In this document: in pieces, positions 1-41,359 of the stretch
Layout: each line of letters begins with the position of its first letter
Numbering within the stretch: position 1 is the first letter of the stretch
Source: Spirochaetota bacterium
GTDB taxonomy: Bacteria; Spirochaetota; JAGLSM01; JAKPMW01
DNA: 41,359 bases
Direction: 5' to 3'
NCBI GenBank assembly: GCA_031283155.1
Contig: JAITCI010000064.1
Coordinates: 1 to 41,359, forward strand
The notes under the pieces: generated by a model
Databases searched by the model: none
What the model was told of the DNA's origin: nothing
What the model saw: only the letters and a program-made list of their open reading frames with translations
Made by a program: the position numbers and the translations under genes

Positions 1-548
1 CGTTGGGCGCGACTGCGTGGAGGGATTATATGCGTTGCTTTGCAACGAACAGTATCGTCGCGGTAGCGACGCCTATAATTTTCCTCGCAGCCACGCCCGA
101 CCGGAGAGAGGGCGTAACAGGAGGTTCGCGCCCCGAGCGTTCCAGAAGTACGTACTCCTTCTTCTGGAAATGGATGGCGATTTTGGCTCGGGGCTGCGGA
201 GAAAGGTTTTAGGATGAGAGGGGCAACGGCAAGGAGGCCGTGTCCCGATGCTGTTCGTCGCGATAGCGACGATACAATCCATCTTTTCAGCCACGCCCGT
301 AGGGCGTTGCGCTTCCGAAGTAGGAGTACGTGCTTCGGAAAAGGATGTCGCTCTTGCGAGGGGGTAACGGAAGCCCTCGCCGCAGGCGAGGGCTGAAGTT
401 AGGGGGAGCATATGCCGATTACTTCGCGCTGATTGCGAAAAATTATCTGCAAGCCTTCCCCGTTCCCCCTGCTGTTCATTTTGGTTCTGTTTGTCAAACC
501 GCAGTGCCGGGCGCTATCTTTCCGTAGGGCGTGCATACGCCCGCAAAT
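1..548. repeat. Gene-free mosaic of palindromic repeats
   Basis: I see no credible gene here; the open frames are short and unlike any protein family. The stretch holds two diverged copies of a composite repeat, about 48-195 and 249-360. Each copy has the same order: a CGTCGC..GCGACG hairpin (56-71, 256-271), an ACGCCC..GGGCGT hairpin (93-115, 294-308), and a TTCCAGAAG..CTTCTGGAA (140-169) or TTCCGAAG..CTTCGGAA (313-340) hairpin followed by GGATG(G/T)CG. Copy 1 is enclosed by an outer stem CCCCGAGC (131-138) / GCTCGGGG (186-193). A further hairpin CCCTCGCC..GGCGAGGG lies near 374-391. Confidence 0.7.
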
Positions 549-621
549 GGTGGGCGTAGTTCAGTGGTAGAGCACCAGAATGTGGATCTGGGGGTCGCGG
601 GTTCAAATCCCGTCGCCCACC
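549..621 (+). tRNA. tRNA-His (anticodon GTG)
   Basis: The acceptor stem GTGGGCG (550-556) pairs with CGCCCAC (614-620). G549 is the extra G-1 typical of tRNA-His and faces the discriminator C621. The anticodon stem CCAGA/TCTGG encloses a loop with GTG at 582-584. The T arm GCGGG-TTCAAAT-CCCGT is intact. CCA is not encoded. Confidence 0.95.
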
Positions 622-704
622 CTCGTGTTTTGAAAATGCTATGCGCTTTTGGGTATAATTGAGTAATATTTTTTCGCTTGTGCAGGATTACTCTTGGGTG
701 AAAT

Positions 705-778
705 GCGCCCGTAGCTCAGGTGGATAGAGCGTCGGACTTCGAATCCGCAGGCCGCAGGTTCGAGTCCTGCCGGGCGCG
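705..778 (+). tRNA. tRNA-Arg (anticodon TCG)
   Basis: Acceptor GCGCCCG (705-711) pairs with CGGGCGC (771-777); discriminator is G778. The anticodon loop is CTTCGAA with TCG at 739-741, reading CGA and, by wobble, other CGN arginine codons. The T loop is TTCGAGT. CCA is not encoded. Confidence 0.95.
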
Positions 779-815
779 GAGTGTGCAAGGCGAAGCGAGG
801 GTAGCTGTACGTGAA

Positions 816-888
816 GGGCCGCTAGCTCAGCTGGTAGAGCAGCAGACTCTTAATCTGCGGGTCGAAGGTTCGAACCCTTCGCGGCTCA
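816..888 (+). tRNA. tRNA-Lys (anticodon CTT)
   Basis: Acceptor GGGCCGC (816-822) pairs with GCGGCTC (881-887, one G-T pair); discriminator A888. The stem GCAGA/TCTGC closes the loop CTCTTAA, giving anticodon CTT at 849-851 (AAG codons). CCA is not encoded. Confidence 0.95.
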
Positions 889-910
889 TGACTCGGCTTT
901 CAAAAAGCAG

Positions 911-991
911 GCGAGTGTGGTGGAATGGTAGACACGCCTGACTTAGGATCAGGTGCCTAGCGGCTTGGGGGTTCAAGTCCCTTCACTCGCA
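911..991 (+). tRNA. tRNA-Leu (anticodon TAG)
   Basis: Acceptor GCGAGTG (911-917) pairs with CACTCGC (984-990); discriminator A991. The anticodon stem CCTGA/TCAGG closes CTTAGGA with TAG at 944-946. A long variable arm (about 954-967) makes it class II, as expected for tRNA-Leu. CCA is not encoded. Confidence 0.95.
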
Positions 992-1016
992 ACATGGCCT
1001 GACCGGGTATTTTTTT

Positions 1017-1088
1017 GCGGGAATAGCTCAGTGGTAGAGCGCCACCTTGCCAAGGTGGATGTCGCGGGTTCAAGTCCCGTTTCCCGCT
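1017..1088 (+). tRNA. tRNA-Gly (anticodon GCC)
   Basis: Acceptor GCGGGAA (1017-1023) pairs with TTCCCGC (1081-1087); discriminator T1088. Stem CCACC/GGTGG closes TTGCCAA with GCC at 1049-1051. It is the last gene of the five-tRNA cluster; short spacers suggest co-transcription. The repeat mosaic begins immediately after it. Confidence 0.95.
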
Positions 1089-1448
1089 AAAACACGATGT
1101 TTTATGCCGCGCACGGTACAAGGATGTACCGGGTATGCGCGGCAGTACACGACGTAAGCGCTCCGCGCGCGGCACGATGCCGCGTAGTAGCGCGGAGCTG
1201 CGAAACACGATGTTTTATGCCCTGCGACAAGGATGTCGTGTCCCGAGCTGCTTCCGAAGTAGGAGTACGTGCTTCGGAATGGATGTCGCAAGCTAGCGAG
1301 GGGCGCACGGTACAAGGCGAAGTACTCGTAGGGTAATGTACCGGGTATGCGCGGCAGTACACGACGTAAGCGCTCTGCGTTTATGCCCTGTGGGTACGCG
1401 GCACGATGTCGCGTAGTAGCGCGGAGCTGCGAAACACGATGTTTCGCA
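1089..1448. repeat. Direct-repeat and hairpin mosaic between tRNA-Gly and the GlcD gene
   Basis: No gene is visible. A 40-bp stretch at 1124-1163 recurs identically at 1336-1375. A 47-bp stretch at 1169-1215 recurs at 1398-1444 with one mismatch. The small palindrome AAACACGATGTTT occurs three times (about 1090-1102, 1203-1215, 1432-1444); the last extends to CGAAACA-CGA-TGTTTCG. A TTCCGAAG..CTTCGGAA hairpin (1252-1279) is followed by GGATGTCGC, as in the 313-350 copy. TGCCCTGTGGGTAC at 1384-1397 belongs to a motif seen elsewhere in the window. Confidence 0.8.
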
Positions 1449-2852
1449 ATGAATGAAGGAACGATTGTGTCCTGGCAGGATGTTTGCCAATCTATCCGCG
1501 ATCAGCTTGGCGACGACGCAGTGTACACCGGAGAGGCGTGTATTCCTTACGCCGCCGACCGCTGGGCGAGAGGCGAAGCCCCGCCCGCCGTATTCCTGCC
1601 GCGCAATCCTGAGCAAACCGCCCGCATTGCCCGCACCCTCTACGAAGCCGGGCTTCCCTTTGTGGCGCGCGGACTCGGCACCGGTATGTCGGGCGGCGCT
1701 CTGCCGCTGGGCAAGGCCGCCGTCGTCTCGTTTGAACGCATGACGCGCATCGCGGCGCATCCCGAATCGCTTACGCTTGAAGCGGAACCGGGCGCTCTCC
1801 TGAAGGATATACAGACCGCCGCCGCCGCGCATGGACTCATGTATCCGCCCGATCCCGCGAGCGCGGAGGAGTGTTCCATTGGCGGCAATATCGCGGAGAA
1901 TGCCGGCGGTCTCTCCTGCGTGAAATACGGCGTTACCGGCGATTTTGTGCTGGCGCTTGATATTGTGCTGCCGGACGGGCGGACGCTTGTACTCGGAAGC
2001 CGCGCGCGCAAGGACGTCGCGGGTTTAGATCTGAAGCGCCTTATCATCGGGAGCGAGGGTACCCTCGCGCTCATTACGGGCGCTGTTCTGCGCCTCGTGC
2101 CGCAGCCGCAGGCCTCGGTGAGTTTTGCGGTCTGGTTTCGGGACGCCGCGTCGGCGGTCGAGAGTCTTCGGAAATTAATGCAAAGCGGCGTCACTCCGGC
2201 GCGCGCGGAACTGATCGCGAGCGCTTGCCTGACCATACTCGCGAATGAGGGCGTACCCGTGCCCGACGGTGCCGGCGCTCTCCTTTTGCTCTCGCTGGAT
2301 GGATCCCCCGCCGCTATCCGCGCCGAGCGCGAAGCCGCCGCTATCGTGCTTGGCGCACAGGCCATACGCATGGAGACCGCAAGCCGCGAGGACGAGGAAC
2401 GGCTCTGGAATATTCGTACCCGGCTTTCGCCGGCCATGAAAAAACTTGCGCCCATAAAGATCAACCTTGATATCGCCGTTCCGCTGGATCGCCAGGCCGA
2501 ATTTATTGCGTTTGCCGAGGATCTCGCGGCAGCGCGGGGGCGCATGATCGCGATCTTCGGACACGCGGGCGACGGGAATCTGCACGTGAATATTCTGCTG
2601 CGCGAAGAGGAGTATGCCGGCGCGCATGATTTCGCCGACATCATCTTCCGGCAAGCCGTCGCGCTGGGCGGCACCATCACCGGCGAGCATGGCGTGGGGA
2701 TCGCCAAATCGGATTGGCTTGGGCTGCGCCTCGATCCGCTTACCCTCGATCTCTGCCGCGCGATCAAGAAGCTCTTTGATCCCAAAAATCTGCTGAATCC
2801 GGGCAAGGCATACTATCCCGGACCCGATGCAAATATAGAAAGATTAATTTAG
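1449..2852 (+). CDS. glcD: FAD-linked oxidase, GlcD / D-lactate dehydrogenase family
   Basis: Flavin-dependent 2-hydroxyacid dehydrogenase of the GlcD/Dld type; it would oxidise glycolate, D-lactate or a similar acid and pass electrons to an unidentified acceptor. The PCMH-type FAD-binding domain covers roughly residues 45-220, with the glycine-rich RGLGTGMSGG near 74 and CSIGGNIAENAGG near 142. The C-terminal oxidase domain has GHAGDGNLHVN and the family hallmark TGEHGVG, ending in FDPKNLLNPGK. The length of 467 residues is usual. The frame stays open back to 1347, but that part is repeat DNA. ATG 1449 has no clear SD, while GTG 1467 lies six bases after AAGGA and may be the true start. No GlcE/GlcF or Etf partner is present, so the substrate is open. 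Confidence 0.88.
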   Translation: MNEGTIVSWQDVCQSIRDQLGDDAVYTGEACIPYAADRWARGEAPPAVFLPRNPEQTARIARTLYEAGLPFVARGLGTGMSGGALPLGKAAVVSFERMTRIAAHPESLTLEAEPGALLKDIQTAAAAHGLMYPPDPASAEECSIGGNIAENAGGLSCVKYGVTGDFVLALDIVLPDGRTLVLGSRARKDVAGLDLKRLIIGSEGTLALITGAVLRLVPQPQASVSFAVWFRDAASAVESLRKLMQSGVTPARAELIASACLTILANEGVPVPDGAGALLLLSLDGSPAAIRAEREAAAIVLGAQAIRMETASREDEERLWNIRTRLSPAMKKLAPIKINLDIAVPLDRQAEFIAFAEDLAAARGRMIAIFGHAGDGNLHVNILLREEEYAGAHDFADIIFRQAVALGGTITGEHGVGIAKSDWLGLRLDPLTLDLCRAIKKLFDPKNLLNPGKAYYPGPDANIERLI

Positions 2853-2912
2853 TACACGGATGTGCCGGTTATCAGCGGCTCAAAAATTTCTATAAAGTTT
2901 TTTCATAATGCC

Positions 2913-2941
2913 TTGCAGCAAATTGCGGCCTGGAGTACAAT
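2913..2941 (+). promoter_or_regulatory. Sigma-70-type promoter of the alpha/beta hydrolase gene
   Basis: TTGCAG (2913-2918) and TACAAT (2936-2941) are 17 bp apart. The expected start point falls on or next to the ATG at 2948, so the transcript may be leaderless; GGAG at 2932-2935 is too far upstream and would lie inside the promoter. Confidence 0.5.
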
Positions 2942-2947
2942 CAGCTT

Positions 2948-3898
2948 ATGAAACAGAACGAAAAATATTTTGAGAGTCACGACGGTGCCAAACTGCATCT
3001 GTATACCTGGTCGCCGAATACGCAGCCCAAAGCCGTGCTGCATATTGCCCATGGCATGGCCGAACATGCGCTTCGATACAAGGTTCTTGCGGAAAAATTA
3101 ACCGCCGCCGGAATAGAGGTGTGGGCGGCGGATCAGCGCGGTCACGGAAAAACCGCAGACCTCAGCAAAAACGATGCGGGGAAGGGCGGAATCCTTGGGC
3201 ACTGCGCTGATTCTGATACCTTTGCGCTTATCGTACAGGATATCCGCGCCCTTGTTACGGAGATTCAAAAAACACGCAAAAATATTCCCGTGTTTGTATT
3301 CGGGCATTCGTGGGGTTCTTTTCTTACTCAGAAATTTATTGAAGACCATTCGCAAAGCCTGGATATTCGCGGATGTATCTTGTCGGGAACGCGCGGTTCC
3401 GGCGGGCTACAGGTTTTGGCGGGCATTCCGTTTATGACCAAGCTAGCCTTTTTTCTCGGGGCGCGCAAAACATCCGTTCTCGCAAAAAATATCGCGGACG
3501 GTTCTTATAATAAACCCTTTAAGCCGAACCGCACGGAGTTTGACTGGCTGTCCCGCGACGAGAAGGAAGTGGATAAGTACATACAGGATCCCTTCTGCGG
3601 ATTTCTGTGTTCAGTGGGATTTTACCGCGATCTCGCAAAGGGTCTGTTTTCCATTCATCGTAAAAAAAATATCGCAAAGATAAAACAAACGCTGCCTTTG
3701 TACATTTTCTGCGGCAGCGCGGATCCCGTTGGTGAAATGGGAAAGAGTCCCGCAGCGCTTGTGCAAGCGTATCGCAGACATGGGATACAGGATCTGGAGT
3801 TTGTGGTATATCCTGACGCCAGGCATGAAACCCTGAACGAAACAAACCGGCAGGAAGTCATGGCAAATCTTCTTGCGTGGATGCAGAAGCATATCTGA
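2948..3898 (+). CDS. Alpha/beta hydrolase, monoacylglycerol lipase / lysophospholipase type
   Basis: Serine hydrolase of the alpha/beta fold (serine aminopeptidase S33 / Hydrolase_4 group), probably acting on lysophospholipids, monoacylglycerols or other small esters in the cytoplasm; no signal peptide is seen. Visible signs are the oxyanion-hole region HIAHGMAEH near residue 35, DQRGHGKT near 58, the nucleophile elbow GHSWGS near 118, the acid in CGSADPVGE, and the catalytic His in PDARHE near the C-terminus. The length of 316 residues is typical. It has its own promoter and is probably followed in the same transcript by the 44-residue gene at 3925. The substrate cannot be told from sequence. 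Confidence 0.88.
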   Translation: MKQNEKYFESHDGAKLHLYTWSPNTQPKAVLHIAHGMAEHALRYKVLAEKLTAAGIEVWAADQRGHGKTADLSKNDAGKGGILGHCADSDTFALIVQDIRALVTEIQKTRKNIPVFVFGHSWGSFLTQKFIEDHSQSLDIRGCILSGTRGSGGLQVLAGIPFMTKLAFFLGARKTSVLAKNIADGSYNKPFKPNRTEFDWLSRDEKEVDKYIQDPFCGFLCSVGFYRDLAKGLFSIHRKKNIAKIKQTLPLYIFCGSADPVGEMGKSPAALVQAYRRHGIQDLEFVVYPDARHETLNETNRQEVMANLLAWMQKHI

Positions 3899-3924
3899 CA
3901 CTTACTGAAGCCGGAGAGTTTAAA

Positions 3925-4059
3925 ATGGCTGAAGAAAATAAACCAGCAATGGGTCAATGCAAGGGATGCGGCACATCTCTTCCGGAAGACTACTTGAATC
4001 GGCACGAGGGTTTATGCCAGGTTTGCTACGCCGAACTCTGTAAAAAAAGAGGGAGCTGA
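3925..4059 (+). CDS. Small double-CxxC zinc-ribbon-like protein (44 aa)
   Basis: A tiny protein with two zinc-knuckle pairs, CKGCG and CQVCY, 23 residues apart, suggesting one zinc site. The start ATG at 3925 is preceded by GGAGAG with suitable spacing; the in-frame extension back to 3877 overlaps the hydrolase and lacks a ribosome site. It lies 26 bases after the hydrolase stop and is likely co-transcribed. The function is unknown; such mini-ribbons often mediate nucleic-acid or protein contacts. The spacing of the cysteine pairs and the good SD argue that it is real. Confidence 0.6.
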   Translation: MAEENKPAMGQCKGCGTSLPEDYLNRHEGLCQVCYAELCKKRGS

Positions 4060-4091
4060 CCTCCACTCTGCGCGCCGTTATGGGAAGCGGG

Positions 4092-5240
4092 CTACTTTTT
4101 TGCGGCGTCCTGTGCCATGCGCTGCAGACGCTGTTCCGCGCTTGTACCCGCGCTTCCGCTTCCGTCGAGTTCGAGACCGCGCTTATAGTCCGCTTCCGCC
4201 GCGCGCCTGTTGCCCAGGGCGATGTAGGCGTCGCCGCGCCGGACGTGCGCCCAGGCAAGATAATTTCCCGACGTTTTTATCGGGCTGTTGACGGCAAGGG
4301 TGAGCCAGCGCGCGGTTTCTTCATGATTTCTTTCGGCGGCGGAGGCTTTACCCAGGATGCAATAAAGCCGGAAACGCGGGATGTTCGTATATGTATTATT
4401 TTCTGCAAGAGCGATGCCCTCTTTGGCGATTTCCTTTGCCTTGTCATGCTGCCCTGAGCTGATCAGGTTTTCGGCGTATTGAAAACGAAATTCCGGATTG
4501 CGCGGGTACCGATCCATAAGATTTTTGGAGTAACGCGCGCCGGTTGAGCCGTCGCGCAAATCGTAGGTGTAAATGTAGGAGAGCGTTACCTCGGCCTCGG
4601 TGTTCGCGAATACCCCATTGCTTGCGACCTGCTGTAATTGTTCGAGTCCAAGCCTCCAATCTCCCTGTACGCCCAGAAATTTCGCGAGGCTGCGCATATT
4701 TGCGGGAAGCCGCCCCGCGTAAAAATTGAATATGCCATGCCCGAGCAGGACGTCCACGTCATCCTGAAAGGCATTGGTATTTTTTTGCAGGAGCTGAAAG
4801 GCCTCCCAGCCTGTGGTGATGGCGCGCGGCAGGTTGTTCTCCCCCAGAGCGTGCCGCCCGGAAAAGCCGAGACCGCCCGCGAGGTAAAAGATCCCGGCAG
4901 CGTCTTTGGGGTTGCGGGCGAGCAATGCGCGGGATTTATTGATCGCGACCTCGATATTCCGGATCAGGAGATCGCCGGAGCGCTTCATTTCGTCTTCCTG
5001 CGACCAGCGTATCCACCAGACCATGCCTGTAAAAAACCAGGGTGCCGGGTGATCCTGCCATTTGGGGAGAAGGCTCGCAAAATTGGTAAGGGCGGCCTCG
5101 TATTCAAGATTGTAGAGGTATTCAATCCCGCGCCGGATGGTTGCGGTTTCTTCCCCGGGCATTTCTATTCCGGCAGGGAACGCTTCTGTTGCTGTCAGGA
5201 GTATTCCGATGAGCGGCAGAATATACAATAAGGTTTTCAA
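4092..5240 (-). CDS. Secreted TPR-repeat protein
   Basis: A 382-residue protein with an N-terminal signal sequence (hydrophobic run LLYILPLIGILLTA, then a small-residue region) followed by helical tetratricopeptide-like repeats. Recognisable TPR units include the segment around RGIEYLYNLEYEAALTNF and the C-terminal ones around NLISSGQHDKAKEIA and AWAHVRRGDAYIALGNRRAA. It is probably periplasmic or surface-associated and used for protein contacts. The start is TTG at 5240, preceded by a G-rich stretch at 5246-5250; no ATG upstream is usable. It converges on the 44-residue gene and diverges from the receiver-PilZ gene. I do not recognise a specific function. Confidence 0.75.
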   Translation of the reverse strand: MKTLLYILPLIGILLTATEAFPAGIEMPGEETATIRRGIEYLYNLEYEAALTNFASLLPKWQDHPAPWFFTGMVWWIRWSQEDEMKRSGDLLIRNIEVAINKSRALLARNPKDAAGIFYLAGGLGFSGRHALGENNLPRAITTGWEAFQLLQKNTNAFQDDVDVLLGHGIFNFYAGRLPANMRSLAKFLGVQGDWRLGLEQLQQVASNGVFANTEAEVTLSYIYTYDLRDGSTGARYSKNLMDRYPRNPEFRFQYAENLISSGQHDKAKEIAKEGIALAENNTYTNIPRFRLYCILGKASAAERNHEETARWLTLAVNSPIKTSGNYLAWAHVRRGDAYIALGNRRAAEADYKRGLELDGSGSAGTSAEQRLQRMAQDAAKK

Positions 5241-5293
5241 ATGTGTACCCCCAGGATGTATATTCTAGGTGATCTTGTGTCTTCCGGTATATA

Positions 5294-5323
5294 GTGACAC
5301 AAAAAATGAATTTTTGATATGTT
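5294..5323 (+). promoter_or_regulatory. Candidate promoter of the receiver-PilZ gene
   Basis: GTGACA (5294-5299) and TATGTT (5318-5323) are separated by 18 bp, about 30 bases upstream of the GTG start at 5353. The match is moderate, and the AT-rich divergent interval offers other choices. Confidence 0.35.
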
Positions 5324-5352
5324 TATGAAAATAAGCATGGATGGAGACAAGC

Positions 5353-6117
5353 GTGGCGTGCATAATAGCAGCTCTTGAACCCGGCGAGACGGGCGATGAA
5401 TTCATCTCCGGTCTGCTGCCCAAGGGTTTTGAGGTGTATGTTGTGAATTCCAAGGAATCCCTCCTGAAGATTGCAGGCAGCCGCAATCCGGATCTTCTAA
5501 TCATCGACTATGACACTGACGAATATTCCAAAATTGCCGGACTTGAAGAGATCCGTTCCAAACCGGAATTGCGAACCAGCAGGATTGTGCTGTATTCTAC
5601 CGAGAGCGGGCTTGATTTTGTCAAGGCGACCATGCGTTTTGGGGTTGTTGGATATCTTCCCAAGCCAATCAGTATGGAGGAAATCGAAGAGCGTATCGGA
5701 CAGATCATCACAAGCTCCGCCGGCGGCGGGAAGCGGCGCGAATTTGTGCGTGTTAAGCCCGCGAGTCTCGAAACTCTGGATGTCGAACTCTTTTTAAGCA
5801 GCGGCAGCGCTTCCATCGGCGGCGAGGTTATGGACATCAGTATTGGCGGAGTGGCTTGCCGCCTGCGCAATCCCAAGCGCGCGGCTGAAATAGAAAACGG
5901 CCGCCTCTACCCGCGCATGGATATCGCGCTCTCGCGCGAGCAGCGCATTCAGGTGGGGGTTATCCCGGTTATCGCGCGCGGCGATACCGTCGCGTTTCGC
6001 ATCAGCCAGCTCAACGAGTTCGCGCTTCGCCTGCTCTGCAAATATATCCATCGCCGTCTGATCGAGGGCGAAGACGAAAACACCCCCGGCCGCGAAAAAC
6101 TTATGACTGTACTCTAA
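5353..6117 (+). CDS. Receiver-like domain fused to a PilZ c-di-GMP-binding domain
   Basis: Probable c-di-GMP effector. Residues 1-120 resemble a CheY-type receiver: LLIIDYD gives a likely phospho-acceptor Asp52, YSTES the Ser/Thr position near 82, and YLPKP the conserved Lys104. The acidic pair expected near the N-terminus is not obvious (ALEPGE instead), so phosphorylation is uncertain. Residues 122-254 carry PilZ signatures: KRREFVRV (RxxxR) and DISIGG (D/NxSxxG), the pair that binds c-di-GMP. I chose GTG 5353 because GGAG lies six bases before it; ATG 5341 in the same frame is the alternative and adds four residues. It may couple c-di-GMP to motility or envelope behaviour, but no partner is adjacent. 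Confidence 0.85.
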   Translation: MACIIAALEPGETGDEFISGLLPKGFEVYVVNSKESLLKIAGSRNPDLLIIDYDTDEYSKIAGLEEIRSKPELRTSRIVLYSTESGLDFVKATMRFGVVGYLPKPISMEEIEERIGQIITSSAGGGKRREFVRVKPASLETLDVELFLSSGSASIGGEVMDISIGGVACRLRNPKRAAEIENGRLYPRMDIALSREQRIQVGVIPVIARGDTVAFRISQLNEFALRLLCKYIHRRLIEGEDENTPGREKLMTVL

Positions 6118-6166
6118 GATGCGCCGCGCTGCGGCATGGACGCCGCACGTTAGCGCGGAGCAAGCG
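6118..6166. terminator. Hairpin between convergent genes
   Basis: A GC-rich dyad, CCGCGCTGCGGC / GCCGCACGTTAGCGCGG, fills the gap between the convergent receiver-PilZ and PDZ genes. It lacks a clear T run, so termination is inferred from its position. Its right half, GCGCGGAGC, recurs in the 1169-1215 and 1398-1444 repeats. Confidence 0.4.
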
Positions 6167-6712
6167 CTATTCCTTTGCAAGTTTCTCCAATACCGAGGTT
6201 TTCAGTTCCCGCATCTGGGCGGCATAGCGGCTTGACGATGGTACGGTCTGATCAAAATTATGGCAGAGCGCAATCGCGCGCTCAAAGTCCAGGGATTTTG
6301 CGGCAGCCGACGCCATGAGCCAGAGCTGCTCATCGCGCGGATACTCCCCGACGCGGACGCGCGCAACGAAAGTTGATCCATCCCGCGAATATCGTATCGC
6401 GACTACAGAACCGGGCAGACGGCGGCGTATATCGTCGATTATCTCCTCGGCGCGGAGTCCTGTGTTTTCCCCCACCTCCAACACCCTGTCGCCCACCCGA
6501 AGCCCGGCCTGATCGGCGGTGGATCCCGGGATCACCTCTGTGACCGCAACCCCCGCGCGCGTGTTCGAAATGCGCGCGCCCACTATCCCCCAGGGGCGGA
6601 AGGATGCGGGGTTTTCTTTTTGGCTCCGCTCGCCGGTTGAGACGCAGGCGGCGAGTATGATGATCAGGCCGAGCGCAGGCCGGAGTGTATTCAAAACATA
6701 TATTTTGTGCAT
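6167..6712 (-). CDS. PDZ-domain lipoprotein
   Basis: A 181-residue protein with a type II signal peptide ending in the lipobox LAAC (Cys23), so it should be lipid-anchored and periplasmic or outer-leaflet. Residues about 42-120 form a PDZ domain: the carboxylate-binding region near PWGIVGARI, then VTEVIPGSTADQAGLRVGDRVLEV, the usual PDZ core. The C-terminal part is helical, perhaps a short TPR. No protease domain is present, so it may be an adaptor or chaperone-like scaffold. GAGG lies 10 bases before the ATG. It diverges from the gene at 6804. Confidence 0.8.
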   Translation of the reverse strand: MHKIYVLNTLRPALGLIIILAACVSTGERSQKENPASFRPWGIVGARISNTRAGVAVTEVIPGSTADQAGLRVGDRVLEVGENTGLRAEEIIDDIRRRLPGSVVAIRYSRDGSTFVARVRVGEYPRDEQLWLMASAAAKSLDFERAIALCHNFDQTVPSSSRYAAQMRELKTSVLEKLAKE

Positions 6713-6756
6713 ACAAAAGTAACCTCTTTAATAAATATGCGCAATTCGCCGATTCT

Positions 6757-6762
6757 TATAGT
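6757..6762 (+). promoter_or_regulatory. Possible -10 box of the TPR-rarA operon
   Basis: TATAGT at 6757-6762 fits a -10 element; no good -35 is visible 16-18 bp upstream. If used, transcription would begin near 6769, which argues against a start codon at 6765 and for ATG 6804. Confidence 0.3.
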
Positions 6763-6803
6763 ATATGTCTACTATCGGCGCGCGCGCCTCGCTATCTTAT
6801 GGC

Positions 6804-7232
6804 ATGGGACAAAACCTGAGTGACACCGACCGGGTGGCTTTAATACGTAAGGGCAACGCCCTCTTCAACGACGGCAAGATTGAGGAGGCAAAGCGCTGCT
6901 TTTTAGCCGCGAAATACGGCGACGGGATAATCCGGGTTGCGGATCACTATTATTACGATTTGAAAAAGCCCGCAGCCGCGCTGATCCTGTACCGCCATGC
7001 CGGATACGCGCCCAAGGTGCAGGAGATCTGCGAGTCTATTGCCGCTGTCATCCGCACCCTGCTTGCGGAGGACGCATCAAACAGGCTGGAAGCCATTTTG
7101 CCTCCCGCCCGCGAAAATTCCTGGCAAGAACCGCGCCCGGCAATGGAAGAGCCGCCCGCCCCGGCAGCGATCCCGGATACTGCGGCCAGCTCTTTCCTTT
7201 CCAAACACAAGGTGAAACTCGCGGGACAGTAG
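6804..7232 (+). CDS. Small TPR-like protein upstream of rarA
   Basis: A 142-residue cytoplasmic protein of unknown function. The N-terminal half holds a TPR-like helical pair (VALIRKGNALFNDGKIEEAK, then LKKPAAALILYRHAGY); the C-terminal part is rich in Pro and Ala and probably disordered. An in-frame ATG at 6765 would add 13 residues, but the -10 box at 6757 and the composition favour ATG 6804; neither has a strong SD. It lies 22 bases before rarA and seems to be in one transcription unit with it and the next two genes. Confidence 0.65.
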   Translation: MGQNLSDTDRVALIRKGNALFNDGKIEEAKRCFLAAKYGDGIIRVADHYYYDLKKPAAALILYRHAGYAPKVQEICESIAAVIRTLLAEDASNRLEAILPPARENSWQEPRPAMEEPPAPAAIPDTAASSFLSKHKVKLAGQ

Positions 7233-7254
7233 CAGAGTCCGATTGGAGGATTGT

Positions 7255-8562
7255 GTGCAGAGCGAGGATACCGAAGGGCTTTTTACAACTCTGGATTTCC
7301 AGGCGCCTCTTGCGCGCCGGATGGCACCGCGGAGCTTTGACGAATTTGCGGGGCAGGCGTATGTGCTGGGTCCGGGCAAGGCGCTCCGGCGTTTTGCGGA
7401 GGAGGGGCGCGGCTTTTCGTGGATCATCTTCGGACCGCCGGGCTGCGGCAAATCGGCTTTTGCGCATCTCGCGGCGCGCTTTGCCAAAGCGCAATTTGTG
7501 TCCATCAATGCCGTTACCTCCAATCTTGCGGAGTTAAAAACCGCGTTGCAGGACGCCGCCTCGCGCCGTGGATACGAGGGGCGGCGGACAGTCCTGTTTA
7601 TCGACGAGATTCACCGCTACAACCGTTTGCAGCAGGATGCGCTCCTCCCCGCCGTCGAAGAGGGGATCGTGTATCTCTACGGCGCGACGACCCAAAATCC
7701 GGCGTTTTGCGTGAATCCCGCCCTGCTCTCGCGCTGCCAGTTGGTAGAATTTCGGCCGCTCGGAGCGGCGGATCTCGCGCCGCTCATTGATCGCGCGCTT
7801 CTTGATCGGGAGCGCGGGCTGGGTGAACTGGCGCTCACCATACAGGAAGAGGCGCGCGCGGCGCTCATACGCTATTCTGCGGGCGATGCGCGGCGGCTCT
7901 TTAACGTGCTGGAGCTTGCCGCAAACGGCTGCGCTCCCGGGGGCGAAATCACCTTTGACTCGATCCAAAACGCCTGTTCCGGGCAGGCCGCTCCTGTCTA
8001 TGACAAAGGCGGCGACAATCACTACGATATCATTTCCGCCTTCATTAAATCCATGCGCGGTTCCGATCCGGACGCCGCGCTCTATTGGCTTGCGCGGATG
8101 CTCATCGGCGGCGAGGATCCCAATTTTATCGCGCGGCGGATTGTGATTGCCGCATCGGAGGACGTGGGGCTGGCCGATTCCGGCGCGCTTTCCGTTGCGA
8201 TAGCGGCGGCGGAGGCGGCGCGGATGGTGGGTATGCCCGAGGCGCGTATCCCGCTCGCGCATGCAACCGTGCGCGTTGCTCTCGCGCCCAAGAGCAATTC
8301 TGCGTATATGGGTATGGAGGCGGCCATGCAGGATGTGCGCGATTCCGGTCCGCTTGCGGTTCCGGAGCATCTTCGCGACGCTTCCTACAGTACCGCGAAG
8401 CGTCTTGGGCGGGGCAAGGGGTACGCCTATCCGCATGATTTTCCCGGGCATTGGACGCCGCAGGACTATCTCGCAGAGGCGCGATCATTCTATCATAATT
8501 CAGGAATGGGAAACGAGGCGCAGCTTGGGAAATGGCTTGATTTTTTGCGCGCGGGAAAATAG
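7255..8562 (+). CDS. rarA: Replication-associated recombination ATPase RarA (MgsA)
   Basis: AAA+ ATPase of the clamp-loader family, acting at stalled replication forks. Walker A GPPGCGKS is at residues 60-67 and Walker B VLFIDEIHR at about 113-121. The sensor 1 region is YGATTQNP, and the arginine-finger region includes LLSRCQ. The C-terminal tetramerisation part is typical, with SEDVGLAD, AEAARMVGMPEARIPLA and KGYAYPHDFPGHW. The start is GTG 7255, five bases after GGAGG; the TTG at 7243 in the same frame would overlap that ribosome site. The protein is 435 residues, near the family norm. The next gene follows after 12 bases, so this is the second gene of a likely four-gene operon. Confidence 0.95.
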   Translation: MQSEDTEGLFTTLDFQAPLARRMAPRSFDEFAGQAYVLGPGKALRRFAEEGRGFSWIIFGPPGCGKSAFAHLAARFAKAQFVSINAVTSNLAELKTALQDAASRRGYEGRRTVLFIDEIHRYNRLQQDALLPAVEEGIVYLYGATTQNPAFCVNPALLSRCQLVEFRPLGAADLAPLIDRALLDRERGLGELALTIQEEARAALIRYSAGDARRLFNVLELAANGCAPGGEITFDSIQNACSGQAAPVYDKGGDNHYDIISAFIKSMRGSDPDAALYWLARMLIGGEDPNFIARRIVIAASEDVGLADSGALSVAIAAAEAARMVGMPEARIPLAHATVRVALAPKSNSAYMGMEAAMQDVRDSGPLAVPEHLRDASYSTAKRLGRGKGYAYPHDFPGHWTPQDYLAEARSFYHNSGMGNEAQLGKWLDFLRAGK

Positions 8563-8574
8563 GCTGAATAGATC

Positions 8575-10395
8575 ATGAGTTACGATCAGAAAGCCATGAA
8601 CGCCGCAAAGAAGAGCGGTATGCTGGGGAGCGCTTTTGACGCAGGCGCTTTGTCGCTTGATGACGATGAAAAATCCGCGATGCTCAGCAAACTGAACGCA
8701 GCGCAGTTTCGCGATATGCCGGAGGCTGCAGGTTCGGAGAGTTCCGGGAAGCGCGGAACAAAAAAGCGCAAGGGCGCAAATTCCTTCGGGCAAACGATGA
8801 GCGATTTTTTCCAGAAAACGGTTGATTTTTTTCGCTCGTTTTTCGGTAATTCCGGCAAGGAGGGAAATTCCCAGAAAAAAGAACTCAGGGAACTCGAAAA
8901 AGCCCTTAATTCCTTTGCGGTGCCGGTATACGATTCGAAGCTCCGGCTCGTGCGCAAATCCTTCATGGACTATCTGCAGCAAATTCATCTGAAGGTTGAA
9001 GATTTTCATACTTTTTTCAACAATAATTTTACGGTGGGTGCCGACGATTTTATCCTTGAACGTTCCCCGAGTTTTGCGCGCACTGTTATTGAGCTGCAGC
9101 TCACGCTTGATCAATCCCGTTTGCTTAAGGAATTGCGCGCTCTGGACATGAAAAAGTGTATGCTCGACAGCGGGGAAGACGCCGCGCAAAGGGAGATAGA
9201 GCGCAATATTGCCAGATTCAATGAATCTTTTGCGGGTGCCGATCTGCGGCGGATAGAAGACGCCATGAGTTTTTACGCCGCCATAGACAATCTGCGGAAT
9301 TACAACTTCCCTGCCGTATTCAGCCTCTTTCGCGCCGGGGATACCAAAGAGGAGACTTTTCGCGATTTTTCCCTTGAATATTGCGTAGAGCAAATGCGCA
9401 ATCTCGATACCCATCTTGCGAGACTGGATTTTACAAAACTGCGTGAGGAACATTACCGCTGGTTTGATACCTTCAACGATCAGATCACCGGTGCTGCGGA
9501 TATTCCAAAGTACCGTTCCGACGATTTTCGGATGCTGGTTGGGCTTTTGCGCAAACTCACCGCCTACGATGTGGTGGGCAATTTAATACGTGTGGGTACA
9601 ACGAATCCCGCGCACCGCGCGCTGCCGGTAAGGGATACGACGTCATGGGTTGAAAATTACCGGCAGCTTGCGGAATCTTCATTCAGAAATAAACTGGAGC
9701 GGAGCATTGTTCACTTCCGGGAGGAGCAGATCCAGCAGCAGGTGGGGGAGCTTTTTGATGGATACCGATCCTTTGTCTGGCATCCGATCCTGAATAACGA
9801 AACCAATCAAAAGATAGAAATCCTGGGCGGACCGCAGATATCGAACGTGTTTTTGTTCAATCTCCTCTGGAATTACGCAGAGCGGGTTTATCTCGAACAT
9901 TATAAACGCAGCGTCAACACCATTGCGGTGGAGGGTTCTTTCCGCAAAAAGGAATTCGGAGTCGCGTTTAACGATACCTATCACGAAATGGACTCCCTCT
10001 ACTCGCGCATGGAGGCAATATACGCGCGCACAGGCAAGGAAGCTCCCTTTGCGACCCGCCTTGCCAATTATCTGACCGGAAATATGGGGAATGCCGTGGC
10101 AGTCAGGACTTTTGAGGATGAAATTACCCTTCTGAACAGCGAGCTTTTTACGCTTGGGCAGCAATGCGGGCTGTGTCTTATGAGTCTCTATAAATTTATG
10201 GAGAGCGTGGTATTTGATTTCAAGGCTTTGCAAACCGGAAATCTCCTGAACGCAAAAACCATCGGGGGCGTTTCCAACCGGAATCTGCTTTCCATACTTG
10301 AAAAGTTTCTTCAGAATCTGAGAAAGATCGAACCGATCCTGGGCCGCTTTATAGTGGTGCGCGAGCAAATTATTCCGGCAGGCGGGCAGGCATGA
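8575..10395 (+). CDS. Large spirochaete-type protein of unknown function (possibly DUF5312)
   Basis: A 606-residue, mostly helical cytoplasmic protein without signal peptide or clear membrane segment. Residues about 1-100 are low-complexity and basic (KRGTKKRKG) with a short aromatic stretch VDFFRSFFGN; the rest is a long soluble domain starting near LRELEKALNSF. I have the impression of the spirochaete-restricted DUF5312 family from its size, composition and place after rarA, but cannot confirm it. No catalytic motif is seen. Spacing to rarA is 12 bases, and it overlaps the next gene by four bases (ATGA), so it is translationally coupled to an AI-2E-type membrane protein and may work with it. 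Confidence 0.75.
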   Translation: MSYDQKAMNAAKKSGMLGSAFDAGALSLDDDEKSAMLSKLNAAQFRDMPEAAGSESSGKRGTKKRKGANSFGQTMSDFFQKTVDFFRSFFGNSGKEGNSQKKELRELEKALNSFAVPVYDSKLRLVRKSFMDYLQQIHLKVEDFHTFFNNNFTVGADDFILERSPSFARTVIELQLTLDQSRLLKELRALDMKKCMLDSGEDAAQREIERNIARFNESFAGADLRRIEDAMSFYAAIDNLRNYNFPAVFSLFRAGDTKEETFRDFSLEYCVEQMRNLDTHLARLDFTKLREEHYRWFDTFNDQITGAADIPKYRSDDFRMLVGLLRKLTAYDVVGNLIRVGTTNPAHRALPVRDTTSWVENYRQLAESSFRNKLERSIVHFREEQIQQQVGELFDGYRSFVWHPILNNETNQKIEILGGPQISNVFLFNLLWNYAERVYLEHYKRSVNTIAVEGSFRKKEFGVAFNDTYHEMDSLYSRMEAIYARTGKEAPFATRLANYLTGNMGNAVAVRTFEDEITLLNSELFTLGQQCGLCLMSLYKFMESVVFDFKALQTGNLLNAKTIGGVSNRNLLSILEKFLQNLRKIEPILGRFIVVREQIIPAGGQA

Positions 10396-11429
10396 CAAAA
10401 CCTCTTGTGCGGCGTATTATGATTATCACAGTTGCCGTCGTATTGCTTGTGCTTGCGTGGGTATTGCGCAGCGCCCTCTTTCCGTTCGCCGTCGCGCTTG
10501 TTATTGCCTATCTTCTGGATCCCGCGATTCTGCTTTGCCAGCGCATCCTCAGGATAAAACGCCTGCCCGCGCTCCTTCTGGTTTTTATGCTGTTTCTTCT
10601 GTTCTTTTTTCTCCTGATCATTTCTGTTTTCCCGCCGCTCATCAAGGGCGTATCTTCGCTCACCGAAACGATCAGCTCGAGCAGGGAATCGATAAATGGA
10701 TTTATCAGCGGCCTCATCACCTGGTTTAACGACCTCCCGCTGCCCATTGATCACGAAAAAATCATATCGAGCCTGTACTCCGAGATGGAAGGCTTTTTCG
10801 GGCAGCTTTTCAGCGGTATTTCCACCTTTGCTGTTTCCGCTATCGGAAGCGCGCCCTTAATCATCATTATCCCCCTGATCGTTTTCTATCTCCTGAAGGA
10901 CAAGGTTGCGATTTTTGCTTCTCTGAAGCGCTTCCTGCGCGAGGAAAGCGCATCCTATGTGCGTGCATTCTTTGAGAGCATAAACCAGCGGCTGGGCGGA
11001 TACGTCAGAGGGCAATTTCTGATCAGTATGCTTGTGACTGTTGTCACGCTTATCGCGCTTTTGATCTTTGATATACCCTACGCGATTCTGATTGCCATCG
11101 CCAACGGAATACTGAATATCATCCCCTATTTCGGACCGGTCATCGGCGCGATTCCGCCGGTTATCCTTGCGCTGATTCGTTTTTCATCCCTCGGAAATTT
11201 TATCGCGGTTCTGGTTTTCTTTGTCGTGATGAATATTCTTGTCACCACACTCGCCTCTCCCAAGATTTTTTCCAAAACCACAAATCTGCATCCCGTTATT
11301 GTGCTGCTCGCGCTCTTTATCGGTTCCTCCGTCATGGGTATGCTGGGCATGATCCTCGCCGTACCCATCGCGATAATCATCCAAACCCTGTTCCGCATTG
11401 TTTTTGACAAGTATATATGGGAACTATGA
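10392..11429 (+). CDS. AI-2E family transporter (PerM-type permease)
   Basis: A 345-residue integral membrane protein with the arrangement of the AI-2E/PerM family: a paired N-terminal hydrophobic hairpin (about residues 10-42), another near 60-80, a central soluble helical stretch with GVSSLTETISSSRE, and four or more C-terminal membrane helices with the conserved pattern PYAILIAIANGILNIIPYFGPVIGAIP. Members export small molecules or ions; only a few are shown to move autoinducer-2, and Na+/H+ exchange is known for others, so the substrate is unknown. Its start overlaps the preceding stop as ATGA, and it ends the rarA operon. Confidence 0.9.
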   Translation: MTKPLVRRIMIITVAVVLLVLAWVLRSALFPFAVALVIAYLLDPAILLCQRILRIKRLPALLLVFMLFLLFFFLLIISVFPPLIKGVSSLTETISSSRESINGFISGLITWFNDLPLPIDHEKIISSLYSEMEGFFGQLFSGISTFAVSAIGSAPLIIIIPLIVFYLLKDKVAIFASLKRFLREESASYVRAFFESINQRLGGYVRGQFLISMLVTVVTLIALLIFDIPYAILIAIANGILNIIPYFGPVIGAIPPVILALIRFSSLGNFIAVLVFFVVMNILVTTLASPKIFSKTTNLHPVIVLLALFIGSSVMGMLGMILAVPIAIIIQTLFRIVFDKYIWEL

Positions 11430-11652
11430 CGCTCCGGATGCTTTTCTTCAGCACGTGCCGCTCCCGCGCAAAGCCGCCGGGGACGTGCTTCAGAAAACAT
11501 CCGTCGCTTGTATGTAAAAACAAAAACGTTGTGGAACAAGTGAATTTGGAGCAGCGAAAGCCTGAAAATTTTTGATACAGTTTCGATTTTTTTTGGGGAG
11601 CGGATGTTGTATACAGATAAATCCGCGCGATGATAGACATTTGGCAAGTGTG
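11430..11652. repeat. Long imperfect hairpin and gene-free spacer
   Basis: Just after the permease stop lies a large inverted repeat with arms 11435-11459 (CGGATGCTTTTCTTCAGCAC...) and 11481-11503 (...GTGCTTCAGAAAACATCCG). Its right half, ACGTGCTTC-GAAAA-CATCCGTCGC, is a diverged relative of the TTCCGAAG/GGATGTCGC repeat family. It may end the rarA transcript, though the T run is weak. I see no gene in the rest of the spacer. Confidence 0.6.
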
Positions 11653-11707
11653 CTGCCGTTCATCGGATGTGCCGAAGAGCCTTGCCTCCGAAACGAGCGT
11701 CCCGCTG
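11653..11707 (+). repeat. Left arm of inverted repeat bounding the restriction island
   Basis: About 55 bp starting CTGCCGTTCATCGGATGTGC. It matches, in reverse complement and with scattered mismatches, the sequence at 14311-14368 on the far side of the restriction-modification genes. Conserved blocks are CTGCCGTTC, TCGGATGTGCC and CTTGCCTCCGA. Confidence 0.75.
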
Positions 11708-11817
11708 GAAATTTGTGTTACAGGAAAGCGTTCTCTTTTATGAAAGTATGATATATTTATGGAGGTTGTGTTGCGTAGTACGCCGTAAATGAGAATCTGT
11801 GAAACAGGATTTAAATA

Positions 11818-12672
11818 ATGAATAAATCGGCTAAAAAGAAATTTGCAGCACAGCTTTGTGAATTCGCTCAGTCGTTGGGTGCCTTTATTGCACATAATGA
11901 TGAATGGACAATACGAGGTTTTATAGACATTTTCAGGAATATTTATACAATATCCATGGATACAAAAGTCTTATCGAAAATTTTGGAATTGCATTTATTC
12001 CCGCACTTTCTTTCTTTTGCTGAAAAAACAGGATACGGAATTGAGCTTGCCACTCATCAAAACTGGTATCCGGATTTAACATTTGTCCAGAAAAAAGATG
12101 AATCAATAAAATTTGCTGTTGATTTGAAAACGACATATGTTCTTGAGAAATATCCTGGTTTTTGCAACGGCTTCACATTAGGATCGCATGGGGAATATTT
12201 TATAAATCGTAATAGTACAAAAAATATCCAATATCCGTACAACCAATACAGTGGACACTTCTGTTTGGGCATAATTTATTCCAGAGCTCAATTAGGGCCG
12301 GAAATTGAAACCAGAACATATTCCATTGAAGAACTCAAGGATATCCCTTCTGTTATCAATAATTTTACATTCTTTGCTGTTGAAAAATGGAAGATAGCAA
12401 GCGATAAGAGCGGCAGTGGAAATACTGCAAATATTGGAAGCATACAATTTATTGAAGATATTCTTGCCGGCAATGGTGTATTTGCAAAAGCAGGGGAAGC
12501 CATATTCGATGATTATTGGGCAAATTTTGGCAGGATACAAATTGAAACAGAAACAGGGAAACGCAAAGTGCTATCATCATTTGAAGAGTATATTGCTTAT
12601 CGGGGGTTATCGCGAAAAATAATAAACCCCAAGCCCTCAATGAGAAAGGACGCGCCCAATGAGTACGAATAA
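11818..12672 (+). CDS. Type II restriction endonuclease, EcoRV-like
   Basis: Homologue of R.EcoRV, which cuts GATATC bluntly. The match is direct: DTKVLSKILEL, QNWYPDLTF, AVDLKTTY, the Asn/Thr segment NSTKNIQYPYNQY and the DNA-recognition loop GSGNTANIGS all correspond to EcoRV segments. The catalytic triad maps as Asp86, Asp102 and Lys104, the same 16- and 2-residue spacing as EcoRV Asp74/Asp90/Lys92. The conserved recognition loop suggests the same site, though this is inference. It is 284 residues, longer than EcoRV (245), with extra residues at both ends. AGGA lies eight bases before ATG. It overlaps the methylase gene by 14 bases. AT-rich codons unlike its neighbours point to horizontal transfer. 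No controller gene is seen. Confidence 0.95.
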   Translation: MNKSAKKKFAAQLCEFAQSLGAFIAHNDEWTIRGFIDIFRNIYTISMDTKVLSKILELHLFPHFLSFAEKTGYGIELATHQNWYPDLTFVQKKDESIKFAVDLKTTYVLEKYPGFCNGFTLGSHGEYFINRNSTKNIQYPYNQYSGHFCLGIIYSRAQLGPEIETRTYSIEELKDIPSVINNFTFFAVEKWKIASDKSGSGNTANIGSIQFIEDILAGNGVFAKAGEAIFDDYWANFGRIQIETETGKRKVLSSFEEYIAYRGLSRKIINPKPSMRKDAPNEYE

Positions 12673-13531
12673 AATTTATATCCCCCCTTTCAAAACGCAG
12701 GGGATTAAATCCAAACTTGTGCCCTTGATACAGGAAAATGCGCATATAGATGATTCAACCTTATGGATAGAACCTTTTATGGGTTCAGGCGTTGTTGGCC
12801 TGAATATTGCGCCCAAAAGGGCAATTTTCGCCGATATCAATCCGCACATAATCAATTTTTATAACAAGCTCAAAACCCGGGAAATCACTCCGCAGCAGGT
12901 TCTTGAATACCTCCGGGAGCAAGGGGCGCTTCTGGCGCAAAAAGGGGAAGAGCATTATTACTCTGTCCGCGAAAGATTCAACGAGGATCACGATCCGCTG
13001 GATTTCCTTTTTTTGAATCGCTCATGTTTTAATGGCATGATTCGGTTTAATAAATCCAATGGCTATAATGTACCTTATGGGCATAAGCCGCAGCGATTCG
13101 CGCAAGCGTATATAACAAAAATTGTCAATCAGGTTCGGCACTTTGACAGCATGATCCATACACACGAATGGCGCTTTTTGTGTCAGCCATTTGAAGAAAC
13201 CCTTGCCCTGGCCGATAAAGATTCTTTCATATACTGCGATCCCCCCTACATTGGCCGACACGTGGATTACTATGACAGTTGGAATGAAGAGCAGGAAATC
13301 ATGCTGCAAAAAAAATTATCGGATAGCGGAGCGCGATTCATGCTTTCAACATGGGATTGCAGTCAATATCGAAAAAACCAGTATATCGACATTATTTGGA
13401 AAGCATATACAAAAATCACACAGGAACATTTTTACCACATTGGCGCAAAAGAAGACAACAGAAAAACCATCACGGAAGCAATTTTGACAAACTATTCCGC
13501 TCACACGCGCGAAGCGTACAAAGCAACGTGA
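12659..13531 (+). CDS. DNA adenine-N6 methyltransferase, M.EcoRV-like
   Basis: Cognate modification enzyme of the preceding endonuclease; it should methylate adenine in the same site (GATATC if specificity is kept). It is a Dam-type (alpha class) methyltransferase: SAM-binding EPFMGSG at about residues 38-44 and catalytic DPPY at 194-197. Long stretches match M.EcoRV, including PLDFLFLNRSCFNGMIRFN, RFAQAYITKI, CDPPYIGRHVDYY and EHFYHIGA. The gene starts inside the 3' end of the endonuclease frame, with AGGA upstream, so the two are coupled. The C-terminus (SAHTREAYKAT) is shorter than in M.EcoRV, and an unrelated remnant continues in the same frame after the stop. Confidence 0.95.
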   Translation: MSTNKIYIPPFKTQGIKSKLVPLIQENAHIDDSTLWIEPFMGSGVVGLNIAPKRAIFADINPHIINFYNKLKTREITPQQVLEYLREQGALLAQKGEEHYYSVRERFNEDHDPLDFLFLNRSCFNGMIRFNKSNGYNVPYGHKPQRFAQAYITKIVNQVRHFDSMIHTHEWRFLCQPFEETLALADKDSFIYCDPPYIGRHVDYYDSWNEEQEIMLQKKLSDSGARFMLSTWDCSQYRKNQYIDIIWKAYTKITQEHFYHIGAKEDNRKTITEAILTNYSAHTREAYKAT

Positions 13532-13639
13532 GCGTCCCGCATCGTGATGAAGCTCTACGGCTTTCCCAAAGACGCCGCCGAACCCGCTATCGTTGCCGCG
13601 CTGATGGAACGCTACCGGGAGTTGGTACACAAAGTATAA
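13532..13639 (+). pseudogene. Gene remnant after the methylase stop
   Basis: In the same frame as the methylase and directly after its TGA, a 35-codon stretch ends in TAA at 13637-13639; its C-terminal 30 residues read from ATG 13547 as MKLYGFPKDAAEPAIVAALM, then a short charged tail. GC-rich codon use resembles the host more than the methylase. The sequence looks like the C-terminal tail of a larger protein (I am reminded of Eco57I-like restriction-methylation proteins, weakly). I see no start signal, so it is probably a fragment cut off when the island inserted or recombined. Confidence 0.45.
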
Positions 13640-13666
13640 GCCGCGAAAAATACGAAAGAGACACTC

Positions 13667-13812
13667 AGCCACGAATTACACGAATAAAGGCTCGAATAAA
13701 AAATTAAAAAAATTTTTGGGTAAAAGACAAAACCAAAAACCGCGAACCTGTAGTGAAACCCTTCTTGATGTTTTTTGCCTTATTCGATCTTTTATTCGGT
13801 TTTGTTCGTGGC
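13667..13812. repeat. Hairpin element, copy 1 (GCCACGAA...TTCGTGGC)
   Basis: About 146 bp with terminal inverted repeats GCCACGAA (13668-13675) and TTCGTGGC (13805-13812). Subterminal arms also pair: CACGAATAAA..TCGAATAAA on the left and TTATTCGA..TTTATTCGG on the right. The core is A/T-rich. A second copy with conserved ends and a diverged core is at 41096-41242. It has no coding capacity and behaves like a MITE or a related non-autonomous palindromic element. Its right end is fused to the truncated ORF6N gene. Confidence 0.8.
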
Positions 13813-14302
13813 CGAATGTCTTGTAGTTGGCTTTTTTCGCGGCTGGGTTGAAGTCAAGCGTCTGAACGAGAGCGTAAAGCGCAATATTAAAAGGTTTCCG
13901 CATGAATTCATGTTCCGATTAACCAATGCGGAATGGCAAAATCTAAGGTCGCAATTTGCGACCTTTAATAATGATAACCGTAAATATCCTCCTTTTGCTT
14001 TTACGGAGCATGGCATTCTCATGCTTTCCAGCGTTTTGAATTCTGACAGAGCGGTAGACGTTAATATCCAGATAATGAAAATATTCGTGCGTATGCGCCA
14101 TTACGCGCTTTCGCAAAATACAGCAAGTGAACAAATGACCGGGCTTCGCAAATTGTTGATGCTGTACATTGAAAAGAACGATAAGCGCGTGGATGATATT
14201 ATCCTGGTGCTGAACAACCTGCTGGAAAAGCCAAAACAGATCGCAAGGATTGGTTTTAAGGCTGATTCTGTTTCCCAAAAAGACAAAAAAGATCGCGCGT
14301 AA
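13775..14302 (+). pseudogene. ORF6N (KilA-N-like) domain protein, N-terminally truncated
   Basis: From about VEVKRLNESVKRNIKRFP the frame matches the ORF6N domain of phage and mobile-element proteins, with FMFRLTNAEWQNLRSQF and PFAFTEHGILMLSSVLNSDRA, then a helical C-terminus. The usual first 25-35 residues, including the DRDLAELYG motif, are missing. They are replaced by translated right-end sequence of the hairpin element at 13667-13812. The open frame begins with TTG at 13775 inside that element and lacks a ribosome site. So the gene was probably broken by the element. ORF6N proteins are DNA-binding and common in prophages and islands. Confidence 0.7.
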
Positions 14303-14310
14303 TGTTTTTT

Positions 14311-14368
14311 CGCTCGCGGAACGCGCACCTCGGAGGCAAGTACGTTTGGCACATCCGAAGAACGGCAG
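14311..14368 (-). repeat. Right arm of inverted repeat bounding the restriction island
   Basis: Reverse complement of the 11653-11707 repeat with scattered mismatches. Conserved blocks are TCGGAGGCAAG, GGCACATCCGA and GAACGGCAG. It begins eight bases after the ORF6N stop, so the two arms enclose the restriction, methylase, remnant and ORF6N genes. Confidence 0.75.
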
Positions 14369-14919
14369 AGCGCTGGTGCTTTCACTTAGGTTGTGTATTT
14401 ACAGCCGTATGTGCTATCCGCTCCCAAAGAAAAAATCAGCAGCGTTGCAAACCCATGTCGGAACTGGCATAGCCCCCCAAGTTTGCTGTCTTTTTTCCCC
14501 ATCTCCAACTCCGCTGTGCGCGCGCCTGTGCCTTTGCACCCTACGGGCGTAAAGGCATAAATGGGTAGTATTTGAGAGCGCGTATGTACTCTAAGCCAAA
14601 TTCCGAGTCGTTCGCTTAAACTGCTTCCCGTAATTCCCGGATGCGAGTCCCCACCGAAGGTGGTGCGAGCAGACGGGATTGCGGGAAAAAGCGCCGCAAG
14701 TGAGACTCGCGCTACCCTTGTCACTCTACCACCCACAGGGCGTAAAGGGTGCAAAGGCACAGGCGCGCCGCACACCCCCTCGCAAGAGCGTACATCCATG
14801 TACGCGCTCGGGACGCGACCTCCTGTTGCAGGCCCAAAATAAAGAATTTGTCCTTCCCCATATGCGCAGATAGCTTTTCAGGACACAACAGGTATCCATT
14901 CTCGCAGCAGGAGTACGCC
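14369..14919. repeat. Gene-free region with nested inverted repeats
   Basis: I see no gene here. A 27-bp arm at 14516-14542 (GTGCGCGCGCCTGTGCCTTT...) is repeated inverted at 14746-14773. Between them is a long hairpin, TTCCCGTAATTCCCG (14625-14639) with CGGGATTGCGGGAA (14674-14687), around a small CCACC-GAA-GGTGG stem (14651-14663). GGGCGTAAAG occurs near both outer arms, and TACATCC-ATGTACGC lies near 14790. The stretch separates the island from the Na/Pi gene, whose leader begins in its right part. Confidence 0.6.
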
Positions 14920-16629
14920 ATGGGCGTTGTTGAGGGCATTTTTCAGCTTCTGGGAAGTTTGGGATTGTTCCTCTATGGCATGAAGGTTATGAGCGACGGT
15001 CTCCAGAAGTCCTCGGGGGACAGGCTGCAAAAAACGCTCCGCTTTATGACCAAAAATCGCTTTGCCGGGGTTGCGACCGGTATAGGCGTTACCAGCGTCA
15101 TCCAGTCGTCTTCCGCAACGACGGTTATGGTGGTGAGCTTTGTGAGCGCCGGGATGCTGTCTCTTACGCAGTCCATTGGGGTCATTATGGGCGCGAATAT
15201 CGGGACGACCGTGACCGCCTGGATTGTGTCCCTTTTTGGGTTCAAGATGAAGATCACGGCGCTGGCTCTGCCCGCCATTGGTTTGGCGCTGCCGCTCATA
15301 TTCATCAAAAAGTTCAGGAAGGAAACCTTTGGCGAATTTCTCATTGGTTTTGGCATCCTTTTTCTGGGGCTCTATTATCTGAAGGAATGTATGCCTGCGG
15401 TGGACGGAGACAGCCAGGCCATCAAGGATTTTGTGGCGTCCATAACCGGCGGCGGGCTTATCTCGCGGCTTGCGTTTGTCTGTTTCGGTATGGTGCTGAC
15501 GGTTATCGTGCAGTCTTCCAGCGCCACGGTGGCCATTACGCAAACAATGGCCTTTCAGGGGTGGCTGGATTTTGAATCCGCAGTATCCATAGTGCTTGGG
15601 GAAAATATAGGAACAACCATTACAGCCCAGATTGCTTCCGTGGGATGCAGTCTGGACGCCAAGCGCGCCGCCATGGTGCATACCATGTTCAATGTTTTCG
15701 GGGTTGTTTGGGTGGTGTCCATTTTTCCCATATTTGTGAAGGTTGTCGATTCTCTCTACCCGGGATCCCGATCCCTGCTTGGAGAGGCGACGTCCGACAA
15801 CGTGAATATTACCGCAGGCATCGCGCTCTTCCATACCCTGTTTAATGTAACCAATACCTTTATCCTGATATGGTTTGTGACGCCATTTGAGCGGCTGATA
15901 CGGCATATGCTTCCGGGCAGGCGGATCCGGACGGATGATGGGGTATACCGCCTGCGCTATTTTTCCGCATCCCTGCAGGATACCCCGGACATGAGTATCG
16001 TTCGCGCGCGGCAGGAGGTACAAAAGATGGCCGCGATTGTTGAGAATATGTTTACAAAGTTTATAACTCTTTTTTACAGCCGCGAGATAGATATCGAAAA
16101 GGACGTGAAGGAATTTGCCAAAAATGAGGAGTTTACCGACCAGATGCAGTCGGAGATATCGCGTTTTCTGGGAGAGTGTTCACGCTATAACCTCAGTACG
16201 AGCAATATGACGAGCGTCGCCATATTGGTGCGCGTAATCGATGAGCTTGAAAGCATCGCGGATTCCTGCTACCATTTGGTTTTGCTTGAGCAAAAATGCC
16301 GCGAGAAAAAATTTATGTATCACACAGAGGCTCTGGAAGCGACAAGACCCTATACCAATCTGATCCGCGAATTTCTCTCTCTGATCGCGCGGTATCTGGA
16401 TTCCAGTATGTCGCAGTACGAACTGGACGAAGCAAAAAAGATGGAGGATCAGATTAACAATTACCGAAACCTGCTGAAGCGCGCCGCGCGCAAGCGTATC
16501 GAAGAGGGCGGAAGCGTGAGCGGGGAGATATTATTTATCGACGAGCTGCAGCAGATGGAGCATATTGGTGATTTTGCGTTTAACATTGCCCGCGCGCTCT
16601 CCGGAGTGGGTATATATCCGGTGCGCTGA
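14920..16629 (+). CDS. Na+/phosphate symporter with C-terminal PhoU-like domain
   Basis: Inner-membrane sodium-dependent phosphate importer of the NptA/type II family. Two Na/Pi-cotransporter repeats carry the hallmark QSSSATT motif (VIQSSSATTVMVVS near residue 60; VQSSSATVAITQ near 200), each in a re-entrant/transmembrane setting; GANIGTT and GENIGTT follow each repeat. The C-terminal third, from about residue 365, is a helical PhoU-like region, common in this family and thought to regulate uptake. ATG 14920 has AGGAG six bases upstream. The longer in-frame extension to 14749 is repeat-derived and rejected. The protein is 569 residues. The HU gene follows after 47 bases. Confidence 0.93.
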   Translation: MGVVEGIFQLLGSLGLFLYGMKVMSDGLQKSSGDRLQKTLRFMTKNRFAGVATGIGVTSVIQSSSATTVMVVSFVSAGMLSLTQSIGVIMGANIGTTVTAWIVSLFGFKMKITALALPAIGLALPLIFIKKFRKETFGEFLIGFGILFLGLYYLKECMPAVDGDSQAIKDFVASITGGGLISRLAFVCFGMVLTVIVQSSSATVAITQTMAFQGWLDFESAVSIVLGENIGTTITAQIASVGCSLDAKRAAMVHTMFNVFGVVWVVSIFPIFVKVVDSLYPGSRSLLGEATSDNVNITAGIALFHTLFNVTNTFILIWFVTPFERLIRHMLPGRRIRTDDGVYRLRYFSASLQDTPDMSIVRARQEVQKMAAIVENMFTKFITLFYSREIDIEKDVKEFAKNEEFTDQMQSEISRFLGECSRYNLSTSNMTSVAILVRVIDELESIADSCYHLVLLEQKCREKKFMYHTEALEATRPYTNLIREFLSLIARYLDSSMSQYELDEAKKMEDQINNYRNLLKRAARKRIEEGGSVSGEILFIDELQQMEHIGDFAFNIARALSGVGIYPVR

Positions 16630-16676
16630 GGGATTTTATTTAGCGCTGTTTATAAACATATAGAGGAGCTACTATT

Positions 16677-16982
16677 ATGAGTGCAGCAGGAAAACCGCTT
16701 ACAAAAACAGAGATTCTGACTGAGCTGGCCGGGGGCAACGATATGTCGAAAGCGCAGGTGTCGGCGTTTTTGGATTCTCTCTGCGCGATAGCGTACCGCG
16801 AGGCGAAGAAAAACGCAAAGTTCACCCTGCCGGGATTCGGTATCCTGAAACTTCAGAAGCGCGCCGCGCGCATGGGGCGCAACCCCGCCACCGGCGAGTC
16901 GATCAAGATCCCCGCGAAAACAGTCGTCAAATTTGTTCTTTCAAAGGCGTGCAAGGAAGCCATCCTGGCGAAAAAGAAGTAG
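16677..16982 (+). CDS. HU/IHF-family DNA-binding protein
   Basis: Small (101 residues) histone-like protein that bends and compacts DNA. The HU fold is clear: LTKTEILTELA..., FLDSLCAIAYREAKKNAKFTLPGFGILKLQKRAARMGRNPATGESIKIPAKTVVKF is the usual order of helices, beta-arm and RNPxTG tip (quoted in pieces: LPGFGILKL, RMGRNPATGE, IKIPAKTVVKF). GAGGAG lies upstream of the ATG. Its stop codon directly abuts the stop of convergent leuD, with no intervening base, so no terminator fits between them. It may be co-transcribed with the phosphate symporter or have its own promoter in the 47-base gap. Confidence 0.93.
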   Translation: MSAAGKPLTKTEILTELAGGNDMSKAQVSAFLDSLCAIAYREAKKNAKFTLPGFGILKLQKRAARMGRNPATGESIKIPAKTVVKFVLSKACKEAILAKKK

Positions 16983-17504
16983 TCAGCCGTATTTTTTGTG
17001 GGCGTAGTCGAGCCATCCGCCGGCCTGGATCAGATCGCGGTCGAAGCCGTTCAGTACGAAGGACCAGGTGCTGATTTTATCTTCGGACGTGATGACAATA
17101 TTCGGCGGATATGTTGTGATTACGCAGGCGGCGTCGCGGGAAGCCCCGATGATGCGTTCGATATCTTCTTTCGGGAGTTCGATGGCCAGCATCCCGCAGT
17201 TATACATATTCTGGCGAAAGATGCGCGCGAAGCTCTCCGCTATAACTGCGTAAATCCCGTTCGCTTCGAGCGCCCAGGGAGCGTGTTCGCGCGAGCTTCC
17301 GCAGCCGAAATTGGCGCGCGTTACGAGTACCCCTTTTCCCGCGATGTCGCGGCCCGGGTCGAATCCGGGAAGCGCGAGATCCTCGAGGAGATGGGAGCTG
17401 AGCGCGTCTTTGGAGAGTACGGTCAAATATTTTGCCGGGATGATCTCATCGGTGTTAATATCATCGCGATCCAGAAAGAGGATCCTGCCGCCGAATTTTT
17501 TCAT
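16983..17504 (-). CDS. leuD: 3-isopropylmalate dehydratase small subunit, compact type
   Basis: Small subunit of the aconitase-type isomerase that interconverts 2- and 3-isopropylmalate in leucine synthesis. Motifs are FLDRDDINTDEIIPAKYL near the N-terminus and the substrate-loop signature FGCGSSREHAPWAL. Length (173 residues) is that of the LeuD2/HacB type rather than the longer enterobacterial form, so homoaconitase or citraconate/dimethylmalate relatives remain possible. ATG 17504 follows GAGG at seven bases; the frame runs open further upstream but would overlap leuC. It lies 16 bases after leuC in the same operon. LeuA and LeuB are not in the window. Confidence 0.9.
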   Translation of the reverse strand: MKKFGGRILFLDRDDINTDEIIPAKYLTVLSKDALSSHLLEDLALPGFDPGRDIAGKGVLVTRANFGCGSSREHAPWALEANGIYAVIAESFARIFRQNMYNCGMLAIELPKEDIERIIGASRDAACVITTYPPNIVITSEDKISTWSFVLNGFDRDLIQAGGWLDYAHKKYG

Positions 17505-17520
17505 AGGGATGCCTCGCTTG

Positions 17521-18810
17521 TTAATTCGCCGTATACAGCGCGGAGTTGCGGATATGCCCCGCAAGCGCGGCCGCCGCTGCGCTCGCCGGGCTCATCAGAT
17601 GGATCATGCCGCCCTTGCCCATGCGCCCGTTAAAATTGCGGTTGGTGGTGCTGGCGGCGGTCTCGCCCGAGGCCAGGACGCCATTGCTCATACCGAGGCA
17701 GGCACCGCAGGTGGGGTTGGTCAGGCAAACCCCGGCGTCCATGAAAATTTTGACGAGGCCCTCGTCGAGCGCCCGGCTGTATACGGCAGGCGTTGCGGGC
17801 GAAAGAATGGCGCGCACAGAATCGGCAATTTTTTTCCCTCGGAGAACATCGGCGGCGACGCGCAGATCCTCGATCCGGCCGTTTGTGCATGAACCGATGT
17901 ACACCTGATCAATATGCGTTCCTTCGAGTTCGCGGATGGTTTTTACCTGATCGGGCTTATATCCAAAGGTACCCATGGGCTCGACGGCGCTTACGTCGTA
18001 TTGGAAGGTTTTTTCGTATTCCGCGTCGGGATCGGAATGCCAGGCCATCCAGGAGGCGAGAGCCTCTTCTTTGGACGTGCATTCCGCGCTGATGAATGGC
18101 CAGAGATAATCCGCCGTAACGGCGTCGGGGGCGCATATACCGGAACTCGCGCCGGCCTCGACGGCCATATTGCAGATGGTCATGCGCGATTCCATGCTCA
18201 TCGCGGTAACTGCTTCACCGCAAAATTCCATGACGCAATTTGTCGCGCCGTCGGTGCCGATCTGTCCGATTATGTACAGGATCACGTCTTTCGCGTATAC
18301 CCCCGCGCGGAGCTTTCCGTTTAATATAAAGCGTATACTCTTGGGCTCGCGGAAAACGGCCACGCCTTTGTGGATACCCACCGCGAGATCGGTCGTTCCC
18401 ACGCCGGCCGCGAACGCGCCGAACGCGCCATGCGTGCAGGTGTGCGAATCCCCCATGATGATGGTCATGCCCGGGCGCGCGAAGCCCTGCTCGGGAAAGA
18501 GGGCGTGGCAGACCCCGTTCCGGCCAATGTCAAAAAAATCACGGATTCCGGAGCGGCGCGCCCAGTCGCGCAGAACCTTGCCCTGCTCCGCGGTCAGGCT
18601 GTCCTTTGCGGGGCTTACGTGGTCGATGACTGCCTTTATGCGGGCGGGGTCAAAAACGCTCTCCATGCCGCGCTCGCGGAGTTCCTGGATCGCGATGGGG
18701 GTTGTGATCTCGTGGCAGAAAACGGCGTCCAGCCGGAGGACATGGCTTCCCGCGTCGGGCTTATCGACGAGGTGGGCGTCAAAGATTTTTTCGGCGATGG
18801 TTCTTCCCAT
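17521..18810 (-). CDS. leuC: 3-isopropylmalate dehydratase large subunit, compact type
   Basis: Large [4Fe-4S] subunit of isopropylmalate isomerase. Visible signatures include MGDSHTCTHGAFGAFAAGVG, the first cluster ligand in IGSCTNGRIEDL, and the pair in CLTNPTCGACLGM. At 429 residues it belongs to the shorter LeuC2/HacA-like branch (E. coli LeuC is 466), consistent with the short LeuD partner. ATG 18810 follows GGAG; the open frame extends far upstream but only as antisense of the EFR1 gene. The operon diverges from the flavodoxin/ferredoxin gene at 18931. Confidence 0.92.
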   Translation of the reverse strand: MGRTIAEKIFDAHLVDKPDAGSHVLRLDAVFCHEITTPIAIQELRERGMESVFDPARIKAVIDHVSPAKDSLTAEQGKVLRDWARRSGIRDFFDIGRNGVCHALFPEQGFARPGMTIIMGDSHTCTHGAFGAFAAGVGTTDLAVGIHKGVAVFREPKSIRFILNGKLRAGVYAKDVILYIIGQIGTDGATNCVMEFCGEAVTAMSMESRMTICNMAVEAGASSGICAPDAVTADYLWPFISAECTSKEEALASWMAWHSDPDAEYEKTFQYDVSAVEPMGTFGYKPDQVKTIRELEGTHIDQVYIGSCTNGRIEDLRVAADVLRGKKIADSVRAILSPATPAVYSRALDEGLVKIFMDAGVCLTNPTCGACLGMSNGVLASGETAASTTNRNFNGRMGKGGMIHLMSPASAAAAALAGHIRNSALYTAN

Positions 18811-18842
18811 GGTACGCTCCGGGGGTGATGCGGACTTCCTGA

Positions 18843-18879
18843 AAGATACTAGCTTCTTTTCGGTGTTTGGAAGTATCTT
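18843..18879. promoter_or_regulatory. Operator-like inverted repeat between leuC and the EFR1 gene
   Basis: AAGATACT (18843-18850) and AGTATCTT (18872-18879) form a perfect 8-bp inverted repeat with a 21-bp spacer in the 120-bp divergent intergenic region. It could be a repressor site or overlap the -10 regions of both genes (TAGTAT on the minus strand). The function is inferred from position only. Confidence 0.35.
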
Positions 18880-18930
18880 AGCACAGAGAGGCTTGTACAC
18901 CCGATTTTGCCTCTGTGTATGGAGGAGAGT

Positions 18931-19749
18931 ATGAAAACGGTCATATATTATTTTTCCGGTACCGGAAACTCGCTGCAAATCGCGCGCGATCTCGCAACTT
19001 ACCTGAGTGAATCGAAGCTGTCTGCGATGTCTGAGAATCCCGGAAACAAAAAGATAATCCATAAAAATACCCGTGTTGGGCTTGTTTTCCCTACCTATGT
19101 CTGGGGGCTGCCCAATATCGTGCGTGAATTTGTACCCAGGCTCCAGCTCGAGGATTGCTTTATTTTTTCTGCGGTCAGCTGCGGCGGAAATATAGGCGCT
19201 GCCAACCGGCAGCTTCAGGACCTGCTTGAAGCCCAGGGTATGAAGCTCTCGGCGGGTTTTCAGGTGCGTATGCCCGGCAATTATATCCGGATGTATCCGG
19301 CCCAACCGCCCGACAAGATCAAAAAAATCCTGGTCGCCTCCCGCGCGAAGGTTCGGGAGATCGCGAAGATTTTGAACCGGAACGAAGAGCACCCCTATGA
19401 GAACGGCGCTTTTTGGAGCCGCATCTTAGCGGGCGTTATATACAAGTCTTTTCTTGCAAGGCTGGATACGGTGGCTGAGCAGTTTCGCGTTACCGACAGG
19501 TGTGCCTCCTGCGGAAATTGCGCCGCGATCTGCCCCTCGCGGATTATAAAGATCCCGAAAAAGGGGGCGGAGCCGCAATGGAATGGGCATTGCGAGCAGT
19601 GCCTCGCCTGTATCCAGTGGTGTCCTGAAGAGGCGATAGAATTTGGAAATAAAACCAAAGGCCGCCGCCGTTATCATTACCCGGGCATTCGCGCCGAAGA
19701 CATCATTCCCAAACGAGGCAAGGATGAGACGGTAAAGAAAAAGCGGTAG
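18931..19749 (+). CDS. EFR1-type flavodoxin/ferredoxin fusion protein
   Basis: A 272-residue cytoplasmic electron carrier. Residues 1-160 are flavodoxin-like, with the FMN phosphate loop YFSGTGNS at 7-14. The C-terminal part has two [4Fe-4S] motifs: Cys191/194/197/201 (CASCGNCAAICP) and Cys221/224/227/231 (CEQCLACIQWCP). This arrangement is the EFR1 family found in clostridia and other anaerobes. It probably shuttles low-potential electrons, perhaps linked to pyruvate oxidation, but no partner is adjacent. The start at 18931 is fixed by GGAGGAG; the ORF reaches 18907 but that part holds the SD. It converges on the unknown gene at 19755 with a five-base gap. Confidence 0.92.
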   Translation: MKTVIYYFSGTGNSLQIARDLATYLSESKLSAMSENPGNKKIIHKNTRVGLVFPTYVWGLPNIVREFVPRLQLEDCFIFSAVSCGGNIGAANRQLQDLLEAQGMKLSAGFQVRMPGNYIRMYPAQPPDKIKKILVASRAKVREIAKILNRNEEHPYENGAFWSRILAGVIYKSFLARLDTVAEQFRVTDRCASCGNCAAICPSRIIKIPKKGAEPQWNGHCEQCLACIQWCPEEAIEFGNKTKGRRRYHYPGIRAEDIIPKRGKDETVKKKR

Positions 19750-19754
19750 GTTTG

Positions 19755-20258
19755 TTATTGGGCATAGCCAAGTCTTCCGGCGAGCGCGGCGCGCGTGTTA
19801 TTCGTGAGTTCGCTGAAAGCGTAGCGTCCGGAATGGATGAGCCGCAGCGTTGCCCACCACTCCGCGCTGTAGCGATCCTCATTTTCGAGGAGGAGTGCGT
19901 ATTCCCTTGCCGGAGAGTAAACTTCCGCGAGCGTCCGGATTTTTTGGCTGGTTTCATAAAAGCGGTTCAGCCTGGCGAGAACCCATTCGCCCGTAACCCC
20001 GCTTAAGTGTGGATTGCGCGCGGCTATCTGATCGTGCTTGATCGATCGGTTGGACTTATCGTCTTCCATATCCGCAGAGCCTATCCTGTTTTCCAGCAGG
20101 CGTTCAAGCGTCAGATTGCTTTCGGCCTCAATGCCGGAGAAGAGCGGGGGCAGCGCGGTAACATAATCGATATACCCCTCTGCGGCAGCCGCAGCAATGA
20201 ACAAACCGATTAATATAAATATGAAAACCATTTTTATTGTATACCGCACCGTGGTCAT
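19755..20258 (-). CDS. Unknown protein with N-terminal membrane anchor (aspS operon)
   Basis: A 167-residue protein. Residues about 8-27 (MVFIFILIGLFIAAAAAEG) form a signal peptide or membrane anchor, and the rest is a soluble helical domain with no motif I recognise. It starts three bases after the stop of the 435-residue gene and is the last gene of the aspS operon, so it likely acts together with that protein outside the membrane. Not assigned to a family. Confidence 0.7.
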   Translation of the reverse strand: MTTVRYTIKMVFIFILIGLFIAAAAAEGYIDYVTALPPLFSGIEAESNLTLERLLENRIGSADMEDDKSNRSIKHDQIAARNPHLSGVTGEWVLARLNRFYETSQKIRTLAEVYSPAREYALLLENEDRYSAEWWATLRLIHSGRYAFSELTNNTRAALAGRLGYAQ

Positions 20259-20261
20259 CCT

Positions 20262-21569
20262 TTATTTTGGGTAGAGATTTGTATACACGGCCTGGATATC
20301 CACAGGATCAAGCCGCAGTAATTTCAGGGAATAATGAATAACCGGATTGAGCTCATCCATAAGTGCTTCATTATTGAGAGGCGCTTGGGATGTATCGCTT
20401 CGATTTTTGTCTTCTTCCTCCGGAGCTTCAAGGCCAAAGAGAAGCGCAAGGCAGCGTTTGGGATCCTGTTTGGCCTGGAGCATTATAAAGGCGCGCATCT
20501 TGCTGTTTGCGTACAATGCCGGGATATAGTGATCCAGATAATTCCCGGGAATGCCCTGCAGGGCTGCGCTCGCTTCCGGAGCCATTTTGACGGCATTGGT
20601 CTTCGAGTGGAGTTGCTGCAGAGCCGGTAATACGCGAATCGCGAAAGCATTTGTGGGCGCTGCGTACCGCGCGACGTCGTTAATGGCGGCAAGCATCAGG
20701 ATACCCGCGCCGATATGGTTGGCTTCGAGTTTGTCGGCGTCCAGCAGAAACGGAATATGACTGCGCCAGGTAATTTTGTTATCCGGCGCGGATATGGCGC
20801 TTGTGTTGGAGGGAAAACTCAGGAGTTCGAGCGAACGCAGCGAGAGCGCGCTTGTATGTGCTATTGCTGCGGCGAAGTATTGCTGGCGGCGTGCCCAGGC
20901 GCGCGTTGTCGCGGGCTTCTGGCTTCCGCGTGTGCGAAAGATATCGCCCATCACAATTTCGCAGTCATGGATGCGCAACCCGGTATGTGTACTCTGCACT
21001 TCGTCGATCCCGGGGACAATCAAAGCGGTATCGCTCCAGGCGGTAATCAGCGCGGTATCGCTCCAGGGGTGATAGAAAGCGACCAGCGCCTCATCTGCGC
21101 GGGGCGCTTGCGTATTCGGCGGGGAGTTCGTTAAATTCGCCGGATTTGCTTCGTTTCCATTCGTCTCCTCGGCCATTGTCATCAGCGCGCCATGGAAAAA
21201 CCAGCGCCAGCCGAGATCGGGATGCACCGTTTGCCACAGGCTTTCGCCCAGTTCCTGAAAATATTCGCCCGCTCCGGCATTCGCGAATTGACTGAAGGCG
21301 ATAGTCGGATTAATGCGCGCTTTTTCGAGAAAGCGAAGCGCCTCCTCCAATACCCGTGTATGCAGAGGGAGGGACTGCGCCTCTTCCGTAACGCCGGGGC
21401 TTTGTCCGAAAAATAAAACACATACCGGAACAAGAAGCGCCGGCGCGAGGACAGCAAGAAGAATGCGGCGCTTGCGCCTATAGCATGATACGCGCCTGAG
21501 CAATTCCGTTTTTCCCGCTGAAAGAAGCCGCGTAATCCACTCTGCGGCTTTCCTGAGAGGACTCCCCAC
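20262..21569 (-). CDS. Unknown single-pass membrane protein (aspS operon)
   Basis: A 435-residue protein. After a basic N-terminus (CYRRKRR) comes one hydrophobic segment, ILLAVLAPALLVPVCVLFF, at about residues 36-54; the remainder should be extracytoplasmic. A tandem nine-residue duplication WSDTALIT-A / WSDTALIV lies near residues 168-186, encoded by 27-nt direct repeats (identical 16-bp blocks at 21025-21040 and 21052-21067). The Asn/Thr/Ala-rich middle looks like linker. The start is GTG, five bases after the aspS stop, without a strong SD, suggesting translational coupling. No family recognised; probably lineage-specific. Confidence 0.7.
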   Translation of the reverse strand: MGSPLRKAAEWITRLLSAGKTELLRRVSCYRRKRRILLAVLAPALLVPVCVLFFGQSPGVTEEAQSLPLHTRVLEEALRFLEKARINPTIAFSQFANAGAGEYFQELGESLWQTVHPDLGWRWFFHGALMTMAEETNGNEANPANLTNSPPNTQAPRADEALVAFYHPWSDTALITAWSDTALIVPGIDEVQSTHTGLRIHDCEIVMGDIFRTRGSQKPATTRAWARRQQYFAAAIAHTSALSLRSLELLSFPSNTSAISAPDNKITWRSHIPFLLDADKLEANHIGAGILMLAAINDVARYAAPTNAFAIRVLPALQQLHSKTNAVKMAPEASAALQGIPGNYLDHYIPALYANSKMRAFIMLQAKQDPKRCLALLFGLEAPEEEDKNRSDTSQAPLNNEALMDELNPVIHYSLKLLRLDPVDIQAVYTNLYPK

Positions 21570-21574
21570 GTTTT

Positions 21575-23341
<1,767 letters not shown>

Positions 23342-23441
23342 AACGTATGCTTTCCTTATTCGTGGATTATGGGGGACGTAACGCAAAAATAGCACAGGAT
23401 GAATCAAAAGGGGCTTCCAATATGTCCCTTTATGGAATCCT

Positions 23442-23471
23442 TTGACTTCATGGTATCGCTTTAGGTAGAAT
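23442..23471 (+). promoter_or_regulatory. Promoter of the cyclase-like membrane gene pair
   Basis: TTGACT (23442-23447) and TAGAAT (23466-23471) are 18 bp apart. The predicted start near 23478 leaves a very short leader with the strong SD AGGAGAGG (23479-23486) just before ATG 23490. Confidence 0.6.
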
Positions 23472-23489
23472 AGATGCAAGGAGAGGTTT

Positions 23490-24464
23490 ATGGCACGAAA
23501 GGCAAGAAAAGAGGTGAGCCGGAGCGAAATCATACGGCTTCTCGCGGCTCTGTTTCTCCTTCCGCTTGGTGCCGCGTTTTTCTTCTCCATTGCCTTTGCG
23601 CTTGCCGCGCCCGGTTCATTATTTCCCGATCTTTGGCTTTTTCTGGTTATGGTAACGCTTCTGGCGTTTCTCTCCTGTGTACTTTTTGCCGCCTACCGTT
23701 CGATCATATTCGGTTTTTCCCGCGAGGTCGCGCTGCGTATTCAATATACCATTGATCCCGATGGAAGCGGAAATGAACCCGCCCCCTTTTTGCTTTTTCA
23801 TGCGGGGCAGGAGTTCGAGATCATCGCCGAATCCATCGAAACCTGGCGGGGCGATCTGAAGGGTGTGCTGGATCGCAGTTCTTCTTCGGGCGAAATATGG
23901 GCGCTGGACGCCCATATCCGTTTTCCGTTTGCGGGTGCCGCTACGGCATACCGGACAAAATCCCTGGAGCTTAAAAAAAACAAGCTGCGCCAAAATCTGC
24001 GATCTGCTGCGGTGCTTGCTTTTTTCATTGATTTTCAGGATCCGGAGCCGGTTGCCGCCAAAAAGCACCTGGAGCGCACCTCCGCGCTTTTTGCGGATCT
24101 CATCGCCGGTGGGGAGCGCTATGGAGGCGTTGCTGCCGAAATATCCTGGAACGCATTTTGGCTCATTTTTTCATCGGGCAGCGATGATCAAACCTGCGCC
24201 ATGGGCGCAATCCGCGCCGCCAAAGAGATTTATGATCGCGCAGAGCGTCTCCATCCCGAGGCAAGACTGCGTGTGCTTGCGGATTATTTCCCTGTGTGCG
24301 AAAGTATGCTTTTGGCCGGAAAAGCCTGGCGCTATCATGCCGAGTCGCCCGGCATCGCGGCTCTCCGCGCTGCGGTCGTCATGCCCATCGGCGAGGAGAA
24401 TGCGGGACTCAGGTTTTCCTCGCGCATCGTGCAACTGGTTCGCGCGCGCGGAGGTACGTCATGA
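23490..24464 (+). CDS. Membrane-anchored protein with degenerate class III cyclase-like domain (first of pair)
   Basis: A 324-residue protein with two N-terminal transmembrane helices (about residues 16-42 and 47-70), a middle region, and a C-terminal domain from about residue 165 whose layout resembles a class III nucleotidyl cyclase: AAVLAFFIDF in place of the first metal-binding strand, GGVAAEISWNAFWLIF in place of the GDavmavF strand, then AMGAIRAAKEIYDRAERLHP and the region ALRAAVVMPIGEEN. The second catalytic Asp is replaced (SWN), so enzymatic activity is unlikely. This assignment is my inference from pattern, not a firm family call. Its stop overlaps the next start (ATGA). Confidence 0.6.
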   Translation: MARKARKEVSRSEIIRLLAALFLLPLGAAFFFSIAFALAAPGSLFPDLWLFLVMVTLLAFLSCVLFAAYRSIIFGFSREVALRIQYTIDPDGSGNEPAPFLLFHAGQEFEIIAESIETWRGDLKGVLDRSSSSGEIWALDAHIRFPFAGAATAYRTKSLELKKNKLRQNLRSAAVLAFFIDFQDPEPVAAKKHLERTSALFADLIAGGERYGGVAAEISWNAFWLIFSSGSDDQTCAMGAIRAAKEIYDRAERLHPEARLRVLADYFPVCESMLLAGKAWRYHAESPGIAALRAAVVMPIGEENAGLRFSSRIVQLVRARGGTS

Positions 24465-25489
24465 TCGGGGCTTTTTGCCAGTGGGTATGGAATCAGGCGC
24501 GTGACGGCGGAAAAAAGTTTTTCCTGCGTGTTTTTCTGTTTTGCGCAGGCGTCATGCTGTTTTTCTCCCTGATTATTTTTTTGCTCTGTCTTTTGACCTT
24601 CGATCTCGGTTTTATGGAGCATTGGTTCGTTCTTTTGCTGTTCGTGATTATCGCGATTGGGAGCGGAACGGCTTTTGCTTCTCTCTTCCGCAGTCTGGTA
24701 ACACAGGGGCTGGCGCGCGCTTTGACTAAATTTGAGGACATACCCAGCGGCAATCTGCGGCAGATGGACGCTCTGGCTGCACGCCTGGATTATCGCGCGC
24801 TTGAAGACAAATTGATGCGCTCCCTGCATGAGCAGCGCAGCGATGAGATTGCGCGCGCGCATACGACTCTGCTTGCCCAGGCGCGTTACCCCTGGTACAC
24901 AGCTCCCGTACTTTTGGATCGCATCCAGAGCGATGAGAATGCCCAGCAGATGCGCGGACGCAGCAAGGAAACCGTAATTGTTCTGCTTTCGCTGCCGAAT
25001 GCGAGCGGGTTATCTTTGGATCCGGAAAAAGCAAATTTTGCGCTGCGCAAGGTTATGGCGCGAACTCTCGGCTTCGCGCGCAGCACAGGGATGATGCTCA
25101 TCCAGTTTTCCCTCGAATCGAGTGTATTGGTCGCGGATATTCCCTACTCCGTGAGCCGCCCGCTGAAGAAGCGTCTGCCGGTACTCTGTCGTAAATGGAT
25201 CGCGCAGATCGCCGATCTTCTGGAGGAGATTGAGTATACCGGTTCCGCCTCGTGCTATCTCCACTTTGGCGATATCGCGTACGGGCGGATGCAGGCCGAC
25301 TCACGAAGCGCCTTTATTGTGGATACGCAAGCCTGGCAGGAACTTGTTACAGCCGAACGCAGTGAAGACGCGAAACGAGGCGATGGGGTGCTTGTTTCCG
25401 AAGCGTATTGCAAATATGCCGGTATCAACTGTGAAAATCCCGATCTGGTGACAAATCTTTCGCCGTCCTGGTTCCTTCTGAAAGACTGA
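24461..25489 (+). CDS. Membrane-anchored protein with degenerate class III cyclase-like domain (second of pair)
   Basis: A 342-residue protein with two N-terminal transmembrane helices (about 20-45 and 52-76), then a cytoplasmic part. From about residue 165 (ETVIVLLSLPNAS) it follows the cyclase-like plan: the later CYLHFGDIAYGRM resembles the GIHxGxVxxGxxG strand, FIVDTQAWQEL the cyclase 'GdaVNlAarL' helix and GDGVLVSEAYCK the final iLVSe strand. The N-terminal metal-binding Asp is absent (LLSLPN). GGAGG precedes the ATG, which overlaps the first gene's stop. Shared topology suggests that the two proteins form a heterodimer at the membrane. Confidence 0.6.
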   Translation: MIGAFCQWVWNQARDGGKKFFLRVFLFCAGVMLFFSLIIFLLCLLTFDLGFMEHWFVLLLFVIIAIGSGTAFASLFRSLVTQGLARALTKFEDIPSGNLRQMDALAARLDYRALEDKLMRSLHEQRSDEIARAHTTLLAQARYPWYTAPVLLDRIQSDENAQQMRGRSKETVIVLLSLPNASGLSLDPEKANFALRKVMARTLGFARSTGMMLIQFSLESSVLVADIPYSVSRPLKKRLPVLCRKWIAQIADLLEEIEYTGSASCYLHFGDIAYGRMQADSRSAFIVDTQAWQELVTAERSEDAKRGDGVLVSEAYCKYAGINCENPDLVTNLSPSWFLLKD

Positions 25490-25493
25490 CAGT

Positions 25494-25569
25494 GCGTTTA
25501 TGCCCTGTGTGGGTACAGTTTCCGAAGCAGGAGTACGTGCTTAGGAATGGATGCACCTATGGTGCATAT
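25494..25569. repeat. Dispersed hairpin repeat between convergent genes
   Basis: TGCCCTGTGTGGGTAC (25501-25516) is followed by a diverged TTCCGAAG..CTTAGGAA hairpin (25520-25547) with the central AGGAGTACGTG and GGATG tail seen at 313-345 and 1252-1285. Then comes a perfect stem ATGCACC-TAT-GGTGCAT (25551-25567), directly after the stop of the minus-strand HD-GYP-like gene, where it could act as a terminator. Confidence 0.75.
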
Positions 25570-26487
25570 TCACTTCGCGAGGAAGCGGAACTCGTCATTT
25601 ATAACCGATATAATGCTCTTGTCGAATTTTTCAGAGAGAGACATCATCCGCCGCATGGTTTCGGTGTATCCGCGCGCGCTTTGCGAGAGTTCTCCCGACA
25701 TGGTCAGGTCAAATTCGGCGCAGGCACCCACCAGGATTGCCGGGGGATATATCTCGGCTTTCTTGAGTTTCTGCGGAAAGCCGCTTCCGTCGGAGAGTTC
25801 AAAACTCTCGTGGATGATGCGCAGGGTTTCGGGGCTGAGTTCATGTTTTTCGCTGTCATTTTTGACGATCTCGAGACTAAGATCAGGCACTTTCAGATAT
25901 AATGCGTTGCGCGAATTCCGGAGGTCTCCGATCTTGGTGGAGACAACCTCTTTGCTCGTTTTGAGATATCCGATGTTTCGCAAAATGGAACCGACAAGCA
26001 CCTCTTCGGAGCGAATACTGTTCATCATACCGTTGTTGAATTTTGCCTGCCATGCGTTATCGACGAGAAGAGATTTTATCGCCGTATTTATGGAATGCGC
26101 AAAGATACGCGGCGCGTTTTTACGCATTTGCTCAACGCGAAGAGTGAGATAATCATGCTGCGGCAGGATGTTGACAAATTTATTTTCGACTACTTTCCGC
26201 TTTTCTGAGTGCAAACCGTTATAGTCCTTGTTTTCTTTCAGGATCTGTACGCAGAATTTAATGAGCTGGGTGACATAGGTTTCCTCCACCACGGCGGTTT
26301 TGAATTCCTTAACGCGCACAAGCCCGCCAACCTTGCCGTCCAGACGGTCGATGTCTTTTTCCGAGAGGACGCGCTCGGTTCCGATCAGGATTGTATTGTT
26401 AAAATAGAAACATTCCGCAAGTGTAAGTTCTTTTCCGTTTTTTATATGTGTCCGTAATTCGTCCAGTGTACACTCAAGTTCAGGCAT
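25570..26487 (-). CDS. Degenerate HD-GYP-domain protein
   Basis: A 305-residue protein with an HD-GYP fold but altered active site. Residues about 115-275 match the family order: an entry helix with HSINTA (His131), ILRNIGYLKTS where HD should be (the 'LHDIGK' motif reads LRNIGYL at 169-175), HESFE (226-230) instead of HHE, and DGSGFP (233-238) instead of DGxGYP, followed by ILVGACAEFD. Loss of the HD pair and of one His predicts no c-di-GMP hydrolysis; it may bind ligand or partner. The N-terminal 110 residues are of another, unknown type. GGAGG precedes the ATG by eight bases. It converges on the cyclase-like pair. Confidence 0.78.
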   Translation of the reverse strand: MPELECTLDELRTHIKNGKELTLAECFYFNNTILIGTERVLSEKDIDRLDGKVGGLVRVKEFKTAVVEETYVTQLIKFCVQILKENKDYNGLHSEKRKVVENKFVNILPQHDYLTLRVEQMRKNAPRIFAHSINTAIKSLLVDNAWQAKFNNGMMNSIRSEEVLVGSILRNIGYLKTSKEVVSTKIGDLRNSRNALYLKVPDLSLEIVKNDSEKHELSPETLRIIHESFELSDGSGFPQKLKKAEIYPPAILVGACAEFDLTMSGELSQSARGYTETMRRMMSLSEKFDKSIISVINDEFRFLAK

Positions 26488-26592
26488 ACTTTATACCTCC
26501 GTAATCTTATCATAGTATAAAAATCCGCGTTCTTGCGGTCAAAGGTTTTATTTGCGTAAAGTTCTTTCATGGTATTGAGTGAATGGCTGTAT

Positions 26593-26598
26593 TATACT
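26593..26598 (+). promoter_or_regulatory. Likely -10 box of malQ
   Basis: TATACT (26593-26598) sits about 35 bases before the TTG start; no convincing -35 is found at the right distance. If used, transcription starts near 26605, downstream of the ATG at 26583, supporting the TTG start. Confidence 0.3.
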
Positions 26599-26627
26599 AC
26601 ACCCAGCATTACAAGGAGGCTCGGGAG

Positions 26628-28181
26628 TTGAAAAAACGTACAACAGATCGCGCGAGCGGTATTCTCCTGCATCCGCTCTCCCTTCCGGGTTTCGAGGGGG
26701 TGGGTACCCTTGGCTGCGAGGCATTCGCTTTTATTGACTGGCTTGCCGCCGCCGGACAAAAGGTCTGGCAGGTACTCCCGCTCGGGCCAACAGGCTATGG
26801 CGATTCCCCATACTCCTCGTTCTCGGCCTTTGCCGGGAATCCATATATGATTTCGCTCAGCGCGCTTGTCGGGGAGGGCGATCTGGATCCCGATAGTCTT
26901 GCGCCCATGCAGAGACTTGCGCGTGATCGCGTGAATTACGCAGCGCTTTACCGCCAAAAAAATGCCTTGCTCGCCCGCGCGGCGGAACGCTTTTTGAAAT
27001 CTTCTTTTGCTTCTGCTGATCAATCCAGGCGGCGCGGCGATTTTGAATCCTTTGCCGCGCGCGAGCAGGAATGGCTTGATGATTTCGCGTTATTCATGAC
27101 GGCAAAGGCGCGCCATAACGGCTTACCCTGGCAGGAGTGGCCGCGCGGACTTGCCCTGCGCGAGGATCGCGCCGCTCTCGAAGAACTCAGGAAGGATCCC
27201 GGGTATGGCGCGGTTCTGTACGCGCAATGGCAGTTTTCGCGCCAGTGGAAGGCCGTGCGCGAATATGCCGATAAGCGCGGGATCACGATCATCGGAGACG
27301 CGCCGATCTTTGTCGCCTCCGATTCCGCCGACGCCTGGTCGGGGAGAAAATATTTTCAGCTTGACGGGCAGGGGAGAGCCACTGCCGTTGCGGGCGTACC
27401 GCCGGACTACTTCTCCCCGACGGGGCAGCTTTGGGGAAATCCGCTATACGATTGGGACGCCCTTGCGCGGGACGGCTATGCCTGGTGGAAAAAGAGAATC
27501 GCGCGATTGCTTGATCTTGTGCATCGTGTTCGGATCGATCATTTTCGCGGCTTCGTTCAGTATTGGGCTGTACGCGCAGACGCGGATACGGCGGTGGATG
27601 GCAAGTGGCGCGACGGACCGGGCGAAAAATTCTTCATGGAACTCGTACAGCATTTTGGCGAGCCTTTGCCCCTCATCGCTGAGGATCTCGGGATCATCAC
27701 TCCCGATGTGGCTGCCTTGCGCGACGCCTTTTCGCTGCCCGGGATGCGCATTTTTTGTTTTGCTCCCTGGGGGCAGGAAACCTGGAACGACGAAACGGAG
27801 AAGGCGCGCAAATTTTGTGAGCATTCTTATGTTCCCGAGCAGTACGTCCGGGAGTGTATTGCCTATCCCGGAACGCATGATAACGACACCTTTGTTGGAT
27901 GGCTCTCCGCGCTGAATTACGAACAGCGCGTATCGGTCGAGAAATATCTCGGCTGCATTTCGGAAGAGAGTATGGCGAAGGCGGTCGTGGAATGTCTGTT
28001 GCGCTCAAAGGCGGGACTCGTCATTTTTTTGATGCAGGACATTCTGGGGCTTCCGGCGTCGGCGCGGTATAACACTCCGGGAACCTGCAATGACCGCAAC
28101 TGGACCTGGCGGCTTCTGGAGATTCCGGACACACGGGTTGCCGAATGGCTGCAACAGGCGGTCAAACAATACCTTAGATAA
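26628..28181 (+). CDS. malQ: 4-alpha-glucanotransferase (amylomaltase, GH77)
   Basis: Transfers maltooligosaccharide segments between glucans, releasing glucose, in maltodextrin or glycogen metabolism (cytoplasmic). GH77 signatures: SGILLHPLSLP and FIDWLAAAGQKVWQVLPLGPTGYGDSPYSS at the N-terminus, nucleophile in RIDHFRGF, acid/base Glu in LIAEDLGIITPDV, and the third carboxylate in YPGTHDNDT. It has 517 residues, standard for bacterial enzymes. The start is the TTG at 26628, eight bases after AAGGAGG; the in-frame ATG at 26583 lies upstream of the likely transcript start. It stands alone; no glycogen genes are adjacent. Confidence 0.95.
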   Translation: MKKRTTDRASGILLHPLSLPGFEGVGTLGCEAFAFIDWLAAAGQKVWQVLPLGPTGYGDSPYSSFSAFAGNPYMISLSALVGEGDLDPDSLAPMQRLARDRVNYAALYRQKNALLARAAERFLKSSFASADQSRRRGDFESFAAREQEWLDDFALFMTAKARHNGLPWQEWPRGLALREDRAALEELRKDPGYGAVLYAQWQFSRQWKAVREYADKRGITIIGDAPIFVASDSADAWSGRKYFQLDGQGRATAVAGVPPDYFSPTGQLWGNPLYDWDALARDGYAWWKKRIARLLDLVHRVRIDHFRGFVQYWAVRADADTAVDGKWRDGPGEKFFMELVQHFGEPLPLIAEDLGIITPDVAALRDAFSLPGMRIFCFAPWGQETWNDETEKARKFCEHSYVPEQYVRECIAYPGTHDNDTFVGWLSALNYEQRVSVEKYLGCISEESMAKAVVECLLRSKAGLVIFLMQDILGLPASARYNTPGTCNDRNWTWRLLEIPDTRVAEWLQQAVKQYLR

Positions 28182-28207
28182 TTGCGTATCATGGCGCGTT
28201 TGACGTC

Positions 28208-28403
28208 AATGCGCGTCCCTAAAGTGTTTTTTTCGTCATTGCGAGCCGCGTGAGCGGCGAAGCAATCCAGGCTGTACACACCTCAAAGTGGATTGCGCTT
28301 GCACCCTGTGGGTGTCGGCTACGCCTCGCAATGACGCAGGAGAATTCCTTGTAATGACGAAAATGCTGCCAAATGATACTTTAGGGACACGCCCTAATGC
28401 GCG
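28208..28403. mobile_element. MITE-like element inserted at the radical SAM stop codon
   Basis: The arms GTCCCTAAAGT (28215-28225) and ACTTTAGGGAC (28378-28388) are a perfect 11-bp inverted repeat. The right end continues into the palindrome TTAGGG-ACACG-CCCTAA (28381-28397). AATGCGCG occurs on both sides (28208-28215 and 28396-28403), a possible 8-bp target duplication. Inside lies a second palindromic repeat with CGTCATTGCGAG (28234-28245) at one side and CTCGCAATGACG (28325-28336) at the other, plus GAAGCAATCCA / TGGATTGC arms and the motif CACCCTGTGGGTG. No transposase is encoded. Confidence 0.75.
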
Positions 28404-29134
28404 CGGCTGATTATCTCCGTATTATCGAGCGCAAGGATTTGCCGCACCCGCTCCAGATCGTTTACACTCGCGCGGGGTATTGTACTATCCGCGCCGGATC
28501 TGTCCAGCGAATTGAGCTGCACGCGATCCGGCATGATGCGCAGCACCGCCTCGCGCAGCAGCGCCAGTTCCCGCTCCTGATCGTTTACGCCCGGCACAAT
28601 AAATATCTCGAGCCAAAGCGTTCCCGTATATTCCTGCCGGAAAGCCGCGAGACCCGCGATGATATCTTCGATGGCGTATCCCTCTTCCGGCTTATTGATT
28701 TTTTCAAAGGTTTCCTGCGTCGCGGCGTCCAGCGAGGGCAAAACCAGATCAAAGATGCAGGCGTCGCGGCGAACCGGCGCATCCGTAAAGAGCAGGCCAT
28801 TGGTGATCAGGGCGAGCCGTATCGCGGGATAGAGTTCTTTTAAGCGATACCCCAGAAGCCCGAACTCGCTGTGCAGGGTGGGCTCTCCCGCGCCGGCCAG
28901 GGTGCAGGTGAGCGTCTGACCGCGCAGCGCTTCCGGGTGCGCGTTCATCCAGGACACAACCTCGGCGATGATCGTTTCTGTCGGCGTCCAGATCTTTCGC
29001 GAGGACGTCTTGTGGGTAGTCGCGCCGCATTCGCAGTAGCCGCAATCGAGGTTGCAGGTTTTATAGGGCAAAAGATCGATCCCCAGGGAGAGTCCCAGCC
29101 GACGGGAGCGTACCGGGCCGAAGATATACGCCAT
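28394..29134 (-). CDS. Radical SAM protein (COG0731-like)
   Basis: A 246-residue radical S-adenosylmethionine enzyme. The cluster-binding CX3CX2C is CNLDCGYC at about residues 28-35, following FGPVRSRRLGLSLGIDLLPYKTC (family-typical N-terminus, here quoted partly as VRSRRLGLSLGID). GAGEPTLH is the SAM-binding 'GGE' region. The plan resembles the uncharacterised Fe-S oxidoreductases of COG0731, whose best-known relatives modify tRNA wybutosine precursors; the substrate here is unknown. ATG 29134 follows GGGAGG at six bases. Its stop codon lies at the edge of the insertion element. It diverges from the RNA methyltransferase. Confidence 0.88.
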   Translation of the reverse strand: MAYIFGPVRSRRLGLSLGIDLLPYKTCNLDCGYCECGATTHKTSSRKIWTPTETIIAEVVSWMNAHPEALRGQTLTCTLAGAGEPTLHSEFGLLGYRLKELYPAIRLALITNGLLFTDAPVRRDACIFDLVLPSLDAATQETFEKINKPEEGYAIEDIIAGLAAFRQEYTGTLWLEIFIVPGVNDQERELALLREAVLRIMPDRVQLNSLDRSGADSTIPRASVNDLERVRQILALDNTEIISRAH

Positions 29135-29188
29135 GATTTGCCTCCCATTCGATATACCTTTCGCGTGCCTAAAGATATCTTTGAACTT

Positions 29189-30040
29189 ATGCAGAATGAA
29201 GAGCAAAATTTTCCTGCCCTCTCCCCGCGCAAGCAGCTCCGAACCCTGGCGCAGGCGCTGCGCGGGGTTGAAGAGATCCTGATAAGCGCGCCTGCCGACG
29301 CGCCGGACGAAGCCGCGCGCGCCGCCTTTGCCCGCGCCCTGTTTTTCTTTGAGAATATGCGTTCCGGCGCGGGGTATAGCGCCAGCCTGCCGCGCTGGGA
29401 GGCCTCCCTGGGCATTATTAAGCGTATGTTTACCGACGGTACCCGCGCGCAGGCCATTACCGCCGCGCTGAATACTCTGTGGCATTCGCTTGCCGAATAT
29501 GCTGAGCTTCCCGCGGGCGAAGAGACCTTTTTGGTGCGCTCCCGGGATCGGAGCGTTCCTGTTGGGCAGGACTTTCCCTGCGTGTGTATCCTCGACAATC
29601 TGCGCTCAGCCTTCAACTGCGGCTCGCTCATCCGCAGCGCGGAGGGCTTGGGCGCAGCGATGCTGTACCTGACAGGGATCAGCCCGGGTCCCGATAACGT
29701 GAAGGTTGCCAAGACCGCAATGGGCGCGCAATTATCTTTGCGCATCCAGAGGCACGACTCTTTGATCGAACTCATCCGCGATCTCAAAGAGCGGGAGCAT
29801 TGCATCTACGCGCTGGAGACAGCATCGGGTGCCCACTCGCTTTTTGCGGAAGAACTGCGGTTCCCCGCCTGCGTCATTCTGGGCAACGAAGAGTATGGAC
29901 TCGACGCAGGCATTCTCTCGCTGGCGGACAGGGTGATCGAGATACCCATGTTTGGCCGCAAGAATTCGCTGAACGTCGCCGTCAGCGGAAGCGTCTTTTT
30001 GTACGAAGCGCGAAAGCAATGGCAGAACCAGGGCGCGTAA
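29189..30040 (+). CDS. SpoU/TrmH-family RNA 2'-O-methyltransferase
   Basis: SAM-dependent methyltransferase with the SPOUT (trefoil-knot) fold, methylating ribose 2'-O in tRNA or rRNA. Motif 1 is NLRSAFNCGSLIRSAEGLGA, motif 2 VILGNEEYGLD, motif 3 IPMFGRKNSLNVAVSGSVFLYE (key residues N-S-L-N-V). The N-terminal 110 residues are a separate helical part. Length from ATG 29189 is 283 residues; GTG 29165 in frame would add eight, and neither has a clear SD. The gene is divergent from the radical SAM gene with little room for promoters, which favours a short leader. The target nucleotide cannot be told. Confidence 0.9.
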   Translation: MQNEEQNFPALSPRKQLRTLAQALRGVEEILISAPADAPDEAARAAFARALFFFENMRSGAGYSASLPRWEASLGIIKRMFTDGTRAQAITAALNTLWHSLAEYAELPAGEETFLVRSRDRSVPVGQDFPCVCILDNLRSAFNCGSLIRSAEGLGAAMLYLTGISPGPDNVKVAKTAMGAQLSLRIQRHDSLIELIRDLKEREHCIYALETASGAHSLFAEELRFPACVILGNEEYGLDAGILSLADRVIEIPMFGRKNSLNVAVSGSVFLYEARKQWQNQGA

Positions 30041-30208
30041 GATATTCGCGTGCGCATCCGCTTTATGCCAGAATGGGTAATGTGCGTCGCAAACGAAGCT
30101 TGCCAGGAAAAATGCTCCTGCTGTGCTACTTGTGCCCTGTGGGTACGCTGGAACCCCACAAAAAAGTACCCCGCCTGCGAGTACGAAAAAGACAAAGAAA
30201 CCAACTAT
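30041..30208. repeat. Short repeat segment between convergent genes
   Basis: It contains TGCCCTGTGGGTAC (30133-30146), the same 14-mer as at 1384-1397, followed by AAGTACCCCGCCTGCGAGTAC, which partly pairs with it (GGGTAC / GTACCC). A cysteine-rich frame across it is judged spurious. Confidence 0.5.
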
Positions 30209-31966
30209 TTATTTTTCGCTCTTTCGCCGCGAGGATGCAAGTTCATGCATATCGCTGTTGATTTTGTCGACGACATTCCTGGTTTCACGGCTCTCACGCA
30301 GGGCGCTTTCCAGATCCTGCTGCAGCCTGGCAAAATCAGCCTGAATTTTTTCAAAGAGCGGACCAAAGAGATCCGCTTCCTGTCTGGAGAGGCTTGCAAG
30401 AACGCGCACCTCCCGCGCCACAATCGCAAATCCTGCGCCCGCCTCGCCCGCGCGCGCGGCCTCAATACCCGCGTTGACAGAGAGCATATTGGTTTTGGAA
30501 GATATATCCTTAATCGAAATTACTGTAGGCGCAAGTTCCTGAATATCGCCGGAGGCGCTTGTGATACAATCCTTCAAATGCGCATACGCCGCATCCTGAT
30601 TCTCGATCTTTGATATCAGGGTGTCCATGCCCCCTTCCAGGCTTTCCACGACGCGCTTTTGCATGGCACCGCTCAGATACGCCTGATAGCAATTTTCCAC
30701 CTTGTTGAGGCCGTTATGGATAGCCATCGCCATACGCTCGCATCTTCCGTATCCGCAGCCATTGCAATTATAAATATCCTTTTCGCTCTCTTTTCCCATG
30801 GCCGCGTAGATAGCTTCCAGTTCCCGCGCGTTGGGAGTTTTCAGGTTGAGGTTCTTTGAGCGATCAATATACGAGCGTTTATACAGACCCGGACGCCAGT
30901 ACCGCTCGATTAGGGCATGGAGCGCCTTCTTGTCTTTCTCATCCGGGAGTTTGCCCTTTTTGCCGTAGTGCCGCTGCATCTCCAGATTTCGCTGATCCAC
31001 CGCCGCTTCCAAGGTATCGGGAGACTTCGCGTGCGCGTCGCCGGTGGCGGTCCCGCCGTTGCATCCCATTTCGCAGTTGAGGCAGTCGATGAGTTTTGGA
31101 ACACAGCCCTGATCAATCGCGTCCTTGAGGCGCTCAAGGTAGGGATAGATATTTTCGGGGCCTTCGATTTTGCGCGTAAAATACTGAATATCATTGTCCC
31201 AGCGTTCGGCCGTGCGCAGAAGTCCGCCGGGAGTTGAAAAAAGCACCGCGCGTTCGGCGGGGGGATTGGCGTATTCAACCTCGGGAAATTTTTGGAGATC
31301 AATATTTTCCTGTTTGAAATATTTTTTCATTGAGAACAGGGTGACATTGAGCGCATCGACTCCGGTAGCGGCAAACTCGCGTTTTTTTGCCCAGCACGGA
31401 GAAACAACAACCATCTGGTCGCCCGAATATTCGGGATAGTATTTCCGTATCATGCGTATGGTGTGGAGCATGGGGCTGTCCGCCGGCGCAAGATAGGGAA
31501 TAAGCTGCGGCTGGTACATCTCTATATAGTTTACAAGCGAAGGACAGGGCTGCGAAATGACGACCGGAGGATTGTATTCCTTCATGTACTCGATATAGCT
31601 TTTGACCGTAAGCTCCGCGCCAAAACTCACGTCGAAAACAGCCTCCGCCCCCATGGACTGCAGCCAGCCGTTAATGCGCAAATACTGATCCGGGAAACTC
31701 GCCACCACCGCCGGCGCCACAATGGCTACCATTCGTTTCCGGGTGCGGCTTGCGATCAGAAAATCCGGAAAATCATCAACGCCGTACCGCGCGCCGTGGG
31801 TACATCTGGCAAGGCAGCGCCCGCAGGCCACGCAGAGTTCAGAATTAAGGGAGATATGATCGCCGCTCCCGTTATTGCAAAAGTGAACGGGACAGACCGC
31901 AATGCAGGCGTTACAATTTATGCAGCGATCCGGATCGACCTTGATGACCTCGGGCAGTTTTTCCAT
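30209..31966 (-). CDS. [FeFe]-hydrogenase-like sensor fused to a chemoreceptor signalling domain
   Basis: A 585-residue soluble fusion. Order: two [4Fe-4S] ferredoxin motifs (Cys15/18/21/25 and Cys45/48/51/55); an H-cluster domain with L1 SQPCPSL (Cys141), L2 [10 protein letters not shown] (Cys191) and L3 [10 protein letters not shown] (Cys298/302); a further 4Fe-4S domain CNGCGYGRC...C (Cys401/404/409/426); then a methyl-accepting chemotaxis signalling hairpin ([20 protein letters not shown], about 489-508). The four H-cluster Cys are kept, but the proton-transfer Cys of TSCCP is Pro140, so turnover should be poor. It probably senses H2 or redox state and signals to CheA/CheW, matching the sensory hydrogenase groups. 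No membrane segment is seen. The start at 31966 has only a weak ribosome site. Confidence 0.9.
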
Positions 31967-32312
31967 AGATATTTTTCCATAAAGAAAAGTCTTTTACTTC
32001 TGAAAAATATATCATAAATATCATAAAAATCAAGCCCTTGCAGCATATCCGGTATCCGGAATTTCCTGCCCGGGCGTCAGTTTTTTGGGGGAGCGGCTGC
32101 GCCAAGGCGCGAATACCCTTGCCCTTCGTTTATGCCTTTACACCTTGCGGGTGCCAAGGGTACAAGACAGGATGTCGGTCGCGCAGCGAGTGCGGGGTAT
32201 CGCGCAATAACCGCAGCTCTTGTTCTCTGAAAAGCCGTTCCGTTGCCGCAAAAAAAACACAGTCTTTTTCCAAAATACGCGCACAGAGCCAAGCGCGCGC
32301 CAGACTAGTATA
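31967..32312. repeat. Intergenic region with repeat-like hairpins upstream of nifJ
   Basis: No gene. Next to the hydrogenase start the DNA is AT-rich with repeated TATGATAT (minus strand), probably its promoter. Further on, TACCCTTG (32114-32121) pairs with CAAGGGTA (32155-32162) around a CACC-TTGC-GGGTG stem, and GGATGTCGGTCGCGC follows; these are relatives of the dispersed repeats. Confidence 0.5.
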
Positions 32313-32341
32313 TTTACGCATGATATTTCCGGTTGTATAAT
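32313..32341 (+). promoter_or_regulatory. Promoter of nifJ
   Basis: TTTACG (32313-32318) and TATAAT (32336-32341) are 17 bp apart, with TTG immediately before the -10. The leader would be about 50 bases, ending in AAGGAG before ATG 32397. Confidence 0.6.
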
Positions 32342-32396
32342 GCTTTGCCGGTGTTTGGATGTGACTGATCTCAATACAATTAAGGAGCCTGAAATC

Positions 32397-35300
32397 ATGA
32401 GCAAAAAGTTTGTGACCATCGACGGCAATACCGCCGCCGCTCACGTTGCCTACGCCTTCAGCGAGGTCGCCGCGATTTACCCGATCACCCCGTCGTCTAC
32501 CATGGGGGAACTGGCGGACGAATGGGCGGCCAAGCACCGCCTGAATATCTTCGGACAGGAATTGCAGGTGATCGAGATGCAGTCCGAGGCGGGCGCTGCC
32601 GGAGCGGTGCATGGCGCGCTTTCGGCGGGGTCGTTTACAACCACGTTCACCGCCTCCCAGGGTCTGCTCCTGATGATCCCGAATATGTACAAGATCGCGG
32701 GCGAGATGCTGCCTGCGGTCTTTCATGTCTCCGCGCGGAGTCTCGCGGCGCAGTCGCTCTCCATTTTCGGGGATCACCAGGACGTGATGGCGGTGCGGCA
32801 AACAGGCTACGCGCTGGTGGCGGCGGGTACGGTGCAGGAGGTGATGGACCTCGCGCTGGTGTCGCATCTCGCTACGCTCGAGGCGGAGATTCCGTTCCTG
32901 AATTTCTTTGACGGGTTCCGCACCTCGCACGAGATTCAAAAGGTTGAAGAGATTGATTACGACCTGATGCGGAGCCTCGTGGATCATAAATTTGTCGAGC
33001 GCTTCCGCCGCCGTTCGTTGAACCCCGAGCATCCCACCATTAAGGTGGCGCAGCAGGTCGCGGACGTATACTTCCAGGGACGCGAGACGACCAACACGAA
33101 TTACGCGGAGCTGCCCGATCTGGTGCAGCGCTATATGGACAAGGTGTATATAGCGATTGGCCGCCAGTATAAGCTGTTTGACTACACGGGCGCGCCGGAC
33201 GCCGACCGCGTGATCATCGCGATGGGTTCCGCCTGCGACGCGATAGAGGAAACCATTGGCTATCTCACGAAAAAGGGCGAGAAGGTGGGTCTCATTAAGG
33301 TGCGGCTCTACCGGCCATTCTCGGCGAAGCATCTTATTGCCGCCCTGCCCGCGAGCGTGAAAAAGATTGCGGTGCTGGATCGCACGAAGGAACCGGGTTC
33401 CCAGGCCGAGCCGCTGTATCTCGACGTCCGCGCGGCGCTGGAAGGCTCCGGCAAAACGCTCATCGGCGGACGCTATGGGCTCTCCTCGCGCGAGTTTACC
33501 CCCACGATGATCAAAGGGGTGTACGATCACTTAAGCGGCAAATGCTCGCATAATTTCACCGTGGGCATCAACGACGACGTGACCCATCTTTCCATCCCGG
33601 CAGGCGACGCGATTGACGCCGAGGCGGAGGACGTGAAGCGCTGCATCTTCTGGGGCTATGGCTCCGATGGCACGGTCGGCGCGAATAAGGACGCGATCAA
33701 GATCATCGGCGATAACACCGATATGTACGCCCAGGGATATTTCTCCTACGACTCGAAAAAGTCCGGCGGGATTACGGTTTCGCATTTGCGCTTCGGGAAC
33801 TCGCCAATCCATTCACCGTATCTCATTACAAAAGCAGATTTTATCGCTCTGCACAAGCCGGAATATATCGGGCGCTACGATATTCTCGGGCCGATCAAGG
33901 AGGGCGGGATATTCCTCCTGAACTCCGAGTGGTCAAACGAAGAGGTCTTTGAGCATCTGACCGAGGATATGCAAAAGATCATCATCGACCGCAAGATCAG
34001 CTTCTATAATATCAACGCCTACAAAATCGCGGGCGACGCCGGGCTTGGGAACCGTATCAATTCGGTGATGCAGGCGGCCTTCTTCAAGATATCCGGCGTG
34101 ATGCCCGAGGAAAAAGCGATTGAACTCATCAAGGCGGCCATCAAAAAAACCTATGGCAAGAAGGGCGAGGATATCGTCAATAAAAACTGGGAATGTGTTG
34201 ATCGCACCTCCGCCGCCCTCGTGAAGGTGAACGTGCCGGCGGGTGCCGCGAAATTTGTGCCGCCGCGCAAGCTCATCCCCGACGACGCCAACGCCTTCGC
34301 GAAAGAGATCATCGAGCCCACCATGCGCCTACAGGGCGACGCGATTCCCGTATCCAAAATGGCGTATGACGGCGTGCTGCCCACCGCGACAAGTCGGCTT
34401 GAGAAACGCGGGGTCGCGGTCGAGACGCCGCGCTGGATCCCCGAGAACTGTATTCAGTGCAACCAATGCAGCTTTGTGTGTCCGCATGCCACAATCCGCG
34501 CGAAGCAGATCCTTCCGGCGGATACCGCGAAAGCGCCGAAGAGCTTCAAGACGATCAAATCCAATACCAAAAATGACAAGAGTCTCGACTATAAGGTACA
34601 GGTCTATATCGAGGACTGCGTTGGATGCGGGAGCTGCGTGGAATCCTGCCTCGGCAAAAACAAAACAAAGGCGCTTGAGATGCGCCCGCTTGGCGATGAG
34701 CGCGCCGCAGGCGAAGCAGAAAATACGGTATTCTTCGACGCCTTACCGGCGATCACCGACGGCGCGGCCATCAATACCGTTAAGGGAAGCCAGTACCTGC
34801 AGCCGCTCTTTGAATTTTCCGGTGCCTGCTCGGGCTGCGGCGAGACGCCCTACGTGCGCCTGATTACGCAGCTCTTCGGTGACCGCATGATCATCGCGAA
34901 CGCGACGGGCTGCTCTTCCATCTATGGCGGCACCTTCCCGACGGTACCCTACTGCAAGAATGAGCGCGGCGAGGGGCCGGCCTGGGCGAACTCCCTCTTT
35001 GAGGATAACGCCGAGTACGGTTTTGGGATGCGCCTCTCGATAGACGCCAACCGTATGCAGCTCTTCGCGCTTTTGCAGGAGGTGAAAGGCGCGAGCGCGG
35101 ATCTCGGCGCTCTGGTTGCGAAGACCGCCGAGCTTTGGGATAAGACGGACGAAAAGGCGCGCGCGAATGCCGACGCCTTGAAGGAAGCGCTCCACAAGGC
35201 GGCGAAGGGCGCGTCCGGCGATATGCTCGCAAAACTGGAGCGCATCATCGCGTTTGAGAACTACATCCTGGACAAGAGCGTTTGGGTTTTTGGCGGCGAT

Positions 35301-35909
35301 GGCTGGGCCTATGATATTGGTTACGGCGGGCTTGATCACGTACTCGCGATGGGACGCAACGTGAACATCCTGGTTCTGGACACCGAGGTCTATTCGAATA
35401 CCGGCGGGCAGTCGTCGAAAGCGACGCCGATAGGTTCTATCGCCAAATTCGCGGCCACGGGCAAGAAGCTCGGCAAAAAGGATCTCGGTTTTATGGCCAT
35501 GACCTACGGCTACGTGTACGTGGCTTCGGTCAATATGGGCGCCGACAAGGTGCAGCTCCTGAAGGCATTGCAGGAAGCCGAGGCCTATAACGGTCCCTCG
35601 CTGATCATCGCCTACGCGCCCTGCATCAACCACGGCATCGATATGCGCAAGAGCCAGCAGGCGGGCAAGGACGCGGCGGCCTGCGGCCACTGGCCGATCT
35701 TCCGCTACAACCCGCTCCTGAAGGGCGAAGGCAAATCGCCGCTTGTGTGGGAGTCGAAGGAACCCACGCTCGATTTCAGGCAGTACCTCATGTCGGAGCG
35801 CCGCTTCTCGATGCTCTCGAAGCAGGATCCCGCCGAGGCGGAACGGCTCTTTGCTTTGGCGGCGGAAGACGCGAAGCGCCGCTTCCAGCAGTACAAGAGT
35901 TTGTTATAA
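32397..35909 (+). CDS. nifJ: Pyruvate:ferredoxin (flavodoxin) oxidoreductase
   Basis: Single-chain PFOR of 1170 residues, full length. It oxidises pyruvate with CoA to acetyl-CoA and CO2, reducing ferredoxin or flavodoxin; thiamine diphosphate and three [4Fe-4S] clusters are cofactors. The N-terminal domain begins FVTIDGNTAAAHVAYAFSE with the pyruvate-binding YPITPSSTMGE. Ferredoxin-like cluster ligands are Cys685/688/691/695 and Cys741/744/747/751; the proximal cluster uses CSGCGETPY (Cys811, Cys814). The TPP site shows GDGWAYDIGYGGLDH and YSNTGGQSSKATPIG. AAGGAG precedes ATG 32397; the upstream open frame is not coding. Two tandem terminators follow. It is the central fermentation enzyme of the window. 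Confidence 0.98.
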   Translation: MSKKFVTIDGNTAAAHVAYAFSEVAAIYPITPSSTMGELADEWAAKHRLNIFGQELQVIEMQSEAGAAGAVHGALSAGSFTTTFTASQGLLLMIPNMYKIAGEMLPAVFHVSARSLAAQSLSIFGDHQDVMAVRQTGYALVAAGTVQEVMDLALVSHLATLEAEIPFLNFFDGFRTSHEIQKVEEIDYDLMRSLVDHKFVERFRRRSLNPEHPTIKVAQQVADVYFQGRETTNTNYAELPDLVQRYMDKVYIAIGRQYKLFDYTGAPDADRVIIAMGSACDAIEETIGYLTKKGEKVGLIKVRLYRPFSAKHLIAALPASVKKIAVLDRTKEPGSQAEPLYLDVRAALEGSGKTLIGGRYGLSSREFTPTMIKGVYDHLSGKCSHNFTVGINDDVTHLSIPAGDAIDAEAEDVKRCIFWGYGSDGTVGANKDAIKIIGDNTDMYAQGYFSYDSKKSGGITVSHLRFGNSPIHSPYLITKADFIALHKPEYIGRYDILGPIKEGGIFLLNSEWSNEEVFEHLTEDMQKIIIDRKISFYNINAYKIAGDAGLGNRINSVMQAAFFKISGVMPEEKAIELIKAAIKKTYGKKGEDIVNKNWECVDRTSAALVKVNVPAGAAKFVPPRKLIPDDANAFAKEIIEPTMRLQGDAIPVSKMAYDGVLPTATSRLEKRGVAVETPRWIPENCIQCNQCSFVCPHATIRAKQILPADTAKAPKSFKTIKSNTKNDKSLDYKVQVYIEDCVGCGSCVESCLGKNKTKALEMRPLGDERAAGEAENTVFFDALPAITDGAAINTVKGSQYLQPLFEFSGACSGCGETPYVRLITQLFGDRMIIANATGCSSIYGGTFPTVPYCKNERGEGPAWANSLFEDNAEYGFGMRLSIDANRMQLFALLQEVKGASADLGALVAKTAELWDKTDEKARANADALKEALHKAAKGASGDMLAKLERIIAFENYILDKSVWVFGGDGWAYDIGYGGLDHVLAMGRNVNILVLDTEVYSNTGGQSSKATPIGSIAKFAATGKKLGKKDLGFMAMTYGYVYVASVNMGADKVQLLKALQEAEAYNGPSLIIAYAPCINHGIDMRKSQQAGKDAAACGHWPIFRYNPLLKGEGKSPLVWESKEPTLDFRQYLMSERRFSMLSKQDPAEAERLFALAAEDAKRRFQQYKSLL

Positions 35910-35943
35910 CATTTACACGTTACAAAATTGCGCGTAAAAATGA

Positions 35944-35971
35944 GCTGCCCCAAAAGGGGCGGCTTGTTTTT
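35944..35971 (+). terminator. Rho-independent terminator after nifJ
   Basis: Stem GCTGCCCC-AAAA-GGGGCGGC followed by TTGTTTTT, 34 bases after the nifJ stop. Confidence 0.9.
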
Positions 35972-35994
35972 ACCGGGAAAACAAAAGTAAAACC

Positions 35995-36021
35995 AAAAAG
36001 CACCCCGAAAGGGGTGCTTTT
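35995..36021. terminator. Second, bidirectional terminator between nifJ and the Myb-like gene
   Basis: Stem GCACCCC-GAAA-GGGGTGC with AAAAA on one side and TTTT on the other, so it can work for nifJ (plus) and for the convergent gene ending at 36053 (minus). Confidence 0.9.
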
Positions 36022-36052
36022 GTTGTCCAAAAGCGATTTGCTTCAGGCGGCC

Positions 36053-36484
36053 TTATTTGCCGCTGTTGCTCATACGGATGGTGTGGTACTTCCAAAGCCC
36101 AAGCTTGGTGGCCTTGCTCTGAATGCTTTGCGGGTTGCGGTTGAGGATATCGGCCATCTCGCGGTAGGTGTTTTTCTGATACATCTTTTTCAGTGTCGTT
36201 TCTTCCTCTTTTGTCCAGGAATTGCGGCGCTTTTTGTTGTTCGAGATGGCAACCTCGCGGCGATGTTTGGGATCCTTTTTCAATCCGTTATCAAAGCCTT
36301 TTTTATCAACACTTGCCTTCGGGCGGCCAAGTTTTTTCGCAATATCCACGTTTGTCATGGACGGATACAGTTTGCGGAGCATATCCAGCTCCTGTTCTGT
36401 CCATATACCGCGGAATTTGCGCGATGGCTTCTCGGAGGAAGGTTTCCTTTTTGCTGCCTTTGCAGCTTTTTTGGTGTCTTTCAT
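36053..36484 (-). CDS. Protein with two Myb/SANT-like DNA-binding repeats
   Basis: A 143-residue basic protein. An N-terminal Lys/Ala-rich tail (about residues 1-25) precedes two helix-turn-helix repeats of Myb/SANT type: WTEQELDMLRKLYP...IAKKLGRPKASVDKKG (about 28-68) and WTKEEETTLKKMY...MADILNRNPQSIQSKATKLGL (about 90-131), each with the leading Trp and a third-helix recognition region. It should bind DNA as a regulator or nucleoid-associated protein. AAGGAG stands seven bases before ATG. It has its own transcript and shares the bidirectional terminator with nifJ. Targets are unknown; a coincidental family relation to phage proteins is possible. Confidence 0.82.
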   Translation of the reverse strand: MKDTKKAAKAAKRKPSSEKPSRKFRGIWTEQELDMLRKLYPSMTNVDIAKKLGRPKASVDKKGFDNGLKKDPKHRREVAISNNKKRRNSWTKEEETTLKKMYQKNTYREMADILNRNPQSIQSKATKLGLWKYHTIRMSNSGK

Positions 36485-36671
36485 TCACAATCTCCTTGGC
36501 ATGCGATCATAAAATTTTATTAAACTACAAAGGGATCACAGCCCACTGAATACTACAACTGATTGCAGAAAAAGGCAAGGGTTTTTTGCGAATATGACCA
36601 CCCGTGAAATTGTAAAAGCATACTTCAAAAATACTCAAAAAATATAAATCCTTAAAGAATTAGAGTATAAA

Positions 36672-37883
36672 TTATTTTTTCATACTATCAAAATATATTC
36701 CGATACGTCCGATTGCCTGCGTAAGCGCTTCCTCCTCGGGAAGAAAAACAAGGCGGAAGTGATCGCTCTCCGGCCAGTTAAAACCGCTTCCCTGAACAAC
36801 CAGAACATGCTCCTGTTTCAGAAGCCCAAGCAGAAACTCCATATCGTTTTTGAAACGAAAGCGCTTTGCGTCATAGCGCGGGAATGTGTAGAGCGCTCCC
36901 TTTGGCTTTACGCAGCTTACGCCTTCAATTTGATTAAGTAATTTCCAGGCGATGGTGCGCTGGCGTTCAAGGCGTCCGCCGGGTTTGGTGAGATCGAATA
37001 TGCTTTGCCGCCCGCCGAGCGCCGTCTGTACGGTGTTCTGCGCAAGCACATTTGCGCAGAGGCGCATGGAGGTGAGGATGTTAATCCCTTCGATATAGTC
37101 GCGGGCGCACACCTTGTCGCCCATGAGTACCATCCAGCCGCTGCGGAATCCGCAGGCGCGGTATGCCTTGGATATGCCGCCAAACACAATGACGAGGGTT
37201 TTTTCGCTGCAATACGCCGGAGAATAAAACGGGGTATTATCGTAAAGAATTTTATCATAAATCTCATCGCTGAAAATGATAAGCTCATGCTCCTCGGCTA
37301 TTTTGACGAGTTCCTCAATCATCTCCTTTGGATACACCGCTCCCGTGGGGTTGTTGGGGCTGATGATGACCAGCGCTCTTGTGCGATTCGTGATTTTTTT
37401 GCGTATGTCCGCAGGATCGGGAAGCCAGTCGGACTGTTCGTCGCAGAGGTAATGCACCGCGCGGCCGCGCGCCAGGGTGATGGAGGCTGTCCAGAGCGGA
37501 TAATCGGGCGTGGGAACAAGCACCTCGTCACCGTTATTCAGGAGTCCTTCCACGGCTACCTTGATGAGTTCGCTTACCCCGTTACCCATATAGACGTCGT
37601 CGATCTCAACAATAATGCCGCGCTGCTGCCACTCCTGCACCACGGCCTTGCGCGCGGAAAATATGCCCTTCGAATCGCAGTAGCCCTGCGCGGATCGGAT
37701 ATTGGCGATGAGATCCTGTATAATCTCGTCAGGGGCGTCAAAGCCAAAGGGAGCGGGGTTCCCGATGTTCAGCTTGAGTATTTTTATGCCGTCGGCCTCC
37801 AGCCTTGCCGCCTCCCGGAGCGCCGGACCGCGAATGTCATAGCACACATTTTTCAGCACGGCGGCTTTCTTTATGGTTCGCAT
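36672..37883 (-). CDS. PLP-dependent class I/II aminotransferase (AlaT-like)
   Basis: Fold-type I aminotransferase of 403 residues, of the alanine-synthesising AlaT/aspartate-aminotransferase group. Signs: LNIGNPAPFGFDAP near the N-terminus, YCDSKGIFSARKAV, the cofactor-ring Asn in SPNNPTGAVY, Asp/Tyr in SDEIYDKILYD, the Schiff-base Lys in GGISKAYRACGFRSGW, and the carboxylate-binding Arg in DHFRLVFLP. It probably makes alanine from pyruvate and glutamate; other 2-oxo acids are possible. ATG 37883 follows AGGGA; the longer frame upstream is not supported. It stands alone in its strand interval. Confidence 0.92.
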   Translation of the reverse strand: MRTIKKAAVLKNVCYDIRGPALREAARLEADGIKILKLNIGNPAPFGFDAPDEIIQDLIANIRSAQGYCDSKGIFSARKAVVQEWQQRGIIVEIDDVYMGNGVSELIKVAVEGLLNNGDEVLVPTPDYPLWTASITLARGRAVHYLCDEQSDWLPDPADIRKKITNRTRALVIISPNNPTGAVYPKEMIEELVKIAEEHELIIFSDEIYDKILYDNTPFYSPAYCSEKTLVIVFGGISKAYRACGFRSGWMVLMGDKVCARDYIEGINILTSMRLCANVLAQNTVQTALGGRQSIFDLTKPGGRLERQRTIAWKLLNQIEGVSCVKPKGALYTFPRYDAKRFRFKNDMEFLLGLLKQEHVLVVQGSGFNWPESDHFRLVFLPEEEALTQAIGRIGIYFDSMKK

Positions 37884-37981
37884 AATTATTCCCTGGTATT
37901 TTTTATAGCTGCGGGCTGCCGACGTATACCTGTTTATAATACCGCCGGATATACCCCGAAACAAGCCTTAACGCGACAGAG

Positions 37982-38875
37982 TTAATGCGCCAAGGGAAAC
38001 CGCCGCGCCCGATGGAGAGCAAGAATGGTTCCGGCAGCGGTACTGTCAGGGGCGGGAAGCGCGTCATTTTGATCGAAGAGCGTGATATGCGTATGATCCA
38101 TCAGATTTGTGATGATCTTTAATCCAACCCCAAGACGCTGCAGTTCTACAGCCTGCCCATTAACCGTGATGGAGAGATTGCAATCCTGCTGATATTTTTG
38201 CACCTGACTAAGATAATCGGCAGCGTCTGTTTTGGGTATCCGATCTCTCTGCTTATTGAGATCCAGCCCCGAACCATAGTCGGCAATACTCACTGAAAAA
38301 TCATCCGGCGTTATTTTCCAGGACACAACAATGGCTTTCGGCGATTTTTCAATTCTCGCGTTCGGACAGAAAGTCTGTATCCCGCCGACTTCCCTGATGG
38401 TTTCAAAAATCGCGTTTGTAATCGCCTCGTCCAAAGCTGTCACAATCTCATTTTTCTCTTCATCGCAGTACCCGGCTTGCGCAAGATCGCTGTAGAGCCT
38501 GTCGATAATAAACCCAAGGCGGTTTGTATCGGCGGCAAAGCAGTCATAGAATCGTATCGTGACAGGCTGATTCCCGGCGTCAAGGTCATCCTGCGCAAGA
38601 AAGAGCTGCGCGAGATCGCTGGCTACCAAAATACGCAGCACGGTATCCGAAGGGAGTACGCGGATGCGCACTCCCTCGGGATTGTATTTTTTATAGAGAA
38701 AAATCAGGACGCCCAAACCTGCGCTGTCCACATAGTCCACAGCGCGCATATCGAGGATCAGATTTTTATAAAAGGCCTTACCTTCAAAAGCGGCTTTGAT
38801 TTCTTTTGTACACAGGATGTCCAGGGAGCCGGAAATCAGGACAGTGCTTGCGTCTTCAAAAACAAGATTCGCCAT
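37982..38875 (-). CDS. STAS domain fused to GHKL ATPase (antagonist plus anti-sigma kinase-like)
   Basis: A 297-residue fusion of the two halves of a partner-switching system. Residues about 1-95 are a STAS (SpoIIAA-like) domain with the phosphorylation motif VDSAGLGVLIFLYKKY (Ser51). Residues about 110-297 are a GHKL ATPase like SpoIIAB/RsbW: N-box VTALDEAITNAIFE, G1 VSIADYGSGLD, G2 RLGVGLKIITNLMD. Normally these are separate proteins, the kinase phosphorylating the STAS Ser. Fusion suggests self-contained or intermolecular switching. AGGA lies before ATG 38875. No sigma factor or phosphatase is adjacent. Confidence 0.85.
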   Translation of the reverse strand: MANLVFEDASTVLISGSLDILCTKEIKAAFEGKAFYKNLILDMRAVDYVDSAGLGVLIFLYKKYNPEGVRIRVLPSDTVLRILVASDLAQLFLAQDDLDAGNQPVTIRFYDCFAADTNRLGFIIDRLYSDLAQAGYCDEEKNEIVTALDEAITNAIFETIREVGGIQTFCPNARIEKSPKAIVVSWKITPDDFSVSIADYGSGLDLNKQRDRIPKTDAADYLSQVQKYQQDCNLSITVNGQAVELQRLGVGLKIITNLMDHTHITLFDQNDALPAPDSTAAGTILALHRARRFPLAH

Positions 38876-39072
38876 TTTGATCCTCGCTTCCGCTGTTCTC
38901 TGAATCTCCCGCCGGAACAATAAACAAAACAATAATATAGACCGGAACCGCGGCGGGCGGCAGAATTTTATATACCGTGAACGCCCGGCAGGGTGGCGGA
39001 AGCGAGTCAGAATGCCTATCTTCTTAAGACACGCAGTGCCGGAAAAGATTGCACCCGAAAGGAGAAGATCCG

Positions 39073-40341
39073 ATGCTTGATATTCATCTCATCAGAGAGA
39101 AGCCGGACGAGGTCAAGGCCGCCCTTGCCCGCATTGGAGAAGATGGCCGCGTGGATGAAATCCTTGCGCTTGACGCCCGTCGGCGGGAGATGATTGCGGA
39201 AATCGAGAAGATGCGCGGTGAGCGGAATCTCGTTTCAAAGGAAATTCCCGATATCAAGGATAAAAATGAACGCGAGCAAAAGATCGCCGCGATGCGCGCG
39301 CTCGGGAACCGCCTCGCTGCCCGTGAGGAGGAGGCGCGGCAGCTGGATGAAGAATTTGAATGGGCGATGCTGCATACACCCAATATGCCGTCAGGCGATA
39401 CGCCCGACGGCGCGGGGGAGGCGGACAATATCGTTATCGGCGAGTATGGGAACAAGCCCGAATTTGAATTTATTCCCAGGCCGCATTGGGAGATTGGAGA
39501 AAACCTGGGGCTGATCGATTTTGAGCGCGGGACAAAGATATCCGGATCGCGGTTTTATCTTCTCAAGGGCAATCTTGCCTTGCTCCAGCGCGCCCTGATC
39601 AGCTTTATGCTGGACGTACACACAAAGGAGCATGGCTTTACCGAGATATATCCTCCGTTTATGGTGCGCAAATCCTGCCTGTATGGAACGGGGCAGCTCC
39701 CGAAATTTGACGATACCGTTTACCGCGACGCGGAGGAAGATTTTTATTGGGTGCCGACCGCCGAGGTTCCCGTAACGAATATGTACGCGCATGAAATTTT
39801 TGACGCCGCCCGTCTCCCCGTTTTGCATGTGGCCTACACACCCTGCTTCCGCCGTGAAAAGATGTCCGCCGGCAAGGACGTTCGCGGGATTAAGCGCGGG
39901 CACCAGTTTGACAAGGTGGAGATGGTTGCCTTTACAAAACCCGAAAATTCAGCCGCCATGCTGGAGCAGATCATGGTTTTCGCTGAGGATATCCTGCAAA
40001 GGCTGGAGCTTCCCTGGCGTCGGCTGCGGATCTGCGCGGGCGATCTTTCATTCACGGCGGCGGCCAAATACGATCTCGAGGTCTGGGCCGACGGCTGCGG
40101 CGAGTGGCTGGAGGTATCGTCAATCAGCAATTTCCGCGACTTTCAGGCGCGAAGATGCGATATCCGTTTTCGTACCAGCCCCGAGGCAAAGCCCGAATTT
40201 GTACACACCTTAAACGGTTCCGGGCTTGCCTTGCCGCGCGTTTTGATCGCGATACTCGAAAATTATCAGCTCAGCAACGGGCGCGTCCGTGTACCGGACG
40301 CGCTGCGTCCCTGGATGGGCGGGGTGTATTTCCTTGGGTAA
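39073..40341 (+). CDS. serS: Seryl-tRNA synthetase
   Basis: Class II synthetase charging tRNA-Ser (and tRNA-Sec). The N-terminal coiled-coil arm (about residues 30-100, rich in Glu/Lys/Arg: EIEKMRGERNLVSKEI) binds tRNA. Motif 2 FRREKMSAGKDVRGIKRGHQFDKVEM and motif 3 NGSGLALPRVLIAILENYQ are intact; TAEVP is the Ser-binding TxE. It has 422 residues, normal length. ATG 39073 follows GGAG; the frame upstream to 39049 lacks a ribosome site. The next gene overlaps its end by eight bases. Confidence 0.97.
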   Translation: MLDIHLIREKPDEVKAALARIGEDGRVDEILALDARRREMIAEIEKMRGERNLVSKEIPDIKDKNEREQKIAAMRALGNRLAAREEEARQLDEEFEWAMLHTPNMPSGDTPDGAGEADNIVIGEYGNKPEFEFIPRPHWEIGENLGLIDFERGTKISGSRFYLLKGNLALLQRALISFMLDVHTKEHGFTEIYPPFMVRKSCLYGTGQLPKFDDTVYRDAEEDFYWVPTAEVPVTNMYAHEIFDAARLPVLHVAYTPCFRREKMSAGKDVRGIKRGHQFDKVEMVAFTKPENSAAMLEQIMVFAEDILQRLELPWRRLRICAGDLSFTAAAKYDLEVWADGCGEWLEVSSISNFRDFQARRCDIRFRTSPEAKPEFVHTLNGSGLALPRVLIAILENYQLSNGRVRVPDALRPWMGGVYFLG

Positions 40342-41044
40342 ACAGACCGCAGCGGTGTCCCGGAACGCGCGCCTCCAATCGGATTTTTTTGCGCGCGAGG
40401 AGAAGCTGGGGTATTTGGCGTCGTATTTTGCCGCGATTGCCTGCGCGCTCGCGCTGATTTTTCTGTCCGTTGCGCCCGGGGCGGGTATGCGGCCTCTTAT
40501 TGTGCATCTCCCGGGGCTGTGGTTTCGCTATTCCCTGATCGGGGATCTCGTCCTCCTGCTCGCGTCGTACCGCCAGGCGTGTTTTGCGCGGGATAATTAT
40601 GAATCGCTCGCTCCCGCCATCATTATGTGCATTGCGCTCGCCCATGCCCTCACCTCATGGCATGATCCCTGGGGTATATTTTTTTCCAATCCCCTGATCG
40701 AATTTCTTTTGCTTGCCTCTGTTATTGCGCTCCTGTATTCCTTTCTCAAATCGGCGATGCCGCTTTTCGCGCGGATATCCGCTCTGGTTTTCGCGTTTTT
40801 GCTGACGTGCATCGCGTTTGCCTCCATGTTAGCCCACATTTTCGGGCTCCTCGGATTTACCGCGCGTTCCCTGCCCGCGCGCCTCTTCTCCGCGCTCGCC
40901 GCAGGGCAGTATTTTATGATCATGCGCTGGCTTGTGCTGCTGGTGAGCCTCGCGGGCATTGTTCTTTTTATCTGGCTCATTATTGCGCGCAGGCGCCTTG
41001 ATCCGGAACTCGCGCATATCAGGGCGCAGGTATTTCATAACTGA
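40334..41044 (+). CDS. Predicted multi-pass membrane protein
   Basis: A 236-residue integral membrane protein with about six hydrophobic segments, starting near LASYFAAIACALALIFLSV and ending with LLVSLAGIVLFIWLIIA. The start is taken as TTG 40334, overlapping the serS stop by eight bases; GTG 40355 is an alternative. No recognised family. Translational coupling to serS is probable but does not tell function. Confidence 0.7.
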   Translation: MGKQTAAVSRNARLQSDFFAREEKLGYLASYFAAIACALALIFLSVAPGAGMRPLIVHLPGLWFRYSLIGDLVLLLASYRQACFARDNYESLAPAIIMCIALAHALTSWHDPWGIFFSNPLIEFLLLASVIALLYSFLKSAMPLFARISALVFAFLLTCIAFASMLAHIFGLLGFTARSLPARLFSALAAGQYFMIMRWLVLLVSLAGIVLFIWLIIARRRLDPELAHIRAQVFHN

Positions 41045-41095
41045 AGCGCCCGGCATTCACTCTTGATTTTTGCCGAAAAAAGCAAAAACCTGATC

Positions 41096-41242
41096 AGCCA
41101 CGAAATTCACGAATAAAAGATCGAATAAAAAATTGTAAAAAATCTGTTTTTCAGTCAGCTACCTTGTATGCCTTGTTTTTGTATTTACCCCAGGTTTGTT
41201 TTTTTTGCTTTATTCGCGCCTTTTTTCGGTCTTTTTCGTGGC
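41096..41242. repeat. Hairpin element, copy 2 (GCCACGAA...TTCGTGGC)
   Basis: About 147 bp with the same ends as copy 1 (13667-13812): GCCACGAAATTCACGAATAA on the left and TTATTCG...TTCGTGGC on the right, AT-rich core diverged. It lies after the last gene; a short frame across it (64 codons, minus strand) is spurious. Confidence 0.8.
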
Positions 41243-41359
41243 TCAATGTTTTTTTTGTATCTTTTGCGGCTTCGGGCAACCCAAAAATCCGCCAAATTCG
41301 GTCAAATAATGGGAAAAAGTGAAATTTTCCCGAAAAAAAGTGCAAATTTGTGCATTTTT
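41243..41359. other. Terminal stretch, no gene seen
   Basis: A/T-rich with two weak stems, GGGAAAA..TTTTCCC (41311-41331) and TGCA..TGCA before a T run at the end, which may be a terminator-like structure cut by the window edge. Confidence 0.3.

Follow-up and report, generated by a model that had tools for sequence, protein, structure and literature searches.

The EcoRV system of the Escherichia coli plasmid pLG13 (NC_005019) is a model of divergent, controller-regulated restriction-modification systems (PMC5333194). The active site of its endonuclease consists of D74, D90 and K92, major-groove contact is made mainly by the R-loops and minor-groove contact by the Q-loop, and K38 intrudes into the minor groove (PMC4081073). 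The recognition loops are disordered in free EcoRV, and changes to residues that contact bases yield almost inactive enzymes (PMC4081073). On pLG13, the methylase gene is divergent from the controller gene and the endonuclease gene. A different arrangement is found on the plasmids pRMAR01 of Rhodothermus marinus and pSMS3-1 of Antarctobacter heliothermus, where the endonuclease gene precedes the methylase gene, the two genes touch or overlap, and no controller gene is adjacent. Our literature search turned up no study of spirochaete EcoRV systems, nor any paper reporting GATATC methylomes for the EcoRV family.

We analyzed a stretch of 41,359 nucleotides from a spirochaete genome (the window), in which an earlier note had described a complete EcoRV-like restriction-modification pair. 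Sequence homology, the predicted fold and the retention of functional residues back this description well. The endonuclease gene (R) and the methylase gene (M) lie in tandem on a chromosomal contig, overlap, and have no controller gene, as on pRMAR01 and pSMS3-1; the R proteins of those plasmid-borne systems are more distant in sequence, with 54–56% identity to the window R. Both enzymes are homologous to those of pLG13 along their length, the two endonucleases sharing catalytic, Q-loop and R-loop residues and the two methylases being orthologous. The window R is longer than EcoRV of pLG13 (284 versus 245 residues), with the extra residues located at both ends. Given that EcoRV is divergent and controller-regulated, regulation differs between it and the window pair. 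The pair is an intact, ordinary member of a known and widely spread family and is not new in kind. As a whole, we read it, with a probability of about 0.88, as a complete chromosomal EcoRV-family Type IIP restriction-modification system that is tandem, controller-free, laterally acquired and, as predicted from its sequence, GATATC-specific (Table 1).

Table 1. Features of the EcoRV-family locus, in window coordinates.
Feature	Position	Strand	Basis
AGGA, probable R ribosome-binding site, 8 bases 5' of ATG	11806..11809	+	inferred from sequence
R, EcoRV-family Type IIP restriction endonuclease gene, 284 aa	11818..12672	+	Pfam, PDB, AlphaFold model
E57 codon (EcoRV E45)	11986..11988	+	invariant 23/23
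Q-loop Q81 N82 (EcoRV Q69, N70)	12058..12063	+	Q 23/23, N 22/23
D86 codon (EcoRV D74, catalytic)	12073..12075	+	23/23
D102-L-K104 codons (EcoRV D90, K92, catalytic)	12121..12129	+	23/23
GATATC inside R	12340..12345	.	sequence
R-loop GSGNTAN, residues 199-205 (EcoRV 182-188)	12412..12432	+	23/23 invariant except A204 column
AGAAAGGA, probable M ribosome-binding site inside R gene, 8 bases 5' of ATG	12643..12650	+	inferred from sequence
14-base overlap between the end of R and the start of M	12659..12672	+	ORF coordinates
M, D12-class N6-adenine DNA methyltransferase gene, M.EcoRV orthologue, 290 aa	12659..13531	+	Pfam, PADLOC, alignment
Motif I FMGSG (SAM binding), M residue 40	12776..12790	+	read from sequence/alignment
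GATATC inside M	12833..12838	.	sequence
Motif IV DPPY (catalytic), M residue 194	13238..13249	+	invariant in 23 rows
Downstream boundary: remnant (C-terminal 33 codons) of a large, unrelated DNA methyltransferase gene, in frame behind the M stop	13538..13639	+	79% DNA identity to contig 47

The assignment of R to the EcoRV family of endonucleases is well supported by its sequence, its predicted fold and the functional residues that it keeps. R matches the Pfam family PF09233 (Endonuc-EcoRV) with 383.6 bits against a cut-off of 25, covering profile positions 3–244 of 244. Using a PDB sequence search, we found that residues 21–263 match solved EcoRV chains (E = 4.6e-43), and direct alignment, the check proposed for both proteins, gives 39% identity to EcoRV of pLG13 over 244 aligned residues. 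These values place the previously claimed match to R.EcoRV far beyond chance. An AlphaFold model of R, built from 15 aligned relatives, has a pLDDT of 81.2, with values below 50 at the tip of the R-loop (residues 202–204). The best PDB match of this model is EcoRV (E = 7.1e-19, TM 0.78 by target length), which also accounts for all 39 significant matching chains.

To score residue conservation, we used an alignment of 23 endonucleases. The EcoRV residues K38, E45, Q69, D74, D90 and K92 correspond to K50, E57, Q81, D86, D102 and K104 in R, and the EcoRV residues G182, S183, G184, N185, T186 and N188 correspond to G199, S200, G201, N202, T203 and N205; every one of these columns is invariant (23/23). 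N70 of EcoRV is equivalent to N82, with asparagine present in 22 of the 23 enzymes, and R shows zero deviations at the near-invariant positions of the alignment. The spacing of the catalytic residues is as the earlier note had it, with D86, D102 and K104 aligning with D74, D90 and K92. The recognition-loop segment GSGNTANIGS reported there is present at residues 199–208, so that the loop, whose loss had been named beforehand as evidence against the pair, is retained by sequence. One R-loop residue differs, T187 of EcoRV being A204 in R, in a column that varies across the EcoRV family (A, K, E or T). Several backbone-contact positions of R also differ from EcoRV.

M matches the D12 methyltransferase family (Pfam PF02086, 153.7 bits) and the PADLOC model MTase_II PDLC03264 (2.8e-116). 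It is 50% identical to M.EcoRV of pLG13 over 289 residues, in agreement with the match claimed for the methylase. Across 23 methylase rows including M.EcoRV, 69 positions are invariant, all of which are kept in M, and M deviates at only two near-invariant positions (N to S at 235 and L to I at 275). The Dam-type GATC methylases, such as E. coli Dam and DpnM, belong to the same D12 class, and M matches solved structures of this type at 2e-23 to 3e-21; its similarity to M.EcoRV is much higher, and M adjoins an EcoRV-type nuclease gene. Further D12-type methylase genes or fragments are present in the host genome on contigs 13, 26, 29, 54, 56 and 63, the copy on contig 56 being Dam-like. Compared with most relatives, M has a short C-terminus, and only 6 bases separate its end from foreign DNA; two relatives have methylase tails that are as short or shorter.

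The 14-base overlap of the two genes matches the one described in the earlier note and probably leads to translational coupling; R and M are probably co-transcribed. Scanning for promoters and terminators, we found nothing above shuffled sequence and no promoter-like site upstream of R. GATATC was correctly said to occur inside both genes and elsewhere: the window contains 27 copies, against 25 expected from its own sub-words, and the host genome contains 1366. The window shows no avoidance of the site, and the genome has many copies of it, as would be expected if it is methylated and equally if R is silent. The conclusion drawn earlier, that these sites make the host need the methylase, stands only on the condition that the nuclease is active with GATATC specificity, and the sites themselves are no evidence of activity. 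We also considered the GATATC copies as conserved regulatory sites and rejected this idea, GATATC being mostly missing from the R and M genes of relatives.

About 27 relatives of the pair were found, drawn from at least six further phyla and from five more genomes of the host phylum, and nearly all of them are arranged in tandem, R then M, and controller-free. In a scan of GTDB species genomes, an M.EcoRV orthologue adjoins R in 17 of the 20 loci recovered; no M match was found next to R in L013, L017 and L019, which for L013 is explained by its contig ending inside R. The distance from the R stop to the M start is −20 to +8 bases in most tandem relatives. Within the host phylum, PF09233 is present in 6 of 393 genomes, including that of the window, and the other five loci are also tandem. 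In contrast, pLG13 and plasmids of Geobacillus, Acinetobacter, Leuconostoc and Latilactobacillus have R immediately preceded by a helix-turn-helix gene, with M on the opposite strand. A profile of these controller proteins gave no match next to R in the tandem loci, nor anywhere in the window. The closest relatives are two Synergistales loci, L001 (BOCB01000059) and L009 (JAISMH010000164), with the same gene order and with identities of 74–76% for R and 70–71% for M. They belong to a different phylum, their M proteins have a longer C-terminal tail, and neither locus has a match to the 35-residue remnant found behind the window M. Compared with the nearest relatives, synonymous differences are saturated and nonsynonymous differences are about 0.15–0.18 per site for R and M, indicating that both genes have been under purifying selection in the EcoRV family. 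No close relative was found in the viral contigs searched. The only relative in a phage record is gene 181 of the haloarchaeal virus HGTV-1 (L049, 2959–3552), which encodes a short EcoRV-like nuclease and has no methylase annotated within the 6.5 kb shown.

In the R tree, the controller-type and tandem-type enzymes are separated with full support. The window R groups with proteins from Synergistales, Synergistaceae and termite-gut Bacillota (100/99), and the window M does likewise, which indicates that both travelled together. The M proteins of the five controller-type systems form no single clade (p-AU 2e-113). The R proteins of EcoRV and Acinetobacter are sisters, but a sister relationship of their M proteins is rejected (p-AU 2e-5); EcoRV M groups with Antarctobacter M, but a sister pairing of the two R proteins is rejected (p-AU 9e-51). 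The R and M trees, with loci L022, L024 and L046, are thus in conflict for classic EcoRV, whose M groups with the tandem-type methylases. A partner exchange in the ancestry of classic EcoRV, in which controller and R genes of one lineage and an M gene of another were once joined, is suggested by the trees, the conflict being read from long branches and a small sample with groups chosen after the trees had been seen. We lean slightly towards two deep endonuclease lineages, one tied to a controller gene and the other, to which the window pair belongs, tandem and controller-free, with classic EcoRV as a mosaic that has its controller–R unit from the first and a methylase that falls among those of the second.

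Lateral acquisition of the pair is supported by two observations: the nearest R and M proteins lie in other phyla (Synergistota and Bacillota), and R is missing from the 59 related genomes searched, one of the same genus included. These are better arguments than base composition, on which the earlier note had relied. The pair is indeed AT-rich, with a GC content of 0.363 for R and 0.427 for M versus 0.49–0.55 for the four neighboring genes measured. However, R and M are AT-richer than their flanks in 10 of the 11 family loci measured, by about 7–30 percentage points (the eleventh differs by 1–3), so AT-richness neither dates nor proves transfer, and we rejected it as non-specific. In the congeneric genome, no empty site was demonstrable, the transporter gene there being followed by a different gene.

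The likeness to contig 47 that defines the remnant behind M extends about 210 bases past the stop of the remnant (window 13538–13850). Contig 47 carries a fuller copy of this large class I DNA methyltransferase gene, which itself looks broken or frameshifted. An ORF6N-domain fragment of the phage regulatory type lies at 13775–14302, and the stretches 13640–13830 and 14775–14835 belong to two families of dispersed repeats, each present in the rest of the genome as dozens of partial copies. With the methyltransferase remnant, the ORF6N fragment and the repeats behind it, the pair thus occupies a region of debris from mobile elements and defence genes, bounded by genes for a transporter and a phosphate cotransporter. 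Further away, at 30209–31966, ferredoxin and iron-hydrogenase large-subunit domains are joined to a methyl-accepting chemotaxis signaling domain. FlaA is a spirochaete periplasmic-flagellum protein. The host genome encodes four above-threshold homologues of it, and FlaA is absent from all control genomes; these homologues support a spirochaete host.

We considered whether the system might be decaying or silent, with M or neither gene expressed and R no longer restricting. The 3' end of M abuts the remnant of another gene, and promoter-like sites are no commoner than in shuffled sequence, with none upstream of R. Furthermore, in two relatives (L016, 6001–6826, and L020, 327–1018) an EcoRV-type R is split between two reading frames next to an intact M, reflecting either R loss or assembly errors. 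In the window pair, however, neither reading frame is interrupted, no functional residue has been lost, and R is without deviation at near-invariant positions, which makes decay or silence unlikely. A slightly less probable alternative is that an intact pair recognizes a related sequence other than GATATC: R has only 39% identity to EcoRV, and the A204 substitution and the differing backbone-contact positions are compatible with such a shift. This is countered by the retention of all EcoRV R-loop and Q-loop base-contact residues, the free variation of column 187, the near inactivity of EcoRV enzymes changed at base contacts (PMC4081073) and the identity of the partner methylase as an M.EcoRV orthologue. 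We give hardly any credence to a third reading, in which the nuclease is a repair or homing enzyme of the same fold. PD-(D/E)xK folds are common to many nucleases, and the model of R has weak matches to I-Ssp6803I, but these lie below the significant ones, all 39 of which are EcoRV, and R adjoins an M.EcoRV orthologue in nearly all relatives.

A working EcoRV-family system is thus the reading we retain, the two enzymes being most likely active and GATATC-specific, and probably co-expressed. M would place m6A into GATATC on host DNA, while R, acting as a dimer with a PD-(D/E)xK active site, would make a blunt mid-site cut (GAT^ATC) at unmethylated GATATC on DNA entering with phages or plasmids. 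The two genes would be co-transcribed and translationally coupled, and the pair would have been acquired laterally from the pool that supplies Synergistota and gut Bacillota.

The locus adds an intact spirochaete example to the well-studied EcoRV family, most of whose genomic relatives found here are without the controller gene that defines classic EcoRV regulation. The R-first tandem order raises the question of how a new host escapes killing; controller-free establishment would need a slow build-up of R, an internal promoter for M, or entry into already protected cells. GATATC methylation could also matter when moving DNA into the host organism.
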